Origin: Allocoprobacillus halotolerans
GTDB taxonomy: Bacteria; Bacillota_I; Bacilli_A; Erysipelotrichales; Coprobacillaceae
Direction: 5' to 3'
DNA: 64,000 nucleotides
Assembly (NCBI RefSeq): GCF_024399475.1
Contig: NZ_CP101620.1
Coordinates: 2,337,608-2,401,607, forward strand
In this document: piece after piece, positions 1 through 64,000 of the stretch
How the letters are laid out: each line of letters starts with the position of its first letter
Position numbering within the stretch: position 1 is the stretch's first letter
The notes under the pieces: model-generated
What the model was told of the DNA's origin: nothing
The model's database searches: none
The model's input: the letters and a program-made list of their open reading frames with translations, nothing else
Position numbers and translations under genes: made by a program

Positions 1-168
1 TTAATTTGTCGTCCATCTTTAACTTCTATTCATGTTCCAGTTTATGATATGGGCGCTTTAGCAGTACGTTTATTAACAAAGATTTTAAATGAAGAAGAAA
101 TTGAAGATAAGGCAGTTGTCATTCAACATTTATTAATGCCACGTGACACAACAAAGAAAGACTTCTAA
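1..168 (+). CDS. LacI/GalR-type regulator, C-terminal end only
   Basis: The frame is open from base 1 and ends with TAA, giving the last 55 residues of a protein that starts outside the window. The stretch SIHVPVYDMGALAVRLLTK and the ending HLLMPRDTTKKDF resemble the end of the sugar-binding domain of LacI-family repressors, where the family usually ends in a 'R-(D/E)-S/T' motif. Only the effector-binding part is visible, so neither the sugar nor the operon controlled can be named. The stop codon lies inside the terminator hairpin. Confidence 0.7.
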   Translation, partial: LICRPSLTSIHVPVYDMGALAVRLLTKILNEEEIEDKAVVIQHLLMPRDTTKKDF

Positions 169-187
169 TTGATTTAGAAGTTTTTTT
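161..187 (+). terminator. Intrinsic terminator after the LacI-type gene
   Basis: ACTTCTAA at 161-168 pairs with TTAGAAGT at 174-181 and is followed by a run of seven T. The hairpin overlaps the stop codon of the regulator. Confidence 0.75.
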
Positions 188-202
188 CAAAGGGGAGTAT
201 TT

Positions 203-1452
203 ATGTATGTTAAACAATTTTTTATGGATTTGAAATTCAATATATGTTTTGTCTTAAAATGGGTTTTGATTGCGTTGTTTTTAGGAATAACTTGTGGGGT
301 TGTTGGCGCTTTGTTTCATATTTCTATTGATTATGTGACAGAGTTTCGTTTGTTCCACTCATGGATGGTTTGGGGATTACCGATTGGTGGCTTGTGTATT
401 GTTTATTTGTATCGTTTGGTTCATTTAACGAATGAACCAGGAACCAATACGATTATTCAATCCGTCCGCCAACAAGACCATGTTCCAGTATTATTAGCTC
501 CAGCTATTTTTCTAGCAACGGTGATTACACATTTGTTTGGTGGTTCAAGTGGGCGAGAAGGTGCAGCTTTGCAGATTGGCGGTTCATTAGCAACTTCCTT
601 TGGTAAGCTAATCCATGCAGATCAACGTGAAATGTCAATGTTGATTATGTGTGGGATGAGCGCTGTCTTTTCCGCACTATTTGGCACACCATTAACCGCG
701 ACCTTGTTTTCCATGGAGGTCGTTAGTGTAGGCGTCTTTTATTATGCGGCTTTAGTCCCTTGTTTATGTAGCAGTTTGATTTCATTTGGGATTGCACAAT
801 GTTTTGGCTGTCAACCAACTTTTTATGCTTTGTCCATTCCTTTTCAATTAACGCCGTTATTCGCTTTTCAACTGGTTATCTTTGCTTTGTTGATTGCTAC
901 AGTATCTATTCTTTTTGTCTTGATGATGCATTATAGCCATAAATGGTTTCATTACTATTTTGATAATCCTTATTTACGAGTTGTTGTTGGGTCTGGATTC
1001 TTAATGATTCTTGTTTTGTTTTTTCATAATCGTTATTTAGGGGCGGTATGGATGTTGTTGAGTCTGCTTTATATGATCAGGTTTTACCCTATGACTTTTT
1101 CTTAAAAGCGCTTTTTACAGCTATTACAATTGGTTGTGGTTTTAAAGGTGGAGAGATTGTTCCAACATTTGTGATTGGTTCAACATTAGGATATGTCTTA
1201 GCTATGTTGCTTAGTTTTGATCCTCATTTAGGAGCAGCTATTGGAATCGTCGGGATGTTTTGCTGTGTCATTAATTCTCCTTTGACAAGTCTAATGCTGG
1301 GCGCAGAAATGTTTGGCATTGAATATTTAACTGCTATGGCGATTGTTGTAGCGTTTTGTTATGTGCTATCTGGTTACTTTAGCTTATATCAGGCACAAAA
1401 GATTGTTTATTCTAAAACATCAGTGGAATTTATTAATCAAAACGCAAAGTAA
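203..1452 (+). CDS. ClC-family anion channel/antiporter, CLC-F-like, frameshifted
   Basis: Multi-spanning membrane protein of the ClC family, about 415 residues once both halves are joined. Visible signatures are THLFGGSSGREGAALQIGG (the GREG loop with the gating glutamate), a GxFKGGEIVPTF loop and SPLTSLMLGAEMFG near the end. The form GGSxGREGxALQ(I/M)GG and the upstream GTNTII resemble the fluoride/proton antiporter branch (CLC-F) more than classical chloride channels; this is inference. RBS AAGGGGAG precedes ATG 203. The frame shifts by -1 near the G runs at 1040-1046 (RYLG | MDVVESAL); one extra G restores a continuous protein. No fluoride riboswitch is visible upstream, where there are only about 20 bases after the terminator. 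Confidence 0.85.
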
Positions 1453-1461
1453 AAATTTAAG

Positions 1462-1490
1462 TTGACTTCAATTTGAAAATCTAATATTAT
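1462..1490 (+). promoter_or_regulatory. Promoter of the tyrS T-box transcript
   Basis: TTGACT at 1462-1467 and TATTAT at 1485-1490 are separated by 17 bases, close to the vegetative sigma consensus, just upstream of the T-box leader. Confidence 0.7.
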
Positions 1491-1496
1491 ATACAT

Positions 1497-1712
1497 AAGC
1501 GTTGAAGAAGACAAGTAATTATAAATGCATGTAATAGAGAGTCTATGGCTGGTGGAAATAGATCAGAGTTTATAATGAATACACTTTGGAGCAGCTAAAT
1601 GCAAAGTTTAGCCGGTGGCAACATCGTTATCAATCAAGAGTGTATGCGTAAGCATAAATAAAGGTGGTACCGCGAGAATTCGTCCTTTGTGATGGATTCT
1701 TTTTTTAATAAA
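1497..1712 (+). promoter_or_regulatory. T-box leader, tyrosine specific
   Basis: A T-box riboswitch senses uncharged tRNA and prevents termination. The conserved box AAGGTGGTACCGCG lies at 1661-1674. It is followed by the terminator hairpin (AGAAT at 1675-1679 with ATTCT at 1696-1700, plus a T run). Stem I carries GGTGGAAATAGA and a specifier loop with TAC at 1580-1582, a tyrosine codon, in the context GAATACACTTTGGAGC. The codon agrees with the downstream gene, tyrS. Confidence 0.92.
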
Positions 1713-1724
1713 AGGAGGATATTT

Positions 1725-2951
1725 ATGAAAATTTATGATGAATTGGTATGGCGTGGTTTAATTAAAGATGTCAGTTCACCTGATATTGAAGAAAAATTAA
1801 ATGAAGGAGGAATGACATTTTATATTGGAACGGATCCAACTGGTGACAGTTTACATATTGGACATTTTTCATCTTTCTTAATTAGTAAAAGATTAAAAGA
1901 GGCTGGTCATCATCCTATTTTATTAGTTGGAGGAGCAACAGGGTTGATTGGTGATCCTAAACCTGATACAGAACGTCCAATGATTACTAAAGAAGAGGTT
2001 CAACACAATTTTAATTGTCTGAAAAAACAAGCACAAGATTTATTTGGTTTTGAAGTTGTTAATAATTATGACTGGTCAAAAGACTTAAACTTTATTGACT
2101 TTTTAAGAGATTATGGAAAATACTTCAACGTTAACTATATGTTAAATAAAGATATTGTCAAAAGAAGATTGGACTTAGGAATTACATATACAGAGTTTTC
2201 ATATATGATTATGCAGGCTATGGATTTTTATTGGTTATATGAAAATAAAGGTTGTCATATGCAAGTGGCAGGACAAGATCAATGGGGAAATATTACAGCT
2301 GGTATTGAATTGATTCGTAAAAAGACTGGAAAAGAAGCTTATGGATTTACAATGCCATTACTCACAAAATCTGATGGGACAAAATTTGGAAAAACAAATG
2401 GACAGGCCATCTGGTTAGATCGTAAAAAAACATCACCATATGAAATGTATCAATTCTTTATTAATTCAGAAGATGATAAAGTTATTGATTACTTGAAATT
2501 CTTAACTTTCTTATCTAAAGAAGAAATTGAAGAATTAGCAGAAAAGAATCGTACACAACCTCATTTAAGAGAAGCACATAAAGCACTTGCAAAAGAAGTT
2601 ATTACTTTTATTCATGGAGCAGATGCTTATCAGGAAGCTTTGGATATTAGCCAAATGTTGTTTTCTGGAAAAATCCAAGATTTAACATTAGAACAAGTGC
2701 AATCATGTTTCCATGGTGTTCCAAGTATTGACATGGAAGAAGATACACAGATTTTAAATGCTTTGGTTCAAGTAGGTGCTGCCTCTTCAAATCGTGAAGC
2801 TCGTCAATTTGTAACAGGTGGCTCAGTACTTGTGAATGGAGAAAAGATTACGGACGTTGGTTTTGTTGTGAAAAAAGATAATGCTTTTGGAAAACAAGCA
2901 ACAGTTATTAGACGTGGTAAGAAAAACTATTATGTAATTAACCATAAATAG
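1725..2951 (+). CDS. tyrS: Tyrosyl-tRNA synthetase
   Basis: Charges tRNA-Tyr with tyrosine in the cytoplasm. Class I features are [13 protein letters not shown] (HIGH motif around residues 44-47), the tyrosine/ATP pocket [10 protein letters not shown] and the KMSKS equivalent KFGKT. An S4-type RNA-binding domain with [18 protein letters not shown] lies at the C-terminus. The protein has 408 residues, the usual length. I chose ATG 1725 because AAAGGAGG at 1711-1718 sits 6 bases upstream; earlier in-frame ATGs lie inside the T-box terminator. Expression should rise when tyrosyl-tRNA is uncharged, through the T-box leader. Confidence 0.97.
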
Positions 2952-2959
2952 GAGGGTAT

Positions 2960-3337
2960 ATGAAAAAACTATTTGTAAGTTTATGTGTTGTATCATTATT
3001 ATTTGGATGTAGTTCACAAGAAACAAAACAAGAAACAAAGACACCAACACAGGAAGGTGTGGCACAAAATGGTGATTATGTGAATATTGATTTTGTAGGA
3101 AAAGTAGACGGAGAAGAATTTGAAGGTGGAAGCACTGAAGATTATGATGATGGTTATGAATTGAAATTGGGTTCAAATACAATGATTGATGGTTTTGAAG
3201 ATGGCATTGTCGGTATGAAACTTGGAGAAGAAAAAACAATTACAGTGACATTTCCAGACAATTACTATGAAGAACTAGCTGGTAAAGAAGCGACTTTTGA
3301 TATTACATTAAATAAGATTTATCGTGAAATTCAATAA
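2960..3337 (+). CDS. FKBP-type peptidyl-prolyl isomerase lipoprotein
   Basis: A 125-residue lipoprotein. A short hydrophobic signal ends in the lipobox LLFGC, so the mature protein should start at Cys17 and sit on the outer face of the membrane. The rest is one FKBP domain: [20 protein letters not shown], then [18 protein letters not shown] and [18 protein letters not shown]. This form matches the FKBP domain of trigger factor rather than eukaryotic-type FKBPs. It probably assists folding of exported proteins. It lies 8 bases after tyrS and has its own terminator, so it may share the T-box transcript. Confidence 0.88.
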
Positions 3338-3361
3338 AACTGAGTCTTTAGACTCAGTTTA
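3337..3361 (+). terminator. Terminator hairpin
   Basis: AAACTGAGTC and GACTCAGTTT form a perfect 10-bp stem with loop TTTA. The T tract after the stem is short, so termination strength is uncertain. Confidence 0.65.
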
Positions 3362-3388
3362 TCTCATTATAATGAAGGAGGTTTGAAG

Positions 3389-4224
3389 ATGGATGGAATC
3401 TTATTAATCAATAAACCTGCCGGTATGACAAGTCATGATGTCGTGAATCAAGTCAGAAAAATCTTGCATACAAAAAAGTTGGACATTGTGGAACATTGGA
3501 TCCTGATGCGACTGGCGTGCTAATTTTATGTATTGGTAAAGCAACAAAAGCTTTACAATTTTTGATGAGTGAATCAAAAGTTTATCAGGCTACTTTAGCT
3601 TTGGGACAGGCAACAGATACATATGATAGCAGTGGACAAGTGGTGGAGGAAAAAGTTTTTCAAGGTGTTGAAAATGTGACTGAAGTTTTGCAGTCTTTTA
3701 TTGGTCCTCAACAACAAATCCCACCCATTTATTCCGCTATTAAAGTGAATGGAAAGAAATTGTATGAATATGCCAGAAACCAAGAAAAAGTTGACATTGA
3801 ACCAAGAGATATTATTATTCATGATATCAGTTTATTACAACAACAAGATCAATTCATATCTTTTCGTGTCCATTGTTCTAAAGGAACTTATATTCGTTCA
3901 TTGTGCGTGGATATTGGTCGAAAACTTGGCTATCCAGCACATATGACACAATTGATACGTTTGGCTTCTGGAGATTTTCATTTGGAAGATTGTTTTAGCT
4001 TGGAAGATATTAAACAGGGGCATTTTCAATTAATGAGTCTGGAAGAGGCTTTTAAACATTTTGAACATTATGTTGTAGAAGATGAAAACATTGTTTATCA
4101 TGGTAAAAAAATTAAAAGTGATATTGATCATCAGGTTGTGGTATGTAATCAACAGGGGCAGGTCTTGGCTGTCTATGGACCGGACGGTAATGGTTATTTA
4201 AAAAGTATAAGAGGGTTATTTTAA
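3389..4224 (+). CDS. truB: tRNA pseudouridine-55 synthase, frameshifted
   Basis: Makes pseudouridine 55 in the T-loop of most tRNAs. ATG 3389 has AAGGAGG upstream and begins [19 protein letters not shown], the standard TruB start. The catalytic region is [14 protein letters not shown], with the nucleophilic Asp. A PUA-like tail ends just before ribF. The frame shifts by -1 in the A6 run at 3472-3477, between HTKK and VGHCGTLD; one extra A gives a full-length protein of about 278 residues. Its stop overlaps the ATG of ribF, as in many Firmicutes. Confidence 0.93.
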
Positions 4225-5140
4225 TGGAAGTCATTTATTTAAAAGAAGGCGAACAATTTTATCAAGATCAACCTGTTGTAGGTGCCATTGGCTTTTTTGA
4301 TGGTTTACATGTCGGTCATATGGCATTGGTTCAAGAAGTTGAACGTGTTGCTAAAGAAAAAAATATCGTAAAGCACTCATTACTTTTGATCATTATCCTT
4401 TATATGTCTTAGGACGTTTGAAAGAAGAAAAATGTTTAACAACAATTGATGATCGTCAAGCTATTTTACAACAAAGAGATTTTGATTATTTGTTTGTGAT
4501 TGAATTCACGAAAACAGTAGCGGCTTTATCACCACAAGAGTTTATTCAAAAATATCTCGTACGTTGTGGGATTCGACATGTGGTTTGTGGTTTTGATTTT
4601 CGTTTTGGAAGTCGTAATCAAGGCAATAGTCAAACTTTAATGGATTGTCCTTATTTTGATGTCAGTGTGATTGATGAAGTGATTTATAAAGGTGAAAAGA
4701 TTTCATCATCACGTATTCGTCAACATCTTCAAAATGGACAAATGCAAGATTTGAATGAATTATTAGGACGACATTATCGTATTCATGGACAGGTTATTCA
4801 TGGTAGACATATTGGACATACGATTGGTTTTCCCACGGCGAATATAGATTATAATGCTTATTTTTTACCATGTGGTGGTGTTTATGTTGTGAAAGTTTAT
4901 ATCAATCAACAAGATTACATGGGTATGTGTAATATTGGTTATAATCCTACTTTTGATGTATTAGAGAAGGCCTCTTTAGAAGTTTATATTTTAGATTTTG
5001 ATCAAGATATTTATGGTCAAGATGTATCAGTTGAATTTTATGAATTAATTCGTAAAGAAAAAACATTTCAATCAAAAGAAGAACTGATTCAACAGTTGAC
5101 ACATGATCAACAATATGTAAGAGATTATTTTAAAGGATAG
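4224..5140 (+). CDS. ribF: Bifunctional riboflavin kinase/FAD synthetase, frameshifted
   Basis: Phosphorylates riboflavin to FMN and adenylylates FMN to FAD. The N-terminal nucleotidyltransferase carries GFFDGLHVGHMALV. It continues after the shift with ALITFDHYPLYVL, VCGFDFRFGSRNQG and ISSSRIRQHL. The riboflavin kinase part carries GHTIGFPTANI and MCNIGYNPTF. The shift is -1 in the A7 run at 4357-4363; one more A joins the halves into about 305 residues. The start overlaps the truB stop by one base, so the pair is co-translated. Confidence 0.94.
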
Positions 5141-5141
5141 A

Positions 5142-5171
5142 AAAAGAAGATTTCAGCAATCTTCTTTTTTA
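5142..5171. terminator. Bidirectional terminator between ribF and the ROK gene
   Basis: AAAAGAAGATT and AATCTTCTTTT form an 11-bp stem around a 5-base loop. There are T runs on both strands, so it can end both the ribF transcript and the convergent ROK transcript. Confidence 0.8.
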
Positions 5172-6017
5172 GTGAAATGAAAATATAAAGCTCCTAGTAA
5201 ATTAGCAACGTTATGAAATTGACAGGCTTTAATAACCGGTGTATGTTCATCTTCTTGGTATTGTTCTCTTAAGAAATGGAATTGTTTTTGAACGGTTTGA
5301 ATCAATAGCGGTTGTTGACTCATACCACCACCAATAGTAACCACATCTAAATCTAATAAATAATCTAAATTATAAATCATCACAGCCAATTGATGACAAT
5401 ATTTTTCAAAGTATTGTAAAGCTTGAGAAGATGAGGGAGCTGTTGAAAAACAGTGACACCATCATTCTCACATTTTAAGATTTGGCTTAAATCAAAGATA
5501 AGCTTGACAGCGTTATATTCTCTTCCAAAATTAGAATAGCCGTCTGTTTGAGCAACTAAAAAAGAACCCACTTCACCGGCTTTATGATGTTTTGTTTCTA
5601 ATATCTTTCCATGCAGTAAACAAGTACCACCAATTCCAGTTCCTAAAACAAGCATAAAACCATTATCAACATCTTGTAAACTGCCTTTCCACATTTCTCC
5701 TAAAGTCGCACATTTAGCATCATTTTGAATAGTGATAGGAAGATGAACATATTCATAAAACTCTTGACAAAAAGCTGTTTGATTAAAAAAGGTAAAAGTG
5801 TAATTGCGTGGATATAACCTTTTTGACTATCAATTAATCCTGGCATACTGATGGCGATGCCTTCAACATCATCTTTGACAAGTTTTTGTAAACAACGATA
5901 AAAATCTTCTTTATTTGTTTTGATGGTAGGCATTTTATCCTGATTTATACAAGTTCCATCTTTTTGATAATAACCATATTTCATATATGTCCCACCAATA
6001 TCTATAACCAAATACAT
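5153..6017 (-). CDS. ROK-family sugar kinase, two frameshifts
   Basis: ROK proteins phosphorylate hexoses such as glucose or N-acetylsugars, or act as regulators. This one begins MYLVIDIGGTYMKYGYY (the ATP-binding DIGGT motif) with no DNA-binding domain in front, so it is probably a kinase. Later motifs are LGTGIGGTCLLHGKI, HKAGEVGSF and VVTIGGGMSQQPLL. The usual ROK zinc-binding CxCGxxGC motif is replaced by a stretch without the cysteines (NFGREYNAVKLIF). Two -1 shifts lie at runs of six (5785-5790) and five (5446-5450) A on the plus strand. The start at 6017 is preceded by GAGGTGG on the minus strand. The substrate is unknown. Confidence 0.85.
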
Positions 6018-6132
6018 TCTAACCACCTCATTATCATTATTTCATTGATTCAAAAACAATTCAATCTTTATCGTTGTTTTTCATTCTTTTTTGATGAATT
6101 ATGATATAATGAATAAACTGAAAGGATGTGGT

Positions 6133-8282
6133 ATGATGGATTTAGATAAATTATTGAACCCAAAGCAAAAAGAGGCAGCAACTTATCTTGATTCTCATTT
6201 GCGTATTATTGCTGGAGCTGGAAGTGGGAAAACACGTGTTTTAACGTATCGTATTGCTTATTTGATTGAAGAAGTTGGGATAGAACCACGTCATATTCTA
6301 GCGATTACATTCACTAATAAGGCGGCTAATGAAATGCGTGAAAGAGTTGTGAATCTCTTAGGTGAATATGCATCAGGTGCTCTGTTATGTACAATTCATT
6401 CTTTATGTGTCCGTATTTTAAGACAACATATTCATGCTTTAAATTATCCACATCATTTTGTGATTATGGATGAAGAAGATCAAAAATCTTTATTAAAGAA
6501 GATTTTAAAAGATAAAAATGTGGATACCAAAGCTATCAGTGTCAAAAGCTGTATTCATTATATTTCAGCTTGTAAAATGGCTGAAGTTTCACCAGAAAAA
6601 GCTTATCAGCTGGCAGGTGATTTTGTCGGTGAAGAAAAGAAAGCTTTGGCTTATCAGGAATATGAAAAATATAAAGAAGAACATTTTATGTTAGATTTTG
6701 ATGATTTGTTGTTGAAAACAGTCGAACTTTTTGAAAAGTTTCCAGAGATTTTACAAAAATGGCAACATAAATTTCAATATATTCATGTAGATGAGTTTCA
6801 GGACGTGGGGAATATTGATTATAAATTGATTCATATGTTATCGAGGGAATCTATTCTTTGTGTTGTTGGTGATCCTGATCAAACAATTTATTCATTTAGA
6901 GGTTCTGATGTTAATTATATTATGAATTTTGATAAGGATTATCCTCACGTTAAAACGGTGATTCTTGATCAGAACTATCGTTCAACCAAAACAATTTTGG
7001 ATATTTCCAATAACTTGATTAGAAAAAATAAAAATCGTTTAGAAAAAGATTTGTTTACTGAATTAGAAAACGGTGATAAGGTTGTTCATTATTCAGCTAT
7101 TGATGAAGAGGCTGAAGCTGAATTTGTTTGCCAAACGATTGAAGATATTATTCATAATATTGAGGGTGTGAATTATCATGATTTTGCGATTTTATATCGT
7201 GCTAATTATTTATCACGTCCTTTTGAACAAAAACTTATTCAACGTCAAATTGATTATAAAATATTTGGTGGTTTAAAGTTCTTTAATCGAAAAGAAATTA
7301 AAGATGCTTTAAGTTATTTGCGTTTAATGGTTTTTATGGATGATCTATCTTTTGAGCGTATTATTAATGTGCCTAGTCGTGGGATTGGACAAAAGACGAT
7401 TGAAAAAATTCAATTAAAAGCCATTGAATATGGACTGAGCTGTTATGAGGCTGTATGTTTATATAGCGATGAAATTGGTTTAAAAGGTAAAGTCAAAAAA
7501 GCAATCAGTGAATTTGTTCAAGCTATTGAAAAGGCCAAACAATCACGTGCTCCTTTGGCAGAAGTCTTTGAACAGCTTTTAAAAGATATGAGCTATTTTC
7601 AGATGTTAAGAAATGATGAAGATGAAAATCGTATTCAAAATATCATGGAGCTAAAAAATTCAATTGCAGGATATATGAATACCCATCCTGATAGTGCGAC
7701 TTTTGAAAGTTATTTACAAGATATTGCCTTATATACATCACAGGATGATATGAGTCATGATGAATATGTTTCTTTGATGAGTATTCATATGGCTAAAGGA
7801 TTAGAGTTTAATTATGTGTTTGTTGTTGGATTATCACAGGATGTTTTCCCGAGTTTTAGAAGCGTTTCTGAAGAAGGGGAAGAAGGTATGGAAGAAGAAC
7901 GTCGATTGGCTTATGTTGCCTTTACACGTGCGAAAAAAGATTATATTTGACAGATAGTCAAGGTTTTAATTATATGACCAATTCGCCAAAGATGGCATCA
8001 CAGTTTGTTGATGAAATTGGTAGTGATCATGTTGAACATGTAGGCAAACCTTCACCATTTAAAACAAAACAGTTTATTCATTTAGGACCAACAGTTGATG
8101 AGATGATAGGTGATAATGATATTCATGACTGGAAGAAAGGTGATTTTGTTGAACATGATGTTTTTGGAAAAGGGGTTATTGTCAAGGTAAATGGCAATAC
8201 TTTAGATATAGCCTTTTCAATGCCTTATGGTCTCAAAACATTAATGGCACAACATAAAGCATTAAGACGTTTATCATCATAA
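6133..8282 (+). CDS. pcrA: UvrD/PcrA-type ATP-dependent DNA helicase, frameshifted
   Basis: Superfamily 1 helicase, 3'-5', used in repair and in clearing stalled replication. Motif I is AGAGSGKTRVLTYRI, motif II DEFQDVG, then GDPDQTIYSFRGSD, QNYRST, and SIHMAKGLEFNYVFVVG. The C-terminal PcrA segment GDFVEHDVFGKGVIVKVNG is present. I chose ATG 6133 (MMDLDKLLNPKQKEAA); a TATAAT box lies at 6105-6110. A -1 shift occurs at the A6 run 7933-7938 in AFTRAKK, just inside motif VI; one more A gives AKKRLYLTDS and about 716 residues, the normal size. ligA follows, the common Firmicute order. Confidence 0.95.
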
Positions 8283-8334
8283 AAATGATGGGAAAATAAG
8301 GCTAAATTTGGGTGATGAATTTGATTGTTTTTAT

Positions 8335-8362
8335 TTGATTCATCATCTTTTTTTGATATAAT
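8335..8362 (+). promoter_or_regulatory. Promoter of ligA
   Basis: TTGATT at 8335-8340 and TATAAT at 8357-8362 are separated by 16 bases, 26 bases before the ligA start. This suggests ligA-camS-gatCAB can be transcribed apart from pcrA. Confidence 0.65.
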
Positions 8363-8372
8363 GAGCAAGTGA

Positions 8373-11443
<3,071 letters not shown>

Positions 11444-11452
11444 AGGATGCAT

Positions 11453-11743
11453 ATGGAAGAAAGAGAATTATTAAAACAATTGGCTAAAGATGTGAAATTA
11501 TCTATCGATGATGAAGAAATGGAATCTTTATGTAGTAGGTATCATGCATTTATAAAACAGGTTGAAAGCTTAGAAAACATACAAACTGAAGGTGTAGAGC
11601 CTTTGGTTTTTCCTTTTGATAGAGAGATAACGGATTTAAGGGAAGATGACATAGAAGAAGTTGAAAGTGCTGATGATTTATTAAAAAATGCGAAAAAAAC
11701 AAAAAATCAACAAGTTTTGATTCCAAAGGTGGTGGAATCATGA
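11453..11743 (+). CDS. gatC: Glutamyl/aspartyl-tRNA amidotransferase subunit C
   Basis: Small subunit that stabilises GatA in the GatCAB complex, which converts Glu-tRNA-Gln (and Asp-tRNA-Asn) to the amide form. The protein has 96 residues, starting MEERELLKQLAKDVKLSIDD, and the typical VEPLVFPFD...LREDD segment leads into the GatA-contacting tail. ATG 11453 is preferred over 11447 because GAGG at 11443-11446 is then properly spaced. Its end overlaps the gatA start by 4 bases. Confidence 0.92.
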   Translation: MEERELLKQLAKDVKLSIDDEEMESLCSRYHAFIKQVESLENIQTEGVEPLVFPFDREITDLREDDIEEVESADDLLKNAKKTKNQQVLIPKVVES

Positions 11744-13171
11744 AAGTTTACAGTATTGAAGAATTGCATCTAGGATTCATTGATCAGACGATTGATATAT
11801 CTTCTTATTATCAAGAACTCTATCAAGAAACCATTTTTCAACAAAATCGATGTCATGCATTTGTAACAATCACCAATCAAATTGAAAAAAGAAATTTCTC
11901 GAGATTTATTACTAGATGGTATTCCTTATGTTTTAAAAGACAATATCAGTACTCACAATATATATACGACAGCCTCTAGTAGGATGTTGCAAGATTACTT
12001 ACCTCTTTATGATGCACATGTTGTTCAATTATTGAAACAATCTGGCGCTTGTTTGATTGGTAAAGCATCAATGGATGAATTAGGAATGGGTTCGACGAAT
12101 ATGACGGCATTGACAGGTCCAGTTTATAATCCTTGGGATATACGTCGTATTGCGGGAGGGTCATCAGGTGGATGTGCAGCCATTGTTGCCAGTGGTTTGG
12201 TTCCTTTTGCGATAGGAAGTGATACGGGTGATTCTATTCGTCGTCCTGCTGGTTTTTGTGGTATTGTTGGAATGAAACCAACATGGGGACGTATTTCACG
12301 ATATGGATTGATTCCTTATGCCACAAGTTTAGATACATTAGGTGCAATGACAAGAAGTGTTAAAGATATGGCAATTGTTTTAGAAAAAATAGCTGGTCAC
12401 GACCAACATGATATGACTTCTAGCCGTGTCGAAGTCCCTCAATATAAACAATGTCTATCTTTAGATATTTCCAATTTAAAAATCGCAGTTATTCGAAATG
12501 TATATGAAAGATTAGAAGATACTAGAATTAAGGATATTTTTAAAAGCTGTGTCTCATTGTTGAAAAAATCAGGAGCTACAATCTATGAGATTGATTTTCC
12601 TGAAAACTATCTTCAAGTTCTTTATCCAGTTTATCATATTATCGCTAATGGTGAAGCCACAAGTCATCATGCTTGTTTAGATGGAATAAAATATGGTTTT
12701 CAAGATAAGGGAAAAACAATAGAAGAACTGATTGTCAATACACGAACACATGGTTTTCATCCTCATACAAAACAACGTTTTATCTTAGGTGCTTTGGCTT
12801 TAAAACAGGAAAATCAGAATAAAATGTTTAGAAAAGCACAAAAAGTTCGTCGTTTAATTGTAGAAGAAGTTCAAAAAATATTTCGTGATTATGATATTAT
12901 CATAGTTCCTAATGGTGAAGGGATTGCTCCATTGGTAGATGAAGCTCAAGATTTATCGCATACAATTGTTGATGATTTTTTGATAATGGCTAATCTAGCA
13001 GGTATTCCCAGTTTAACATTACCTTGTGGTTTTGTAGATGGGATGCCTGTTGCGATTGGGATAATGGGACGTTGTTTTGATGAACAGACTGTTTTGAATT
13101 GCGCTTACGCCTTAGAAAGTCAAATGCCTTATCGTCATCAATATGCTAAAGGAGAATCAACGTATGTTTGA
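11740..13171 (+). CDS. gatA: Glutamyl/aspartyl-tRNA amidotransferase subunit A, frameshifted
   Basis: Amidase subunit that releases ammonia from glutamine. The Ser-cisSer-Lys triad is visible: VLKDNI (Lys), RRIAGGSSGGCAA (cis-Ser) and GSDTGDSIRRPAGFCG (nucleophilic Ser). The amidase signature normally reads GSDTGGSIR; here the second glycine of that pair is Asp, a variant I believe occurs in some GatA lineages. A shift lies in the A6 run at 11885-11890. Unlike the other shifts in the window it is +1, so either one A is extra or two are missing. Joined length is about 477 residues. It overlaps gatB by 8 bases. Confidence 0.94.
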
Positions 13172-14591
13172 GGCTGTTATTGGAATAGAAGTTCATTGTG
13201 AATTGAAAACAAAGACAAAAATGTTTTCTGGTGCACCAGTTACTTTTGGAAATCCACCTAATACACAAGTTCATGTGATTGATATGGCTATGCCTGGAAC
13301 TTTACCTTCAGTGAATAAAAAGGGTGTAGAAATGGCAATACGTGTCTGTCGTGCTTTACATATGAAAATTGATGACTTATTACGTTTTGATCGTAAAAAT
13401 TATTATTATGCTGATTTGCCTAAAGGCTTTCAAATAACACAATATTTTCATCCTATTGGACAACATGGCTATCTTGATATTGAGGTTAATCAACAACTTT
13501 TACGAATTGATATTGAACGTTTGCATATCGAAGAAGATACAGCAAAAATGACACATTATGATGATTGTACATTGATTGATTATAATCGCTCAGGAATCCC
13601 TTTGATTGAAATTGTAACATTACCACAAATGCACAATAGTCAACAAGTATGTGCTTATTTAGAGGCATTAAGAATGATTTTAATTTATACAGATGTCAGT
13701 GATGCGATTATGGCTGAAGGATCGATGCGTGTCGATGTCAATATTTCTTTAAGACCACAAGGTAGCCATACACTTGGTGAAAAAGTAGAAATTAAAAATC
13801 TCAATGCATTATCCAATGTTCAAAAAGCTATTGATTATGAGATTCAAAGGCAAACGTATTTATTAGAACAGCATCGTCCTGTTTTAAGACAGACACGTCG
13901 TTTCGATGAAAAAAGTCAAACGACTGTTTTGATGAGGGAGAAAGAATCATTATTAGATTATCGTTATTATCCCGAACCTAATATTTTACCCGTTCGTCTT
14001 GATAATCGCTGGATTGAAAATATAAAGCAACAATTACCTTTGTTACCAAACCAGAAAAAATCACTTTATCAAGAAACATATGGTTTATCATCACAAGATA
14101 CAAAGATTCTTTTATCACATAAAGATATCTCTTTATTTTATGATCAAGTGATATCTATTTATCCATACTATCACACATGTTGCCATTGGCTCATAGGGGA
14201 TGTGATGGCTTATATTCGCCAGCATAAAAAGCATATTAATGATTTATTGACAGTTCAGGATTTTGCTGAATTAATGAATATGTTAAAACAAGAGAAGGTT
14301 TCATCTAAGCAGGCAAAACAAATTTTAGAGTTCATGATTTTAGAAAAGAAAAGCCCATTGATAGTCATGAAAGAACATCATATGCAATCATTAAATGATG
14401 AGAATATGCTGAGGTCTTTGATTGAAGAAGTGCTTGATGAATATCCTCAATTGGTATATGATTATCATTGTGGCAAAACAAATGTCTGTGGTTTTTTTGT
14501 AGGACAAGTCATGAAAAAAACATCTGGTCAGGCACATCCTCAAAAAACAAATGAACTTTTAAGACAAATGCTAGAAAAAAGAAAAATATAA
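13164..14591 (+). CDS. gatB: Glutamyl/aspartyl-tRNA amidotransferase subunit B
   Basis: tRNA-binding and kinase subunit of GatCAB. It begins MFEAVIGIEVHCELKTKTKMF, the standard GatB start, with GGAGAATCAACGT just upstream. Other markers are YYYADLPKGFQITQY, MAEGSMRVDVNISLRP, EIKNLNALSNVQKAIDYE and RYYPEPNILP. The C-terminal YqeY-like tail ends with FFVGQVMKKTSGQAHP. It has 475 residues and is intact. Without this complex a cell lacking GlnRS cannot make Gln-tRNA, so the operon is probably essential. Confidence 0.96.
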   Translation: MFEAVIGIEVHCELKTKTKMFSGAPVTFGNPPNTQVHVIDMAMPGTLPSVNKKGVEMAIRVCRALHMKIDDLLRFDRKNYYYADLPKGFQITQYFHPIGQHGYLDIEVNQQLLRIDIERLHIEEDTAKMTHYDDCTLIDYNRSGIPLIEIVTLPQMHNSQQVCAYLEALRMILIYTDVSDAIMAEGSMRVDVNISLRPQGSHTLGEKVEIKNLNALSNVQKAIDYEIQRQTYLLEQHRPVLRQTRRFDEKSQTTVLMREKESLLDYRYYPEPNILPVRLDNRWIENIKQQLPLLPNQKKSLYQETYGLSSQDTKILLSHKDISLFYDQVISIYPYYHTCCHWLIGDVMAYIRQHKKHINDLLTVQDFAELMNMLKQEKVSSKQAKQILEFMILEKKSPLIVMKEHHMQSLNDENMLRSLIEEVLDEYPQLVYDYHCGKTNVCGFFVGQVMKKTSGQAHPQKTNELLRQMLEKRKI

Positions 14592-14647
14592 TCTTCTATA
14601 CATTAGTCATGAATTTTGATACAATAGAAAAAAGTAGGTGAATAATG

Positions 14648-15352
14648 ATGGCAAAACAGTTTCATTTTGATGATGAAGACGATATTCAAGAAGATTATCA
14701 ATCATCATATCTAGATGAATTAGAAAACAAAAAAGAAAATGCGCCTTATATTTCAATAGATGAAGAAGATGATAACGAGGAAGAGGAACCAATGAAGAAA
14801 AAGAAAAAAGGTTTTGTAATGAAATGGTGGCATTATGTATTGATATTATTTGGTGTGCTGGCGATTGCTTTTATTGTCTATATTGCGGTTTTATCATTGC
14901 ATGATGGACCAGTATATGGAAATCGTTGTGAAGGCATGGTCAGTATTTCTAAAGATGCACGAGATTCTACCATTTCAACAATAGAGGAAAAGTATGATGA
15001 AATTGAGTCTATGACAGTTTCAACGGAATGTCGTCAATTAAAAGTAGATATTATTTTTAAAGCAAAGATGGATACTGATAAAGCTAAGAAAATTGCTGAA
15101 GAAACCGTTCAGACACTTGATGAAATTGTTGGTAGAGAAAAAGCAGATGGTAAGACATATAGTGATTTGTTTGGAATAATTGATGGTGTTACTCAATATG
15201 AAGTGAATGTCTTTATGATGTCATCTGATAGTAAGGATTTTCCAATCTATGGAACAAAAAATGTTCAAAATGATGAGTTTTCATATACTTTAGCATCTGT
15301 TAAGGATGAAGAAAGTGCTAAGAAAGCACAAGAAACTTTAACGGACGAATAA
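14648..15352 (+). CDS. Single-pass membrane protein with an acidic N-terminus, unknown function
   Basis: Not recognised. The first ~55 residues are very acidic (DDEDDIQEDY, DEEDDNEEEE) and are followed by a basic patch (MKKKKKG). One membrane helix follows (WWHYVLILFGVLAIAFIVYIAVL, about residues 60-82, given here only as a description of its extent). The ~150-residue outer part contains the ordered-looking segments YDEIESMTVSTECRQLKVD and DKAKKIAEETVQTLDEIVG. It is likely anchored with the C-terminal part outside. ATG 14648 fits AGGTG at 14636-14640 better than ATG 14645. It stands between gatB and an rRNA methyltransferase and has its own strong terminator. Confidence 0.7.
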   Translation: MAKQFHFDDEDDIQEDYQSSYLDELENKKENAPYISIDEEDDNEEEEPMKKKKKGFVMKWWHYVLILFGVLAIAFIVYIAVLSLHDGPVYGNRCEGMVSISKDARDSTISTIEEKYDEIESMTVSTECRQLKVDIIFKAKMDTDKAKKIAEETVQTLDEIVGREKADGKTYSDLFGIIDGVTQYEVNVFMMSSDSKDFPIYGTKNVQNDEFSYTLASVKDEESAKKAQETLTDE

Positions 15353-15374
15353 ACGAGCTAGGCTCGTTTTTTTA
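15351..15374 (+). terminator. Intrinsic terminator
   Basis: AAACGAGC and GCTCGTTT pair around TAG and are followed by a T run to 15373. Confidence 0.85.
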
Positions 15375-15388
15375 TAGGAGGATTAACT

Positions 15389-16733
15389 ATGCAAAAAAAT
15401 GAGTATATTATCGCTCAGTGTGTTGATTACACACATGATGGTTTAGGAATTGTGAAATATCAAGGATTGCCTGTTTTTGTGAAAAATATGCTGATTGATG
15501 AAGTAGGTAAAGTAAAGATTATTAAAGTGTTGAAAAAATATGCTGTAGGTCGTTTGATTGAATTGCATGAAATGAGTCCTTTCAGACAAGAACCAAGATG
15601 TCCATTGTTTAAACAATGTGGTGGTTGTCATTTACAGCATCTTCAGCCAATTGCTCAACAACAATTTAAAACAAAAAGAGTGCAAGATACATTATCAAAG
15701 ATTGGTCATTGTCATGTACCAGTTGAACCTTGTTTAATGATGGATGATCCTTGGTTTTATCGTAACAAAGTGCAAGTGCCAGTAGGCATGCATCAAGGAC
15801 ATTTGATCAGTGGTTTTTATAAGCAACATAGTAATGATATTGTAGCAATGGATCAATGTTTTATTCAAAATGAATTTTCAAATCGCGTGATTCCTTATGT
15901 AAGAGAGTTATTAGAAAAAGTAGGAGAAAAACCTTTTGATAAAATCACACATCAAGGAAATATCAAGCATATTCTTGTTAAATATGGTTATCACAGTCAT
16001 CAGGCTATGCTTGTATTGATTACATATCAACGTACACTTCGAAAAAAGATATGCTTGTCAAAATGGTAAAAGAACAATTTCCTGAATTAAAGACAATTGT
16101 TCAAAATTATAATCCACGTCATGATAATGTGATTTTAGGAGATGAAGAGATAGTATTAGATGGTGATGGTTATATCGAAGATCAGTTATTAGGCAATACT
16201 TATCGTATTTCTTTGAAATCTTTTTATCAGATTAATCCTTTTCAAGTCGAAGTCCTTTATCAAAAAGCCATTGAATATGCAAAACTGAAACCAACAGATG
16301 TTGTGATTGATGCTTATTGTGGCATAGGGACGATTTCTTTATCACTTGCTAAACATGTTCAAAAAGTTTATGGTGTAGAAATTGTTGAACAGGCGATTTT
16401 GGATGCAAAAGAAAATGCCATAAGAAATCAGATTGATAATGTTGAATTTTATTGTCAGGATGCTGGTGAATTTATGGTAGAGTTTGCAAAAAAGAATAAA
16501 CCTATTGATGCAGTTATTGTTGATCCACCTAGAAAAGGATGTTCATCATTGTTTTTGAATCAACTTTTACAATTATCACCAAAAAAATTGTCTATATATC
16601 ATGTGATGTGGCAACTCAGGCAAGGGATATTGATATTTTACAACAACATGGTTATCAAGCAGTGAAATGTCAACCTGTTGATATGTTCCCACAAAGTTAT
16701 CATATTGAAAATATTGTTCTGCTGACAAAATGA
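15389..16733 (+). CDS. TrmA/RlmD-family RNA (uracil-C5)-methyltransferase, two frameshifts
   Basis: SAM-dependent m5U methyltransferase, most likely for 23S rRNA. An N-terminal TRAM-like domain (CVDYTHDGLGIVKYQGLPVF) precedes a [4Fe-4S] set CPLFKQCGGCHLQHL plus a later Cys. The catalytic domain has IDAYCGIGTISLSLA (SAM site), VDPPRKGC and, after the second shift, IVYISCDVATQARDI with the nucleophilic Cys. The -1 shifts are at A6 16042-16047 and A7 16581-16587; adding one base at each gives about 449 residues, the usual size. A second member of the family lies at 42698-43824, so which makes U747 or U1939 cannot be said from sequence. Confidence 0.9.
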
Positions 16734-16753
16734 GAGAAAACATAGTGTATATG

Positions 16754-16781
16754 TTGACAAAAAAGTTTAGTGTGCTACAAT
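16754..16781 (+). promoter_or_regulatory. Promoter of the ktrB leader transcript
   Basis: TTGACA at 16754-16759 and TACAAT at 16776-16781, 16 bases apart: a near-consensus promoter placed directly in front of the structured leader. Confidence 0.8.
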
Positions 16782-16786
16782 TGAGT

Positions 16787-16900
16787 TCGAATAAGTGGTG
16801 GAGTCTGTCATAAAGCTATTATGCTTTATTTATTCGATGTGTTTTATTTTATGAGTATAAAATAATCTATCCGACAGATTCTTTGAAGAATCTGTTTTTT
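16787..16900 (+). promoter_or_regulatory. Structured leader with terminator and alternative pairing, upstream of ktrB
   Basis: Helix 1 pairs TCGAATAA (16787-16794) with TTATTCGA (16830-16837). Inside it is hairpin ATAAAGC/GCTTTAT (16810-16829). A second hairpin TTATTTTAT/ATAAAATAA covers 16844-16865. The terminator is ACAGATTCT/AGAATCTGT at 16874-16895 plus T6. GAGTCTGTC at 16801-16809 can pair over nine bases (one G-U) with GACAGATTC at 16873-16881, which would break the terminator. This is the layout of a transcription-attenuating riboswitch. It matches no class I recognise, including the ydaO c-di-AMP element that controls ktr genes in Bacillus. Confidence 0.6.
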
Positions 16901-17004
16901 AAACAGATTTGAAAGGAGTTGTCTGCAAGGAAAGTTATGATTTTATAGTGAAAGAGAAAAATGAATTTTATAAAAAATATATATTGAAATATGTGGAGGG
17001 AAAT

Positions 17005-18402
17005 ATGGAAACGGTAGATTTTCATAAGTCGAAGAAAAAGAGAGTCTTTTCACCTATGCGACGTATTGCCTTTAGTTTCTTTATGGTTATATTGGTAGGT
17101 TCTTTCTTATTAGCTTGTCCATTTTCAAATCATGGAGTTGCTCCTTATATTGATCATTTATTTGTTGCAACTTCAGCAACTTGTGTGACAGGGCTAGTTC
17201 CCTTTGTTGTTGCAGATCAATATACTTTCATTGGACAGTTGGTTATTATATTACTCATTCAAATAGGTGGTTTAGGTTTTTTAACATTATTAAATATGTT
17301 TATCTATGCCTTGAGAAAGAAATTAACATATACAAATAAAATTATTATGCAAGAAGCATTAAATCAAAATTCTATGGCATCTATTGGAATTTATATTAAA
17401 AGAGTTATTAAATATACAGCTTTCTTTGAGCTTGTTGGAGCATTATTATTGAGTATTGTTTTTGTGCCAGAGTATGGAGTGCTAAAAGGCCTTTATTATG
17501 GATTATGGCATTCTATTTCAGCATTCTGTAATGCTGGATTTGATATTTTGGGAGCAAATTCTTTGATTCCTTATCAAACCCATATACTGATGAATTTCAC
17601 TATTGCAGGATTGATTATTGCTGGTGGTCTTGGATTTGTTGTTTGGATTGATTTAAGAATGTCATGGCAACACTATAAAGAAAATTTTAAATTCTTTAAA
17701 CTCAAAACATTTTTTGCCTCATTGTCATTGCATACAAAAATTGTTTTGTTTTCAACTATATTGTTGCTTTTGAGTGGGACACTGGTTATTCTATTTTTAG
17801 AATATAATAATCCTGGAACATTAGGTCCGTTATCTTTAGGAGATAAGATTCTAGCTAGTTTTTTCCAATCAACAACAACGAGAACTGCAGGTTTTGCATC
17901 TGTCAATATGGTCGCTTTACATGATTCAACAAAATTATTTATGTCCATTTTGATGTTTATAGGTGGATCGCCAGCAGGAACAGCTGGAGGTATTAAAACA
18001 GTCACATTGGTTATTGCTTTAATGTATATCTACTCATTACAAAATGGTAATGAAAATGTGACAATGTTTAAACGTCGTATTGATAATCAGGTTGTCAAAC
18101 GTTCATTAACGATTGCTATTTTGAGTTTCTTTATTTGTTCACTCGGATTATTTATCTTATCAATGAATGAAGGTGCTGATTTTATAGATTTAATTTTTGA
18201 AGTCTTTTCAGCCTTTGGAACAGTTGGGCTTTCAGCATCATTAACACCGACATTAACGGTATTAGGAAAGATTGTGATTATTATATTAATGTTTATTGGA
18301 CGTATTGGTCCATTAACAATGGTATTCGTTTTTGCTAAGAAATATAAACAAAAGAAAGGACAGGACATCATGTATCCAGTTGGTGATGTCCTCATAGGAT
18401 AA
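17005..18402 (+). CDS. ktrB: Ktr/Trk potassium uptake transporter, membrane subunit
   Basis: K+ (with Na+) uptake channel-like subunit with four pore repeats. Filter-type loops are visible as ATSATCVTGLVP, WHSISAFCNAGFDILG, QSTTTRTAGFASVN (then GGSPAGTAGGIKT) and FSAFGTVGLSASLTP. I place the start at ATG 17005, preceded by GGAGGG at 16995-17000. This gives 465 residues; an upstream TTG would add 32 residues with no family counterpart. ktrA follows 6 bases downstream, so the two form one operon under the structured leader. Confidence 0.93.
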   Translation: METVDFHKSKKKRVFSPMRRIAFSFFMVILVGSFLLACPFSNHGVAPYIDHLFVATSATCVTGLVPFVVADQYTFIGQLVIILLIQIGGLGFLTLLNMFIYALRKKLTYTNKIIMQEALNQNSMASIGIYIKRVIKYTAFFELVGALLLSIVFVPEYGVLKGLYYGLWHSISAFCNAGFDILGANSLIPYQTHILMNFTIAGLIIAGGLGFVVWIDLRMSWQHYKENFKFFKLKTFFASLSLHTKIVLFSTILLLLSGTLVILFLEYNNPGTLGPLSLGDKILASFFQSTTTRTAGFASVNMVALHDSTKLFMSILMFIGGSPAGTAGGIKTVTLVIALMYIYSLQNGNENVTMFKRRIDNQVVKRSLTIAILSFFICSLGLFILSMNEGADFIDLIFEVFSAFGTVGLSASLTPTLTVLGKIVIIILMFIGRIGPLTMVFVFAKKYKQKKGQDIMYPVGDVLIG

Positions 18403-18408
18403 AAGAAA

Positions 18409-19073
18409 ATGCAAAATAAACAGGTAGTAGTTTTAGGATTAGGTGTTTTTGGTTCGACTATAACCAAAACATTATCACAATATGGTTGTGAAGTTGTTGC
18501 AGTTGATAAAGATCAGGAATGTGTACAGAGAGTTTCAGAATTTGCTACTAAAGCTGTTATTGGTGACATTACTGATAAACAATTTTTAATTGATTTAGGT
18601 ATTGAAGAATTTGATGTTGGTATTGTTGCGATTGGGAATCATTTGGAAGAAAGTCTTTTAGGCGTTTTGAATCTTAAAGAAATAGGAATTCCACACATTA
18701 TTGCCAAAGCGAAAAATAAACGTTTTAAAACGATTCTAGAAAAAATTGGAGCAGATCGTATTATCCGTCCTGAAAAGGAAATGGGTGAAAGATTGGCACG
18801 TGTCTTACTTAGAAAAAATATTACTGATTTAGTAGAACTTGATGAAAATTATAGTCTTGTGGAAATGAAAGTACCTCAAGCTTGGGTAGGGCATACGTTA
18901 GCTTCATTGGACTTAAGAAAAAATATGGAATCAATATTTTAGGTCAGCGTGATATGGAAACACAAAAAATTGAATTATCGGTTAGTCCTGAATATATGTT
19001 ATGTATGAATGATCATTTTTTGCTGGTTGCAGAAACTGAAAAGATTGAAAAATTTGATTATTTGATAGTTTAA
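18409..19073 (+). CDS. ktrA: Ktr/Trk potassium uptake regulatory subunit, frameshifted
   Basis: Cytoplasmic RCK protein that gates KtrB on binding nucleotides. The N-terminal RCK_N domain shows VVVLGLGVFGSTITKTL and VVAVDKDQECV (the Rossmann motif), then FDVGIVAIGNHLEESLLG. The C-terminal RCK_C domain, the usual site of c-di-AMP binding in KtrA, runs through the shift. The frame moves by -1 at the A6 run 18918-18923 (SLDLRKK | YGINILGQRD). Joined length is about 221 residues, as expected. Confidence 0.92.
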
Positions 19074-19083
19074 GGTATTGCTT

Positions 19084-19656
19084 ATGTCTATTGATGTGAA
19101 AAAAATATTGGGTAAGGCTTTACTAGAACTTTGTCATAAGCAGTCTTTACAATCTATAACAATATCACAACTTCTTAAAGAAACGGGTGTTAGTCGTCAA
19201 ACTTTTTATAATCACTTTAAAGATAAGAATGATTTGATTTGTTATATTTATGATACTTTTATTGTACCTGATTTTCATGATGATAATATGCGTATGAATT
19301 TTTCTGATTCATTATTACAAACATTTGAAAATATTCAAAAATATCATGTTTTTATGAAACAGGCTTGTCAAATGGAAGGTCAAAACTGTTTGAAAGATTA
19401 TATAATAGAGCATTGCCAGCATTTTGATTTAAAATGGCACCAAGATCTCTATGGATCAAAACCTATGCCAGATGAATTGAAATTTGCGACAATTTATCAT
19501 GCGCATGCTTCAAGCAGTATGACTTTATCATGGATTCTTTCAGATATGCCAGTTCCCTGTGTTGAAATTGTAGATATGATTGTACAAATGCGTGGTTTAG
19601 GAATGGATAAATTATTTGAAGGTAGTGAAAATAAAATTCAACCTTACCATAAATAG
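19084..19656 (+). CDS. TetR-family transcriptional regulator
   Basis: DNA-binding repressor of 190 residues. The helix-turn-helix is in the first 50 residues (ITISQLLKETGVSRQTFYNHF), the classical TetR pattern. The C-terminal ligand/dimer domain is poorly conserved and resembles the DhaS-like 'TetR_C' group. ATG 19084 fits AAGG at 19072-19075. The palindrome at 19670-19689 sits between it and the metallo-hydrolase gene and is a plausible target. The ligand is unknown. Confidence 0.85.
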   Translation: MSIDVKKILGKALLELCHKQSLQSITISQLLKETGVSRQTFYNHFKDKNDLICYIYDTFIVPDFHDDNMRMNFSDSLLQTFENIQKYHVFMKQACQMEGQNCLKDYIIEHCQHFDLKWHQDLYGSKPMPDELKFATIYHAHASSSMTLSWILSDMPVPCVEIVDMIVQMRGLGMDKLFEGSENKIQPYHK

Positions 19657-19669
19657 ACAAATATTTAAA

Positions 19670-19689
19670 AATGTCCATATATGGACATT
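19670..19689. promoter_or_regulatory. Perfect 20-bp palindrome, candidate TetR operator
   Basis: AATGTCCATATATGGACATT is a perfect inverted repeat, without a following T run, about 70 bases upstream of the metallo-hydrolase gene and just after tetR. Length and symmetry suit a TetR dimer. It could also fold in RNA. Confidence 0.5.
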
Positions 19690-19762
19690 ATCAATAAATC
19701 ATAAATAGAAATCTCCTCTTTTTTACGATAAGATATAAGTAGAAAAGAAAGGAGTTTTTTTG

Positions 19763-20587
19763 ATGCGAGAAATTATAATGAATGAAAAAGGGCAAGCTGT
19801 TGCGCCAAAAAGTATTCCTATGACAAATCAAGCTTTTATGGTAGATGAACAAACAAGAATTTATTGGCTAGGTGGGGCTGGTGTTATGATTCATAGCCAT
19901 CATACCAATATTATGATTGATCCTGTATTGGAAGGTTTTGATATTCCTTTATTATATCAAGTTCCACTTTTATCACAGGATGTTGTTGATTTAGATGGTT
20001 TATTAATTACACATATTGATAACGATCATTTTTCAAGACCAACATGTAAACATGTTCAAGATGTTTGTCAAAAATATTATGCACCAAATTATGTGGCTGA
20101 TGTGATGAATGAAGAAGGATTTGATACAAAGAAATGTGATATTGGAGATTCTTTTGATATTCATGATATAACAGTTCAATTAACACCAGCTCAACATAAT
20201 TGGCAAAATAGTTCAAAAAAATGGCAATATCGTTATTGGGAAGAAAAGGATTATTGTGGCTATTGGATGGAAACGAAAGAAGGAACAATCTGGTTGCCAG
20301 GTGATTCACGTTTATTAGATGAACATTTAAATATGCCAGAACCTGATGTGATTTTATTTGATTTTGCAGATAATGATTGGCATATTACATTAGATGGTGC
20401 CATTCAATTAGCGAATACTTATCCTAATGCAGATTTGATTTGTATTCATTGGGGAAGTGTAGATGCTCCAAATATGACACCATTTAATGGAAACCCTGAA
20501 TCATTGTATAATACTGTTATCAATCCTGAAAGAATTTGTGTATTGGCTCCTGGTGAAACATATGTATTAAAAGGAACAAACAAATGA
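19763..20587 (+). CDS. MBL-fold metal-dependent hydrolase
   Basis: Metallo-beta-lactamase-fold enzyme similar to the UlaG/YtnP-like 'beta-lactamase superfamily' proteins. Metal motifs are THIDNDHFS (HxDxDH), PAQHNWQ, WLPGDSR and a late IHWGSVD. It has 274 residues and no signal, so it is cytoplasmic. ATG 19763 has GGAG 8 bases upstream. A regulator of the TetR family and a 20-bp palindrome lie just before it, and a phosphatase and an aldo-keto reductase follow with overlapping ends. That suggests one transcription unit handling a small molecule. The substrate cannot be read from sequence. Confidence 0.8.
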   Translation: MREIIMNEKGQAVAPKSIPMTNQAFMVDEQTRIYWLGGAGVMIHSHHTNIMIDPVLEGFDIPLLYQVPLLSQDVVDLDGLLITHIDNDHFSRPTCKHVQDVCQKYYAPNYVADVMNEEGFDTKKCDIGDSFDIHDITVQLTPAQHNWQNSSKKWQYRYWEEKDYCGYWMETKEGTIWLPGDSRLLDEHLNMPEPDVILFDFADNDWHITLDGAIQLANTYPNADLICIHWGSVDAPNMTPFNGNPESLYNTVINPERICVLAPGETYVLKGTNK

Positions 20588-21158
20588 AAACATTATATTT
20601 AATGAGGCATGGTGAAACACTTTTTAATGCTTTACATAAGATTCAGGGATGGTGTGATTCACTTTTGACAGAAAAAGGAATTAAACAAGCTTTAAAAGCA
20701 AAACAGTGGTTTGAAAGTCAAGGAATTACTTTTGATCATGCTTATAGTTCGACAAGTGAAAGATGTTGCGATACATTAGAGCTGATAATTTCACAACCTT
20801 ATCAAAGATGCAAAGGCTTAAAAGAAAATAATTATGGTTTGTTAGAAGGGGAACCGGATTATTTAGCAGAAAATGATCCTCAAAAATGTGCTACTTATTA
20901 TTTGCAGTTTGGTGGTGAATCTAATGAAACCTTGAAAGAACGTATGGTCAAAACATTAACAGAAATCATGGATAAAGATGATCATCAATCTGTCTTAGCA
21001 GTGAGTCATGGTGGTGCTTGTTTTAATTTTTTAAGAGCATGGCAAGATCCACAAGAAGAATTAAAAAAGGATTTGGAAATTGTTGTATATTTATTTACGA
21101 ATATGAAAACGATTGTTTTTATTTAAAAGATGTAATCAGACAGGAGAACATAAAATGA
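20584..21158 (+). CDS. Histidine phosphatase (phosphoglycerate mutase-like), frameshifted
   Basis: Phosphatase of the branch-1 histidine superfamily. The catalytic RHGET motif is at the start (LYLMRHGETLFN), followed by HAYSSTSERCCDT, the acid GGESNETLKERM and a second His in AVSHGGACFNF. A -1 shift in the A6 run at 21063-21068 changes the tail; one more A gives GFGNCCIFIYEYEND, the usual last strands. The stop then falls at TGA 21156-21158, overlapping the ATG of the next gene. It overlaps the upstream gene by 4 bases. The substrate is unknown. Confidence 0.85.
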
Positions 21159-22212
21159 AATATATCCAATTAGGGACAAGTGATTTAATGGTATCAAAAG
21201 TATGTCTTGGATGTATGGGATTTGGCGATGCGACGAAGGGTAAGCATTCTTGGACATTACCTTATGAAGATTCAAAAAAATTATACAATATGCTTTAACA
21301 CAAGGCATTAATTTTTTTGATACTGCAATGGCTTATCAAGGTGGGACAAGTGAAGAATATTTAGGTCAAGCCATGCGAGAATGTGCTAAACGAGAAGATG
21401 TTATCGTTGCAACAAAATTTCATGGTCGTACATTAGCGCAAATTGAACAAGATATCAGTGCAAAACAACATATTGAAACCTGTCTTGATATGAGCTTAAA
21501 AAGATTGCAAATGGATTATGTAGATTTATATATTTTACATGCATGGGATGAACATACGCCTATTGAAGAAACATTAGAAATTTTAAATGAAATGATAAAA
21601 AAAGGAAAAGTTCGTTATATTGGTGTTTCTAATTGTTATGCATGGCAAATTGCTAAAGCAAATGAAATTGCGAAACAAAAAAATTTACAGCCTTTTATAT
21701 CAGTACAAGGACATTATAATTTGATTTTTAGAGAAGAAGAAAGAGAAATGAAACCTTATTGTGATTTACATCATGTCGCAATGACACCTTATAGTGCTTT
21801 GGCATCAGGAAGATTAGCGAAACATCCTGGTGAACAATCTTTGCGTTTAGAAGAGGACAGTTATGCGAAAGGAAAATATGATCAAAGTGTCAATATAGAT
21901 TTGCCAATTATTCTTCGTGTTGAAGAATTAGCCAATCGTCATCAGGTGTCTATGAGTGAAGTGGCCTTATCTTGGTTAATGCGTCAGGTAGCCACACCTA
22001 TTGTAGGTGCAACCAAAATCTCTCATATTGATACTGCTGTTCGTGCTGTTGATTTTGAATTGACTCAAGATGAAATGAAATATCTTGAAGAATGTTATCA
22101 GCCACATCCTCTAGTTGGTGTGATGGCAGAAAAAAGTGATTTGGCAAAAGTCAAATCATCTTTTTTATGTGTTGAAATATATAATTATTTTGATATTTAT
22201 CATGATAAATAA
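21155..22212 (+). CDS. Aldo/keto reductase, frameshifted
   Basis: NADPH-dependent oxidoreductase of the AKR fold. Motifs are QGINFFDTAMAYQGGTSEEYLG (Asp and Tyr of the catalytic set; description of extent only), FHGRTLAQIE, DLYILHAWDEHTPIEET (His), IGVSNCYAWQI and PIVGATKISHID. A -1 shift is in the A7 run at 21274-21280. A second one is probable in the A6 run at 22130-22135: one more A would end the protein at MAEKK with TGA 22137-22139. As read, the frame runs on to 22212 and overlaps the convergent gene by 62 bases. The start overlaps the upstream phosphatase. Confidence 0.88.
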
Positions 22213-22846
22213 AGTAAGCTAGATTAATGAAAATAAGAATTGATAAAAACCATATAGCATTGAATGCAAAGAAAATATGCAATATATAAGCCAAAGCTAC
22301 ACCACTATGGAAACAAAAAAGAGTTCCACCAAAGAAACAACCTTTTTTTAATTTTCCTTGCTTGATTTGAGGATCTTCAATTAAAAAATACTCTGTGATT
22401 GAAAGAATTGTTTGTTTGAGATTATTTGTAGAAAAAATTGTAGAACTGGTATATCCTAATGCCCCTTTAAAAACACACCATTGAAAAGCCGTTACAAAAA
22501 AGCAAGGATATAAAGCTATAATGGGATTAACACTTTCAGGTATAATTCCTAAAACAATGATACATGCTAATTCTAAATATAAAACCAAATACTGTAGTTT
22601 CCATTTTGTACGATATGTTAAAATGGTTGCAATAATCATTGCTGAAATATAAATAAGTAAAGCACCAATTCTAATCATTGATTCAATATAATTACTGCCT
22701 AATATGTCTCGTACAAGATCTATCAAATTGGCTGTCTGTGCTGAACCAAAAACATTCATTCTTGTAAAAATAGCATAGCCACCAAAAAAACCACCAACTA
22801 TCGCCATTAAATAATGAACAATGACTTCGTGATAATTATTTTCCAC
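22151..22846 (-). CDS. YoaK/DUF1275-family membrane protein
   Basis: Integral membrane protein of 231 residues with about six helices. The N-terminal GGFFGGYAIFTRMNVFGSAQTANLI is the hallmark of DUF1275 (YoaK/small-molecule transporter-like; shown here to describe the block). Later blocks are FQWCVFKGALGYTSSTIFSTNN and LKKGCFFGGTLFCFHSGV. The family's transported compound is not known. It has its own promoter and stands alone on the minus strand. Its tail overlaps the observed end of the aldo/keto reductase gene, probably because of a missing base in that gene. Confidence 0.85.
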   Translation of the reverse strand: MENNYHEVIVHYLMAIVGGFFGGYAIFTRMNVFGSAQTANLIDLVRDILGSNYIESMIRIGALLIYISAMIIATILTYRTKWKLQYLVLYLELACIIVLGIIPESVNPIIALYPCFFVTAFQWCVFKGALGYTSSTIFSTNNLKQTILSITEYFLIEDPQIKQGKLKKGCFFGGTLFCFHSGVALAYILHIFFAFNAIWFLSILIFINLAYFIYHDKYQNNYIFQHIKKMI

Positions 22847-22877
22847 TTTTCATACAACTCCTTTAAATGCGCTTTTT

Positions 22878-22905
22878 ATTATAGCACTACTCATTTTTTT
22901 GACAA
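22878..22905 (-). promoter_or_regulatory. Promoter of the DUF1275 gene
   Basis: On the minus strand, TTGTCA (22905-22900) and TATAAT (22883-22878) with a 16-base spacer, about 30 bases before the start codon. Confidence 0.7.
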
Positions 22906-22999
22906 TCCTTGTCTATAAAAAAATAAAAAAAATAACAACTTTTTATTGTTGAAAGGGCTTTTATTTTATATAATAGTATTATGAAAAGAGGCGAGATGG

Positions 23000-23272
23000 G
23001 TGTATTATATTTCAACATATGCTTTATATGAGCTTGTAAAGCAATTGTTTCGTGATGTCCAAGATGTGGATGATATGACATTATATGCTTATCGAGAAAA
23101 CAAATGTTGGAAAATTGGTTTTTCTAATGAACATTCAGTTCAAATTCCTGATGACTCTGTGAATCTCCGTTATGAATTTAAAGATGGCTTTTTAAAAAAC
23201 AGTCCACGTCAGGCAACGGAAGCTATCATGAAAAGTATCAGACGTTATGAACAGGATATGATTTCCATATAA
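23000..23272 (+). CDS. Small protein of unknown function, GTG start
   Basis: A 90-residue soluble protein, not recognised. It has mixed alpha/beta character (VQDVDDMTLYAYRENKCW, then IMKSIRRYEQDM at the end) and neither signal peptide nor membrane segment. I chose GTG 23000 because GAGG at 22988-22991 lies 8 bases upstream; a nearby ATG (22996) is in another frame. A promoter-like TTGAAA (22949) with an AT-rich -10 region lies upstream, and a good terminator follows. Codon use is like its neighbours. Confidence 0.6.
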   Translation: MYYISTYALYELVKQLFRDVQDVDDMTLYAYRENKCWKIGFSNEHSVQIPDDSVNLRYEFKDGFLKNSPRQATEAIMKSIRRYEQDMISI

Positions 23273-23283
23273 GCATAGTTATG

Positions 23284-23316
23284 AACTGGTTACAGAATTT
23301 GTAATCAGTTTTTTTC
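23284..23316 (+). terminator. Intrinsic terminator
   Basis: AACTGGTTAC and GTAATCAGTT pair (one G-T) around a 7-base loop, followed by a run of T. Confidence 0.8.
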
Positions 23317-23399
23317 AACAAAAAATGGTAGCTATAAACAAAAAGAGCTATCACTGGATAGGTCAAAACAAAATGGTAGGGGATATAATCTTTTTTATA

Positions 23400-23495
23400 T
23401 TATTTTTCTTTTTTGCTCATCAAAGAGCAACTCATTGCGATGAATAACCCCATGAAAATCCAAGGCAAGGCGGCTTCTATAAATAAACTGACCAT
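23400..23495 (-). CDS. 31-residue membrane protein, unknown function
   Basis: A short frame in an otherwise empty ~400-base gap. It encodes MVSLFIEAALPWIFMGLF followed by IAMSCSLMSKKEK: one hydrophobic helix and a basic tail. AAGGGG lies 9 bases before the ATG at 23495. Further up the minus strand a TATAAT box with a TTGTGT box 17 bases beyond is a credible promoter. It looks like a single-pass small membrane protein; function unknown. The rest of the gap (23317-23399 and 23496-23673) holds only AT-rich sequence and promoter-like motifs for the flanking genes. Confidence 0.5.
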   Translation of the reverse strand: MVSLFIEAALPWIFMGLFIAMSCSLMSKKEK

Positions 23496-23673
23496 ATTTC
23501 ATTTCCCCTTTCCTTATTATAAATTATAACATTCAAAAAGAATAGACACAATCATTTGCATATAAGTCATAATCTTTTTTTGATAGAGATTCTATCATAG
23601 AAGATTTATGAATATGAAAGAAAAGGTATAAAAATGATGATTTTTTTAGTACAATAAAATAAGGGGAAGAAAA

Positions 23674-24554
23674 ATGGAAATAAGAGTTTTAAGATATTTT
23701 TTAACTGTAGCAAGAGAAGAGAATATTACAAGAGCAGCATCTGTTTTACATATTACTCAACCAACCTTATCAAGACAATTAATGCAATTGGAAGAAGAGT
23801 TAAATACGCAATTGTTTATCAGAGGTAAAAATAAATTAACATTGACGGATGCAGGAATGTTGTTAAGAAGACGTGCTGAAGAAATCATTGATTTGGCTGA
23901 TAAAACTGAAAAAGAATTTTTAAAAGCTGATGAGTTGATTGCAGGAGAGATTTTTGTAGGTGCAGGGGAGATAAATGCAATGCATCTTTTGGGTGAATTC
24001 ATGATGCAGTTTCAACGTCGTTTTCCTCAAGTTCAATATCATTTATATAGTGGAAATGCTGATGATGTCAAACAAAAAGTAGATCAAGGATTTATGGATA
24101 TTGGTTTGTTGACTGAACCTGTGGATGTTGAAAGATACGATTTTGTACGTTTGGATTATAAAGAGGCTTGGGGGATTATTGCTCCAAGAGATAGTGAAAT
24201 AGCAAAAAAGAGTATGTGACTCCCAAAGATCTTCAAAAACTTCCATTGCTTATTGGACATCGTTTGATTGTCCAAAATGAATTGGCACATTGGATGGGTA
24301 TTGATGTGAGTGAATTGAATATTGTTGCGACTTATGATTTGATTTATAATGCGGCTATTTTGGTAGAAAAAGGACTAGGCTATGCTTTATGTTTAGATAA
24401 AATTGTGTATATGTCCAATGAATCACTGGTTCGCTTTATTCCTTTAAAGCCGGCTTATGAAACAGGAGCGATTATTGTATGGAAGAAACATCAGGTTTTC
24501 TCGGCAACTGCTACACGTTTTATCCAAGAACTTTATGATTATTTTCATCAATAA
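23674..24554 (+). CDS. LysR-family transcriptional regulator, frameshifted
   Basis: A DNA-binding regulator. The N-terminal winged helix is typical (MEIRVLRYFLTVAREENITRA, then LHITQPTLSRQLMQLEEEL; shown to mark extent). The C-terminal effector domain (GAGEINAMHLLGEFM..., then a second subdomain) is split by a -1 shift in the A6 run at 24204-24209. One more A gives KKEYVTPKDLQKLPLLIG and about 293 residues. RBS AAGGGGAAG precedes the ATG. It may act on the downstream CMD-family gene, since LysR genes often control a neighbour; there is no direct evidence. Confidence 0.9.
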
Positions 24555-24555
24555 A

Positions 24556-24577
24556 ATATGCTTTTTAAGCATTTTTG
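24556..24577 (+). terminator. Terminator after the LysR gene
   Basis: ATGCTT and AAGCAT form a short stem around three T, followed by T5. Confidence 0.6.
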
Positions 24578-24647
24578 AAGATACATTATAAGTATTAGAC
24601 AGTTTTTATAAATCGTTTTAAAATTGAATTATCAAGGAGGAAGAGTT

Positions 24648-25394
24648 ATGAGAGATATACAAAAAGCAAAAACCTTATATCAACAGTTACATGATGGACA
24701 TATTTGTCCAGATGATTTATCTTTTGAAGATATGATGATTCATTATATTCATGGTGATGTTTATCAACATGGTTCTTTAGATTTAGGATTAAGAGAATTA
24801 ATTTTAATTGTTGTTAATACAACAAATATGACTTTGAAAGCTTTAAAAGAACATGTTTATGCTGCTTTAAAAGCTGATGTAACACCTATTAAAATTAAAG
24901 AAGCTGTTTATCAATGCACACCATATATTGGAATAGGAAAAGTGATGGAAGCATTGGATGCAGTTAATACTGTTTTTAAAGAAAATCATATTGATTTACC
25001 ATTGGATGATCAATCTACAGTTCAAGAAAAAACAAGGTTTCAGGCTGGTTTTGATGTTCAATGTGCAGCTTTTGGACATGATAATATTCAAGCCAATCAT
25101 GATAATGCACCAACAGATTTAAAACATATTCAAAATTACTTATCGGAATACTGTTTTGGTGATTTTTATACGCGTCAAGGACTTGATTTAAAGACTAGAG
25201 AAATATTGACTTTTGTCATGTTAGCTACTTTAGGTGGTTGTGAAAATCAGTTACGTGGACATACAGTGGCGAATTTAACGGTTGGAAATAATCGTAAAAC
25301 TTTGATTGAAGTCATTACGCAATGTCAACCTTATATTGGTTTTCCAAGAACATTGAACGCTATTAACATTATTAATGAAATCACAAAAAAATAA
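24648..25394 (+). CDS. Carboxymuconolactone decarboxylase-family protein, two CMD repeats
   Basis: A 248-residue protein with two tandem CMD/AhpD-fold repeats: LDLGLRELILIVVNTTNMTL...HVYAALKADVTP, then LDLKTREILTFVMLATLGGC...GHTVANLTVGN. The second repeat keeps a Cys and a His (GGCENQLRGH) but not the CxxC of peroxidatic AhpD; the first has neither Cys. The family includes decarboxylases and reductants, and many gut homologues are uncharacterised. ATG 24648 is preceded by AAGGAGG at 24634-24640. It lies beside a LysR regulator. Confidence 0.82.
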   Translation: MRDIQKAKTLYQQLHDGHICPDDLSFEDMMIHYIHGDVYQHGSLDLGLRELILIVVNTTNMTLKALKEHVYAALKADVTPIKIKEAVYQCTPYIGIGKVMEALDAVNTVFKENHIDLPLDDQSTVQEKTRFQAGFDVQCAAFGHDNIQANHDNAPTDLKHIQNYLSEYCFGDFYTRQGLDLKTREILTFVMLATLGGCENQLRGHTVANLTVGNNRKTLIEVITQCQPYIGFPRTLNAINIINEITKK

Positions 25395-25417
25395 AAGAAA
25401 ATTTTCTTTTATTTTTT
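25386..25417. terminator. 32-bp perfect palindrome, bidirectional terminator
   Basis: Sixteen bases (A6-T-A4-G-A4) are followed immediately by their exact reverse complement. It overlaps the CMD stop codon and lies between that gene and the convergent rarA. T runs on both strands suggest termination in both directions. Confidence 0.7.
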
Positions 25418-25436
25418 GTGTTGGCGTTTCCATTGT

Positions 25437-26720
25437 TTAATTTGTTGAAGTCGCAAAGAGACTTTTTTCATTTCCTTGTTGGGTAGGATGATAATATTCT
25501 TTATCTTGTAAGCTTTCTGGCAAACATGTCATAGTTGTTATTTTGTCTTGAAAATCATGAGCATATTGATAACCTTTTCCATAATTAAGTTCTTTCATTA
25601 AACGTGTTGGGGCATTACGTAAATGCAAAGGGACAGGTTGAGCAATGGTTTTTAAAGCATCTTTTTTGGCTGTTTCATAAGCCATATATAAAGCATTGGA
25701 TTTCACTGAAAGTGATAGGTAAGTGACAACATGTGTTAAATGAACGCTGCATTCAGGCATACCAATAAAATGACATGCTTGATAACCTGCTACAGCAATT
25801 TCTAAAGCACGACTATCAGCCATACCAATATCTTCACTCGCAAAGCGGACGAGTCTTCTTGCGATGTATAAAGGATTTTCACCTGCTTCTAACATCCTGG
25901 CTAACCAATAGATGGCTGCATCAACATCACTATTGCGCATAGATTTATGTAAAGCAGAAATAAGGTTGTAATGTTCTTCACCATTTTTATCATAAAGTAA
26001 TGATTTTTGACTTGTGATTTGTTCAACAATATCAGTTGTGATTGTTATTGTCTGGTCATCATGCGAAGCATTATATACTGCCATTTCTAATGTGTTTAAT
26101 GCAATACGTGCATCACCATTTGCAAAATGAGCTATCATTGAAAGTGCAGCAGGTTCAATATTGATATTGAAATGACCAAAACCTCGTGAATCATCAATGG
26201 CGTGATGTAAAAGTTCTAAAATATCATCTACATTTAAAGCATGTAATACAAAAACTTTACAACGTGATAAGAGGGCTGAATTAATTTCAAAAGAGGGGTT
26301 TTCAGTGGTTGCCCCAATAAGAGTGATGCTACCTTGTTCAACATAAGGTAAGAAAGCATCTTGTTGCGCTTTATTAAAACGATGAATTTCATCTATAAAG
26401 ACAATAGTTTTGATGCCTTCAAGCTGTGTTTGCATAGCTTCTTGCATGACTTTTTTGATTTCTTTAATACCACTATTCACTGCACTAAAATCAATAAAAT
26501 GAGCTTGCGTTGTTTTGGCTATAATTCTTGCAAGTGTTGTTTTTCCTACTCCTGGTGGTCCCCAGAAAATCATAGAGGGAATCTGATCATTTTGAATAAA
26601 ATGCCATAAAACTTTACCTTTTCCAACCAGATGTTTTTGTCCAACATATTCATCCAAGGTTGTAGGTCTTAAACGATTAGCTAAAGGTTCTATGAGAGTA
26701 TGATCTTTTTGGTTTACCAT
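25437..26720 (-). CDS. rarA: Replication-associated recombination protein A (AAA+ ATPase)
   Basis: A clamp-loader-like ATPase (MgsA/RarA/WRNIP1) that acts at stalled replication forks. It starts with the family marker LANRLRPTTLDEYVGQKHL. Walker A is GPPGVGKTTLARI, Walker B TIVFIDEIHRFN, sensor 1 LIGATTENPSFEIN, and the tetramer-forming C-terminal part has GENPLYIARRLVRFASEDIG. It has 427 residues and is intact. It is transcribed alone on the minus strand. Confidence 0.95.
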   Translation of the reverse strand: MVNQKDHTLIEPLANRLRPTTLDEYVGQKHLVGKGKVLWHFIQNDQIPSMIFWGPPGVGKTTLARIIAKTTQAHFIDFSAVNSGIKEIKKVMQEAMQTQLEGIKTIVFIDEIHRFNKAQQDAFLPYVEQGSITLIGATTENPSFEINSALLSRCKVFVLHALNVDDILELLHHAIDDSRGFGHFNINIEPAALSMIAHFANGDARIALNTLEMAVYNASHDDQTITITTDIVEQITSQKSLLYDKNGEEHYNLISALHKSMRNSDVDAAIYWLARMLEAGENPLYIARRLVRFASEDIGMADSRALEIAVAGYQACHFIGMPECSVHLTHVVTYLSLSVKSNALYMAYETAKKDALKTIAQPVPLHLRNAPTRLMKELNYGKGYQYAHDFQDKITTMTCLPESLQDKEYYHPTQQGNEKSLFATSTN

Positions 26721-26839
26721 ATTTTCACCTGCTTTCTTTTTTTATTTTAACATTTTTAAATGAAAGTTTCTATAAGTTCATGTTTCGTTCATATCTTCAT
26801 TTTATACTAAGCGTGATTTATTGAAATGGGGAGATTATC

Positions 26840-27673
26840 ATGTTTGGATATATAGTCATCAATAAACCTGAAATGAAGTTTAAAGATTTTGATATTTATC
26901 AGTCATATTACTGTGGTTTATGTCGCACAATGCATGATATATATGGTTTGAAAGGACGTGTGGCTTTAAATTATGATATGACCTTTTTAGCTATATTATT
27001 TTCTGGTTTATATGAACCAGAAAATCATCAAACAATGCGTAGATGTTTTTTACATCCAGTCAAAAAACATTTAGAAGTTCATAATCAATATGTTGATTAT
27101 GCAGCCAAAATGACCATTGCTTTAACTTATCTAAAGTGTGATGATGATTGGATTGATGATCATAAAATAGGACAAGAAGTTTATAAAAAAATCTTAAGTC
27201 GTAGCTATCATAGTGTAAAGCAGGAATATCCACAAAAACTTCAAATTATTGAAGAACAGTTGGCTTTAATACATCAATATGAACAAAGAGATGATGTGCA
27301 TATTGATGAAATTTCGGGATGTTTTGGAAAAGTGATGGCTGAAATATGTTGTTATCAAGATGATGTATGGAAGGATTATTTATGGGAATTTGGTTTTTTC
27401 TTAGGTAAGTTTATTTATTTATTGGATGCTTATGATGATATTGAAAAAGATATAAAACATCATAGTTATAATCCTTTTATGAAAGATTTTGGTAATCATG
27501 ATTTTGAAGAGAAATGTTATGATTTATTGGAAATGATGATTTCAAGAGCTGCAGAGGCTTTTGAATATCTCCCAATTGAGGAAAATATTGAAATTTTAAG
27601 AAATATCATATATAGTGGTGTTTGGAGTCAATATGAATTACGTAATCAAAAAAGAATGGAGGATAAGAAGTAA
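26840..27673 (+). CDS. DUF5685-family protein
   Basis: A 277-residue soluble helical protein starting MFGYIVINKPEMKFKDFDIY with YYCGLCRTMHDIYG, the characteristic opening of DUF5685. Later it has a DAYDDIEKDIKHHSYNPF segment reminiscent of the acidic motif of the all-alpha prenyl-synthase fold. No catalytic activity has been assigned to the family as far as I know. It is followed at once by a J-domain protein and an Hsp70, a linkage I have seen in other gut Firmicutes. It may be a client or cofactor of that chaperone pair. Confidence 0.82.
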   Translation: MFGYIVINKPEMKFKDFDIYQSYYCGLCRTMHDIYGLKGRVALNYDMTFLAILFSGLYEPENHQTMRRCFLHPVKKHLEVHNQYVDYAAKMTIALTYLKCDDDWIDDHKIGQEVYKKILSRSYHSVKQEYPQKLQIIEEQLALIHQYEQRDDVHIDEISGCFGKVMAEICCYQDDVWKDYLWEFGFFLGKFIYLLDAYDDIEKDIKHHSYNPFMKDFGNHDFEEKCYDLLEMMISRAAEAFEYLPIEENIEILRNIIYSGVWSQYELRNQKRMEDKK

Positions 27674-28279
27674 ATGGATCCATATCAGATATTAGGGATT
27701 TCTCCAAATGCATCGGATGACGAAGTCAAGCATGCCTATCGTACTTTAAGTAAAAAATACCATCCTGATGCGAATATTAATAGTGCCCATCAGGCAGAAT
27801 ATACAGAAAAATTTAAACAAGTTCAAAATGCTTATAAAACGATTATGGATAATCGTAAAAAAGGTTTCACAAATCAAACATATGGGCAACAAAGTTCGCA
27901 GTCAACTTATCAGTATCAAGGTAATGATCAGGCAGCGTTTCAAGATGTTGCTGCTTACATTCAGGCAGGGCGTTATCAGGATGCTTTGTCAATTCTTGAT
28001 CAAATTCGTACTCGCTCAGCACTTTGGTTTTATTATAGTGCGATTGCTATGAATGGGATAGGAAATAATGCGACAGCCCTAGAATATGCTAGAACAGCTG
28101 CACAAATGGAACCAGGCAATTTACAATATCTTTTCTTGGTTCAACAGTTGCAGGCGGGCAGTGGCCAATATCGTCAGACACAACAAACTTATACATCACC
28201 ATATGCTAATATGGCAAACTGTTGCTATTCATTATTATTGTTTAATATTTTTATGAATTGTTGTTGTAGATGTTATTAA
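27674..28279 (+). CDS. J-domain co-chaperone with a Cys-rich tail
   Basis: 201 residues. The N-terminal J domain (1-65) has YQILGISPNASDDEVKHAYR and the HPD triad at residues 30-32, needed to stimulate Hsp70 ATPase. A low-complexity Q/S/T linker follows, then a TPR-like part (AGRYQDALSILDQI, NATALEYARTAAQMEPGN). The tail is hydrophobic and Cys-rich (NCCYSLLLFNIFMNCCCRCY), which could be membrane-associated or metal-binding. It lacks the G/F region and zinc finger of DnaJ. It starts right after the DUF5685 stop and precedes an Hsp70 by 13 bases, so it is surely its partner. Confidence 0.88.
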   Translation: MDPYQILGISPNASDDEVKHAYRTLSKKYHPDANINSAHQAEYTEKFKQVQNAYKTIMDNRKKGFTNQTYGQQSSQSTYQYQGNDQAAFQDVAAYIQAGRYQDALSILDQIRTRSALWFYYSAIAMNGIGNNATALEYARTAAQMEPGNLQYLFLVQQLQAGSGQYRQTQQTYTSPYANMANCCYSLLLFNIFMNCCCRCY

Positions 28280-28292
28280 AGGAGAATGATTT

Positions 28293-30055
28293 ATGAGTAA
28301 AATTATTGGTATTGATTTAGGAACAACAAATAGTTGTATGTCTTTTATTGAAAATGGAAAAACATCCATTATTCCTAATAGTGAAGGAGCCAAGACAACA
28401 CCAAGTATTGTTGCTTTTACAAATGATGGTCAAAGACTTGTTGGAGAAAGTGCCAAAAGACAAGCAGTGACGAATCCAATGGGAACTATTTCATCTATTA
28501 AACGTGAAATGGGAACAAATTATAAAAAGAAGATTGGTCAACGCGAATATACACCTCAAGAAATTTCAGCGATGATTTTACAGAAATTAAAAATAGATGC
28601 TGAAATCTATTTAGGAGAATCTGTTAAGCAGGCCGTTATTACAGTTCCAGCTTATTTTAATGATGCACAACGTCAAGCAACGAAAGATGCCGGGAGAATT
28701 GCAGGTTTAGAGGTTTTAAGAATTATTAATGAGCCAACAGCTGCAGCATTGGCATATGGCTTAGAAAATAGTTATGGACAGAAGATGATGGTCTTTGATT
28801 TAGGTGGAGGTACATTTGATGTTTCTATTATTGAGATTGGTAATGGTGTCATTGAAGTTCTTTCCACTTCTGGGGATAATCATCTTGGCGGTGATGATTT
28901 TAATGAAGCATTAGCTCAATATATTTTGACTGAATTTCAAAAAAGTTCAGGAATTTCATTAAAAAATGATTTAATGGCGATGCAACGTGTTAAAGAAGCT
29001 GCTGAAAAAGCTAAGATTGAATTATCATCAATGGTTTCAACAGTTGTATTACTACCATTTATTACGACAACTGCTGCTGGACCACAGAACTTAGAAATGA
29101 CAATTACAAGAGATGTTTTTAATCGTATCACTAAAGATCTAGTAGAAAGAACAATCTTACCAATGCAAAATGCTTTGAATGATGCACGTCTATTACCAGC
29201 TGAATTAAATAAGATTATTTTGGTTGGAGGTTCTTCACGTATTCCTGCTGTTCAAGATAAAATTAAAGAAGTGACAGGAATTGTTCCGAGTAAATCATTG
29301 AATCCTGATGAATGTGTAGCAATGGGTGCAGGGATTCAAGGTGGTAAATTATCAGGTGATGTCACAGCAATGGGAAATTATGATGTTTTATTGCTAGATG
29401 TTACACCATTAACATTGTCTATTGAAACAGTGGGTGGCGTTGCAACACCTTTGATTGAACGTAATACACCTATTCCTACAAGTCATAGCCAGATTTTTAC
29501 AACTTCATCAAACTTTCAAACACAGGTCGAAATTAATGTTTTACAAGGAGAAAGACCTTTGGCTAAGGACAATAAGAGTCTTGGGAAATTCAAATTGAAA
29601 AAATCAAACGTGCAATGCGAGGTGTTCCACAGATTGAAGTCACTTTTGATATTGATGTCAATGGAATTGTGAGTGTTTCAGCAAAAGATTTAGCAAGTGG
29701 AAACATGCAAAGTATTACGATTGAAAATGGTTCACATATGTCAGATGCAGATATTGAAAGAGCTATTCACGAAGCCCAACAGTATGAACAACAAGATGCC
29801 AAAACAAAAGAAAGACTTGTATTTAAAAATGATTTAGAAACTTTAATGTTACGTGTTGAAAATGGGTTAGCGAAACATCATAAAGAAATAGACAAAACAG
29901 TAAAAACACAAATCAAAAATGAATTAAGTCAATTAAAGAAGATGACAAAAAAAGTTCAATTTGAAACATGTCCAGATGCCAATTTCCAAGAAATTAAAGA
30001 AGCAAAACAAAGATTAGAAGATAGTGCAGCTTTCTTATTGGCAATGGGCGAATAA
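28293..30055 (+). CDS. Hsp70-family chaperone, DnaK paralogue (HscC-like), frameshifted
   Basis: ATP-driven chaperone. The nucleotide-binding domain has [47 protein letters not shown] and [13 protein letters not shown]. The substrate domain follows ([26 protein letters not shown]). A -1 shift in the A6 run at 29598-29603 separates it from [20 protein letters not shown]. Joined length is about 587 residues, shorter than DnaK, with a reduced helical lid. It sits with a J protein and DUF5685 rather than with hrcA-grpE-dnaJ, so it is probably a specialised second Hsp70. RBS AAGGAG precedes the ATG. Confidence 0.9.
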
Positions 30056-30102
30056 AGACGTTGGTATAAAATCAATGTCTTTTTATAAGGAGAGAAATAT
30101 TT

Positions 30103-31032
30103 ATGGAAATAAGATTTGCAAGAAAAGAAGACTTAGAACAATTGGCCAAAATTGAAAAAGAGTGTTTTCCTATACAGGAAGCAGCAAATGTAACCCAGTT
30201 GATAGAACGCTTACAAGCTTTTCATCAATGTTTTTTAGTAGCTGAAATAGCAGGGAAAATCACTGGTTTTATCAATGGGGCGATGATTTCAAATCAAACA
30301 ATATCAGATGAAATGTTTACAGATGTATCATTTCATCATATTCATCATCCTAATCAAAGTGTGTTTAGTTTAGCGGTTTTACCAGCTTTTAGGCATATGG
30401 GTATTGCTCAAAAATTAATGCAAGCTTTTATTGATTTAGCTATGACTCGTCAAAAAAAGGCAATAGTCTTAACTTGTAAAGAAAATCTCATTTCTTTTTA
30501 TCAACAATTTGGATATATAAGCCTAGGAATTTCAAATTCTACACATGGCGGGGCTATATGGTATGATATGATTTTAAAATTAGATCAGAAATACCATACC
30601 TTTATTCCTATGCAATTTTATCATTTAAACGATTGCGTACGCTTGTTTCAGCAATGTTTTGAAAAGGAACCGTGGCATGAAAAATGGACATACGAACAAT
30701 CCTTTCAACGTTTAAAAGAAATGATTGTTGCACCATATGTTTTTTCATATGTTCTTTATCAAGATGGACAATTAGCAGGAATGATTATAGGACGTCAAAT
30801 GACCTATATGGAAAGAAAAGAATTATGGATTGATGAAGTTTGTATTTCACCACAATTTCAAGGACACCATTTAGGAAATAATTTACTTGATTTCGTAAAA
30901 GAAGAATGTAAAAAAAGAAATATAAAAACTTTAGTATTACAAACTATACGTGGTTTTTTAAGTGATCATTTCTATAGTCAAAATGGTTTTCATATACAAG
31001 AACATTTAGTAAGCATGAAATGTGATATATAA
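30103..31032 (+). CDS. Tandem GNAT acetyltransferase
   Basis: A 309-residue protein with two GNAT folds. The first (1-160) has VFSLAVLPAFRHMGIAQKLM, the acetyl-CoA loop, and ends FYQQFGYISLGIS, like arylalkylamine-type enzymes. The second (165-309) has IDEVCISPQFQGHHLGNNLL and FYSQNGFHIQEH. Both keep the (Q/R)xxG(x)(A/G) pyrophosphate loop (RHMGIA, QGHHLG), so both could be active. The substrate is unknown. It follows the Hsp70 gene after a weak hairpin (about 30056-30085). Confidence 0.85.
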   Translation: MEIRFARKEDLEQLAKIEKECFPIQEAANVTQLIERLQAFHQCFLVAEIAGKITGFINGAMISNQTISDEMFTDVSFHHIHHPNQSVFSLAVLPAFRHMGIAQKLMQAFIDLAMTRQKKAIVLTCKENLISFYQQFGYISLGISNSTHGGAIWYDMILKLDQKYHTFIPMQFYHLNDCVRLFQQCFEKEPWHEKWTYEQSFQRLKEMIVAPYVFSYVLYQDGQLAGMIIGRQMTYMERKELWIDEVCISPQFQGHHLGNNLLDFVKEECKKRNIKTLVLQTIRGFLSDHFYSQNGFHIQEHLVSMKCDI

Positions 31033-31063
31033 AAATTCTCATATCAAATATGAGAATTTTTTA
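31031..31063. terminator. Bidirectional terminator
   Basis: AAAATTCTCATA and TATGAGAATTTT form a 12-bp stem around TCAAA, with T and A runs on each side. It serves the GNAT gene and the convergent repressor gene, whose stop it overlaps. Confidence 0.8.
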
Positions 31064-31657
31064 AAAATATGTTTTTGTATAAACAACTTTTCCAATAATG
31101 TGAACTGGTAAAGTAGCGACTTCTTCATTTGAGAAATATCGATTTTCAACAAGTGGATTGGTTGCTTCTAAAATGAGCATATCTGGCTTTTTGATAATAC
31201 GTTTTACTGTGACTTCTTCGCCACCAATCATAACTACAGCAATATCACCAGTTGAGGCATATGAGCACTGTTTGATAAGAGCCAAATCACCATCCATGAT
31301 ACCTGATCCTGTCATTGAATCACCTTGGATTTGTAAAAAGTAATCACCTTTATAAAAATCTTCCTCAGTAACTTCTTCTTCACCCATATAATTATTTTCA
31401 CCATACATATCATAGCCTGCTTTTGCATAACCTAAAATAGGACGCTTCAAATGCATTGAAGTCCCTTTGATAATGGGTTCTACATCATATCCTAAAAGTT
31501 CATTTAAACGCTTTAAAGTATCATCTTGAATTCTTTTGACATCACCACTAATCCAACGACTTACAGTTGATTTAGTCACACCAAGTTTTTGAGCAATTTC
31601 ATCATTTGTCAACTGAAATCTATATTTGTAATCTTTTATAATATCTTTTAGCTCCAT
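31061..31657 (-). CDS. LexA-fold (XRE HTH + S24 peptidase) self-cleaving repressor
   Basis: 198 residues. The N-terminal Cro/cI-type HTH (1-60) has TNDEIAQKLGVTKSTVSRWI. The C-terminal S24 domain has the scissile Ala-Gly in GYAKAGYD, the nucleophile in QIQGDSMTGSGIMDGD and the lysine in EEVTVKRIIKK. Proteins of this build (cI and LexA-like) cleave themselves on RecA filaments during DNA damage. It is not in a prophage here. It diverges from a gene that looks derived from a Y-family polymerase, and TATGCA-containing sites overlap both promoters. This suggests it represses itself and that gene. Confidence 0.85.
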   Translation of the reverse strand: MELKDIIKDYKYRFQLTNDEIAQKLGVTKSTVSRWISGDVKRIQDDTLKRLNELLGYDVEPIIKGTSMHLKRPILGYAKAGYDMYGENNYMGEEEVTEEDFYKGDYFLQIQGDSMTGSGIMDGDLALIKQCSYASTGDIAVVMIGGEEVTVKRIIKKPDMLILEATNPLVENRYFSNEEVATLPVHIIGKVVYTKTYF

Positions 31658-31669
31658 AGTATACCTCCT

Positions 31670-31679
31670 ATATGCATAT
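31670..31679. promoter_or_regulatory. Candidate repressor site at the repressor's own ribosome-binding region
   Basis: ATATGCATAT is a perfect 10-bp palindrome just upstream of the repressor RBS. It contains the TATGCA half site seen again in the 31732-31759 repeat. Confidence 0.4.
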
Positions 31680-31731
31680 TATAATATAAAATACATCAAA
31701 AATAAATAAAAAATAAAAAAATATAAAATAA

Positions 31732-31774
31732 GTTGCATAAAATAGTTGAAATATGCAACATTATCCTTTATAAT
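31732..31774 (+). promoter_or_regulatory. Promoter with overlapping inverted-repeat operator
   Basis: GTTGCATA (31732-31739) and TATGCAAC (31752-31759) are perfect 8-base arms 12 bases apart. The promoter boxes TTGAAA (31746-31751) and TATAAT (31769-31774), spacer 17, interlock with the repeat: the right arm fills the spacer next to the -35 box. A bound repressor would block polymerase. Confidence 0.6.
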
Positions 31775-31795
31775 AGAAAACGAGGAGTGAGAGCT

Positions 31796-32698
31796 ATGTT
31801 AAAAACATTCATTGGTTATATTTGTTTGGAAGATGTGATTTGTCAATTAGAGGAGAAAAGAAATCAATATTTAAAAAAGAGATTTCATCAACAGCAACTT
31901 AACAGTTTTTATGATTGTTATGAAGGTGATTTTTACAAAGAAAAAATAAAAAATATTTTATTCGAATATTGTAATGATATCTTTGAAGAAAACACATATG
32001 ATATTTTCTTTGATTTAACAAAATCTCAATATTTTTTAGATGAAGATTGTTTACAATTGATGAAAACAATTGAAAAAAGAATTGCTGATGAATGTCGTAT
32101 GGAAATTCATATAGCAATGAGTTTTCATAAAGATTTTGCAAAATGGATTTATCATCATGGTTGTGATCAACATCGTATTTTAAGTTATCAACAAGCTAAA
32201 AAGATATTTGGAAAGAATTTTTGTCAGGAAAAATTAAAAGAAACAACTTTGCCTGTAAAAGAGAAAATGACCCTTCCTCAATTATATGGTCAAGTTTCAC
32301 AAACTGAATTTACGCATTTTCGTGAGGCGTGTTCTATTGCTGAAAAGTTAACATTGGACTTGGTAACACAGCTCAAAGATAAAGACTATGGAATTCGTCA
32401 TATTCAGATAATTTTACTTGATTCAAAACTCCATTTTTATAAAAAGGAAGAAATATTAAGAAATTATACTAATATATATAGTAATATTTATCATACAGTT
32501 GTTAAACTTTTACAAACTATCTCTTATCAGAATCAATATTTAGAAATGAAAATATTATTATGCGACTTTAAAGATTATCAAGAGGAAACATCATTATTAT
32601 ATAAAGATAAAAATACGCGTTTTGATAAATGGAAATTTTTGAAACCTCACTATCATTATTCGTTAGAAAATCATTCATTACTTGGAAAAACAGTTTAG
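31796..32698 (+). CDS. Divergent Y-family DNA polymerase-like protein, probably inactive
   Basis: 300 residues, no clear family at first sight. Residues 47-120 read like the second half of a Y-family palm: YKEKIKNILFEYCNDIFEEN, then YDIFFDLTKSQ (where UmuC/DinB have S-x-DE-x-hLD-h-T), then a helix and IAMSFHKDFAKWIY (compare the family's siG-x-s-x-x-K-x-hAK). Residues 200-285 fit the little-finger domain (EKLTLDLVTQLKDKDYGIRH, NIYHTVVKLLQTI, YLEMKILLCDF). The first ~60-80 residues with the DxDxFFA metal motif, the DE pair and most of the thumb are missing. If right, it cannot polymerise and may bind DNA or a partner. ATG 31796 follows GAGGAG. Inference from motif pattern only. Confidence 0.45.
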   Translation: MLKTFIGYICLEDVICQLEEKRNQYLKKRFHQQQLNSFYDCYEGDFYKEKIKNILFEYCNDIFEENTYDIFFDLTKSQYFLDEDCLQLMKTIEKRIADECRMEIHIAMSFHKDFAKWIYHHGCDQHRILSYQQAKKIFGKNFCQEKLKETTLPVKEKMTLPQLYGQVSQTEFTHFREACSIAEKLTLDLVTQLKDKDYGIRHIQIILLDSKLHFYKKEEILRNYTNIYSNIYHTVVKLLQTISYQNQYLEMKILLCDFKDYQEETSLLYKDKNTRFDKWKFLKPHYHYSLENHSLLGKTV

Positions 32699-32732
32699 TT
32701 CTTGATGATTTCTCAGTAAGGAGAAAAGAACT

Positions 32733-32999
32733 ATGTGTGATATGGATAATGTTTTAAAAGATATATATACTTCTGATACGATTTTAAGTCATGATGAAGA
32801 AATGATGCTTGAACAAGTGCATATTCGTTATTTTGATTTTATGGATCGTCTACATGAACATGTCGTTAATGGACAAGTCACTTTAAATGAAGAAGAAATT
32901 GACGATTTGGAAGATTGTGTAAATGAATTTATATTTGAATATGGTTTTATTCAGTTTAAGCGTGGAATTCATTTAGCAACAGCCATTGAACATGCATAA
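32733..32999 (+). CDS. Small helical protein, DUF6809-like
   Basis: 88 residues, all helical and acidic, with an ending EYGFIQFKRGIHLATAIEHA that resembles the F-x-x-GF-x-x-(G/K)-x-x-h-x-x-E close of DUF6809 proteins. The function of that family is unknown. AAGGAG precedes the ATG. It lies 34 bases after the polymerase-like gene with no terminator between and a strong one after it. It is therefore likely in the same, repressor-controlled transcript. Confidence 0.65.
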   Translation: MCDMDNVLKDIYTSDTILSHDEEMMLEQVHIRYFDFMDRLHEHVVNGQVTLNEEEIDDLEDCVNEFIFEYGFIQFKRGIHLATAIEHA

Positions 33000-33008
33000 A
33001 TAGGGAAA

Positions 33009-33039
33009 AAGGAATATTGATTGAATATTCCTTTTTTTA
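33009..33039 (+). terminator. Intrinsic terminator
   Basis: GGAATATT and AATATTCC pair around GATTG and are followed by T7. Confidence 0.88.
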
Positions 33040-33066
33040 TATAATGTAAATAAAAGGGGGATGAAT

Positions 33067-33909
33067 ATGTTTTGTGATTATCATGTGCATAGTGAATTTA
33101 GTGATGATTCCACACGTCTAGTTGAAGATATTGTTTTAGATGCAATAAAAATGAATATGCAGGAAATTTGCTTTACGGATCATGTTGATTATGGCATTAA
33201 ACCTGATCATTGTGAGTTTCTTGATGCTTGGGAGGATATTGATTTAACAATTTCTATGAATGTCAATTATCCAGTTTATTTTCAATCATTAAACGAATTG
33301 AAAGAGAAGTATAAAAATGAAATCAGTATTAAACAGGGATTGGAATTTGGGATTCAATCACATAGATTAAAAAGCTATGAGAAGTTATATCAACAATATA
33401 AAGATAATCTTGATTTTGTGATTTTATCTATTCATCAGGTCAATGATCTTGAATTTTGGAATTATGATTTTCAAAATGGAAAAACGGAACATCAACATTA
33501 TCAGGCTTATTATCAAGAGATGTACCAATGTGTTCAAAATTTCCATCATTATAGTGTTTTAGGACATATGGATATGTTGAAACGTTATGATGATCGTGAA
33601 GATTATGATGCTTTTAAACAAAATAAAGAGATTATTACAGATATTTTAAGATATATTATTGCTGATGGAAAAGGAATTGAATTAAATACATCTTCTGTAA
33701 AATATGGTTTAGATGATACAATGCCATCTCAAAATATTTTAAAATTGTATTATGATTTAGGTGGTAGAATTTTAACAATTGGCAGTGATTGTCATAATAA
33801 AGGTGAATTAGGTGCGCATATTGAAGAAATGAAAACATTATTAAAAAATATTGGTTTTAAAGAATTTTGTACTTTTGAAAAAATGCAACCTATTTTTCAC
33901 TCGTTGTAA
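33067..33909 (+). CDS. PHP-domain phosphatase (HisJ/histidinol-phosphatase type)
   Basis: 280-residue metal-dependent phosphoesterase. All PHP motifs are present: DYHVHSEFSDDS, FTDHVDYG, KQGLEFGI, VILSIHQV, VLGHMDMLKRY and IGSDCHNKGELG. The family contains histidinol-phosphatases of the last-but-one steps of histidine synthesis. No other his gene is nearby, so a different phosphate ester is possible. I use ATG 33067, with G5 at 33056-33060 spaced 6 bases; ATG 33061 would abut the RBS. Confidence 0.85.
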   Translation: MFCDYHVHSEFSDDSTRLVEDIVLDAIKMNMQEICFTDHVDYGIKPDHCEFLDAWEDIDLTISMNVNYPVYFQSLNELKEKYKNEISIKQGLEFGIQSHRLKSYEKLYQQYKDNLDFVILSIHQVNDLEFWNYDFQNGKTEHQHYQAYYQEMYQCVQNFHHYSVLGHMDMLKRYDDREDYDAFKQNKEIITDILRYIIADGKGIELNTSSVKYGLDDTMPSQNILKLYYDLGGRILTIGSDCHNKGELGAHIEEMKTLLKNIGFKEFCTFEKMQPIFHSL

Positions 33910-33926
33910 AAAGAAAGAAAATGAGG

Positions 33927-35300
33927 TTAATTCACTTCATTTCCTATTTTTATATTTTTATAAACTTTTTGATAAAGAATAAATGCGATTATAGTTGCGA
34001 TAAGTTCAGACAGTGGGAAAGTTAACCAAATACCTGTTAAGCCCATTGATGGTAATAACATAAATGATAAAGGTATAATGATGATGAATTGTCTTGTAAG
34101 TGTGATAATTAATGAAACAGAGCCTTTGCCTAAAGATTCAAATACACCAGACATCACAATCGCAAATGTTGAAAAGATAAAGCTTAGTGATAAAATACGC
34201 AACCCACTTGTACCAATAGATAACATATCCTGGTTGGCATTAAAAAGTTGTAAAATAGGAGCCGGGAAGATAAAGAATAAACATGTTCCAAGCAATAGAA
34301 TAGTTCCAATCGTTAAAGTTGCCATTTTTAGTGTTTGATTCATACGTTCTTTTTGATGAGCACCATAATTATAACTCATAATAGGACGCATACCTTGAAT
34401 AACACCTGTTGTCGGCATATTAACAAAAGTTTGAAGTTTATAATAGACACCAAAAAAAGCTACTGCAGTTTGAGAAACAGATGCAAGAATGCCATTAAGG
34501 ACTGAAACCAATATAGAAGGTAAACACATCATAACACCTGAAGGGATAGCTATAGAATAGAGATGTTTGAATGTTGTCCAGTGGAAGCGAAAATGACGGA
34601 AAGAAATATGAATATGGGAATTATAGCGTGAAAATAAATAAATAGATAAAAAGCATGCACTGAATTGTCCAATAATAGTTGCAAGAGCAGCACCGCTAAC
34701 TCCTAAAGCTGGTAATCCAAAATAACCAAAAATCAAAATAGGATCTAAAATGATATTAACAATTGCACCAACCATTTGCATAATCATAGGAATAATCATG
34801 TTTCCACAGGCTTGAAACATTTTTTCAATGGCTAAATGAATGAAAGTTGAAAAAGTGAATGTAATAACAATCATACCATATTCTTGTCCATAACGCATAA
34901 CATCAGCATTTTGAGTAAAAAGACTTAAGAACGGTTGAATAAAAAATAGTCCCAATACAATAAACAATAAAGAGTGTAAAAGTGTCATCACAATACCTTG
35001 ACTCGCAACAAATGAAGCTTCTTTGTCGTTATGTGCTCCTAAATGTCTAGCAATAATAGCGTTCATTGCAATTCCCACACCACAAGAAAAAGCTAATGAT
35101 AGATTTTGTAAAGGATAGATAAGTGAAACAGCAGTTAAAGGAGCTTCACCTAACTGTGCAACAAAAATACTATCAATGATATTGTATAATGATTGAATAA
35201 GCATTGAAATCATAGGCGGAAATGCCATTGACATCAAAAGGGGAAGAATGGGTTTATAACCCATTGGATTTCTTTTTTCATAAATAAATTCTCCTTCCAT
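33927..35300 (-). CDS. MATE-family multidrug/cation efflux transporter
   Basis: Twelve-helix antiporter, 457 residues, using H+ or Na+. Family blocks are MAFPPMISMLIQSLYNIIDS, VAQLGEAPLTAVSLIYPL, ILDPILIFGYFGLPALGVSGAALAT (location only) and MRPIMSYNYGA. As read, the frame starts at ATG 35300 inside the 5' leader. A better-placed ATG (35281-35279, with GGAG 9 bases upstream) is out of frame, but one extra base in the A6 run opposite 35273-35278 would make it MKKRNPMGYKP in frame. The true start is therefore probably 35281. The drug or substrate is unknown. Confidence 0.92.
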   Translation of the reverse strand: MEGEFIYEKRNPMGYKPILPLLMSMAFPPMISMLIQSLYNIIDSIFVAQLGEAPLTAVSLIYPLQNLSLAFSCGVGIAMNAIIARHLGAHNDKEASFVASQGIVMTLLHSLLFIVLGLFFIQPFLSLFTQNADVMRYGQEYGMIVITFTFSTFIHLAIEKMFQACGNMIIPMIMQMVGAIVNIILDPILIFGYFGLPALGVSGAALATIIGQFSACFLSIYLFSRYNSHIHISFRHFRFHWTTFKHLYSIAIPSGVMMCLPSILVSVLNGILASVSQTAVAFFGVYYKLQTFVNMPTTGVIQGMRPIMSYNYGAHQKERMNQTLKMATLTIGTILLLGTCLFFIFPAPILQLFNANQDMLSIGTSGLRILSLSFIFSTFAIVMSGVFESLGKGSVSLIITLTRQFIIIIPLSFMLLPSMGLTGIWLTFPLSELIATIIAFILYQKVYKNIKIGNEVN

Positions 35301-35303
35301 AAA

Positions 35304-35358
35304 AAAAGCTATAGATCTTTCTATTTATAAATCAGAAATAGAGAAATCTATAGCTTTT
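35304..35358 (-). promoter_or_regulatory. Long 5' hairpin with T run directly before the MATE start
   Basis: On the minus strand, AAAAGCTATAGAT at the 5' end pairs perfectly over 13 bases with ATCTATAGCTTTT, and seven more pairs lie inside. The 3' arm ends in T7 at 35307-35301 just before the RBS. It starts almost at the expected transcription start, so it can act as a terminator-type attenuator or a stability hairpin. Confidence 0.55.
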
Positions 35359-35369
35359 CAGCATAAAAT

Positions 35370-35397
35370 ATTTTATAGAAAAAATGAAAAATGTCAA
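35370..35397 (-). promoter_or_regulatory. Promoter of the MATE gene
   Basis: TTGACA (35397-35392) and TAAAAT (35375-35370) on the minus strand with a 16-base spacer. Confidence 0.65.
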
Positions 35398-35407
35398 ATA
35401 CTTTTTG

Positions 35408-35436
35408 TTGGAAAAGAGATGTTTTTATGGTAAAAT
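35408..35436 (+). promoter_or_regulatory. Promoter of the prepilin peptidase gene
   Basis: TTGGAA (35408-35413) and TAAAAT (35431-35436), spacer 17, facing away from the MATE promoter. Confidence 0.5.
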
Positions 35437-35494
35437 AATGTCGAAATATGAAACAAAACCAACTATAAAAATATCGATGAAAGGGGTAATGAAG

Positions 35495-36231
35495 ATGTTT
35501 TTATATGTGTGGTTTTTTATTTTAGGAACGATTATAGGAAGTTTTTTCAGCTATGTAAAGATCGTTTGCCTTTAGGGTTGGATATTATAAAGGGTAGAAG
35601 TTTTTGCTTTGAATGTTTAATGCCTTTAAAATGGATGGACTTAATACCAATAGTTAGTTATTTTATGTTAAAAGGAAGATGCCGTTATTGTCAACGTCGT
35701 ATATCACTGTGGTATCCACTTTTTGAAACATTTAGTGGCTGTTTGCTTGTATTTATGATTGTCAATGAAAAACAAGTATTGAAAGCTTTATTGATTTATT
35801 TATTGATTATGGATTTTATTACGGTGTCTTTGATAGATCTACAATGGCAGATTATTCCAGATGAAACCATCCTATTAGAAATCATTTTAGTGATTTTGTT
35901 GTCATTTTATATAAAGATTCCATTGCTTGATAGAATCATTGGGATGCTTGCTGTAAGTATACCAATGCTTTTGATGAATCATTGTATTTCAGAGAGTTTT
36001 GGTGGTGGTGATATCAAACTGATGATTGTTAGTGGTTATTTACTTGGTTGGAAACAGATTGTTTTGGCTTTTATTATTGCTGTTTTAACTGGTGGTCTTT
36101 ATGCGAGTTATTTACTTTTATGTAAAAAGGTTCAACGTCAAAGTCATATGGCATTTGGTGGTTTCCTTTGTTTTGGTGTTCTCATTTCGTTGTTTTGGGG
36201 ACGACAGCTTTTAAGAATATATGGATTATGA
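35495..36231 (+). CDS. Type IV prepilin peptidase (A24 family), frameshifted
   Basis: Membrane aspartic peptidase that removes prepilin leaders and methylates the new N-terminus (ComC/PilD type). The N-terminal GTIIGSFF loop leads to RLPLG and the zinc-binding set CFECLMPL...GRCRYC. The two catalytic Asp lie in SLIDLQWQIIPDE and FGGGDIKLM. A -1 shift lies in GSFF at the T6 run 35542-35547; one more T gives GSFFQLCKDRLPLG, with family spacing. Joined length is about 246 residues. ATG 35495 has AAAGGGG upstream. No pilus or competence genes lie nearby, so the substrates are encoded elsewhere. Confidence 0.88.
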
Positions 36232-36283
36232 TTTTGTTTATTCCAAAGAATATTTTAAATCATTTATTTTTATACTAAATATA

Positions 36284-36312
36284 TTGACATATTTTAAAGA
36301 TTATGATAAGTT
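36284..36312 (+). promoter_or_regulatory. Promoter of the T-box(Trp) transcript
   Basis: TTGACA at 36284-36289 with TAAGTT at 36307-36312 (spacer 17); the -10 box is weak. It lies just upstream of the T-box leader. Confidence 0.45.
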
Positions 36313-36319
36313 ATAAAAA

Positions 36320-36574
36320 AGAAACCAATGAGTGGGAGATAAAACTTAAAGATGTACTTCAAGAGAGTCTAGGATGGTGGAAGCTAGATAGTGGCAGTTA
36401 GGTAAATGGACCCACGAGGGCAAAGGGGAAAGGTAACGAGTATCCTGCGACGTGAGCTTACGTTACAAAGCAAAAATGTGTTGGCATTTTAGTGAGTGGG
36501 TTATTTTATATAACCAATAAAGGTGGTACCGCAGATGATAACATCTGTCCTTTGATGGACAGGTGTTTTTTGTT
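36320..36574 (+). promoter_or_regulatory. T-box leader, tryptophan specifier
   Basis: The T-box sequence AAGGTGGTACCGC is at 36520-36532. It is followed by the terminator ACATCTGTCC/GGACAGGTGT (36541-36566) with T6. Stem I has GGATGGTGGAAGCTAGATAG. Aligned with the tyrS leader, the specifier is TGG at 36407-36409, the tryptophan codon, in AAATGGACCCACGAGGGC. It controls the ABC importer downstream, which marks that importer as a tryptophan (or precursor) uptake system. Confidence 0.88.
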
Positions 36575-36602
36575 TATATGCCAATCGGAAAGGAGAATGA
36601 TT

Positions 36603-36638
36603 ATGTTATTGAAACGATGGTGTCCTTCTTTTTTATAA
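36603..36638 (+). CDS. Possible leader peptide between the T-box and the importer
   Basis: Eleven codons, MLLKRWCPSFL, with a good AAAGGAG upstream, ending 36 bases before the importer's first ATG. It contains one Trp codon. No attenuator hairpin is visible after it, so it may just be a short upstream frame that influences translation. Confidence 0.35.
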   Translation: MLLKRWCPSFL

Positions 36639-36674
36639 TCATTGAATAGAATATAAATAAGGAGAGATAGGACT

Positions 36675-37649
36675 ATGAAAAAATTATTTAAATATTTATT
36701 AATAGCATTATGTGTAGTTTCATTAATGACAGGTTGTCAAAATACAAATTCTAAAATTAAAAAAGTAGCAATTGTTCAATATATAGAACATACATCATTA
36801 GATACAATAAAAGCTGCTTTTGATCAACAAATGGAAGATTTGGGATATGAAGATGGTGAAAATGTTGAGTACATTTTTAAAAACGCTCAAGGTGATAACA
36901 ATATTGCAGCAAGCATTACCCAAACATTTCAATCTGAAGATCCAGATGTTGTGGTAGCAATCGCAACACCTGTTGCCCAATCTGTTGCATCACTTTCAAA
37001 AACGACTCCGATTGTTTTTGCAGCAGTCAGTGATCCAGTGGGTGCAAAATTGACATCATCTTTAGAAAAACCAGATAAAAATATAACAGGAACAAGTGAT
37101 GAAATCCAAGTTGATTTGATTTTAGATAAAGCTTTAGAAGTGAATCCTGATTTAAAAACTTTAGGTGTGATTTATAATAAAGGTGAAGCAAATTCAGTAA
37201 CCAATATTCAAAAAGCTAAAGATTATGCAAAGAAACATGATTTAACAATCAAAGAAGCAACAATTACAAATGTGAATGAAGTTCAAAGTGCTATTGATGT
37301 TTTAGCAAGTCAATGTGATGCTGTCTTTGCACCTAATGATAATACTGTAGCCAGTGCTATGAATGTTGTTAGTCATGCTTGTATTGAGGCTAAAGTTCCA
37401 CTTTATGTAGGAGCTGATTCAATGGTTCAAGACGGAGGTTTTTTAAGTGTTGGTATTAATTATGAAGAATTAGGAAAAGAAACAGCCAATATGGTTGATC
37501 AAGTATTAAAAGGAACAAATGTGAGTGATATACCAGTGAAAGTGTTTAAAGAAAATTTAAATATTTATGTTAATGATGATGTAATGAATCAAATAGGTAT
37601 TTCATTACCAGAAAGTATTTTACAAGACGAAGCATTACAAATGATGTAG
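36675..37649 (+). CDS. ABC importer substrate-binding lipoprotein (TrpX-like)
   Basis: 324-residue lipoprotein with signal ending SLMTGC. The body is a periplasmic-binding fold of the 'ABC_sub_bind' family: VAIVQYIEHTSLDTIKAAF, PDVVVAIATPVAQSVAS, PIVFAAVSDPVGAKL, AVFAPNDNTVASAM, VPLYVGADSMVQDGGFLSVG. In streptococci related TrpX proteins belong to tryptophan transporters. Here the T-box with a Trp specifier supports the same substrate. AAGGAG precedes ATG 36675. It is first of three genes in one operon. Confidence 0.9.
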   Translation: MKKLFKYLLIALCVVSLMTGCQNTNSKIKKVAIVQYIEHTSLDTIKAAFDQQMEDLGYEDGENVEYIFKNAQGDNNIAASITQTFQSEDPDVVVAIATPVAQSVASLSKTTPIVFAAVSDPVGAKLTSSLEKPDKNITGTSDEIQVDLILDKALEVNPDLKTLGVIYNKGEANSVTNIQKAKDYAKKHDLTIKEATITNVNEVQSAIDVLASQCDAVFAPNDNTVASAMNVVSHACIEAKVPLYVGADSMVQDGGFLSVGINYEELGKETANMVDQVLKGTNVSDIPVKVFKENLNIYVNDDVMNQIGISLPESILQDEALQMM

Positions 37650-37662
37650 AGGTGATACATTT

Positions 37663-38523
37663 ATGAATCAGATTGTTATTATAGGAGCATTAGAGTTAGG
37701 TGGTATCTTTGCAATCATGTCACTTGGCTTATATATAAGTTATAAAGTTTTAAACCTTCCAGATTTAACTGTTGATGGAAGTTTTACTCTAGGTTGTGCA
37801 GTCAGTGCTGTATTGACTTTATCAGGTCATCCATTTTTAGGATTATTATTAGCTTTTGTATCTGGTATGATGGCTGGACTTATCACAGGACTTTTAACAA
37901 CCAAGTTAAAAATCGCATCATTGTTAGCCGGTATTCTAACTATGACAGGGCTGTATTCTATTAATTTAAAAATCATGAATGATTCACCTAATATTTCATT
38001 GTTTGATTGTTCAACTATTTTTACTTCTTTTTCATTCTTTAAAGATTATACACAACTGATTTTAATTGTCATTTTTGTTTTCATTATTTTTCTTTGTCTT
38101 AACTATTTTTTAAAAACGCAGTTTGGACTGGCCTTACGTGCTTGTGGGGATAATGAAGATATGGTCAAAGCGTCATCTATTGATGCTGATTTGATGAAAA
38201 TCATTGGACTTACACTTGCAAATGGTTTAGTTGCATTATCAGGAGCTATCTATGCTCAACATCAATCATTTGCTGATAGTCAAAGTGGAACAGGCATGAT
38301 GGTTATTGGATTAGCAAGTATCATTATTGGAATGGCGTTTATTAAAAAAGATCAGATTTTTTATCAGTTATTAGCAGTCATATTAGGTGCTGTGATTTAT
38401 CGAGGAATATTGACAATTGCTTTACAAATAGGAGTTCCTTCAACAGATTTAAAATTACTGTCAGCACTTTTGGTTGTGGTCGCTTTGATTTTCACAAAAT
38501 TGAAAAAGGGGAGGGTTAAATAA
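37663..38523 (+). CDS. ABC importer permease (TrpY-like)
   Basis: 286-residue inner-membrane permease of the branched-chain type, about eight helices. It has LGLYISYKVLNLPDLTVDGS near the start and LRACGDNEDMVKASSIDADL, the ATPase-coupling loop with its conserved Gly/Ala. It lies 13 bases after the binding-protein gene and shares one base with the ATPase start (TAATG). It forms the channel for the presumed tryptophan importer. Confidence 0.9.
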   Translation: MNQIVIIGALELGGIFAIMSLGLYISYKVLNLPDLTVDGSFTLGCAVSAVLTLSGHPFLGLLLAFVSGMMAGLITGLLTTKLKIASLLAGILTMTGLYSINLKIMNDSPNISLFDCSTIFTSFSFFKDYTQLILIVIFVFIIFLCLNYFLKTQFGLALRACGDNEDMVKASSIDADLMKIIGLTLANGLVALSGAIYAQHQSFADSQSGTGMMVIGLASIIIGMAFIKKDQIFYQLLAVILGAVIYRGILTIALQIGVPSTDLKLLSALLVVVALIFTKLKKGRVK

Positions 38524-39305
38524 TGTTAGAACTACAAGATATTTCTGTTGTTTTTAATCCTGATACGATTCATGAAAAAGTTGCTTTATCACATATTCAT
38601 CTGCAAATACAAAAAGGTGATTTTGTCACAATTATTGGAAGTAATGGTGCAGGAAAATCTACGTTGTTTCAAACAATCTGTGGCGCAATTACTCCCCAAC
38701 AGGGACGCATTTATCTTGAACATCAAGACATTACATCTTTAAAAGAACATAAGCGTTCACGTTTTATTGGTCGCCTTTTTCAAGATCCTCTAAAGGGAAC
38801 AGCTCCTTCAATGACAATTGCAGAGAATTTATCACTGGCAAGTTGTCATGGACATTATTTTCGTTTAACTCCTATTTCATTAAAACAACGTCATCTGATG
38901 CAAGAAGCCTTAAAAGAATTGGATCTTGGATTGGAAGAACGTATGGATACAAAAGTGGGTGTTCTTTCAGGAGGACAACGTCAGGCTTTATCGTTATTGA
39001 TGGCAACTTATGGGAAACCACAACTTTTATTGTTAGATGAGCATACGGCTGCATTAGACCCTCAAACTGCTCAAAAAGTTTTAGATTTAACAGCAAAGAT
39101 TGTGAAAAAAGAAAAAATGACAACATTAATGATCACACATAATATGGAAGATGCTTTAAAGTATGGTCAAAAGATATTGATTATGAAAGATGGAAAAATC
39201 ATAGATTTCATTGATGAAAAACGTAAACAGGATTTAACAGTTGACAAACTGATTCATTTGTATTCATCTAAAACACATGATTATAATGATCGTTTATTAT
39301 TATAA
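38523..39305 (+). CDS. ABC importer ATPase (TrpZ-like)
   Basis: 260-residue ATP-binding subunit. Walker A GSNGAGKSTLF, Q-loop GRLFQDPLKGT, signature LSGGQRQALSLL, Walker B LLLLDEHTAALDP and switch His MITHNMED are all present. The Walker B glutamate is conserved (DEH). It completes the importer with the two genes before it and is followed by a strong terminator. Confidence 0.93.
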   Translation: MLELQDISVVFNPDTIHEKVALSHIHLQIQKGDFVTIIGSNGAGKSTLFQTICGAITPQQGRIYLEHQDITSLKEHKRSRFIGRLFQDPLKGTAPSMTIAENLSLASCHGHYFRLTPISLKQRHLMQEALKELDLGLEERMDTKVGVLSGGQRQALSLLMATYGKPQLLLLDEHTAALDPQTAQKVLDLTAKIVKKEKMTTLMITHNMEDALKYGQKILIMKDGKIIDFIDEKRKQDLTVDKLIHLYSSKTHDYNDRLLL

Positions 39306-39307
39306 GA

Positions 39308-39343
39308 TAAAAAGGTATAACTGATAAAAGTTATACCTTTTTT
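39308..39343. terminator. Intrinsic terminator of the importer operon
   Basis: AAAGGTATAACT and AGTTATACCTTT form a 12-bp stem around a 6-base loop, followed by T3 (six T in total). Confidence 0.85.
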
Positions 39344-39372
39344 GCAAAAAAGACTGTTATATATAACAATCT

Positions 39373-40122
39373 TTAAAGATAATACTGTTGGAAATAGTGT
39401 AAACGAATCAAATCACAAATTGTCATAATTTGATAATTGAAATTAATACTATCAAACTTACCAGGAACATAAATGACTTTACAATTAGGTGATGTTTCAG
39501 ATTTTAAATATTTCTTATTTTGTGTAATTAAAATTTGTTGTGATTTATCAATATGAACATCAGCTTTTGATTTTTTGAATCCTTCAAGATAACGACCTGT
39601 TGCACTAATAACGATAGCGACATCATGTTCGTCCATCACAATAGGATCATAGTTATGATATTGGATAAATGGTTTACCAAAGGTAATCATATCAGTTTGT
39701 AATTCAATTGCAATAGAAATAGGATATAAGGCACCAAAAACAACAATTCTTTTAGCGCGATATAATTTTTGACAAATATCACTAATGATTTTCTGCATTT
39801 CATCATCACTACAATCTTTATCCATTTTTTCAATGAATTCACGACTATCGACACCAATCATTCTGACACGAATTTGATTTAAACGTGTCTGATGATGATT
39901 GACGAGAGTTTCTCTAAATTCTTCGTATTCATAAAAACCTAATAAAGCAATAAATGCATATAATTCTTCTTTTTTAAAGCATCCTTTTTTTAAAAATTCT
40001 TCTTCGCTCATATCTTCCATTTCTAAATAATGAAAAATAATAAATGTACAGATTTTATAATTATAGTCATGGAATAATGTTCCATTTAAATAAGTTAAAA
40101 TACGGCTTAATAATATGTTCAT
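39373..40122 (-). CDS. MurR/RpiR-family regulator with SIS domain
   Basis: 249 residues. The N-terminal HTH_6-like domain (residues 1-75, with EEEFLKKGCFKKEELYAF in the recognition region) is followed by a sugar-isomerase (SIS) domain (AKRIVVFGALYPISIAIELQ, HDVAIVISATGRYLEGFKKS; location only). RpiR regulators sense phosphosugars. The HTH is less typical than usual. It stands alone on the minus strand, without an adjacent sugar operon, so its target is unknown. Confidence 0.8.
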   Translation of the reverse strand: MNILLSRILTYLNGTLFHDYNYKICTFIIFHYLEMEDMSEEEFLKKGCFKKEELYAFIALLGFYEYEEFRETLVNHHQTRLNQIRVRMIGVDSREFIEKMDKDCSDDEMQKIISDICQKLYRAKRIVVFGALYPISIAIELQTDMITFGKPFIQYHNYDPIVMDEHDVAIVISATGRYLEGFKKSKADVHIDKSQQILITQNKKYLKSETSPNCKVIYVPGKFDSINFNYQIMTICDLIRLHYFQQYYL

Positions 40123-40230
40123 AGAATACCTCCTTATACATCATTATAACATGTTTAAAAAGAAATACATAAAGATTTTGCTTTTTTGAAAAAAATGATA
40201 TAATCAATAAAAATATAAGGAGATGGTTGT

Positions 40231-40515
40231 ATGCGTATAAATAAAATTGATATTGCTGATATTCATTTTGATTATCAAAAATATCCACAAACACTTTATC
40301 AATCGATACTAAGAATTGGTTTTTCATTTCCCATAACAATTAATCAAGAAGAACAATATTATGAATGTATTGATGGACATAAACGTTTATCAGTTTTGCA
40401 TGATATTTTAAAAGATAATCCCCAATATAAGCGTGGTTCACTTGTGCCGGTGATTATTAAAAATAATGGTAATGTTCGTTCTAATGATTGTTGGAAAGGA
40501 AGAAATAGTCATTAA
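40231..40515 (+). CDS. Small ParB/sulfiredoxin-like domain protein
   Basis: 94 residues. The core YYECIDGHKRLSVLHDIL has the GHxR-type motif of the ParB/Srx nuclease-like fold, reduced to one small domain with no HTH. It ends VRSNDCWKGRNSH. It is too short for chromosome partitioning; the role is unknown. A TATAAT box (about 40197) lies upstream. The stop codon shares bases with the proposed start of the pseudouridine synthase gene, so the two are coupled. Confidence 0.7.
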   Translation: MRINKIDIADIHFDYQKYPQTLYQSILRIGFSFPITINQEEQYYECIDGHKRLSVLHDILKDNPQYKRGSLVPVIIKNNGNVRSNDCWKGRNSH

Positions 40516-41205
40516 ACATTTATATCTTGTGCTAATGAAAAATCAGCTTGGCAATGTGAAAGTATGTAAAAATTTGATTAAAAAGGGATTTGTTCAAGTC
40601 AATGGACAATGTATCAAAGATTTTCGTTATCTTGTACAAAAAGATGATGATATTATCGTGAATGGTCAAAAAATAAGCGCATCACCATTTGTTTATTACA
40701 TGATGAATAAACCAGCAGGTTATATTTGTGCTTCGCGTGATGAACATACTCCTTGTTTATTAGATTTCATTGATGAAAAAGATTGTTATTGTGTGGGAAG
40801 GTTGGATAAAGATACAACAGGTTTTATATTGATCACAAATGATAAATCGTTATCAAAAAAACTTTTGTTACCTCAAAATCATGTAGAAAAAATGTATGAA
40901 GTCAAAACAAAATATCCCATAGGATTAGAATATGTTGAAAGCTTTCAAGCAGGAATCATAATTGATCAAAATATTCAATGTTTACCTGCGCATTTAGAAA
41001 TTATAGATGAATATCATTGTCGAGTGACATTGAAAGAAGGCAAGTATCATCAAATAAAAAAATGTTTTTATCCATGTCTAATCAAGTTGTTTCTTTAAAA
41101 CGTATTTCCTTTGCAAATATTTCTTTAGATTCAACTCTTGAATATGGACAATATCGTGCATTAAATGATCAGGAAAAGGATATTTTATCACAGGCTTTAA
41201 GATAG
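40511..41205 (+). CDS. RsuA/RluB-family pseudouridine synthase, frameshifted, possible ATT start
   Basis: Modifies uridine in rRNA. It has an S4 domain (KNLIKKGFVQVNGQCIKD), then MMNKPAGYICASRDEH and the catalytic GRLDKDTTGFILITND. A -1 shift in the A7 run at 41056-41062 is followed by KMFLSMSNQVVSLKRISFAN and a normal tail. No ATG fits the S4 start. In-frame ATT at 40511 overlaps the upstream TAA (ATTAA) and has AAAGGA 10 bases before it; the first in-frame ATG with S4 context (40535) lacks an RBS. Which rRNA position it modifies is not clear. Confidence 0.85.
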
Positions 41206-41256
41206 ACATAAGAAATGAAAATTGATATAATTGTAGCAGAAATTGGAGGAAGAAAT

Positions 41257-42689
41257 ATGACTGTATTAGATACAAATAAACTTATATATCGTTATTTTGA
41301 AGAGATTTCACAAATACCACATGGTTCTTATCATGAAGAAAAATTGGCTGATTATATTGTTGATTTAGCCAAAAAACATCATTTACGTTATCAACGTGAT
41401 GAAATGCATAATGTGATTGTTTTTAAAGAGGCTTCAAAAGGTTATGAAGATCATGAACCTGTGATGTTGCAGGCACATATTGATATGGTGAATGAAAAAA
41501 CAAAGAAAGCGACCATGATTTTGATAATGATCCATTGCAATTATATGTGGAAGATGGTTTTTTACATGCATTTCAAACAACTCTAGGAGCAGATGATGGT
41601 TGTGGTGTTTGCTATATGTTAGCATTACTCACTGATGAAACATTATCACATCCAGCTTTAGAATGTGTATTTACTGTACAAGAAGAAATTGGGCTTTGTG
41701 GGGCAATGGAATTAGACACAAGTTCATTAAAAGCTAAACGTTTGATTAATTTGGATAATGAAGCTGAAGGAGAAACATGTGTTTCATCATCAGGTGGAAA
41801 TGACTTGTTGATTACAAAAGAAATTATGGGTGAAGATAATCAAACACCTGTTTATGTTTTAGAAATCAAGGGATTACTAGGTGGGCATTCTGGAGGATGC
41901 ATTCATTTAGGACGTGGAAATGCCAATAAAATTGCTGGACGTATTTTGTTTCATTTATTAAAAGCAGGTATGGATATTCGTTTAGTTGATATTACTGGAG
42001 GATTAAAAAATAATGCGATTCCTCGTGAATGTACAGTTGCTTTTGCTAGTGTTCAATCTTATGATGAGTTAGCTTATCATATAGGACAAATGGAAGAAAC
42101 AATCAAAAAAGAATTAGAAATCACTGATTCAGGATTCTATGTTGATTTGCATCAAGATGAATGTGATGTCTGTGTGACAGCCAAAGATAGTGAGGCTATG
42201 ATTTCTATCATGTATTTATGTCAAAATGGGATGTTAGAAATGTCACCAGTCATCGAAAAATTACCAACTTTATCATTAAATATGGGTATTATTCGTACAC
42301 ATGAGAATAGTTTTACAATTGATTACTCATTACGTTCTCCAGTAAAAAGTTTACGTGATGAATTAAGTATGCAATTAGAAACGATTGCTCATTTATACGG
42401 GGCTTCTGTTCAAATTTCTAATGAATATCCCGGATGGGATTATGATCCTCATTCACGTTTAAGAGAACAATTTCAAACATTCTATCAACAATATGCACAT
42501 CAACCATTAAAAGAAGTGGCAACACATGGTGGATTAGAAACAGGTGTCTTTAAACAAAAAATTCCTGATTTAGATATTATTACTTATGGTCCAAATATGG
42601 AAAATGTACATACACCTGATGAAAAATTAGATTTAGCGTCTTATTTAAGAAGTTATGAATGTCTTGTGGCATTTTTAGAAACATTATAG
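41257..42689 (+). CDS. pepD: Cytosolic beta-alanyl-dipeptidase (PepD, M20 family), frameshifted
   Basis: Zinc aminoacyl-histidine dipeptidase. Metal ligands lie in MLQAHIDMVNEK and GADDGCGVCYMLALL. The catalytic Glu pair is in FTVQEEIGLCGAMELD, further ligands in NLDNEAEGETCVSSSGG and the late GGLETGVF...YGPNMENVHTPDE. A -1 shift lies in the A6 run at 41495-41500; one more A gives NEKNKESDHDFDNDPLQLYV, the family's HDFxxDP block. ATG 41257 follows GGAGGAAG. Joined length is about 478 residues, the usual size. Confidence 0.93.
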
Positions 42690-42697
42690 AGGTGAAT

Positions 42698-43824
42698 ATG
42701 GATTGTCCAATCAAGAAACAATGTGGTAGTTGTCAATATATTGGAATGGATTATGCTAAACAATTGTTGTTAAAAAAGAAAAATGTCAAAAGTTATTTCC
42801 TCATCTTTATGTTCATGATGTGGCAGGAATGAAAGAGCCTTATTATTATCGTAATAAAGTGATTGTGGCCTTTAATCAAAAATATGAATATGGCCTATAT
42901 GAAGAAACATCCCATCGTATTGTACCAATGAAATCCTGTTTGTTGCATGATGAAGTGACACATCAGGTTTTGTTGCAGATTCAAAAGATATTAAAGAAAT
43001 ATCGTGTTTCCATATATGATGAAAAGAAAAATAAAGGTTTTTTAAAACATGTTTTTATTCGTCGTGCTATTTCAACCAATCAGACACTTGTTGTATTGGT
43101 TGCCAGAGAACCAGTCATGAAAGGCAGTAAAAACTTTTGCCAGGAACTGATTAAAGCATGTCCAACTGTAAAATCTGTTGTTCTTAATATTAATAGTAGA
43201 CAAACGAGTGTTGTTTTATCTAAACAGGAAAAAGTTTTATATGGAAAAGGTTTTATTGTGGATGAATTATGTGGATTGACTTTTAAAATATCAGCACAAT
43301 CTTTTTATCAAGTGAATCATGAACAATGTACTTATTTATATCATAAACTTTTATCTTTGTTAGACTTACATAAAAATGATGTCATTTTAGATACTTATTG
43401 TGGTATTGGTACAATTGGTATGTTTTTAGCTCAATACGTAGATACTGTGATAGGTGTTGAATTAAATAAAGAGGCTTATAAAGATGCTCTTAACAATGCC
43501 AAGATGAATAAGATTGAAAACATTCATTTTGTTAATGATGATGCATCGCATTTTATGCATGAATTATCAAAACAAAAGCAAAAGATAGATTGTGTTGTGA
43601 TGGACCCACCACGTGCTGGGAGTACAAAAACATTTATTGAGGCAATCAAGGTATTACAGCCTCGTCAAGTGATTTATGTATCTTGTGATCCAACTACACA
43701 AGCACGTGATTTAAAGATGTTTGAAAAGATTGGTTATAAAGGAAAAGATGTATATCCTGTTGATATGTTTCCTCACACAAATCATGTGGAGACTTGTATG
43801 TTGCTACAAAGACGAACTATGTAG
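42698..43824 (+). CDS. Second TrmA/RlmD-family RNA (uracil-C5)-methyltransferase, frameshifted
   Basis: A paralogue of 15389-16733 without the N-terminal TRAM domain. It starts MDCPIKKQCGSCQYIGMDYA with the Fe-S cysteines and has RNKVIVAF, ISAQSFYQVNHEQ, LDTYCGIGTIGMFLAQ (SAM site), VVMDPPRAGSTK and VIYVSCDPTTQARDL with the catalytic Cys. A -1 shift is in the A6 run at 42772-42777; one more A gives LLLKKEKCQKLFPHL. Joined length is about 375 residues, so it resembles the shorter RlmC/RlmCD type. Target likely 23S rRNA. Confidence 0.9.
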
Positions 43825-43973
43825 AAATCCTTAATTTTAGGCACTTTTTCAAGCATATCGTCTTTACGAGCGAGGGCGATAAAATCAGAAATAAAGAGAT
43901 AAAAAACTATATCAATGTTTCAGTAGTTGTTGATATAGAGTGTGGGAACACAAACAATTAAATACTAAACTTT

Positions 43974-44003
43974 AGGGGTACTTGTTAAAAAAGTATCCCT
44001 TTT
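43974..44003 (+). terminator. Hairpin in the leader of the adhesin gene
   Basis: AGGGGTACTT and AAGTATCCCT (one G-T) pair around GTTAAAA, followed by T3. Similar hairpins precede genes in Tn916-like elements. The whole 43825-44067 stretch holds only this and a weaker repeat ATATCAA/TTGATAT. Confidence 0.55.
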
Positions 44004-44067
44004 CAATGTAAAACGTTCAGAAATGAGCGTCTATTTTTTTACCCAAAATGAAAGGAGCATTAGATTT

Positions 44068-45263
44068 ATGAAAAAGATGTTAAAACGATTGTGTACGGGC
44101 TTCTTAGCTCTTGCAACTGTCGTTACTGCTTTACTGAGGACACCCGTTCATGCAGAAAGCAAGCAATACTGGACGGAGTCAAAAGAGCGTGTCGGTATCG
44201 TTGAAAAAGTAATGAATGACGGTTCGATTGGTTCTACTTTTAACGAGGGACATTTGACCGTTGAGGGCGAGGACGCTTACTGTATCGACATTAATACAGA
44301 TTTTAGGAACGGCTACAAGACCAGAGCTGACGCAAGCACCCGTATGAGTGCCGACCAGATAAGCGACGTTGCGCTATCTATCGAATATGTAAAACAGTAC
44401 ACAGACAGCCACAGCGGAATAAGCAACAATCACGCCTACCTTTTAAGACAGCTTGTTGTCTGGCAGAGATTGAGCGTACATCTTGGCTGGCAATGTGATA
44501 ACGTGCGAGCTTCTTATGATGAAATTCCAAAGGCAACGCAGGACGAAGTTTTCTCTGGTGCGAAAGCCTTTGTCAAAGAAAATAAAGGACGCTATGAATG
44601 TGGCGGTTATATCTACTCTGGCGAGGGGCAGGAATTGGGACAATTCTGGGCAAAGCTGAATGTCGGAAATGCGAAACTTAAAAGGTTTCCAGTAATACAA
44701 GCATTACAGACGGTAACGGGAATTACTCTATTGCTGGTGCAACCTATGGTGTCTTTTCTGATAAGGACTGCACGAAACAGCTTGCCACCCTTACGACTGA
44801 TGAAAACGGAAATACAGATGTTGTAGAGGTAAAAGCAGGAACAGTCTATATCAAGGAACTATCCGCACCAGCAGGATATAAAGTGGATAAAACAGTTTAT
44901 CCATTAACAATCATAGCTGGCGAAACAGCAACTTTGAATGTATCTGATACACCAAAGGTAATAGACACTTTGATTGAACTTTTCAAGATTGATATGGAAA
45001 CACAGAAAGACAATCCGCAGGGGAACGCTTCTTTAGCAGGAGTAGAATTTACATGGAAGTATTATGCAGGCTTCTACAAGAAAGACAATCTCCCTGATGA
45101 AGCTACTCGTACATGGGTTACAAAAACAATCGCTGAAACAGACAGCAATGGGAGAACCCACTACATCACAAAATTAGCGGACGCATACAAGGTGTTAAAC
45201 CGAAAACTTTACAAAATCAATTTAGATGAAAAACCGCAGATTAATATAATCAAAAGGATATAA
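44068..45263 (+). pseudogene. Thioester-domain adhesin/Cna-B surface protein, truncated and frameshifted
   Basis: Begins with a signal peptide (MKKMLKRLCTGFLALATVVT ... HAES). A thioester domain follows: Cys in EDAYCIDINTDF and Gln in LLRQLVVWQRLS, which in Gram-positive adhesins form a covalent host-binding bond. Next come Cna-B/SpaA-like repeats (GATYGVFSDKDCTKQL, VYIKELSAPAGYKVDKTVYP, GVEFTWKYYAGFYKK). A -1 shift at A4 44680-44683 splits it. The protein breaks off at about 45210 (HYITKLADAYKV) and continues into unrelated sequence, so the anchor is lost. G+C is well above its surroundings. ATG 44068 has AAAGGAG upstream. Confidence 0.8.
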
Positions 45264-45498
45264 GATTTGCCGTTAGAAACCGCAGTTCTCAAAATATGCT
45301 AAAACCAACACTCTGAAACAGAGAGTGGAACGCCATACCTGTGAACTTTGTAGAAAGGATTGCAGAAATCTAGAAATCCATCAAGTAAAGAAACTAAAGG
45401 ACTTAAAGGGCAATGCGGAGTGGGTACTCCTTATGCGCAAAAGGAGACGGAAAACTCTTGTGGTATGCCCCGAATGTCATAAACTGATTCATTCTTAA
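45264..45498 (+). pseudogene. Group II intron-encoded protein, C-terminal HNH fragment
   Basis: A frame reading KTNTLKQRVERHTCELC ... VVCPECHKLIHS stop is the end of a group II intron reverse transcriptase/maturase. Its HNH endonuclease has CxxC...CxxC and HKLIH. The reverse-transcriptase domain and the intron's 5' half are gone; an in-frame stop lies at the left edge. The fragment joins the adhesin frame directly, pointing to a deletion. Confidence 0.75.
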
Positions 45499-45605
45499 TA
45501 CCGCAAATATAATAAGCGGAAAGCCGTATACATCGAGAGGTGTACGTGTGATTTGGGAGGAAGGGGATGCAAGTCCTGCAAAGGATGAGCTGAACCTTAC
45601 CTCAT
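45499..45605 (+). ncRNA. 3' end of a group II intron (domains V and VI)
   Basis: AGCCGTAT...ATCGAGAGG...TGTACGTGTG at 45522-45551 has the domain V layout: AGC triad at 45522-45524, two short helices and a GA-rich tetraloop-like end. Domain VI and the intron end follow, and the VirD4 frame resumes at about 45606. Without the 5' domains it cannot splice. Confidence 0.65.
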
Positions 45606-45932
45606 GATAGTACTTTGTTTTTAGGTGGTAAAGAAAAAACTACACTTAAAGAATTATCAGAAACACTAGGGAAAGAAACGATTGATTTATATAACACTTC
45701 TGAAACAAGATCGAATGCTAATAGCTATGGATTGAATTATCAAAAGACAGGTAAGGACTTGATGAGCCAAGATGAAATCACAGTTATGGATGGAAGCAAA
45801 TGTATCTTTCAGCTAAGAGGAGTTAGACCGTTTTTATCCGAGAAGTTTGATATGACTAAGCATAAGAATTACAAGCTACTTGAAGATTTTGATAATAAAA
45901 ATGCTTTTAATATCGAAGATTATATAAGTTGA
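45606..45932 (+). pseudogene. VirD4/TraG-type coupling protein, C-terminal fragment
   Basis: Last ~108 residues of a conjugative coupling ATPase. DSTLFLGGKEKTTLKELSETLG is the well-conserved late block (location only), followed by GRDLMSQDEITVMDG-like sequence (here GKDLMSQDEITVMDG) and GVRPFLSEKFDMTKHKNY. The ATPase core is absent. The intron 3' end lies immediately before it, so the intron had inserted in this gene and a deletion then removed the upstream part. Confidence 0.8.
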
Positions 45933-46079
45933 AAAGCTAAATAAGAATAGTATTGTTACTAGGCTGTAATAAAAGTATGTAATAAAGATTTTTATGCTTT
46001 CATAATTTGTCTGTTTGAAGTTTTATAATCCATAAAATTTATAATTTCTTTTATAACTAAACTTTTAGGAGGAATTATA

Positions 46080-46712
46080 ATGAAAAAATATGCTTATATT
46101 CGTGTTTCAAGTAAAGATCAAAATATTGCAAGACAAGTAGAGGCAATGGAAGGTATAGGTATTTTAGAACAGAATATGTTCATAGATAAGCAATCTGGTA
46201 AAAATTTTTATCGTGAACAATATCAATTATTATTAAAACAATTACAACCAGGTGATGAACTTTATATTAAATCAATTGACCGTTTGGGGCGAGATTATGA
46301 TGATATACAAGAACAGTGGCGTTATCTCACAAAAAAGATTAACATTGACATTATCGTATTAGATTTTCCGCTTTTAGATACTAGAAATCAAGTAAATGGG
46401 ATTACAGGGAAATTTATTGCAGATTTAGTTTTACAGATACTCTCTTATGTGGCGCAGATAGAACGAGAAAATACTAAACAGCGACAATCAGAAGGTATAC
46501 GGATTGCTAAAGAAAAAGGAATCAAATTTGGAAGACCGCCTATACCTATTCCAAAAGAATTTGAAGAAATCTATAAATTATGGAAAGTAAATAAAATTAG
46601 TAAACGCAAGGCAGCAAAGATGTTAAATACAAATCATAATACTTTTTCTAATTGGATAAAGAGATATGAAAAAAATGATGAAACTACTAGGCTTTCGTGC
46701 AATAAAAAGTAG
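46080..46712 (+). CDS. Small serine recombinase (resolvase/invertase)
   Basis: 210 residues and intact. The N-terminal catalytic domain has YAYIRVSSKDQNIARQ (nucleophilic Ser), DRLGRDYDDI and a long E helix (IERENTKQRQSEGIRIAKEKG). The C-terminal HTH (KISKRKAAKMLNTNHNTFSN) binds the crossover site. It is of resolvase/invertase size rather than a large integrase, so it probably resolves or inverts DNA. A strong AGGAGG precedes the ATG. Base composition is like the host, so it may be a separate insertion within the element. Confidence 0.92.
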   Translation: MKKYAYIRVSSKDQNIARQVEAMEGIGILEQNMFIDKQSGKNFYREQYQLLLKQLQPGDELYIKSIDRLGRDYDDIQEQWRYLTKKINIDIIVLDFPLLDTRNQVNGITGKFIADLVLQILSYVAQIERENTKQRQSEGIRIAKEKGIKFGRPPIPIPKEFEEIYKLWKVNKISKRKAAKMLNTNHNTFSNWIKRYEKNDETTRLSCNKK

Positions 46713-46733
46713 ACATTTTATTCCATTAAAATG

Positions 46734-46776
46734 AGAAGTTTTTCTAAATGGAATAGCCATAAAACTTCTATTTTTC
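46734..46776 (+). terminator. Terminator after the recombinase
   Basis: AGAAGTTTT (46734-46742) pairs with AAAACTTCT (46761-46769), followed by T5. Confidence 0.65.
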
Positions 46777-46929
46777 TTTATATTTTAAGCAGTAAAATAC
46801 AAAAACATTTCATATTATCTCAATTCTTGATTTTATCACTACTGGTAACAAAAGTCTGCTTTTCTTACCATTTCATGTATCTCTTAACATACATTCGGTT
46901 CAAAAGATAGATAGAAGGAGGGAATAAGA

Positions 46930-49808
46930 ATGAGCCTAACAAAGAGAGTGACTACATGGTTTCTTACGTTGGTTATGGCACTGGGATTGGTACCACAGAC
47001 TGTATTTGCAGAAGAAACAGACGCTTCTTCATTTCAAACTTCTTCGCTTCAATATGAAGTCTTACAAGAAGTAAATGAAGATAAAACAGAAGCAACAATC
47101 TCTATAAAATTTACAGAAACAGAAACGATTCAGTTAGAAAAAGAAACATTACCAGATGGCACTGAAAAAGTAGAGGATTTATCGAGCGTTACTTATGTAG
47201 TAACTGAAAATGGAAACTATGATTTCAAGGTGAATTATTCGCTAGAAGGAACGCCAAAGGAAGAAACAATTCCTGTTGAGGTATCTAGATTAGAAGAAAA
47301 AGGCAATATTGCTTCTAATGAAAATAATGAAGATCCAAAGCAAAAAACAGACAGTAAAAATTCTAATGAAGTAAGTCCTAAAAATGTAAAGCATATACAT
47401 TTAAATAGTCATGATGGAAATGATCAAAATGATGGACTTACAGAAGAATCGAGTGTTAAAACATTTGCAAAAGCGAAATCGTTAATTCAAGATGGAGATA
47501 TTATTTTACTTGATAGTTATGTAGAGGTCACTAATGATGAAACATGGACTTTGTCAGAATTTCCAAATTCTAAATTGCAAAGAAACGCAGGTGGAGATAT
47601 GATAGTAGTCAATCCAAAGGCTACTTTAACTCTGCAAAATATTGTAATAGATGGAACACATTATAGCGATGAATCCGTAGATATTCATTCAATTGTTAAG
47701 TTAGGTAAACTAGCAGGAAATGAAGCAGATGGTTCAAATTTAATTTTGCAATCTGGTGCTATCTTGGAAAACAATTGTAACAATAGAGGCATGGGTGGAG
47801 CTGTTAGTGGTTTTAGTTATGATACAATCACAATGGAAGACGGAGCTATTATTCGAAATAATGGTACTTTAGATAAGACTGCTCAATTCGGTGGTGCGAT
47901 ACATTTAGAAAATCATGGTACATTTACAATGAATGGTGGATTAATCAAAAATAATCATGCTGTTCGTGGCGGTGGGGTATGTTTAATTGCCTCATCAATG
48001 GTTATGAATGATGGAAAGATTATAAACAATTCTGCAAATAGTAAAGATAGTTATGCAGGTCATTATGGTGGTGGAATTTATGTTGCGAATTTCCAAGATT
48101 GGCCGGCTGTAGGAGGAGATTACTCTCGTGAAATTGCAGGAAAAGCAAGTTTTACAATGAATGGTGGTACAATCTCAGGAAATGAAGCAACTTATCGTGG
48201 TTCTAACAGAGATAAGGGATTAGGTGGTGCTATTGCAACTTATCCGGCTTTTTATGCACAATATGAAAAGGAGCCTGCTATTACTATTACCATTAATAAA
48301 GGTGATATTACCCAAAATAAAGCAATCAATGGTGGTGCAATTTCTGCATACTTTGAAGCTACAGATGTAATACTTTCAAATACAAACATTTCTAACAACG
48401 AAGCGAAATCTCAAGGTGGAGCTATTTACGGAGTGTTTAATTCAAAAATAAATCTAGAAAATACTGTTATTTCACAAAACAAAGCATCAATAGGTGCAGG
48501 AGTATATTTACATTCTTCAGAAATGCAGATGAATTCTGGAGAATTGAAAGAAAATACGGCTACTTCAGCAGGTGGTGGTATCTACATTGATGCTAGTTCT
48601 TGGAATAATAAAACTGCAAAATGTACGATACTAGGTGGTACAGTTAGTGGAAATAAAGCTAAGGCAGGTAAAGGTAGTGATGGTATCTATCAAAATAGTA
48701 AATTAAATATCGGTGAAAAAGCCTTAATTGATAAAAATAACGATGTATATCTTCCAAGCAATCGTGTAATTGATGTTATAAAACCATTAGAGAATATCAC
48801 GCAAGAAAATAGTGTTTCTATCACAAGTAAAGATTGCGTTGTAGAAGATGAACAAACAAAAGGAACTCGTTTAGTTAATTATTATGATGAAGCTGGTGGA
48901 ATAAAAGCTGCTGAAAATGCTGAATATCAACAATTATATATTCCAAGTAATTATATGCAAGAAGGTTTAGTTATTGGTAAGAGCCAAGCAACCGATCAAT
49001 TAAATTACATGACTTATATACAAAAGGAAAAATATCCTGTTGTTTATGAGTTTATCAATGGAACAGATGAACAAAAACTTCCAAAAAAGTAACTGATTTA
49101 CTTCCTACAGACGATAAGAAATATCTTGAGGGAGTAACAATCAGTGTAATTCAACCAAATAAAACAGAAGTTATTGTATCAGATGGCGTTTGGTTATTTA
49201 AGGGATATGATGCTAACAATAAATTATCAAGTGCAGACAATCTAAACGAAGATGGATATATCCAGTTTACAGGAACATGGGAATTTAAGAAAAACGCAAG
49301 TATTATCAATCAAATTCCAGTTATTAACGCAGAAGATAAAACGATATATGTTGGAGATGAATTTGATCCATTAAAGGATGTCACTGCGACAGATAAGGAA
49401 GATGGAAATATTACATTGACAATTGAAAATGTCATCAAAAATGAAGTAGACAATACGAAAGTCGGTGTTTATGAAGTCACATATAAAGTGACGGATAGCC
49501 AAGGTGCTTCTACAGTTAAAACAATCAAAGTTACAGTAAAAGCCAAAAATGGACCAGTAGTTCCAAGCGAACCTAATAAACCTAATACACCAAATGATTC
49601 AAATAAGCCAATTATTGTACCAGACACATCAATAAATGATAAAAATTCTCAAACAGGAGATAGTACAAACATGACACTTTGGTCATTACTATTCATCGCT
49701 TCTAGTGTTGGTTTAGTTGGTATATATCGTAAAAAAGAAAAACGGATCAATAAATTTCTCAAAGCTAGGAGGAATGATTTATGGAACGAGATATTTTCGA
49801 AGACATGA
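46930..49808 (+). CDS. Large beta-helix surface protein with sortase-type anchor, frameshifted
   Basis: Signal peptide MSLTKRVTTWFLTLVMALGL to about residue 28. A right-handed beta-helix with many GGAI/GGGIY and NNxA repeats follows (about residues 150-600), like Pmp-type adhesins. After the shift come two Ig-like modules, the second of DUF5011 type (AEDKTIYVGDEFDPLKDVTA), a P/N-rich wall spacer and the anchor NSQTGDSTNMTLW with a hydrophobic stretch and RKK tail. The shift is -1 at A6 49083-49088. A second is likely at A6 49731-49736: one more A would end the protein as YRKKRKTDQ at TAA 49751. No sortase is in the window. ATG 46930 has GGAGGG upstream. Confidence 0.85.
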
Positions 49809-49985
49809 GAGCTAAAGTTAGTTGTATGTAATATTTCGGATTTATCATCTTCAAAAGACCAAGTGTAAAAAGAACTATTTAATTTATCGTTAGATCAATA
49901 TTCAGAAAAACAAGTCTTTTGTGAATATGTTTATGGTAAAAATAATTTAGTTTATAAGTCTTTAAAAGATAAAACAAATAAATAA
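49781..49985 (+). pseudogene. Small ICE cargo protein (DUF6103/DUF6329-like), decayed
   Basis: ATG 49781 follows a strong AGGAGG and reads MERDIFEDMRAKVSCM, then stops. One base out of frame it continues ISDLSSSKDQV, meets a TAA, and goes on KELFNLSLDQYSEKQVF. Two lesions, one of them a plain stop codon not at a base run, show true decay. Small proteins with this opening sit before prgI in related elements. Confidence 0.55.
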
Positions 49986-50113
49986 ATTATTATATTGGTA
50001 GCACATATAACGATGTCAACGATATGATAAACATAGTTTTAAGGGTAGTAATCAAACATGAGAACTGCCCTTTTTTCGTATTCAAAGAGATTGAAGGTAA
50101 TGGGAGATAGACT

Positions 50114-50524
50114 ATGAACGATGGTTATGTTCCAATTCCCAAAGATTTAAAAAAGGTAAAAACAAAGGTCGCATTTAATCTTACTAGAAGGCAGCTTATA
50201 GGATTTACACTTGCAGTATTTGTTGGAATACCAGTGTATTTATTTATGAGAAAGTTTGTGCCTAATGATATCGCTATCTTCTTTCTCATCATTTCAACAC
50301 TTTCTATCTTCTTTGTAACTTTATTTGAAAAAGATGGACTTACCTTTGAAAAGTATTTTAAATACATCTATTTGCACAAGTTTTATCAGCCACCAACAAG
50401 GGTGAGAAAGGAGGTTTGCCTTGAACAGAAAAAGAGAAATGCAAAAGCAGAAGCCAGAAGAAAATCAAAAGATACTAAAGGAAAACAAAAAGCATTTAAA
50501 GAAGGAAAAGAAACCAAAGATTAA
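50114..50524 (+). CDS. PrgI-family conjugation membrane protein
   Basis: 136 residues. It begins YVPIPKDLKKVKTKVAFNLT, the standard PrgI opening, followed by two membrane helices (about 28-45 and 52-72) and a basic tail. PrgI is a small inner-membrane part of Gram-positive type IV secretion (VirB3-like) and always precedes VirB4. Its tail overlaps the VirB4 start by 104 bases in another frame, as in related elements. It appears intact but has lost its partners. Confidence 0.85.
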   Translation: MNDGYVPIPKDLKKVKTKVAFNLTRRQLIGFTLAVFVGIPVYLFMRKFVPNDIAIFFLIISTLSIFFVTLFEKDGLTFEKYFKYIYLHKFYQPPTRVRKEVCLEQKKRNAKAEARRKSKDTKGKQKAFKEGKETKD

Positions 50525-50825
50525 TCATGGCTCACTATTAGATTTAATATTAAAAACAGAGCCTAAAAAATATACAGTTGAAGATACAAGTCCCTATCTT
50601 AGAATGTTAAAAAGTGGTGTTTGTCAGCTAGATGAAAAGTACTTTAATAAATGTATCTTATTTCAAGATATTAATTATCAACTTGCAGTAAAAGAAGATA
50701 AAGATTTGATTTTCAATCAGTTTGCTAATTTCTTAAATTCATTTGATCCAAGTGTTGATGTAGAGTTTTCATACATTAATCAGCTGGGAAGAAATAGTGT
50801 TCATAATTTTATTGCGCAGTTATAA
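50421..50825 (+). pseudogene. VirB4-like conjugation ATPase, N-terminal fragment
   Basis: Starts at TTG 50421 with GGAGG upstream. After a basic segment it reads SPYLRMLKSGVCQLDEKYFN and CILFQDINYQLAVKEDKD, the conserved N-terminal domain of VirB4/TraE of these elements. It ends after 134 residues; a full protein has about 800, with Walker motifs that are missing here. The last residues (RNSVHNFIAQL) no longer resemble the family, so the deletion joint is near 50790. Confidence 0.8.
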
Positions 50826-50849
50826 TTGACTTTAATAAAGAGGTTTGCT

Positions 50850-51076
50850 AGAATATAATAGACGTTGATAAGGAGGAGTACATTTTGTATTCTTATAGAG
50901 AGTCTCTGGTAGGTGGAAAGGGATAGAAGAAGAAATGGAAGGTAGCCTTGGAGTTTGTTTTCTGAACATGAAAGTAGGTAAACACGTAGAACTGCGTTAA
51001 AGTTTTGAGGTATACGGTTAGTATATAAATTAAGGTGGTACCACGAACATTCGTCCTTATGCGAGTGTTCTTTTTT
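50850..51076 (+). promoter_or_regulatory. T-box leader, valine specifier
   Basis: T-box AAGGTGGTACCACG at 51032-51045. Terminator GAACATTCG/CGAGTGTTC at 51045-51070 with T6. Stem I contains GGTAGGTGGAAAGGG. Aligned with the tyrS leader by the shared CTTGGAG context, the specifier is GTA at 50942-50944, a valine codon. A TATAAT box lies near 50857, right beside the end of the conjugative element. It governs the next two genes including valS. Confidence 0.88.
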
Positions 51077-51094
51077 ATTGAAGGAGGAGAAAAA

Positions 51095-51781
51095 ATGGCT
51101 AATTATATTGTATGGGGATTATTTATTGCAGCATTGCTTTTTTTAGGTTTTTTCTTTATGAAAAGGATTAATGAAGGTAAGGCACAACGTCAAAAAGCAA
51201 TGTTGGAATATGAAGAAAAGAAAGAAAGATATTCTTATTTAAGACCAGGAGTGTTAGATGTCTGTCCAAGAGAAGATGTGACAGCAGCGGCTTTATTTCA
51301 TTGTATGAGAAAGGAAAATGATGATTTTGATCATTATTTTGAAAATATGAATGAAAGTGAAAAAACAGTTTATGGAATTTATATGTTGACGACATCTTTA
51401 GAAGGACGTAATCCTTCATTGCATAGTTTCTTTTTAAGTCCAGCCACTCAACCATATGTTCCAATAGTTGTTGATATTTTCGAAAGAGTTGGATCACATG
51501 AATTGGCAGATTTAATGAAAGCCGCAAAACGTTTTGCTGAAATTATTGAAAACGATGAAGATGATGATGAAGATGATCCGGAAATGGGAGATTATGCACG
51601 TTATAATTTTTCTGATTTTACAAATGAATTTATCACACTTGTGAGCACAACAAATCTTAATGAGAAATTAACACAATATGTTTTAGAACACAAAGAAGAT
51701 TTTTATGATAATGATATTCCTGAACAGGAATCAATTGAGGGAGATGAAGATAATGAAGAAAGAGTTAGCGACGAAATATAA
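51095..51781 (+). CDS. Membrane-anchored DUF4375/DMP19-like protein, unknown function
   Basis: 228 residues. One N-terminal helix ([19 protein letters not shown]) is followed by a charged coiled region ([20 protein letters not shown]) and a domain with [20 protein letters not shown] then [19 protein letters not shown]. That domain resembles DMP19/DUF4375 (NGGf-x-qfF ... iGa-x-x-A-x-ll-x-x-A). The tail is very acidic. It lies between the T-box(Val) and valS and overlaps valS by 29 bases, so it is made under the same valine control. AAGGAGGAG precedes the ATG. The family assignment is inference. Confidence 0.7.
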
Positions 51782-54374
51782 CCACAAAACGGTTGAGGAA
51801 GGAAAATATCGTACATGGTTAGATCATCATTATTTTGAAGCTGGTGATACTTCTAAAAAACCATATAGTATTGTTATTCCACCACCTAATGTTACTGGAA
51901 AACTTCATTTAGGTCACGCTTGGGATACGACTTTACAAGATATGATTATTCGTTATAAAAGAATGCAAGGTTATGATGCTTTATGGTTACCAGGAATGGA
52001 TCATGCTGGTATCGCAACGCAGGCAAAAGTTGAAGCGCGTTTAAGAGAAGATGGAATCTCTCGTTATGATTTAGGACGTGAAAAATTTCTTGAAAAAGCA
52101 TGGTCTTGGAAAGAAGAATATGCGTCTATCATTCGCAGTCAATGGGAAAAATTAGGACTTTCGCTTGATTATACAAAAGAGCGTTTTACATTGGATGAAG
52201 GATTAAGTGAGGCTGTTAAAACTGTTTTTGTTATACTTTATGAAAAAGGTTATATTTATCAAGGTGAACGTATTATTAACTGGGACCCAGTGCAACGTAC
52301 AGCATTATCGAATATTGAAGTTATCCATAAAGAAATTGAAGGACATATGTATTATTTTAATTATGAAGTTGTTGAAACTGGCGAAAATTTGATTATCGCA
52401 ACAACACGTCCTGAAACAATGTTTGCTGATCAGGCTATCTTTGTCCATCCTGATGATGAAAGATATCAACATTTGGTTGGTAAACATGCGATTAATCCGG
52501 CTAATGGAGAATCTTTGCCAATTATGGCTGATAGCTACATTGATATGAGTTTTGGGACAGCAGTTATGAAATGTACACCTGCTCATGATCCAAATGACTT
52601 TGCCTTAGCTAAAAAATATCATTTAGCAATGCCAAAATGTATGAATGATGATGGAACAATGAATGAAATGGCAGGACCATATCAAGGTATGGATCGTTTT
52701 GAATGTCGTGAGGCTTTGGTTAACGATTTTAGACAAAGAGGTGTTGTTGATCATATTGAAAAACATATGCATCAAGTTGGACATTCTGAAAGAAGTAATG
52801 CGATTGTTGAACCATATTTATCTAAACAATGGTTTGTAAAAATGAAACCACTAGCAAATGCTGCATTAGAAAATCAAATGAAGGATTCTAAGGTTTCTTT
52901 TGTTCCGCCACGTTTTGAAAAAACGTTTAAACAATGGATGGAAAATATTGAAGATTGGTGTATTTCTCGTCAGTTATGGTGGGGTCATCAAATTCCAGCA
53001 TGGTATCATAAAGAAACCGGAGAAATCTATGTTGGAAAAAATCCACCAGCAGATATTGAAAACTGGAAACAAGATGAAGATGTTCTTGATACATGGTTTT
53101 CAAGTGCTTTATGGCCATTTTCAACAATGGGTTGGCCTAACACTGAAAGTGAACTTTATAAGCGTTATTTCCCAACGAATACATTAGTTACTGGATATGA
53201 TATTATTTTCTTCTGGGTATCACGTATGATTTTCCAATCATTAGAATTTACTGGACAAAGACCTTTCCAGAATGTTCTCATTCATGGTTTGATTCGTGAT
53301 GAACAAGGAAGAAAAATGTCTAAATCATTAGGAAATGGTGTTGATCCAATGGATGTTATTGAACAATATGGTGCGGACACTTTACGTTTCTTTTTAACAA
53401 CCAACTCAGCGCCAGGAATGGATTTAAGATATATTCCTGAAAAATTAGATGCATCATGGAATTTTATTAATAAGATTTGGAACAGTGCTCGTTTTGTTTT
53501 GATGAATATTGATGATGATATGTCATATCAAGATTTATCATTTGAACACTTAAATTTAGCAGACCAATGGATCTTAAATCGTTTAAATGAAGTCATTACT
53601 TCAGTTGATGAAAACATGGACAAATTTGAATTTGTGAATGTTGGAAGTGAATTATATAACTTTATTTGGGATGATTTCTGTTCATGGTACATTGAATTAT
53701 CTAAGGTTCATTTAAACAGTGAAGATATGAATGAAAAACAGGCAACGCAAAATACTTTGGTTTATGTCTTGAATGCAATTGTCAGATTATTGCATCCATT
53801 TATGCCGTTTGTGACAGAAGAAATTTATCAGTCAATTCCACATTTAGAATCATCTATCTGTATTGCAAAATGGCCTACAGTAAATCAAGCGTTTAATAAT
53901 ACAATGATTCAAGATCAATTTGTTTATTTGATTGATATCATTAAAGGAATTAGAAATCTAAGAGCGCAATATGTTATAAAAAATGCGATTGAAATTACGT
54001 ATTCTATTCAAACACAAGATGGACAGCTTGAAAGTTTATTAGAAAATCTTTCTCCATATATTTATAAACTCTGTCATGCGCGATGCTTTGGCTATAATGT
54101 AGAAACATCATCTAATGTTGCGACAGAAATGATTAAGGGTGGAAATGCCTTGATTATTGAATTGGGTGATTATATTGATTTAGAGGCTGAAAAGAAAAAG
54201 ATGGAAGATGAAATTCAAAAATTAGCAAGTGAAATTAAACGTTGTGAATCTATGCTTTCTAATCCAAACTTCGTTTCAAAGGCACCGGCGCAAAAAGTTG
54301 AACAAGAAAGAAAAAAATTAGCGGATTATCAATCAAAATACAATACAATGAAAGAAAAATTAGAACTTATGTAA
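51753..54374 (+). CDS. valS: Valyl-tRNA synthetase
   Basis: Charges tRNA-Val and edits Thr. Class I motifs are [13 protein letters not shown] (HIGH) and [14 protein letters not shown] (KMSKS). The CP1 editing domain has [19 protein letters not shown] and [14 protein letters not shown]. Anticodon-binding helices and a C-terminal coiled-coil ([20 protein letters not shown]) close it. It has 873 residues and is intact. ATG 51753 fits GAGGGAG upstream and overlaps the preceding gene; expression follows the T-box(Val). Confidence 0.97.
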
Positions 54375-54404
54375 AGTGAAATTAAAAAAATTTCACTTTT
54401 TTTC
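54372..54404 (+). terminator. Intrinsic terminator after valS
   Basis: AAAGTGAAATT and AATTTCACTTT pair around an A-rich loop and are followed by T5. Confidence 0.85.
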
Positions 54405-54478
54405 ATTTTTTAAAAGAAAAATGCGAAAAAAATGTATATATAATAAATAGGGGGCTACTGATGAAAGGAAGGGTCAAC

Positions 54479-54643
54479 ATGAAAGAATTAACAGTACAAC
54501 AACAATGTGAAATTCAAGGTGGAGGTTTAATCGCTACGGCATTGCTTTATTTGATTTTAGGAGCAGCTGCTTATAAGATTATCAAATCCAAAAAGGGAAG
54601 AATTTCAATACCTAGACTTATCAGTATCGAATGGCGCGATTGA
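54479..54643 (+). CDS. Double-glycine leader peptide (bacteriocin- or signal-like)
   Basis: 54 residues. The leader MKELTVQQQCEIQGG has the spacing of GG-type leaders cleaved by C39-peptidase ABC transporters. The proposed 39-residue mature peptide starts GLIATALLYLILGAAAYKII, a hydrophobic helix, then a basic part KSKKGRISIPRL. This fits a class II bacteriocin-like or peptide signal. GGAAGGG precedes ATG 54479, a TATAAT box lies at 54439-54444, and a strong terminator follows, so it is a self-contained gene. No C39 transporter or immunity gene is in the window. Confidence 0.6.
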   Translation: MKELTVQQQCEIQGGGLIATALLYLILGAAAYKIIKSKKGRISIPRLISIEWRD

Positions 54644-54644
54644 T

Positions 54645-54677
54645 AATATGAAAGGCATTTTGCCTTTCATATTTTTA
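54645..54677 (+). terminator. Intrinsic terminator after the GG-leader peptide
   Basis: AATATGAAAGGCA and TGCCTTTCATATT form a 13-bp perfect stem with loop TTT, followed by more T. Confidence 0.9.
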
Positions 54678-54711
54678 TCTATCAAAGCATAGAATAGAAG
54701 GGGTGATGAAA

Positions 54712-55068
54712 ATGAAATTTGAATTGAAGGTTGTTATGATGGCTATCATTTGTTCTTTGGCTTTTATGTTAGTATTTACATATGGATGTTCATTAGGACA
54801 AAAGACATTATATGCTTATCAAGTTGGCATTTATAAGGAAGAAAGTAATAAAGAACAAAAATTATCTGAACTTAAAGAAATGGGAATTGAAGGATATACT
54901 TATACAAAAAATAATCAATATTATGTTTTATCTATGATTAGTGAGCAAAAAGATGAAGTTGAAAAACACGCTACAAAAGTAAAGGGAATTATGAAAACAT
55001 ATATTGTTCCAAGTGCTACAACCAAAGAAATGCTTTTAGAAACATTGTCAAAAGGGGATGCTCTATGA
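54712..55068 (+). CDS. Membrane-anchored SPOR-like protein
   Basis: 118 residues. An N-terminal hydrophobic helix (VVMMAIICSLAFMLVFTYG) anchors it, and the rest (YAYQVGIYKEESNKEQKLSE, NNQYYVLSMISEQKDEVEKH) has the repeat pattern of a SPOR domain (q-x-G-x-y ... yyV-x-x-g). SPOR domains bind denuded septal peptidoglycan. The position before radC-mreCD-minCD would suit a cell-envelope role; this is inference. ATG 54712 fits GAAGGGG at 54697-54703. It overlaps radC by 4 bases. Confidence 0.6.
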   Translation: MKFELKVVMMAIICSLAFMLVFTYGCSLGQKTLYAYQVGIYKEESNKEQKLSELKEMGIEGYTYTKNNQYYVLSMISEQKDEVEKHATKVKGIMKTYIVPSATTKEMLLETLSKGDAL

Positions 55069-55736
55069 TTAAAACGTTACCATTAGAAGAAAATCCACGT
55101 GAAAAAGCATTGACTTATGGCATTGAAACATTAAGTAATATTGAATTATTGGCTTTGATTTTAAGAACGGGTCATAAAAGTGAATCTGTTATTCAACTCT
55201 CACAACGATTATTAAAAGAAATAGGAGGTTTTGCTCAATTGACAAATGTTACTTATAGTCAATTAACGGCATTAAAAGGAATTAAACAAGCAAAAGCTAT
55301 TGAAATTTTAAGTATTATCGAAATTGCAAAAAGACTCAAAGATGTTTCTTCAATAGAGAAACCTCTTTTAAATCCTTATGATATTTTTGAAAGAGTGCAT
55401 AATCAATTAATGTTTTTAAAACAAGAACATTTTTTATTGTTATGCTTAGATAATAAAAATAAAGTTATAAAAGAAAAAACAATTTTTATAGGTTCTTTAA
55501 ATATGAGTGTTGTCACACCTAGAGAAGTCTTTAAAGAAGCTATAGCTGTTAATAGTGCTAAAATTATATTGGTACATAATCATCCTAGTGGTGATGCTTT
55601 GCCAAGTAAAGAAGATTTATTGTTAACGGAGCAATTCCAAAAGTTAGGGCAAATGATGTCTATTGAAGTGGTGGACCATATTATTGTTGGATGGAATCAG
55701 TTTTATAGTATTCAAGCAAAACAAATTTTTTTATGA
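55065..55736 (+). CDS. radC: RadC/YeeS JAB-domain protein
   Basis: 223 residues. An N-terminal HhH-like UPF0758 part (NPREKALTYGIETLSNIELL, LALILRTGHKSESV) leads to an MPN/JAB metalloprotease-like domain with the zinc motif LVHNHPSGDALPSKEDLLLT (HxH...S...D). Despite the name, a DNA-repair role is not supported in general, and the biochemical function is unclear. It lies before mreC as in Bacillus. Confidence 0.92.
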   Translation: MIKTLPLEENPREKALTYGIETLSNIELLALILRTGHKSESVIQLSQRLLKEIGGFAQLTNVTYSQLTALKGIKQAKAIEILSIIEIAKRLKDVSSIEKPLLNPYDIFERVHNQLMFLKQEHFLLLCLDNKNKVIKEKTIFIGSLNMSVVTPREVFKEAIAVNSAKIILVHNHPSGDALPSKEDLLLTEQFQKLGQMMSIEVVDHIIVGWNQFYSIQAKQIFL

Positions 55737-55835
55737 ATAATGATGTGAAAATATAGAGATTTGATAAAACATTTTTTATGAATTGCTTTTTTATATTGAG
55801 ATATTATAATGTATGAATGATAAGAGGTGATATCT

Positions 55836-56693
55836 TTGTATAGAAAAGGCAATAAATGGACAAAACAAAAAAGAAGAATCGTTATTATAACAGTGATACT
55901 TGTTTTATTTTCTGTATTGACACTTGTAACGAGTCGTTCAGCTTCAAATATAGAAATTATTTTTAAAGATACTATCGCAAATCTTGAATATTATATTATT
56001 AAAGCACCTATTCAATATGTGACAGGATTATTTGAAGAATATAATGACTTAAAAGATGTCTATGAAGAAAATGCTAAACTCAAAGAACAATTAGACAATT
56101 TAGCACGCGAAAGTGCGATGAATGAAGTTTTAACAAATGAATTAAATGATTTAAAAGAGATTATGGATATTGATCACTTACCAACAGAATATCAAGTGAA
56201 ATATACAAATGTCATTGCTAGAGATGCCCAAAATTGGAATAATCAGGTTACAATTAATCTTGGTAAACTTTCAGGTGTACAGGAAGGAATGGCTGTTGTG
56301 AACGCTCAAGGAATGATTGGTACAGTCACGAATGTGAGTGAAATTTCTTCAACTGTTTCTTTACTATCGAGCGAATCAGCAAAATCACAATTACCGGTGA
56401 TGATTTTAAGTGGTGAAGAACAATATTATGGCTTATTAAATCATTATGATATTAATACACATAAGTATTCAATTACTTTATTAAGTGATGTTGAAAAAAT
56501 TGAAAAGGATGCAAAAGTTGTAACAAGCGGGTTAGGTGGTGTAGGAAAAAGTCCTAAAGGTATTTTAATAGGAACTGTGGAAAGCTATACCAGTGGTGAT
56601 GATGCAACAGAATCAGTCTGTGATGTTACACCAAGCGTTGATTTCAATTCATTAAATGATGTTGCAGTTGTTCAAAGGGTGAATGAACAATGA
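55836..56693 (+). CDS. mreC: Rod shape-determining protein MreC, TTG start
   Basis: Membrane-anchored scaffold of the elongation machinery. It has one N-terminal helix (IVIITVILVLFSVLTLV), a coiled coil (NDLKDVYEENAKLKEQLDNL) and the beta-rich MreC domain (VIARDAQNWNNQVTINLGKL, GMAVVNAQGMIGTVTNVS, VTSGLGGVGKSPKGILIG). It has 285 residues. I prefer TTG 55836, since AGAGGTG at 55824-55829 would overlap an upstream GTG. Its stop overlaps mreD by 4 bases. mreB is not in the window. Confidence 0.92.
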   Translation: MYRKGNKWTKQKRRIVIITVILVLFSVLTLVTSRSASNIEIIFKDTIANLEYYIIKAPIQYVTGLFEEYNDLKDVYEENAKLKEQLDNLARESAMNEVLTNELNDLKEIMDIDHLPTEYQVKYTNVIARDAQNWNNQVTINLGKLSGVQEGMAVVNAQGMIGTVTNVSEISSTVSLLSSESAKSQLPVMILSGEEQYYGLLNHYDINTHKYSITLLSDVEKIEKDAKVVTSGLGGVGKSPKGILIGTVESYTSGDDATESVCDVTPSVDFNSLNDVAVVQRVNEQ

Positions 56694-57214
56694 GAAGACG
56701 TGTTCAAGATAGTTATTTAGTTAAATGTTTTTTAATTGTTTTTCTTTGTTTTGTTGTTGATAGTACAATACATTATTTTTTACCATATAATTTTACAAAG
56801 ACAGGTATAACAATCATTCCTTGTTTAGGATTAATGATGTTTGCTTTACTTGTTAGAACAATTGAAGCTGGAGCAGAACGATATTTTTTTGCAACTTTAT
56901 GCAGTGTCTATTATTCGATTGTTTATGCTAATTCTTTAGCCATATATATTCTTATTTATTGTTTAATCGCCTTTGTTCGTTCTTATCTTTTTAAATTAGA
57001 CACACTAAATATCGTTGAATCTATGTTATTTTGTATTTTGACAATATTCGCTCAAGAATCTATTGTATATTGGTTAATGTGGATTACCAATATGACAAGA
57101 TATCCTATGGTTTCATTTGTTGTGATGCAATTGTTACCGACATTATTGTTTAATGGAATTTTATCAATTGGAATTTATTGGATCTACAATAAAGTTAAAA
57201 TTGAGGTGGAATAA
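56690..57214 (+). CDS. mreD: MreD-like membrane protein
   Basis: 174 residues with about five membrane helices, in the usual MreD position between mreC and minC. Sequence identity to known MreD is low, as is normal for the family; FLPYNFTKTGITIIPCLGLM and the size are compatible. It works with MreC in lateral wall synthesis. Overlaps both neighbours by 1-4 bases, so it is co-translated. Confidence 0.8.
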   Translation: MRRRVQDSYLVKCFLIVFLCFVVDSTIHYFLPYNFTKTGITIIPCLGLMMFALLVRTIEAGAERYFFATLCSVYYSIVYANSLAIYILIYCLIAFVRSYLFKLDTLNIVESMLFCILTIFAQESIVYWLMWITNMTRYPMVSFVVMQLLPTLLFNGILSIGIYWIYNKVKIEVE

Positions 57215-57803
57215 TGAATATTGAGGTCAAAGGAATTAATGGTATACTTGTGATGAAGGTTCAAGAAAATTGTTCTTTTCATCAATTTTTAGAAGATTTA
57301 AATCAGCTTTTGGGTCAATCTCTGTTTTTACAGGAGGGATATTATCCAAGAGCTTTTTTGATTTTGGTTGTCGAGTTCTGTCTGATGATGAAATGGAGCA
57401 ATTTTTATTTTTATTAACAAATAAAGAAAGAATCCTATTTGATGGAATGACACTTCCTCAACAACCCCATCACATTCATATGAGAAAAGAACAATTACAT
57501 AATGGTGAAGAGATTTTTATTGATCAAGAAACTTTGTTTCTAGGTATTGTCAATCCGGGAAGTTATGTTTATTGTTATCAAAATGTCTATTTTCTCAATA
57601 CTGTGAAGGGAACAATTATCGCTATGAATGAAGATGTTAAAATTTTCGGACATGATTTTCAAAATGCCCAAATTATAATAAATCAACAGACATTACATGA
57701 TTTGACAACTTCTGCGCTTACAAGCGTCTATTATAAAGATAACCAGATTATTTTGGCGAAGGAGGAAAAATATGTGTCGAACTATTGTGATTACGTCGGG
57801 TAA
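57214..57803 (+). CDS. minC: Septum site-determining protein MinC, divergent, frameshifted
   Basis: Inhibits FtsZ ring formation away from midcell, guided by MinD. The N-terminal part (MNIEVKGINGILVMKVQENC...) and a C-terminal beta-helix are present, but the helix is diverged: IVNPGSYVYCYQNVYFLNTV replaces the usual (R/G)sGqxi-x-x-Gdv-x-v-x-Gd pattern, and KGTIIAMNEDVKIFGHDFQN replaces the G-rich turn. A -1 shift is in the T6 run at 57354-57359. It overlaps minD by 32 bases. Position beside minD is the main evidence. Confidence 0.8.
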
Positions 57804-58575
57804 AGGAGGCGTAGGAAAAAGCAGTATGACGATTAATTTAGGTTATGCTTTAGCAAATACCAATAAAAAAGTTTGTTTAATAGATGCTGATTTTGGATTA
57901 AAAAATTTGGATGTCATGCTAGGTTTAGAAAATCGTGTAATTTATGATTTGAAGGATGTGATTTCTAATAAATGTTCTTTACAACAAATACTCGTTAAAG
58001 ATAAACGTATGCAATCGCTTTATCTTTTACCGGCATGTAAATCATTATCTTTTGAAAACTTGAATTTAGATTATATGATGAATATGGTTGAACAATTAAA
58101 AAAAGATTTCGATTATATTTTAATTGATAGTCCAGCGGGAATTGAAAAGGGATTTCAATATGCTAGTGGTTTATCTAAAGAAGCTATTGTTGTTGTGAAT
58201 TTGGATACAGTTTCATTAAGAGATGGCGATCGTGTGGTGGGATTACTTTTAAAACAAGGTGTGGATCAGCTACATATGTTAGTTAATAAATACAATGAAT
58301 CAGATGTTTTAAAAGGGCGTTGCCCTTCTTTGAAAGAGGCGTATGATATATTGTCGATTCCCTTAATTGGCATTGTTTATGATGAACATGATATGATTGA
58401 AGCCAATAATAAAGGTATGCCTATTTATATGAATAAAAAAGAAAATCTTTATCGTTGTTTTGATCGTATTGTCAAAAGATTAGAAGGACAAGAAGTTCCT
58501 TTTCAAAAAAATAAAAGAAAAGCTTTATTTGAACGTTTTTTGGATAATATTTTTATCATTTTATTCATAAGTTAA
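57772..58575 (+). CDS. minD: Septum site-determining ATPase MinD
   Basis: ParA/MinD-family membrane ATPase. It has the deviant Walker A TSGKGGVGKSSMTINLG, LIDADFGLKNLDVMLGLE, Walker B YILIDSPAGIEKGF and VVNLDTVSLRDGDRV. As read it ends RFLDNIFIILFIS. One more base in the T6 run at 58536-58541 would end it at ALFERFFG with TAA 58545, a normal amphipathic membrane-targeting tail. So the last ten residues are doubtful. AAGGAGG precedes the ATG. Confidence 0.95.
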   Translation: MCRTIVITSGKGGVGKSSMTINLGYALANTNKKVCLIDADFGLKNLDVMLGLENRVIYDLKDVISNKCSLQQILVKDKRMQSLYLLPACKSLSFENLNLDYMMNMVEQLKKDFDYILIDSPAGIEKGFQYASGLSKEAIVVVNLDTVSLRDGDRVVGLLLKQGVDQLHMLVNKYNESDVLKGRCPSLKEAYDILSIPLIGIVYDEHDMIEANNKGMPIYMNKKENLYRCFDRIVKRLEGQEVPFQKNKRKALFERFLDNIFIILFIS

Positions 58576-58591
58576 AATGAGGTGAAAACTT

Positions 58592-59179
58592 GTGAATGAT
58601 ATTGATGAAATTAGAAAGCGAATGGAAAAAAGAAGGGTCCATCGTCATCCTGTCTTAACTGATCGTCATTTTAGTAAAATTTATAATGGAATGATTAAAG
58701 CGATGGTAGCTTTGCTAGTTGGCATAGCTATTTGTGCATATGTAAAAGCCAGTCCAAATGGTGATTATATTAAAGATTATGTTTTAAATGATTTACAGTT
58801 TTCAAAGGTCACAAAATGGATCAATCAACAGTTCCTATATTTTCAAAATCAAGATGAAGCAGCAACAGTTTCTTCAAAAGTCAGTTATACGCATGTCAAA
58901 GATAACTATTATACGAATCAGTCTAATGAAGTCTTAAATTTTGGCAAGGGGCGTGTTATCTATGTGGGTAAACAAAATCTACTAGGAAACTATGTCACAA
59001 TCCTTTTAGAAAACAATGTCGAAGTGACTTTTGGTAATATGCAAGACATCTTTGTAGGACTTTATGATCAAGTTGAGGAATCGACTATTTTAGGAACATA
59101 TGAAAATCAAGTATTAATTGTTTTTACACAAGGTGAACAGGAAATTGATTATTCAACATTTGAAGAAATTATATCTTAA
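58592..59179 (+). CDS. SpoIVFA-like membrane protein (degenerate M23 domain)
   Basis: 195 residues, GTG start with GAGGTG 7 bases upstream. It has a basic N-terminus, one membrane helix (IKAMVALLVGIAICAYV) and a C-terminal LytM/M23-like fold (GKGRVIYVGKQNLLGNYVTI, VEVTFGNMQDIFVGLYDQV). The zinc ligands of active M23 enzymes are absent. In Bacillus, SpoIVFA holds the SpoIVFB protease inactive in the forespore membrane until signalled. The pairing with the next gene supports the same role. Confidence 0.75.
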   Translation: MNDIDEIRKRMEKRRVHRHPVLTDRHFSKIYNGMIKAMVALLVGIAICAYVKASPNGDYIKDYVLNDLQFSKVTKWINQQFLYFQNQDEAATVSSKVSYTHVKDNYYTNQSNEVLNFGKGRVIYVGKQNLLGNYVTILLENNVEVTFGNMQDIFVGLYDQVEESTILGTYENQVLIVFTQGEQEIDYSTFEEIIS

Positions 59180-59902
59180 AATATCCATTCATCCTATAAC
59201 GCTCCTATATTTTCTTTTTTCTTGGTTAGGAGGATATTTAAAATGGTATCTTTCAACATTGTGTATTGTGTGTTTACATGAATTATGCCATCTTTTGATG
59301 GCATATTATTTTCATTTTCAAGTTTATAAGATTGAAATCCTGCCTTTTGGTGCTTATTTATCATTAGAAGATTTTTATTTCCAACCAATCTGGAAAGAAA
59401 TGTGTGTTGTTTTAGCTGGTCCTAGCAGTCATCTTTTTATATATATAGGAATCTGTTTATTAACCAAGGGTGTTTATCAAGACTATCTACTAACGATGAA
59501 TATGTTTGTTTTCTGGTTTAATTTATTACCTCTTTATCCAATGGACGGAGGACGTTTTTTTAGTTTACTTTTACAAAGTATTATGGATTTAAAAAAGCTT
59601 TAATATTGACATTGAAGTTTTCTGTTTTTGTATATTGCCTATTATTTCTCTTTTATTTACAAACCAATACATTTGTTATATTGAGTTATCTTTTTTATCA
59701 ATTAGTCTGTTTTTATCAATTTATTTATATTTATTTAAGAACATACTATAGTAAAATACCTTCTTTTTCTATATATCGTCCACCAATTGTTCATCAACAA
59801 TTATGTTATCGTAGAGGTTATCATAATTATTATTTAATCAATTGGATTTTAAAAGATGAAAAAGAAATGGTAAGTATTCTTTTAAAAAGTATAAAAAAAT
59901 AG
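59160..59902 (+). CDS. SpoIVFB-like intramembrane metalloprotease (M50), frameshifted
   Basis: Site-2 protease-type membrane enzyme. The zinc motif HELCH (HExxH) is at residues 40-44 within CIVCLHELCHLLMAYYFHF, and the third ligand is in NLLPLYPMDGGRFF. No PDZ or CBS domain is obvious. A -1 shift in the A6 run at 59591-59596 (MDLKK | ALILTLKFS) precedes the last helices. I place the start at TTG 59160, overlapping the spoIVFA-like stop; TTG 59118 is possible. In sporulators SpoIVFB cleaves pro-sigma-K; whether this organism sporulates cannot be told from the window. Confidence 0.8.
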
Positions 59903-59911
59903 GAAATCATC

Positions 59912-59939
59912 TTGTATTTTTTTGATGTTATGGTATTAT
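59912..59939 (+). promoter_or_regulatory. Promoter of rpsB-tsf
   Basis: TTGTAT at 59912-59917 and TATTAT at 59934-59939, 16 bases apart, followed by a ~100-base leader. Confidence 0.6.
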
Positions 59940-59944
59940 ACTAC

Positions 59945-60040
59945 GGGTATTAAAAATACACACATTGTGAATTCATAAACCGAGTGCCGCAAGGTGGGTT
60001 ATGTTAGAAGCAATGGAGGAAAAAACGAAAAGGAGGAAGT
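59945..60040 (+). promoter_or_regulatory. Leader of rpsB, candidate S2 autoregulatory RNA
   Basis: AACCGAGTGCCGCAAGGTGGGTT (about 59978-60000) can fold as a small hairpin closed by AACC/GGTT with a GCAA loop, unlike the AT-rich flanks. Leaders of rpsB bind S2 in several bacteria. I cannot match it to a named family. Confidence 0.35.
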
Positions 60041-60044
60041 TACA

Positions 60045-60911
60045 ATGGCAGTAATTTCAATGAAAAAATTATTAGAAGTTGGTGTTCATTTTGGACATCA
60101 GACAAAAAGATGGAATCCAAAAATGGCTCCATACATTTTCACAGCTAGAAATGGTATCTATATCATTGATTTAAAGAAATCATCTGATAAAATTGATGAA
60201 GCTTATGCAGCTTTAATGGATATCGTTGCTAAAGGTGGAAAAGTTTTATTTGTAGGAACTAAGAAACAAGCTCAAGAAGCTGTTCAAACTGAAGCTGAAA
60301 GATCAGGAAGTTTCTATGTGAATTCTCGTTGGTTAGGTGGAACTTTAACAAACTTCAAAACTATCCAAAAGAGAATTAGAAGATTAAAAGAATTAGAAAA
60401 AATGGAAGAAGATGGAACTTTAGAATTATTTACTAAAAAAGAAGCAGTTCTTCTTATGAAAGAAAAGGCTAAGTTAGAAAAGAACTTAGGTGGTATCAAA
60501 GAAATGAGAAGATTACCAAATGCTTTATTCGTTGTTGATCCTAAAGTTGAACATAATGCAGTTGCAGAAGCAAGAATCTTAGGAATTCCAGTATTTGGTA
60601 TCGTTGATACAAACTGTGATCCTGATGAAGTTGATTATGTTATCCCAGCAAATGATGATGCAATTAGAGCTGTTAAATTAATCGTTGCTGCAATGGCTGA
60701 TGCTGTATGTGAAGCAAAAGGTGAACCAGTGACTGTTGCATACGTTAAAGATGAAGATGACAAAGAAGTATCTATGAATGATGCTGTTGCTTCTGTAGAA
60801 GAAAATAAACAAAAAGGACCTAGATATAAAAATGCTGGACGTCCTAGAAATAACAGAAATGCTGAAGTAAGCAAACCAGCTGAAGTTAAAGAAGAAAAAA
60901 CTGAAGCATAA
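60045..60911 (+). CDS. rpsB: 30S ribosomal protein S2
   Basis: 288 residues. It begins [20 protein letters not shown] with [48 protein letters not shown] and [20 protein letters not shown]: an unambiguous S2. The C-terminal extension of about 50 residues is charged and low-complexity. AAAAGGAGG precedes ATG 60045. Codons are strongly biased to the favoured set, as for a highly expressed gene. Confidence 0.98.
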
Positions 60912-60918
60912 TTAATAA

Positions 60919-60945
60919 GAGGGAAGCTTATGCTTTCCTTTTTTA
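60919..60945 (+). terminator. Hairpin between rpsB and tsf
   Basis: GGGAAGC and GCTTTCC pair (one G-T) around TTAT and are followed by T6. Probably a partial terminator that lowers tsf expression relative to rpsB. Confidence 0.65.
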
Positions 60946-60968
60946 TAAAAAAGATGGAGGAGAAAAAA

Positions 60969-61856
60969 ATGGCTATTAGTGCAAAATTAGTAAAAGAATT
61001 ACGTGAAAAAACTGGTGCTGGAATGATGGATTGTAAAAAAGCACTTGAAGCTTGTAATGGTGATTTAGAAGCTTCTTTTGACTGGTTAAGAGAAAAAGGA
61101 ATTGCTAAAGCAGCTAAAAAGGCTGATCGTATTGCTGCTGAAGGTTTAACAGCTTTCGTTGTTGATGGAAATTCTGCTGCAATCGTTGAAGTTAACTCTG
61201 AAACAGATTTCGTTGCTAAAAACGCTGAATTCCAAGAATTAGTTGCTTTAACAGCAAAAGTAATTGTTGAATCAAAACCTCAAGATGTTGATGCTGCATT
61301 ACAATTAGATGTTGAGGGTAAAGATTTAGGAACAGTTATTGCTGAAAAAAGTGGTAAAATTGGTGAAAAATTAAGCTTAAGAAGATTTACAGTTATGACT
61401 AAAAATGATGATGAAATCTTTGGTGCTTATTCACACATGGGTGGAAAAATGTGTGCTTTAGTTAAAGCTTCTGGTGTTGATGAAGTGAAAGCTAAAGATA
61501 TTGCTATGCAAGTTGCTGCAATTGCTCCACAATATATTGATAGAACTGCTATTCCTGCTGAAATTTTAGAACATGAAAAATCTGTTTTAAAAGCTCAAGC
61601 TATGGAAGAAAATGCAAACAGTGCAAAACCAAAACCAGAAAATATTATTGAAAAAATGGTTGAAGGTCGTTTAAATAAAAACTTAAAAGAAATGTGCTTA
61701 GTAGATCAAGCATTCATTAAAGATTCTGATCAAACAGTAGCTCAATATTTAGGTAACGGTAAAGTATTAGAAATGGTACGTTTTGAAGTTGGTGAAGGAA
61801 TGGAAAAACGTGAAGAAAACTTTGCTGAAGAAGTTGCTGCTCAAATGAGAGGATAA
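60969..61856 (+). CDS. tsf: Elongation factor Ts
   Basis: Nucleotide exchange factor for EF-Tu. The N-terminal UBA-like domain is typical: VKELREKTGAGMMDCKKALE and LEASFDWLREKGIAKAAKKA. The core has VEVNSETDFVAKNAEF and YSHMGGKMCALVK, and the C-terminal module VDQAFIKDSDQTVAQYL. It has 295 residues. ATG 60969 follows GGAGGAG. High-expression codon bias like rpsB. Confidence 0.98.
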   Translation: MAISAKLVKELREKTGAGMMDCKKALEACNGDLEASFDWLREKGIAKAAKKADRIAAEGLTAFVVDGNSAAIVEVNSETDFVAKNAEFQELVALTAKVIVESKPQDVDAALQLDVEGKDLGTVIAEKSGKIGEKLSLRRFTVMTKNDDEIFGAYSHMGGKMCALVKASGVDEVKAKDIAMQVAAIAPQYIDRTAIPAEILEHEKSVLKAQAMEENANSAKPKPENIIEKMVEGRLNKNLKEMCLVDQAFIKDSDQTVAQYLGNGKVLEMVRFEVGEGMEKREENFAEEVAAQMRG

Positions 61857-61919
61857 TTTTAATAATTAGAGAGGACACACTTTTTGTGCCCTTTTCTTGT
61901 AAAATGGAGGAGAGATCAT

Positions 61920-62642
61920 ATGAAGTACAAAAGAGTTTTATTGAAGTTAAGTGGTGAAGCTTTAGCTGGAGAACAAGGTTTTGGAATCAATCCAGTTGTT
62001 GTAGCTGATGTTGCAAGACAAATTAAAGATGCGAAAGATTTAGGTGTAGAAATTGCAATTGTTTGTGGTGGTGGAAATATCTGGCGTGGAAAAACAGGTA
62101 GCGACATGGGTATGGAAAGAGCTGCTGCTGACTATATGGGTATGTTAGCGACTGTTATGAATGGTATGGCTTTACAAAATGCTTTAGAAGCCATTGGATT
62201 AGATACGAGATTATTATCAGCAATTGATATGAAAGAAGTGGCTGAACCTTATATCAGAAGAAGAGCTGTTCGTCATTTGGAAAAAAATCGTATTGTTATT
62301 TTTGGAGCTGGTACCGGAAGTCCATTCTTTACGACAGATACAACGGCTGCATTACGTGCTGCTGAAATGAATGCTGATGTGATTTTAATGGCAAAAAATG
62401 GAGTTGATGGGGTTTATTCTGCTGATCCTAAAGTTGATCCAAATGCAAAGAAATATGATCATATCACTTATTTAGACGTTTTAAATGAAGATTTACATAT
62501 TATGGACCAAACAGCTATTACATTATGTAAAGATAATGGAATTGATCTTTGTGTATTTAATATGCAAGAAGATGGAAATATTGCACGTGCATGTAATGGC
62601 GAATCAATAGGTACAATTATTTCGAAAGGAGGAAAAGAATAA
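61920..62642 (+). CDS. pyrH: UMP kinase
   Basis: Phosphorylates UMP to UDP, an amino-acid-kinase-fold hexamer. Motifs are [53 protein letters not shown] and [17 protein letters not shown]. It has 240 residues. GGAGGAG precedes ATG 61920. A short hairpin (about 61871-61895) lies between tsf and pyrH. Its stop overlaps the frr start (TAATG). Confidence 0.97.
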
Positions 62643-63187
62643 TGTTAGATCTAATTTTAGAAGAAACAAAAGAAAAGATGGAAAAATCTATCGAAGCTTT
62701 TAAACATGAACTTTCTTCTGTAAGAACGGGTCGTGCGAATCCAACAATGCTTGATAGAGTTAAAGTGAACTATTGGGGTGAAATGACACCTTTAAATCAA
62801 ACAGCAGGAATTTCTGTTGTTGAAGGGCGTCAATTAGTTGTAAAACCTTATGATAAAAATATCTTAAAAGATATTGAACATGCTATCTATGAAGCTAATC
62901 TAGGATTAACACCACAAAATGATGGTGAAATTATTCGTATTAATGTTCCAGCACTTACTGAAGAAACAAGAAAAGAATATGTTAAACAAGCTAAAAAATA
63001 TGCTGAGGAAGCAAAAGTGGCTTTACGTAATATTCGTAGAAGTGCTAATGATGATGTTGAAAAAGCTGATTTATCTGAAGATGAAGTGAAATTAGGTAAA
63101 GAAAAAGTTCAAAAATTAACTGATCAATTTGTAAAAACAATCGATCAGCTTACAAAAGAAAAAGAAACAGATTTAATGACTGTTTAA
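62642..63187 (+). CDS. frr: Ribosome recycling factor
   Basis: Splits the post-termination ribosome together with EF-G. 181 residues with the family blocks KHELSSVRTGRANPTMLD, VEGRQLVVKPYDKNILKDIE, NDGEIIRINVPALTEETRKE and RNIRRSANDDVEKADLSEDE. Intact; last gene of the rpsB-tsf-pyrH-frr run. Confidence 0.98.
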   Translation: MLDLILEETKEKMEKSIEAFKHELSSVRTGRANPTMLDRVKVNYWGEMTPLNQTAGISVVEGRQLVVKPYDKNILKDIEHAIYEANLGLTPQNDGEIIRINVPALTEETRKEYVKQAKKYAEEAKVALRNIRRSANDDVEKADLSEDEVKLGKEKVQKLTDQFVKTIDQLTKEKETDLMTV

Positions 63188-63196
63188 TTTCTTTAG

Positions 63197-63224
63197 ACTC
63201 TTGCATAAGTGCAGGAGTTTTTTT
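63197..63224 (+). terminator. Intrinsic terminator after frr
   Basis: ACTCTTGCA and TGCAGGAGT pair (one G-T) around TAAG and are followed by T7. The rest of the gap to 63473 is AT-rich with a TATAAT box near 63302 and a TATCTTTT/AAAAGATA hairpin. Confidence 0.85.
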
Positions 63225-63473
63225 ATACATGAAAAAATATAATAAAATCAAATTGCTATATTTTTAGTAATATATTTATTAAAAAGAAAGTAGTGTTATG
63301 TTATAATAATGAAAGAGATACTCAGTGAAAACAAAGAAGTTATAAAATATCAAAATCAATATCTTGATATCTTTTTATATTAAAAGATATTACGATTAAG
63401 AAAATATTAGTAGAATAAACAAAATTTTATTTCTTGTTTTCCATTTTACAAATGAGAATAGGAGGTATATGAA

Positions 63474-64000
63474 ATGAAAAAGTTTGCTGTTTTATTATAT
63501 CCAGACTTTTCTTTACAAGAAATTACATGTTTGACATCCTCACTAACGCTTTGGTTTGGTGAGAAGATTGATTATATTGCGAGTGAAAATAAAGAATATG
63601 TTAGTGAAGATGGATTACATGTCATTCCTGATAAGATAACGACAGAAATAGAAATAACAGATTATGATTGTGTTATTCTGCCAGGAACGATTAATCCTTT
63701 ACCAGCATTATTTGATGATAAACTCATTGAATTTCTTAAAAATGGAATGAATTCAAATATTCTTTTTGCAGCTATTTCATCATCTCCTATTTTACTTTCT
63801 AAATCAGGGATACTTGATGGTAAAAAATTTACAGCTGGCTATTTTATGCAAATGACTGAAATTTTTCCGTTTATTGAGAAAGAAAATTTTATACATAAAG
63901 GAATAGTGGAAGATGACAATGTCATAACAGGAATAGGTATGTTTTTTAGAGAATTTGCGGCAACGGTATTACGTAGGCTAGGTTATGATATTGGTCATAA
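63474..64000 (+). CDS. DJ-1/PfpI-family protein, runs off the window
   Basis: ATG 63474 with AGGAGG 8 bases upstream; 175 residues are visible and the frame is open at the end. It starts MKKFAVLLYPDFSLQEITCL, then YDCVILPGTINPLPAL and ILFAAISSSPILLSKSGILD. This is the DJ-1/PfpI/ThiJ fold, in which the last block normally carries a nucleophilic Cys (A-x-C-x-x-P). Here that site reads AAISSSP, so Ser takes the Cys position. It may be a ligand-binding rather than a catalytic member. Function unknown. Confidence 0.75.
   Translation, partial: MKKFAVLLYPDFSLQEITCLTSSLTLWFGEKIDYIASENKEYVSEDGLHVIPDKITTEIEITDYDCVILPGTINPLPALFDDKLIEFLKNGMNSNILFAAISSSPILLSKSGILDGKKFTAGYFMQMTEIFPFIEKENFIHKGIVEDDNVITGIGMFFREFAATVLRRLGYDIGH

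Follow-up and report, generated by a model that had tools for sequence, protein, structure and literature searches.

The locus described here encodes a gutted, catalytically dead homolog of the Y-family (DinB-class) DNA polymerases, which diverges from an autocleavable XRE-S24 repressor and is followed by a gene for a small acidic protein. Computation establishes the identity and the descent of the gutted protein, the loss of its motifs, the selection that acts upon it, and the operator that it shares with a remote UmuC operon. On balance, we lean towards reading the locus as a minimal SOS circuit of the HdiR type, in which a former DinB-class polymerase now serves as a non-catalytic partner or modulator of translesion synthesis. 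Throughout, the window means the whole stretch of 64,000 nucleotides that was analysed, and the features of the locus within it are collected in Table 1.

Table 1. Features of the repressor-polymerase locus, in window coordinates.
Feature	Position	Strand	Basis
Inverted repeat AAAAATTCTCATAT-CAA-ATATGAGAATTTTT, probable bidirectional terminator, between GNAT and repressor genes	31031..31061		read from sequence
XRE-S24 (HdiR/LexA-like) autocleavable repressor, 198 aa	31061..31657	-	Pfam domains, residue conservation
ATATGCATAT palindrome adjoining the repressor start, candidate second (autoregulatory) site	31670..31679		conserved core
Operator GTTGCAT-N14-ATGCAAC, probable repressor binding site	31732..31759		palindrome conservation
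Promoter TTGAAA-17-TATAAT, -35 within the operator	31746..31774	+	11/12 matches
Gutted, catalytically dead Y-family (DinB-class) homolog, 300 aa	31796..32698	+	Pfam, profile-profile, predicted fold, selection
Acidic helical protein, 88 aa, predicted helix hairpin	32733..32999	+	alignment, structure prediction
AAAAAGGAATATT-GATTG-AATATTCCTTTTT, likely terminator of the two-gene operon	33006..33036	+	read from sequence

The Y-family identity of the gutted protein

The gutted protein consists of a palm remnant (about residues 1-121), a little finger (about 158-262) and a disordered tail (266-300). Its likely start is the ATG at 31796, and the 321-aa frame opening on TTG is a mechanical extension only. 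In Pfam, weak but colinear matches to IMS (E 6e-4, profile positions 76-144 of 148) and IMS_C (E 0.018) are obtained, and the ortholog at locus L028 exceeds the gathering cut-offs of both families, at 27.7 and 23.1 bits. Profile-profile comparison with the full-length polymerases gives a probability of 99.5% (E 2.5e-22, 252 columns). The predicted structure (pLDDT 77.6) matches solved Y-family polymerases with a Foldseek E of 2.7e-14 and a Z of 15.6 over 244 residues; the alignment behind the model included full-length polymerases, and the evidence from fold and from sequence is to that extent not fully independent. The global rmsd of 11.4 reflects a differing placement of the two domains, and residues 1-145, taken alone, superimpose on 1im4, the catalytic fragment of Dbh, with an rmsd of 3.9 A across 137 residues. 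A sequence search of the protein against the PDB gave no matches. Both profile and fold therefore place a palm and a little finger in this protein, and the fold predicted for 31796-32698 is a Y-family fold and not an unrelated one. The preliminary description had proposed a dead Y-family relic of 300 residues with a palm and little finger pattern followed by a DNA-binding-like domain; the relic and the pattern stand, and the supposed additional domain is the little finger itself. The three ORFs of that description lie where it had placed them.

What has been lost is extensive. The catalytic triad D/D/E reads C/Y/D in the window protein and D/N/D, C/N/D, N/D/D and Y/N/D in the other four orthologs, so that it is broken in all five. 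The fingers, about 43 residues, are cut down to 7-13, the thumb columns are mostly deleted, and the protein gives no IMS_HHH match. The combination of D, D and E with fingers and thumb that marks an active Y-family polymerase is thus absent. Additionally, the clamp motif (QLSLF-type) and the RecA-NT motif, both present in intact homologs, are missing from each of the five gutted proteins; in the intact relatives, we assigned the RecA-NT motif ourselves, from its description in PMC6511836.

The loss extends to a neighbouring gene of 83 aa, a companion found at 20 of the 26 intact loci examined and at none of six dead loci, a count that takes in some incomplete loci and in which the dead ones stem from only two events. 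At L031 (5573-5824), L034 (5381-5632) and similar loci, the companion is 73-99 aa long, beta-rich-looking, in most cases coupled to the stop codon of the intact polymerase, and follows the pattern YKRYVDV..LKPL..W..IDKIL..VGGCG..Y.C. No family match was found for it in Pfam (one protein tested) or NCBIfam (two tested), and it is possibly a UmuD/YolD-like subunit.

Descent in place from a full-length polymerase

The same arrangement is present in all five genomes examined of the genus Massilimicrobiota (Erysipelotrichales). At the same locus, neighbouring genera (G027, G032, G033, G006) carry a DinB-class polymerase that has its full length of 420-427 aa and is mostly intact, and for this reason the window gene, as judged from the comparison of loci, is a shrunken descendant of such a polymerase. 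Gutted and full-length loci have as common neighbours the DnaK paralog, the GNAT gene, the repressor and the 88-aa protein, and in part HisJ. The polymerases at L029, L030, L031 and L034 share locus, repressor, operator and 88-aa protein with the window; unlike the window protein, those at L030, L031 and L034 keep the D/D/E triad, the clamp and RecA-NT motifs and the 83-aa companion. The form of about 300 aa is limited to the five genus genomes among 316 genomes of the order, and the other reported matches lie in open frames of at least 407 aa. In the protein tree, the gutted clade sits on a long branch and is not placeable among the intact lineages. No relatives of the gutted protein were found in viral contigs or plasmids, which gives no sign of a mobile origin. 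The GNAT gene of the window (30103-31032) encodes a double GNAT protein, 309 aa in the genus, and corresponds to two adjacent genes in G033, G032 and G027.

The homolog in G033 (L029 6776-8038) differs from the window protein in being of full length and apparently dead: its second catalytic Asp has become Asn (D/N/E), its clamp motif is eroded, and the 83-aa companion is absent. Its branch length is 0.53, compared with 0.06 in G032 and 0.12 in G027. Since G032, of the same genus, is intact, G033 probably represents a second inactivation, independent of the loss in Massilimicrobiota, a point for which the poorly resolved repressor tree gives no proof.

Selection on the gutted gene

In the G002-G004 pair, the omega of the gutted gene is 0.264 (LRT 30.4 against omega = 1), with 0.31 for the palm and 0.25 for the little finger; the repressor and the 88-aa gene of this pair give 0.009 and 0.086. 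An omega of 1 is rejected in all 10 pairs of the gutted gene (LRT 30-209, the other nine lying at 65-209), and, with dS saturated in nine of the ten, the value of omega rests mainly on G002-G004. By simulation under neutrality, about 11-19 stop codons would be expected, and the five lineages have none. Within the genus, the gutted protein is the fastest-evolving of the locus at 44-55% identity, followed by the 88-aa protein at 58-84% and the repressor at 90-97%. Because omega is well below 1 and the stops of the neutral simulation are absent, the protein, on this codon-level evidence, is kept by purifying selection, under a constraint weaker than that on the neighbouring genes and with slow decay still conceivable. 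A recent pseudogene or a sequencing artefact was considered and rejected, as five genomes have the same architecture with omega below 1. The non-catalytic role put forward in the preliminary description is made likely by this purifying selection (omega 0.26).

The repressor

The repressor combines an XRE-type helix-turn-helix domain (HTH_3) with Peptidase_S24 (Pfam, E 1.9e-22). The intact Ala-Gly, Ser and Lys of a LexA-like switch had been noticed from the start, and they hold up: Ala80-Gly81, Ser114 and Lys152 are unchanged across all 12 aligned relatives. Identity to counterparts in neighbouring genera is 67-85%. This is the sole full S24 match in the genome, with two further partial matches at 29.3 and 17.7 bits, the latter below cut-off. 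Assignment as canonical LexA was rejected, as TIGR00498 scores 67.8 bits against a cut-off of 110.95, over residues 71-192 only, and the N-terminus is of the XRE type. Canonical LexA was not found in the genome with the profile of the LexA DNA-binding domain, whose best match, at 20.3 bits, is under cut-off. That match belongs to an ORF whose 346 aa come close to the length of HrcA, which it may be.

The sequence features of an HdiR-type repressor are therefore found here: an XRE HTH joined to an S24 domain that has the Ala-Gly site and the Ser/Lys dyad, and an operator, assigned by conservation and position, both in the divergent promoter region of the repressor and at Y-family genes, in a genome where LexA was not found. 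The pairing of repressor and polymerase gene, which the preliminary description had singled out, recurs in the relatives: apart from its presence in all five genus genomes, 25 of the 30 repressor loci examined in the family face a divergent Y-family gene.

Downstream of the repressor gene, a perfect 14-bp inverted repeat probably acts as a bidirectional terminator. At the other end, the palindrome adjoining the start of the gene is a candidate second, autoregulatory site for the repressor, with its TGCATATTATA core kept across the genus and also in G027, G032 and G033.

Operator, promoter and regulon

Besides the five genus genomes, G006, G032 and G033 keep the operator palindrome; at the polymerase locus of G027, the spacer is one base shorter and one base is changed. 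Exact sites are expected by chance at 0.008-0.03 per genome. In the five genus genomes, the exact operator occurs at only two promoters, those of the dead-polymerase gene (the copy in G003 having one mismatch) and of a UmuC-YolD-like operon. Where the repressor is more diverged, the genome has a GTTTCAT-like site in the same position and lacks a GTTGCAT site, as expected if the repressor binds the operator. GTTGCAT-N14-ATGCAAC is thus likely, from its pattern of conservation, to be the operator of the XRE-S24 repressor. Other sites with a single mismatch were rejected as members of the regulon; they look like chance, are not genus-wide, and some lie within genes.

At the UmuC promoters, too, the -35 box falls within the operator and is spaced 17 bp from the -10 box. 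Promoter-like matches are no commoner in the real than in shuffled sequence, and the promoter claim therefore rests on conservation and on this identical placement at the UmuC operon.

The second operator-bearing operon contains a UmuC gene, intact in four of the five genus genomes, and then a small gene labelled YolD-like by inspection. In the window genome (L050 208-1463; G000:C1 about 327908-329157), UmuC is split into 112 and 306 aa, an interruption that may be an assembly error. The DnaK paralog of the window (28293-30055) is read as two overlapping ORFs of 459 and 146 aa, where relatives have one 587-aa ORF, and a RecN-like gene (L023 901-2558) is also split. With the DnaK paralog, the RecN-like gene and umuC all split, assembly indels are likely.

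In neighbouring genera, operator sites at L117 1501 (G027) and at L118 and L121 1501 (G032, G027) lie upstream of a DnaE-like or an S41 (CtpA-like) peptidase gene, the site upstream of the DnaE-like gene in G027 being exact. The placement of these sites suggests a wider regulon of the repressor in G027 and G032.

The 88-residue protein and the end of the operon

A small helical protein in the same transcript was part of the preliminary description, and an 88-aa ORF (32733-32999) with a predicted helix hairpin (pLDDT 82.9) bears this out. The protein is also kept beside the full-length polymerases of neighbouring genera, with 32-84% identity in the alignment. No family match above cut-off was found in Pfam or NCBIfam, and comparison with PDB folds returned no significant match, only non-significant helical ones. 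A resemblance to DUF6809 was considered and set aside, as neither Pfam nor NCBIfam supports it. Behind this gene, an inverted repeat is followed by a T run; its stem is low in G+C, so it was not reported by the scan.

Elsewhere in the window, T-box leaders (Rfam RF00230) lie at 1493-1690, 36319-36555 and 50856-51061, the second preceding an ABC-transporter-type operon at 36675-39305. At 45519-45605, in a stretch of higher G+C (39%), the catalytic core of a group II intron is matched with a score barely over the Rfam threshold.

Proposed circuit and alternatives

In the circuit that we propose, the XRE-S24 repressor would hold down its own divergent operon and the remote UmuC-YolD-like operon through matching operators over their -35 boxes. 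Following DNA damage, RecA filaments would promote self-cleavage of the repressor, as its conserved residues and the precedent of HdiR suggest (PMC8565304), and both operons would then be expressed. The first gene of the local operon once encoded a working DinB-class translesion polymerase, which in the ancestor of Massilimicrobiota lost catalysis, fingers, thumb, the clamp-binding and RecA-binding motifs and the companion gene, with the palm remnant and the little finger retained under purifying selection. The gutted protein would be made after damage and act without catalysis, its likeliest partner being UmuC or the 88-aa protein. We infer the binding and cleavage of the repressor, the induction by damage and the partner. 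A more specific version is possible and held tentatively: a polymerase converted in place under a damage switch into half a palm and a little finger, devoid of clamp and RecA motifs, which would modulate the UmuC under the same repressor, with the genus of G033 converting independently.

The alternatives differ in what the remaining protein would do. It may do nothing, with the operon maintained on account of the repressor and the 88-aa protein and the first gene a slowly decaying relic that acts as a spacer or translational leader. The rapid evolution of the gutted protein, the loss of every known functional motif and the persistence of the 88-aa protein and the repressor wherever the polymerase is dead all fit such decay, which we nevertheless find unlikely, since omega lies well under 1 in every pair, and in both domains of the unsaturated one, and five lineages are free of stops. 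A scaffold resembling ImuB, in which the dead subunit would recruit UmuC or DnaE to damaged DNA, is rather improbable. ImuB and iPolY are themselves dead Y-family subunits in SOS regulons (PMC6511836, PMC12926913), and the operator is common to the gutted gene and UmuC and, in G027, precedes the DnaE-like gene; the window protein shares the inactive Y-family core with them, but the C-terminal beta-clamp binding and RecA-NT motifs through which ImuB works are gone (0/5), and the operon consists of the gutted gene and the 88-aa gene alone, with no imuA, imuB-C or dnaE2.

Competition at the clamp, the role suggested in the preliminary description, would have the dead protein occupy the sliding clamp and limit active polymerases. 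It would agree with the retained little finger and with SOS-type co-regulation with an active polymerase, but the QLSLF-type motif of intact homologs is missing in 5/5 gutted proteins, which makes this role very improbable. With the triad broken and the clamp and RecA docking motifs lost, neither polymerisation nor the role of a clamp competitor or ImuB-type hub is supported. As the protein has none of the known docking motifs of its family, sequence indicates no partner; a non-catalytic partner of translesion synthesis, working by way of its little finger or of the 88-aa protein, would be the best remaining reading.

Relation to known systems and significance

In Lactococcus, HdiR controls itself and UmuC (PMC8565304). 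The HdiR-UmuC minimal SOS circuit of Streptococcaceae resembles the window in its HTH-S24 repressor with intact cleavage residues, in that no canonical LexA was found, and in a regulon made up of the repressor itself and Y-family genes (PMC8565304). The window differs in that one controlled polymerase is dead and gutted, in operator and in taxon, and in being known here from sequence. Dead Y-family homologs under SOS control are likewise known, namely the ImuB of DnaE2 mutasomes and the iPolY of the Streptomyces / G. bemidjiensis type, which share with the window an inactive Y-family homolog in an SOS-type regulon (PMC6511836, PMC12926913). ImuB still has a clamp motif, RecA-NT and ImuB-C, with ImuA and DnaE2 as its working partners (PMC6511836, PMC12926913), whereas the window protein has neither clamp nor RecA-NT motif, neither fingers nor thumb, and no DnaE2 partner in its operon. 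The YqjW/UvrX-YolD pairs of Bacillota (PMC6511836) resemble the second operator-bearing operon (UmuC and YolD-like), the remote partner, and not the window operon.

The statement in the preliminary description that no described system has this make-up was accordingly too strong, as ImuB, iPolY (PMC6511836, PMC12926913) and HdiR-UmuC (PMC8565304) are on record; the HdiR type of circuit and dead Y-family proteins as such are already known. What is new here is the reduction to half a palm and a little finger, the loss of the docking motifs, the conversion in place within a damage switch, and the parallel case in another genus. In open-access literature naming the group with the SOS response and LexA, an SOS circuit was not found as a topic of the titles and abstract beginnings.

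For the gut Erysipelotrichales, a likely SOS circuit is hereby described together with its operator. Docking motifs are retained in the known dead members of the Y-family, which act as hubs; the gutted protein has lost these motifs, yet selection keeps it and it persists in an operon of the damage type. The series in sister genera, from intact polymerase to full-length dead to gutted, lets one ask what a polymerase does without catalysis.
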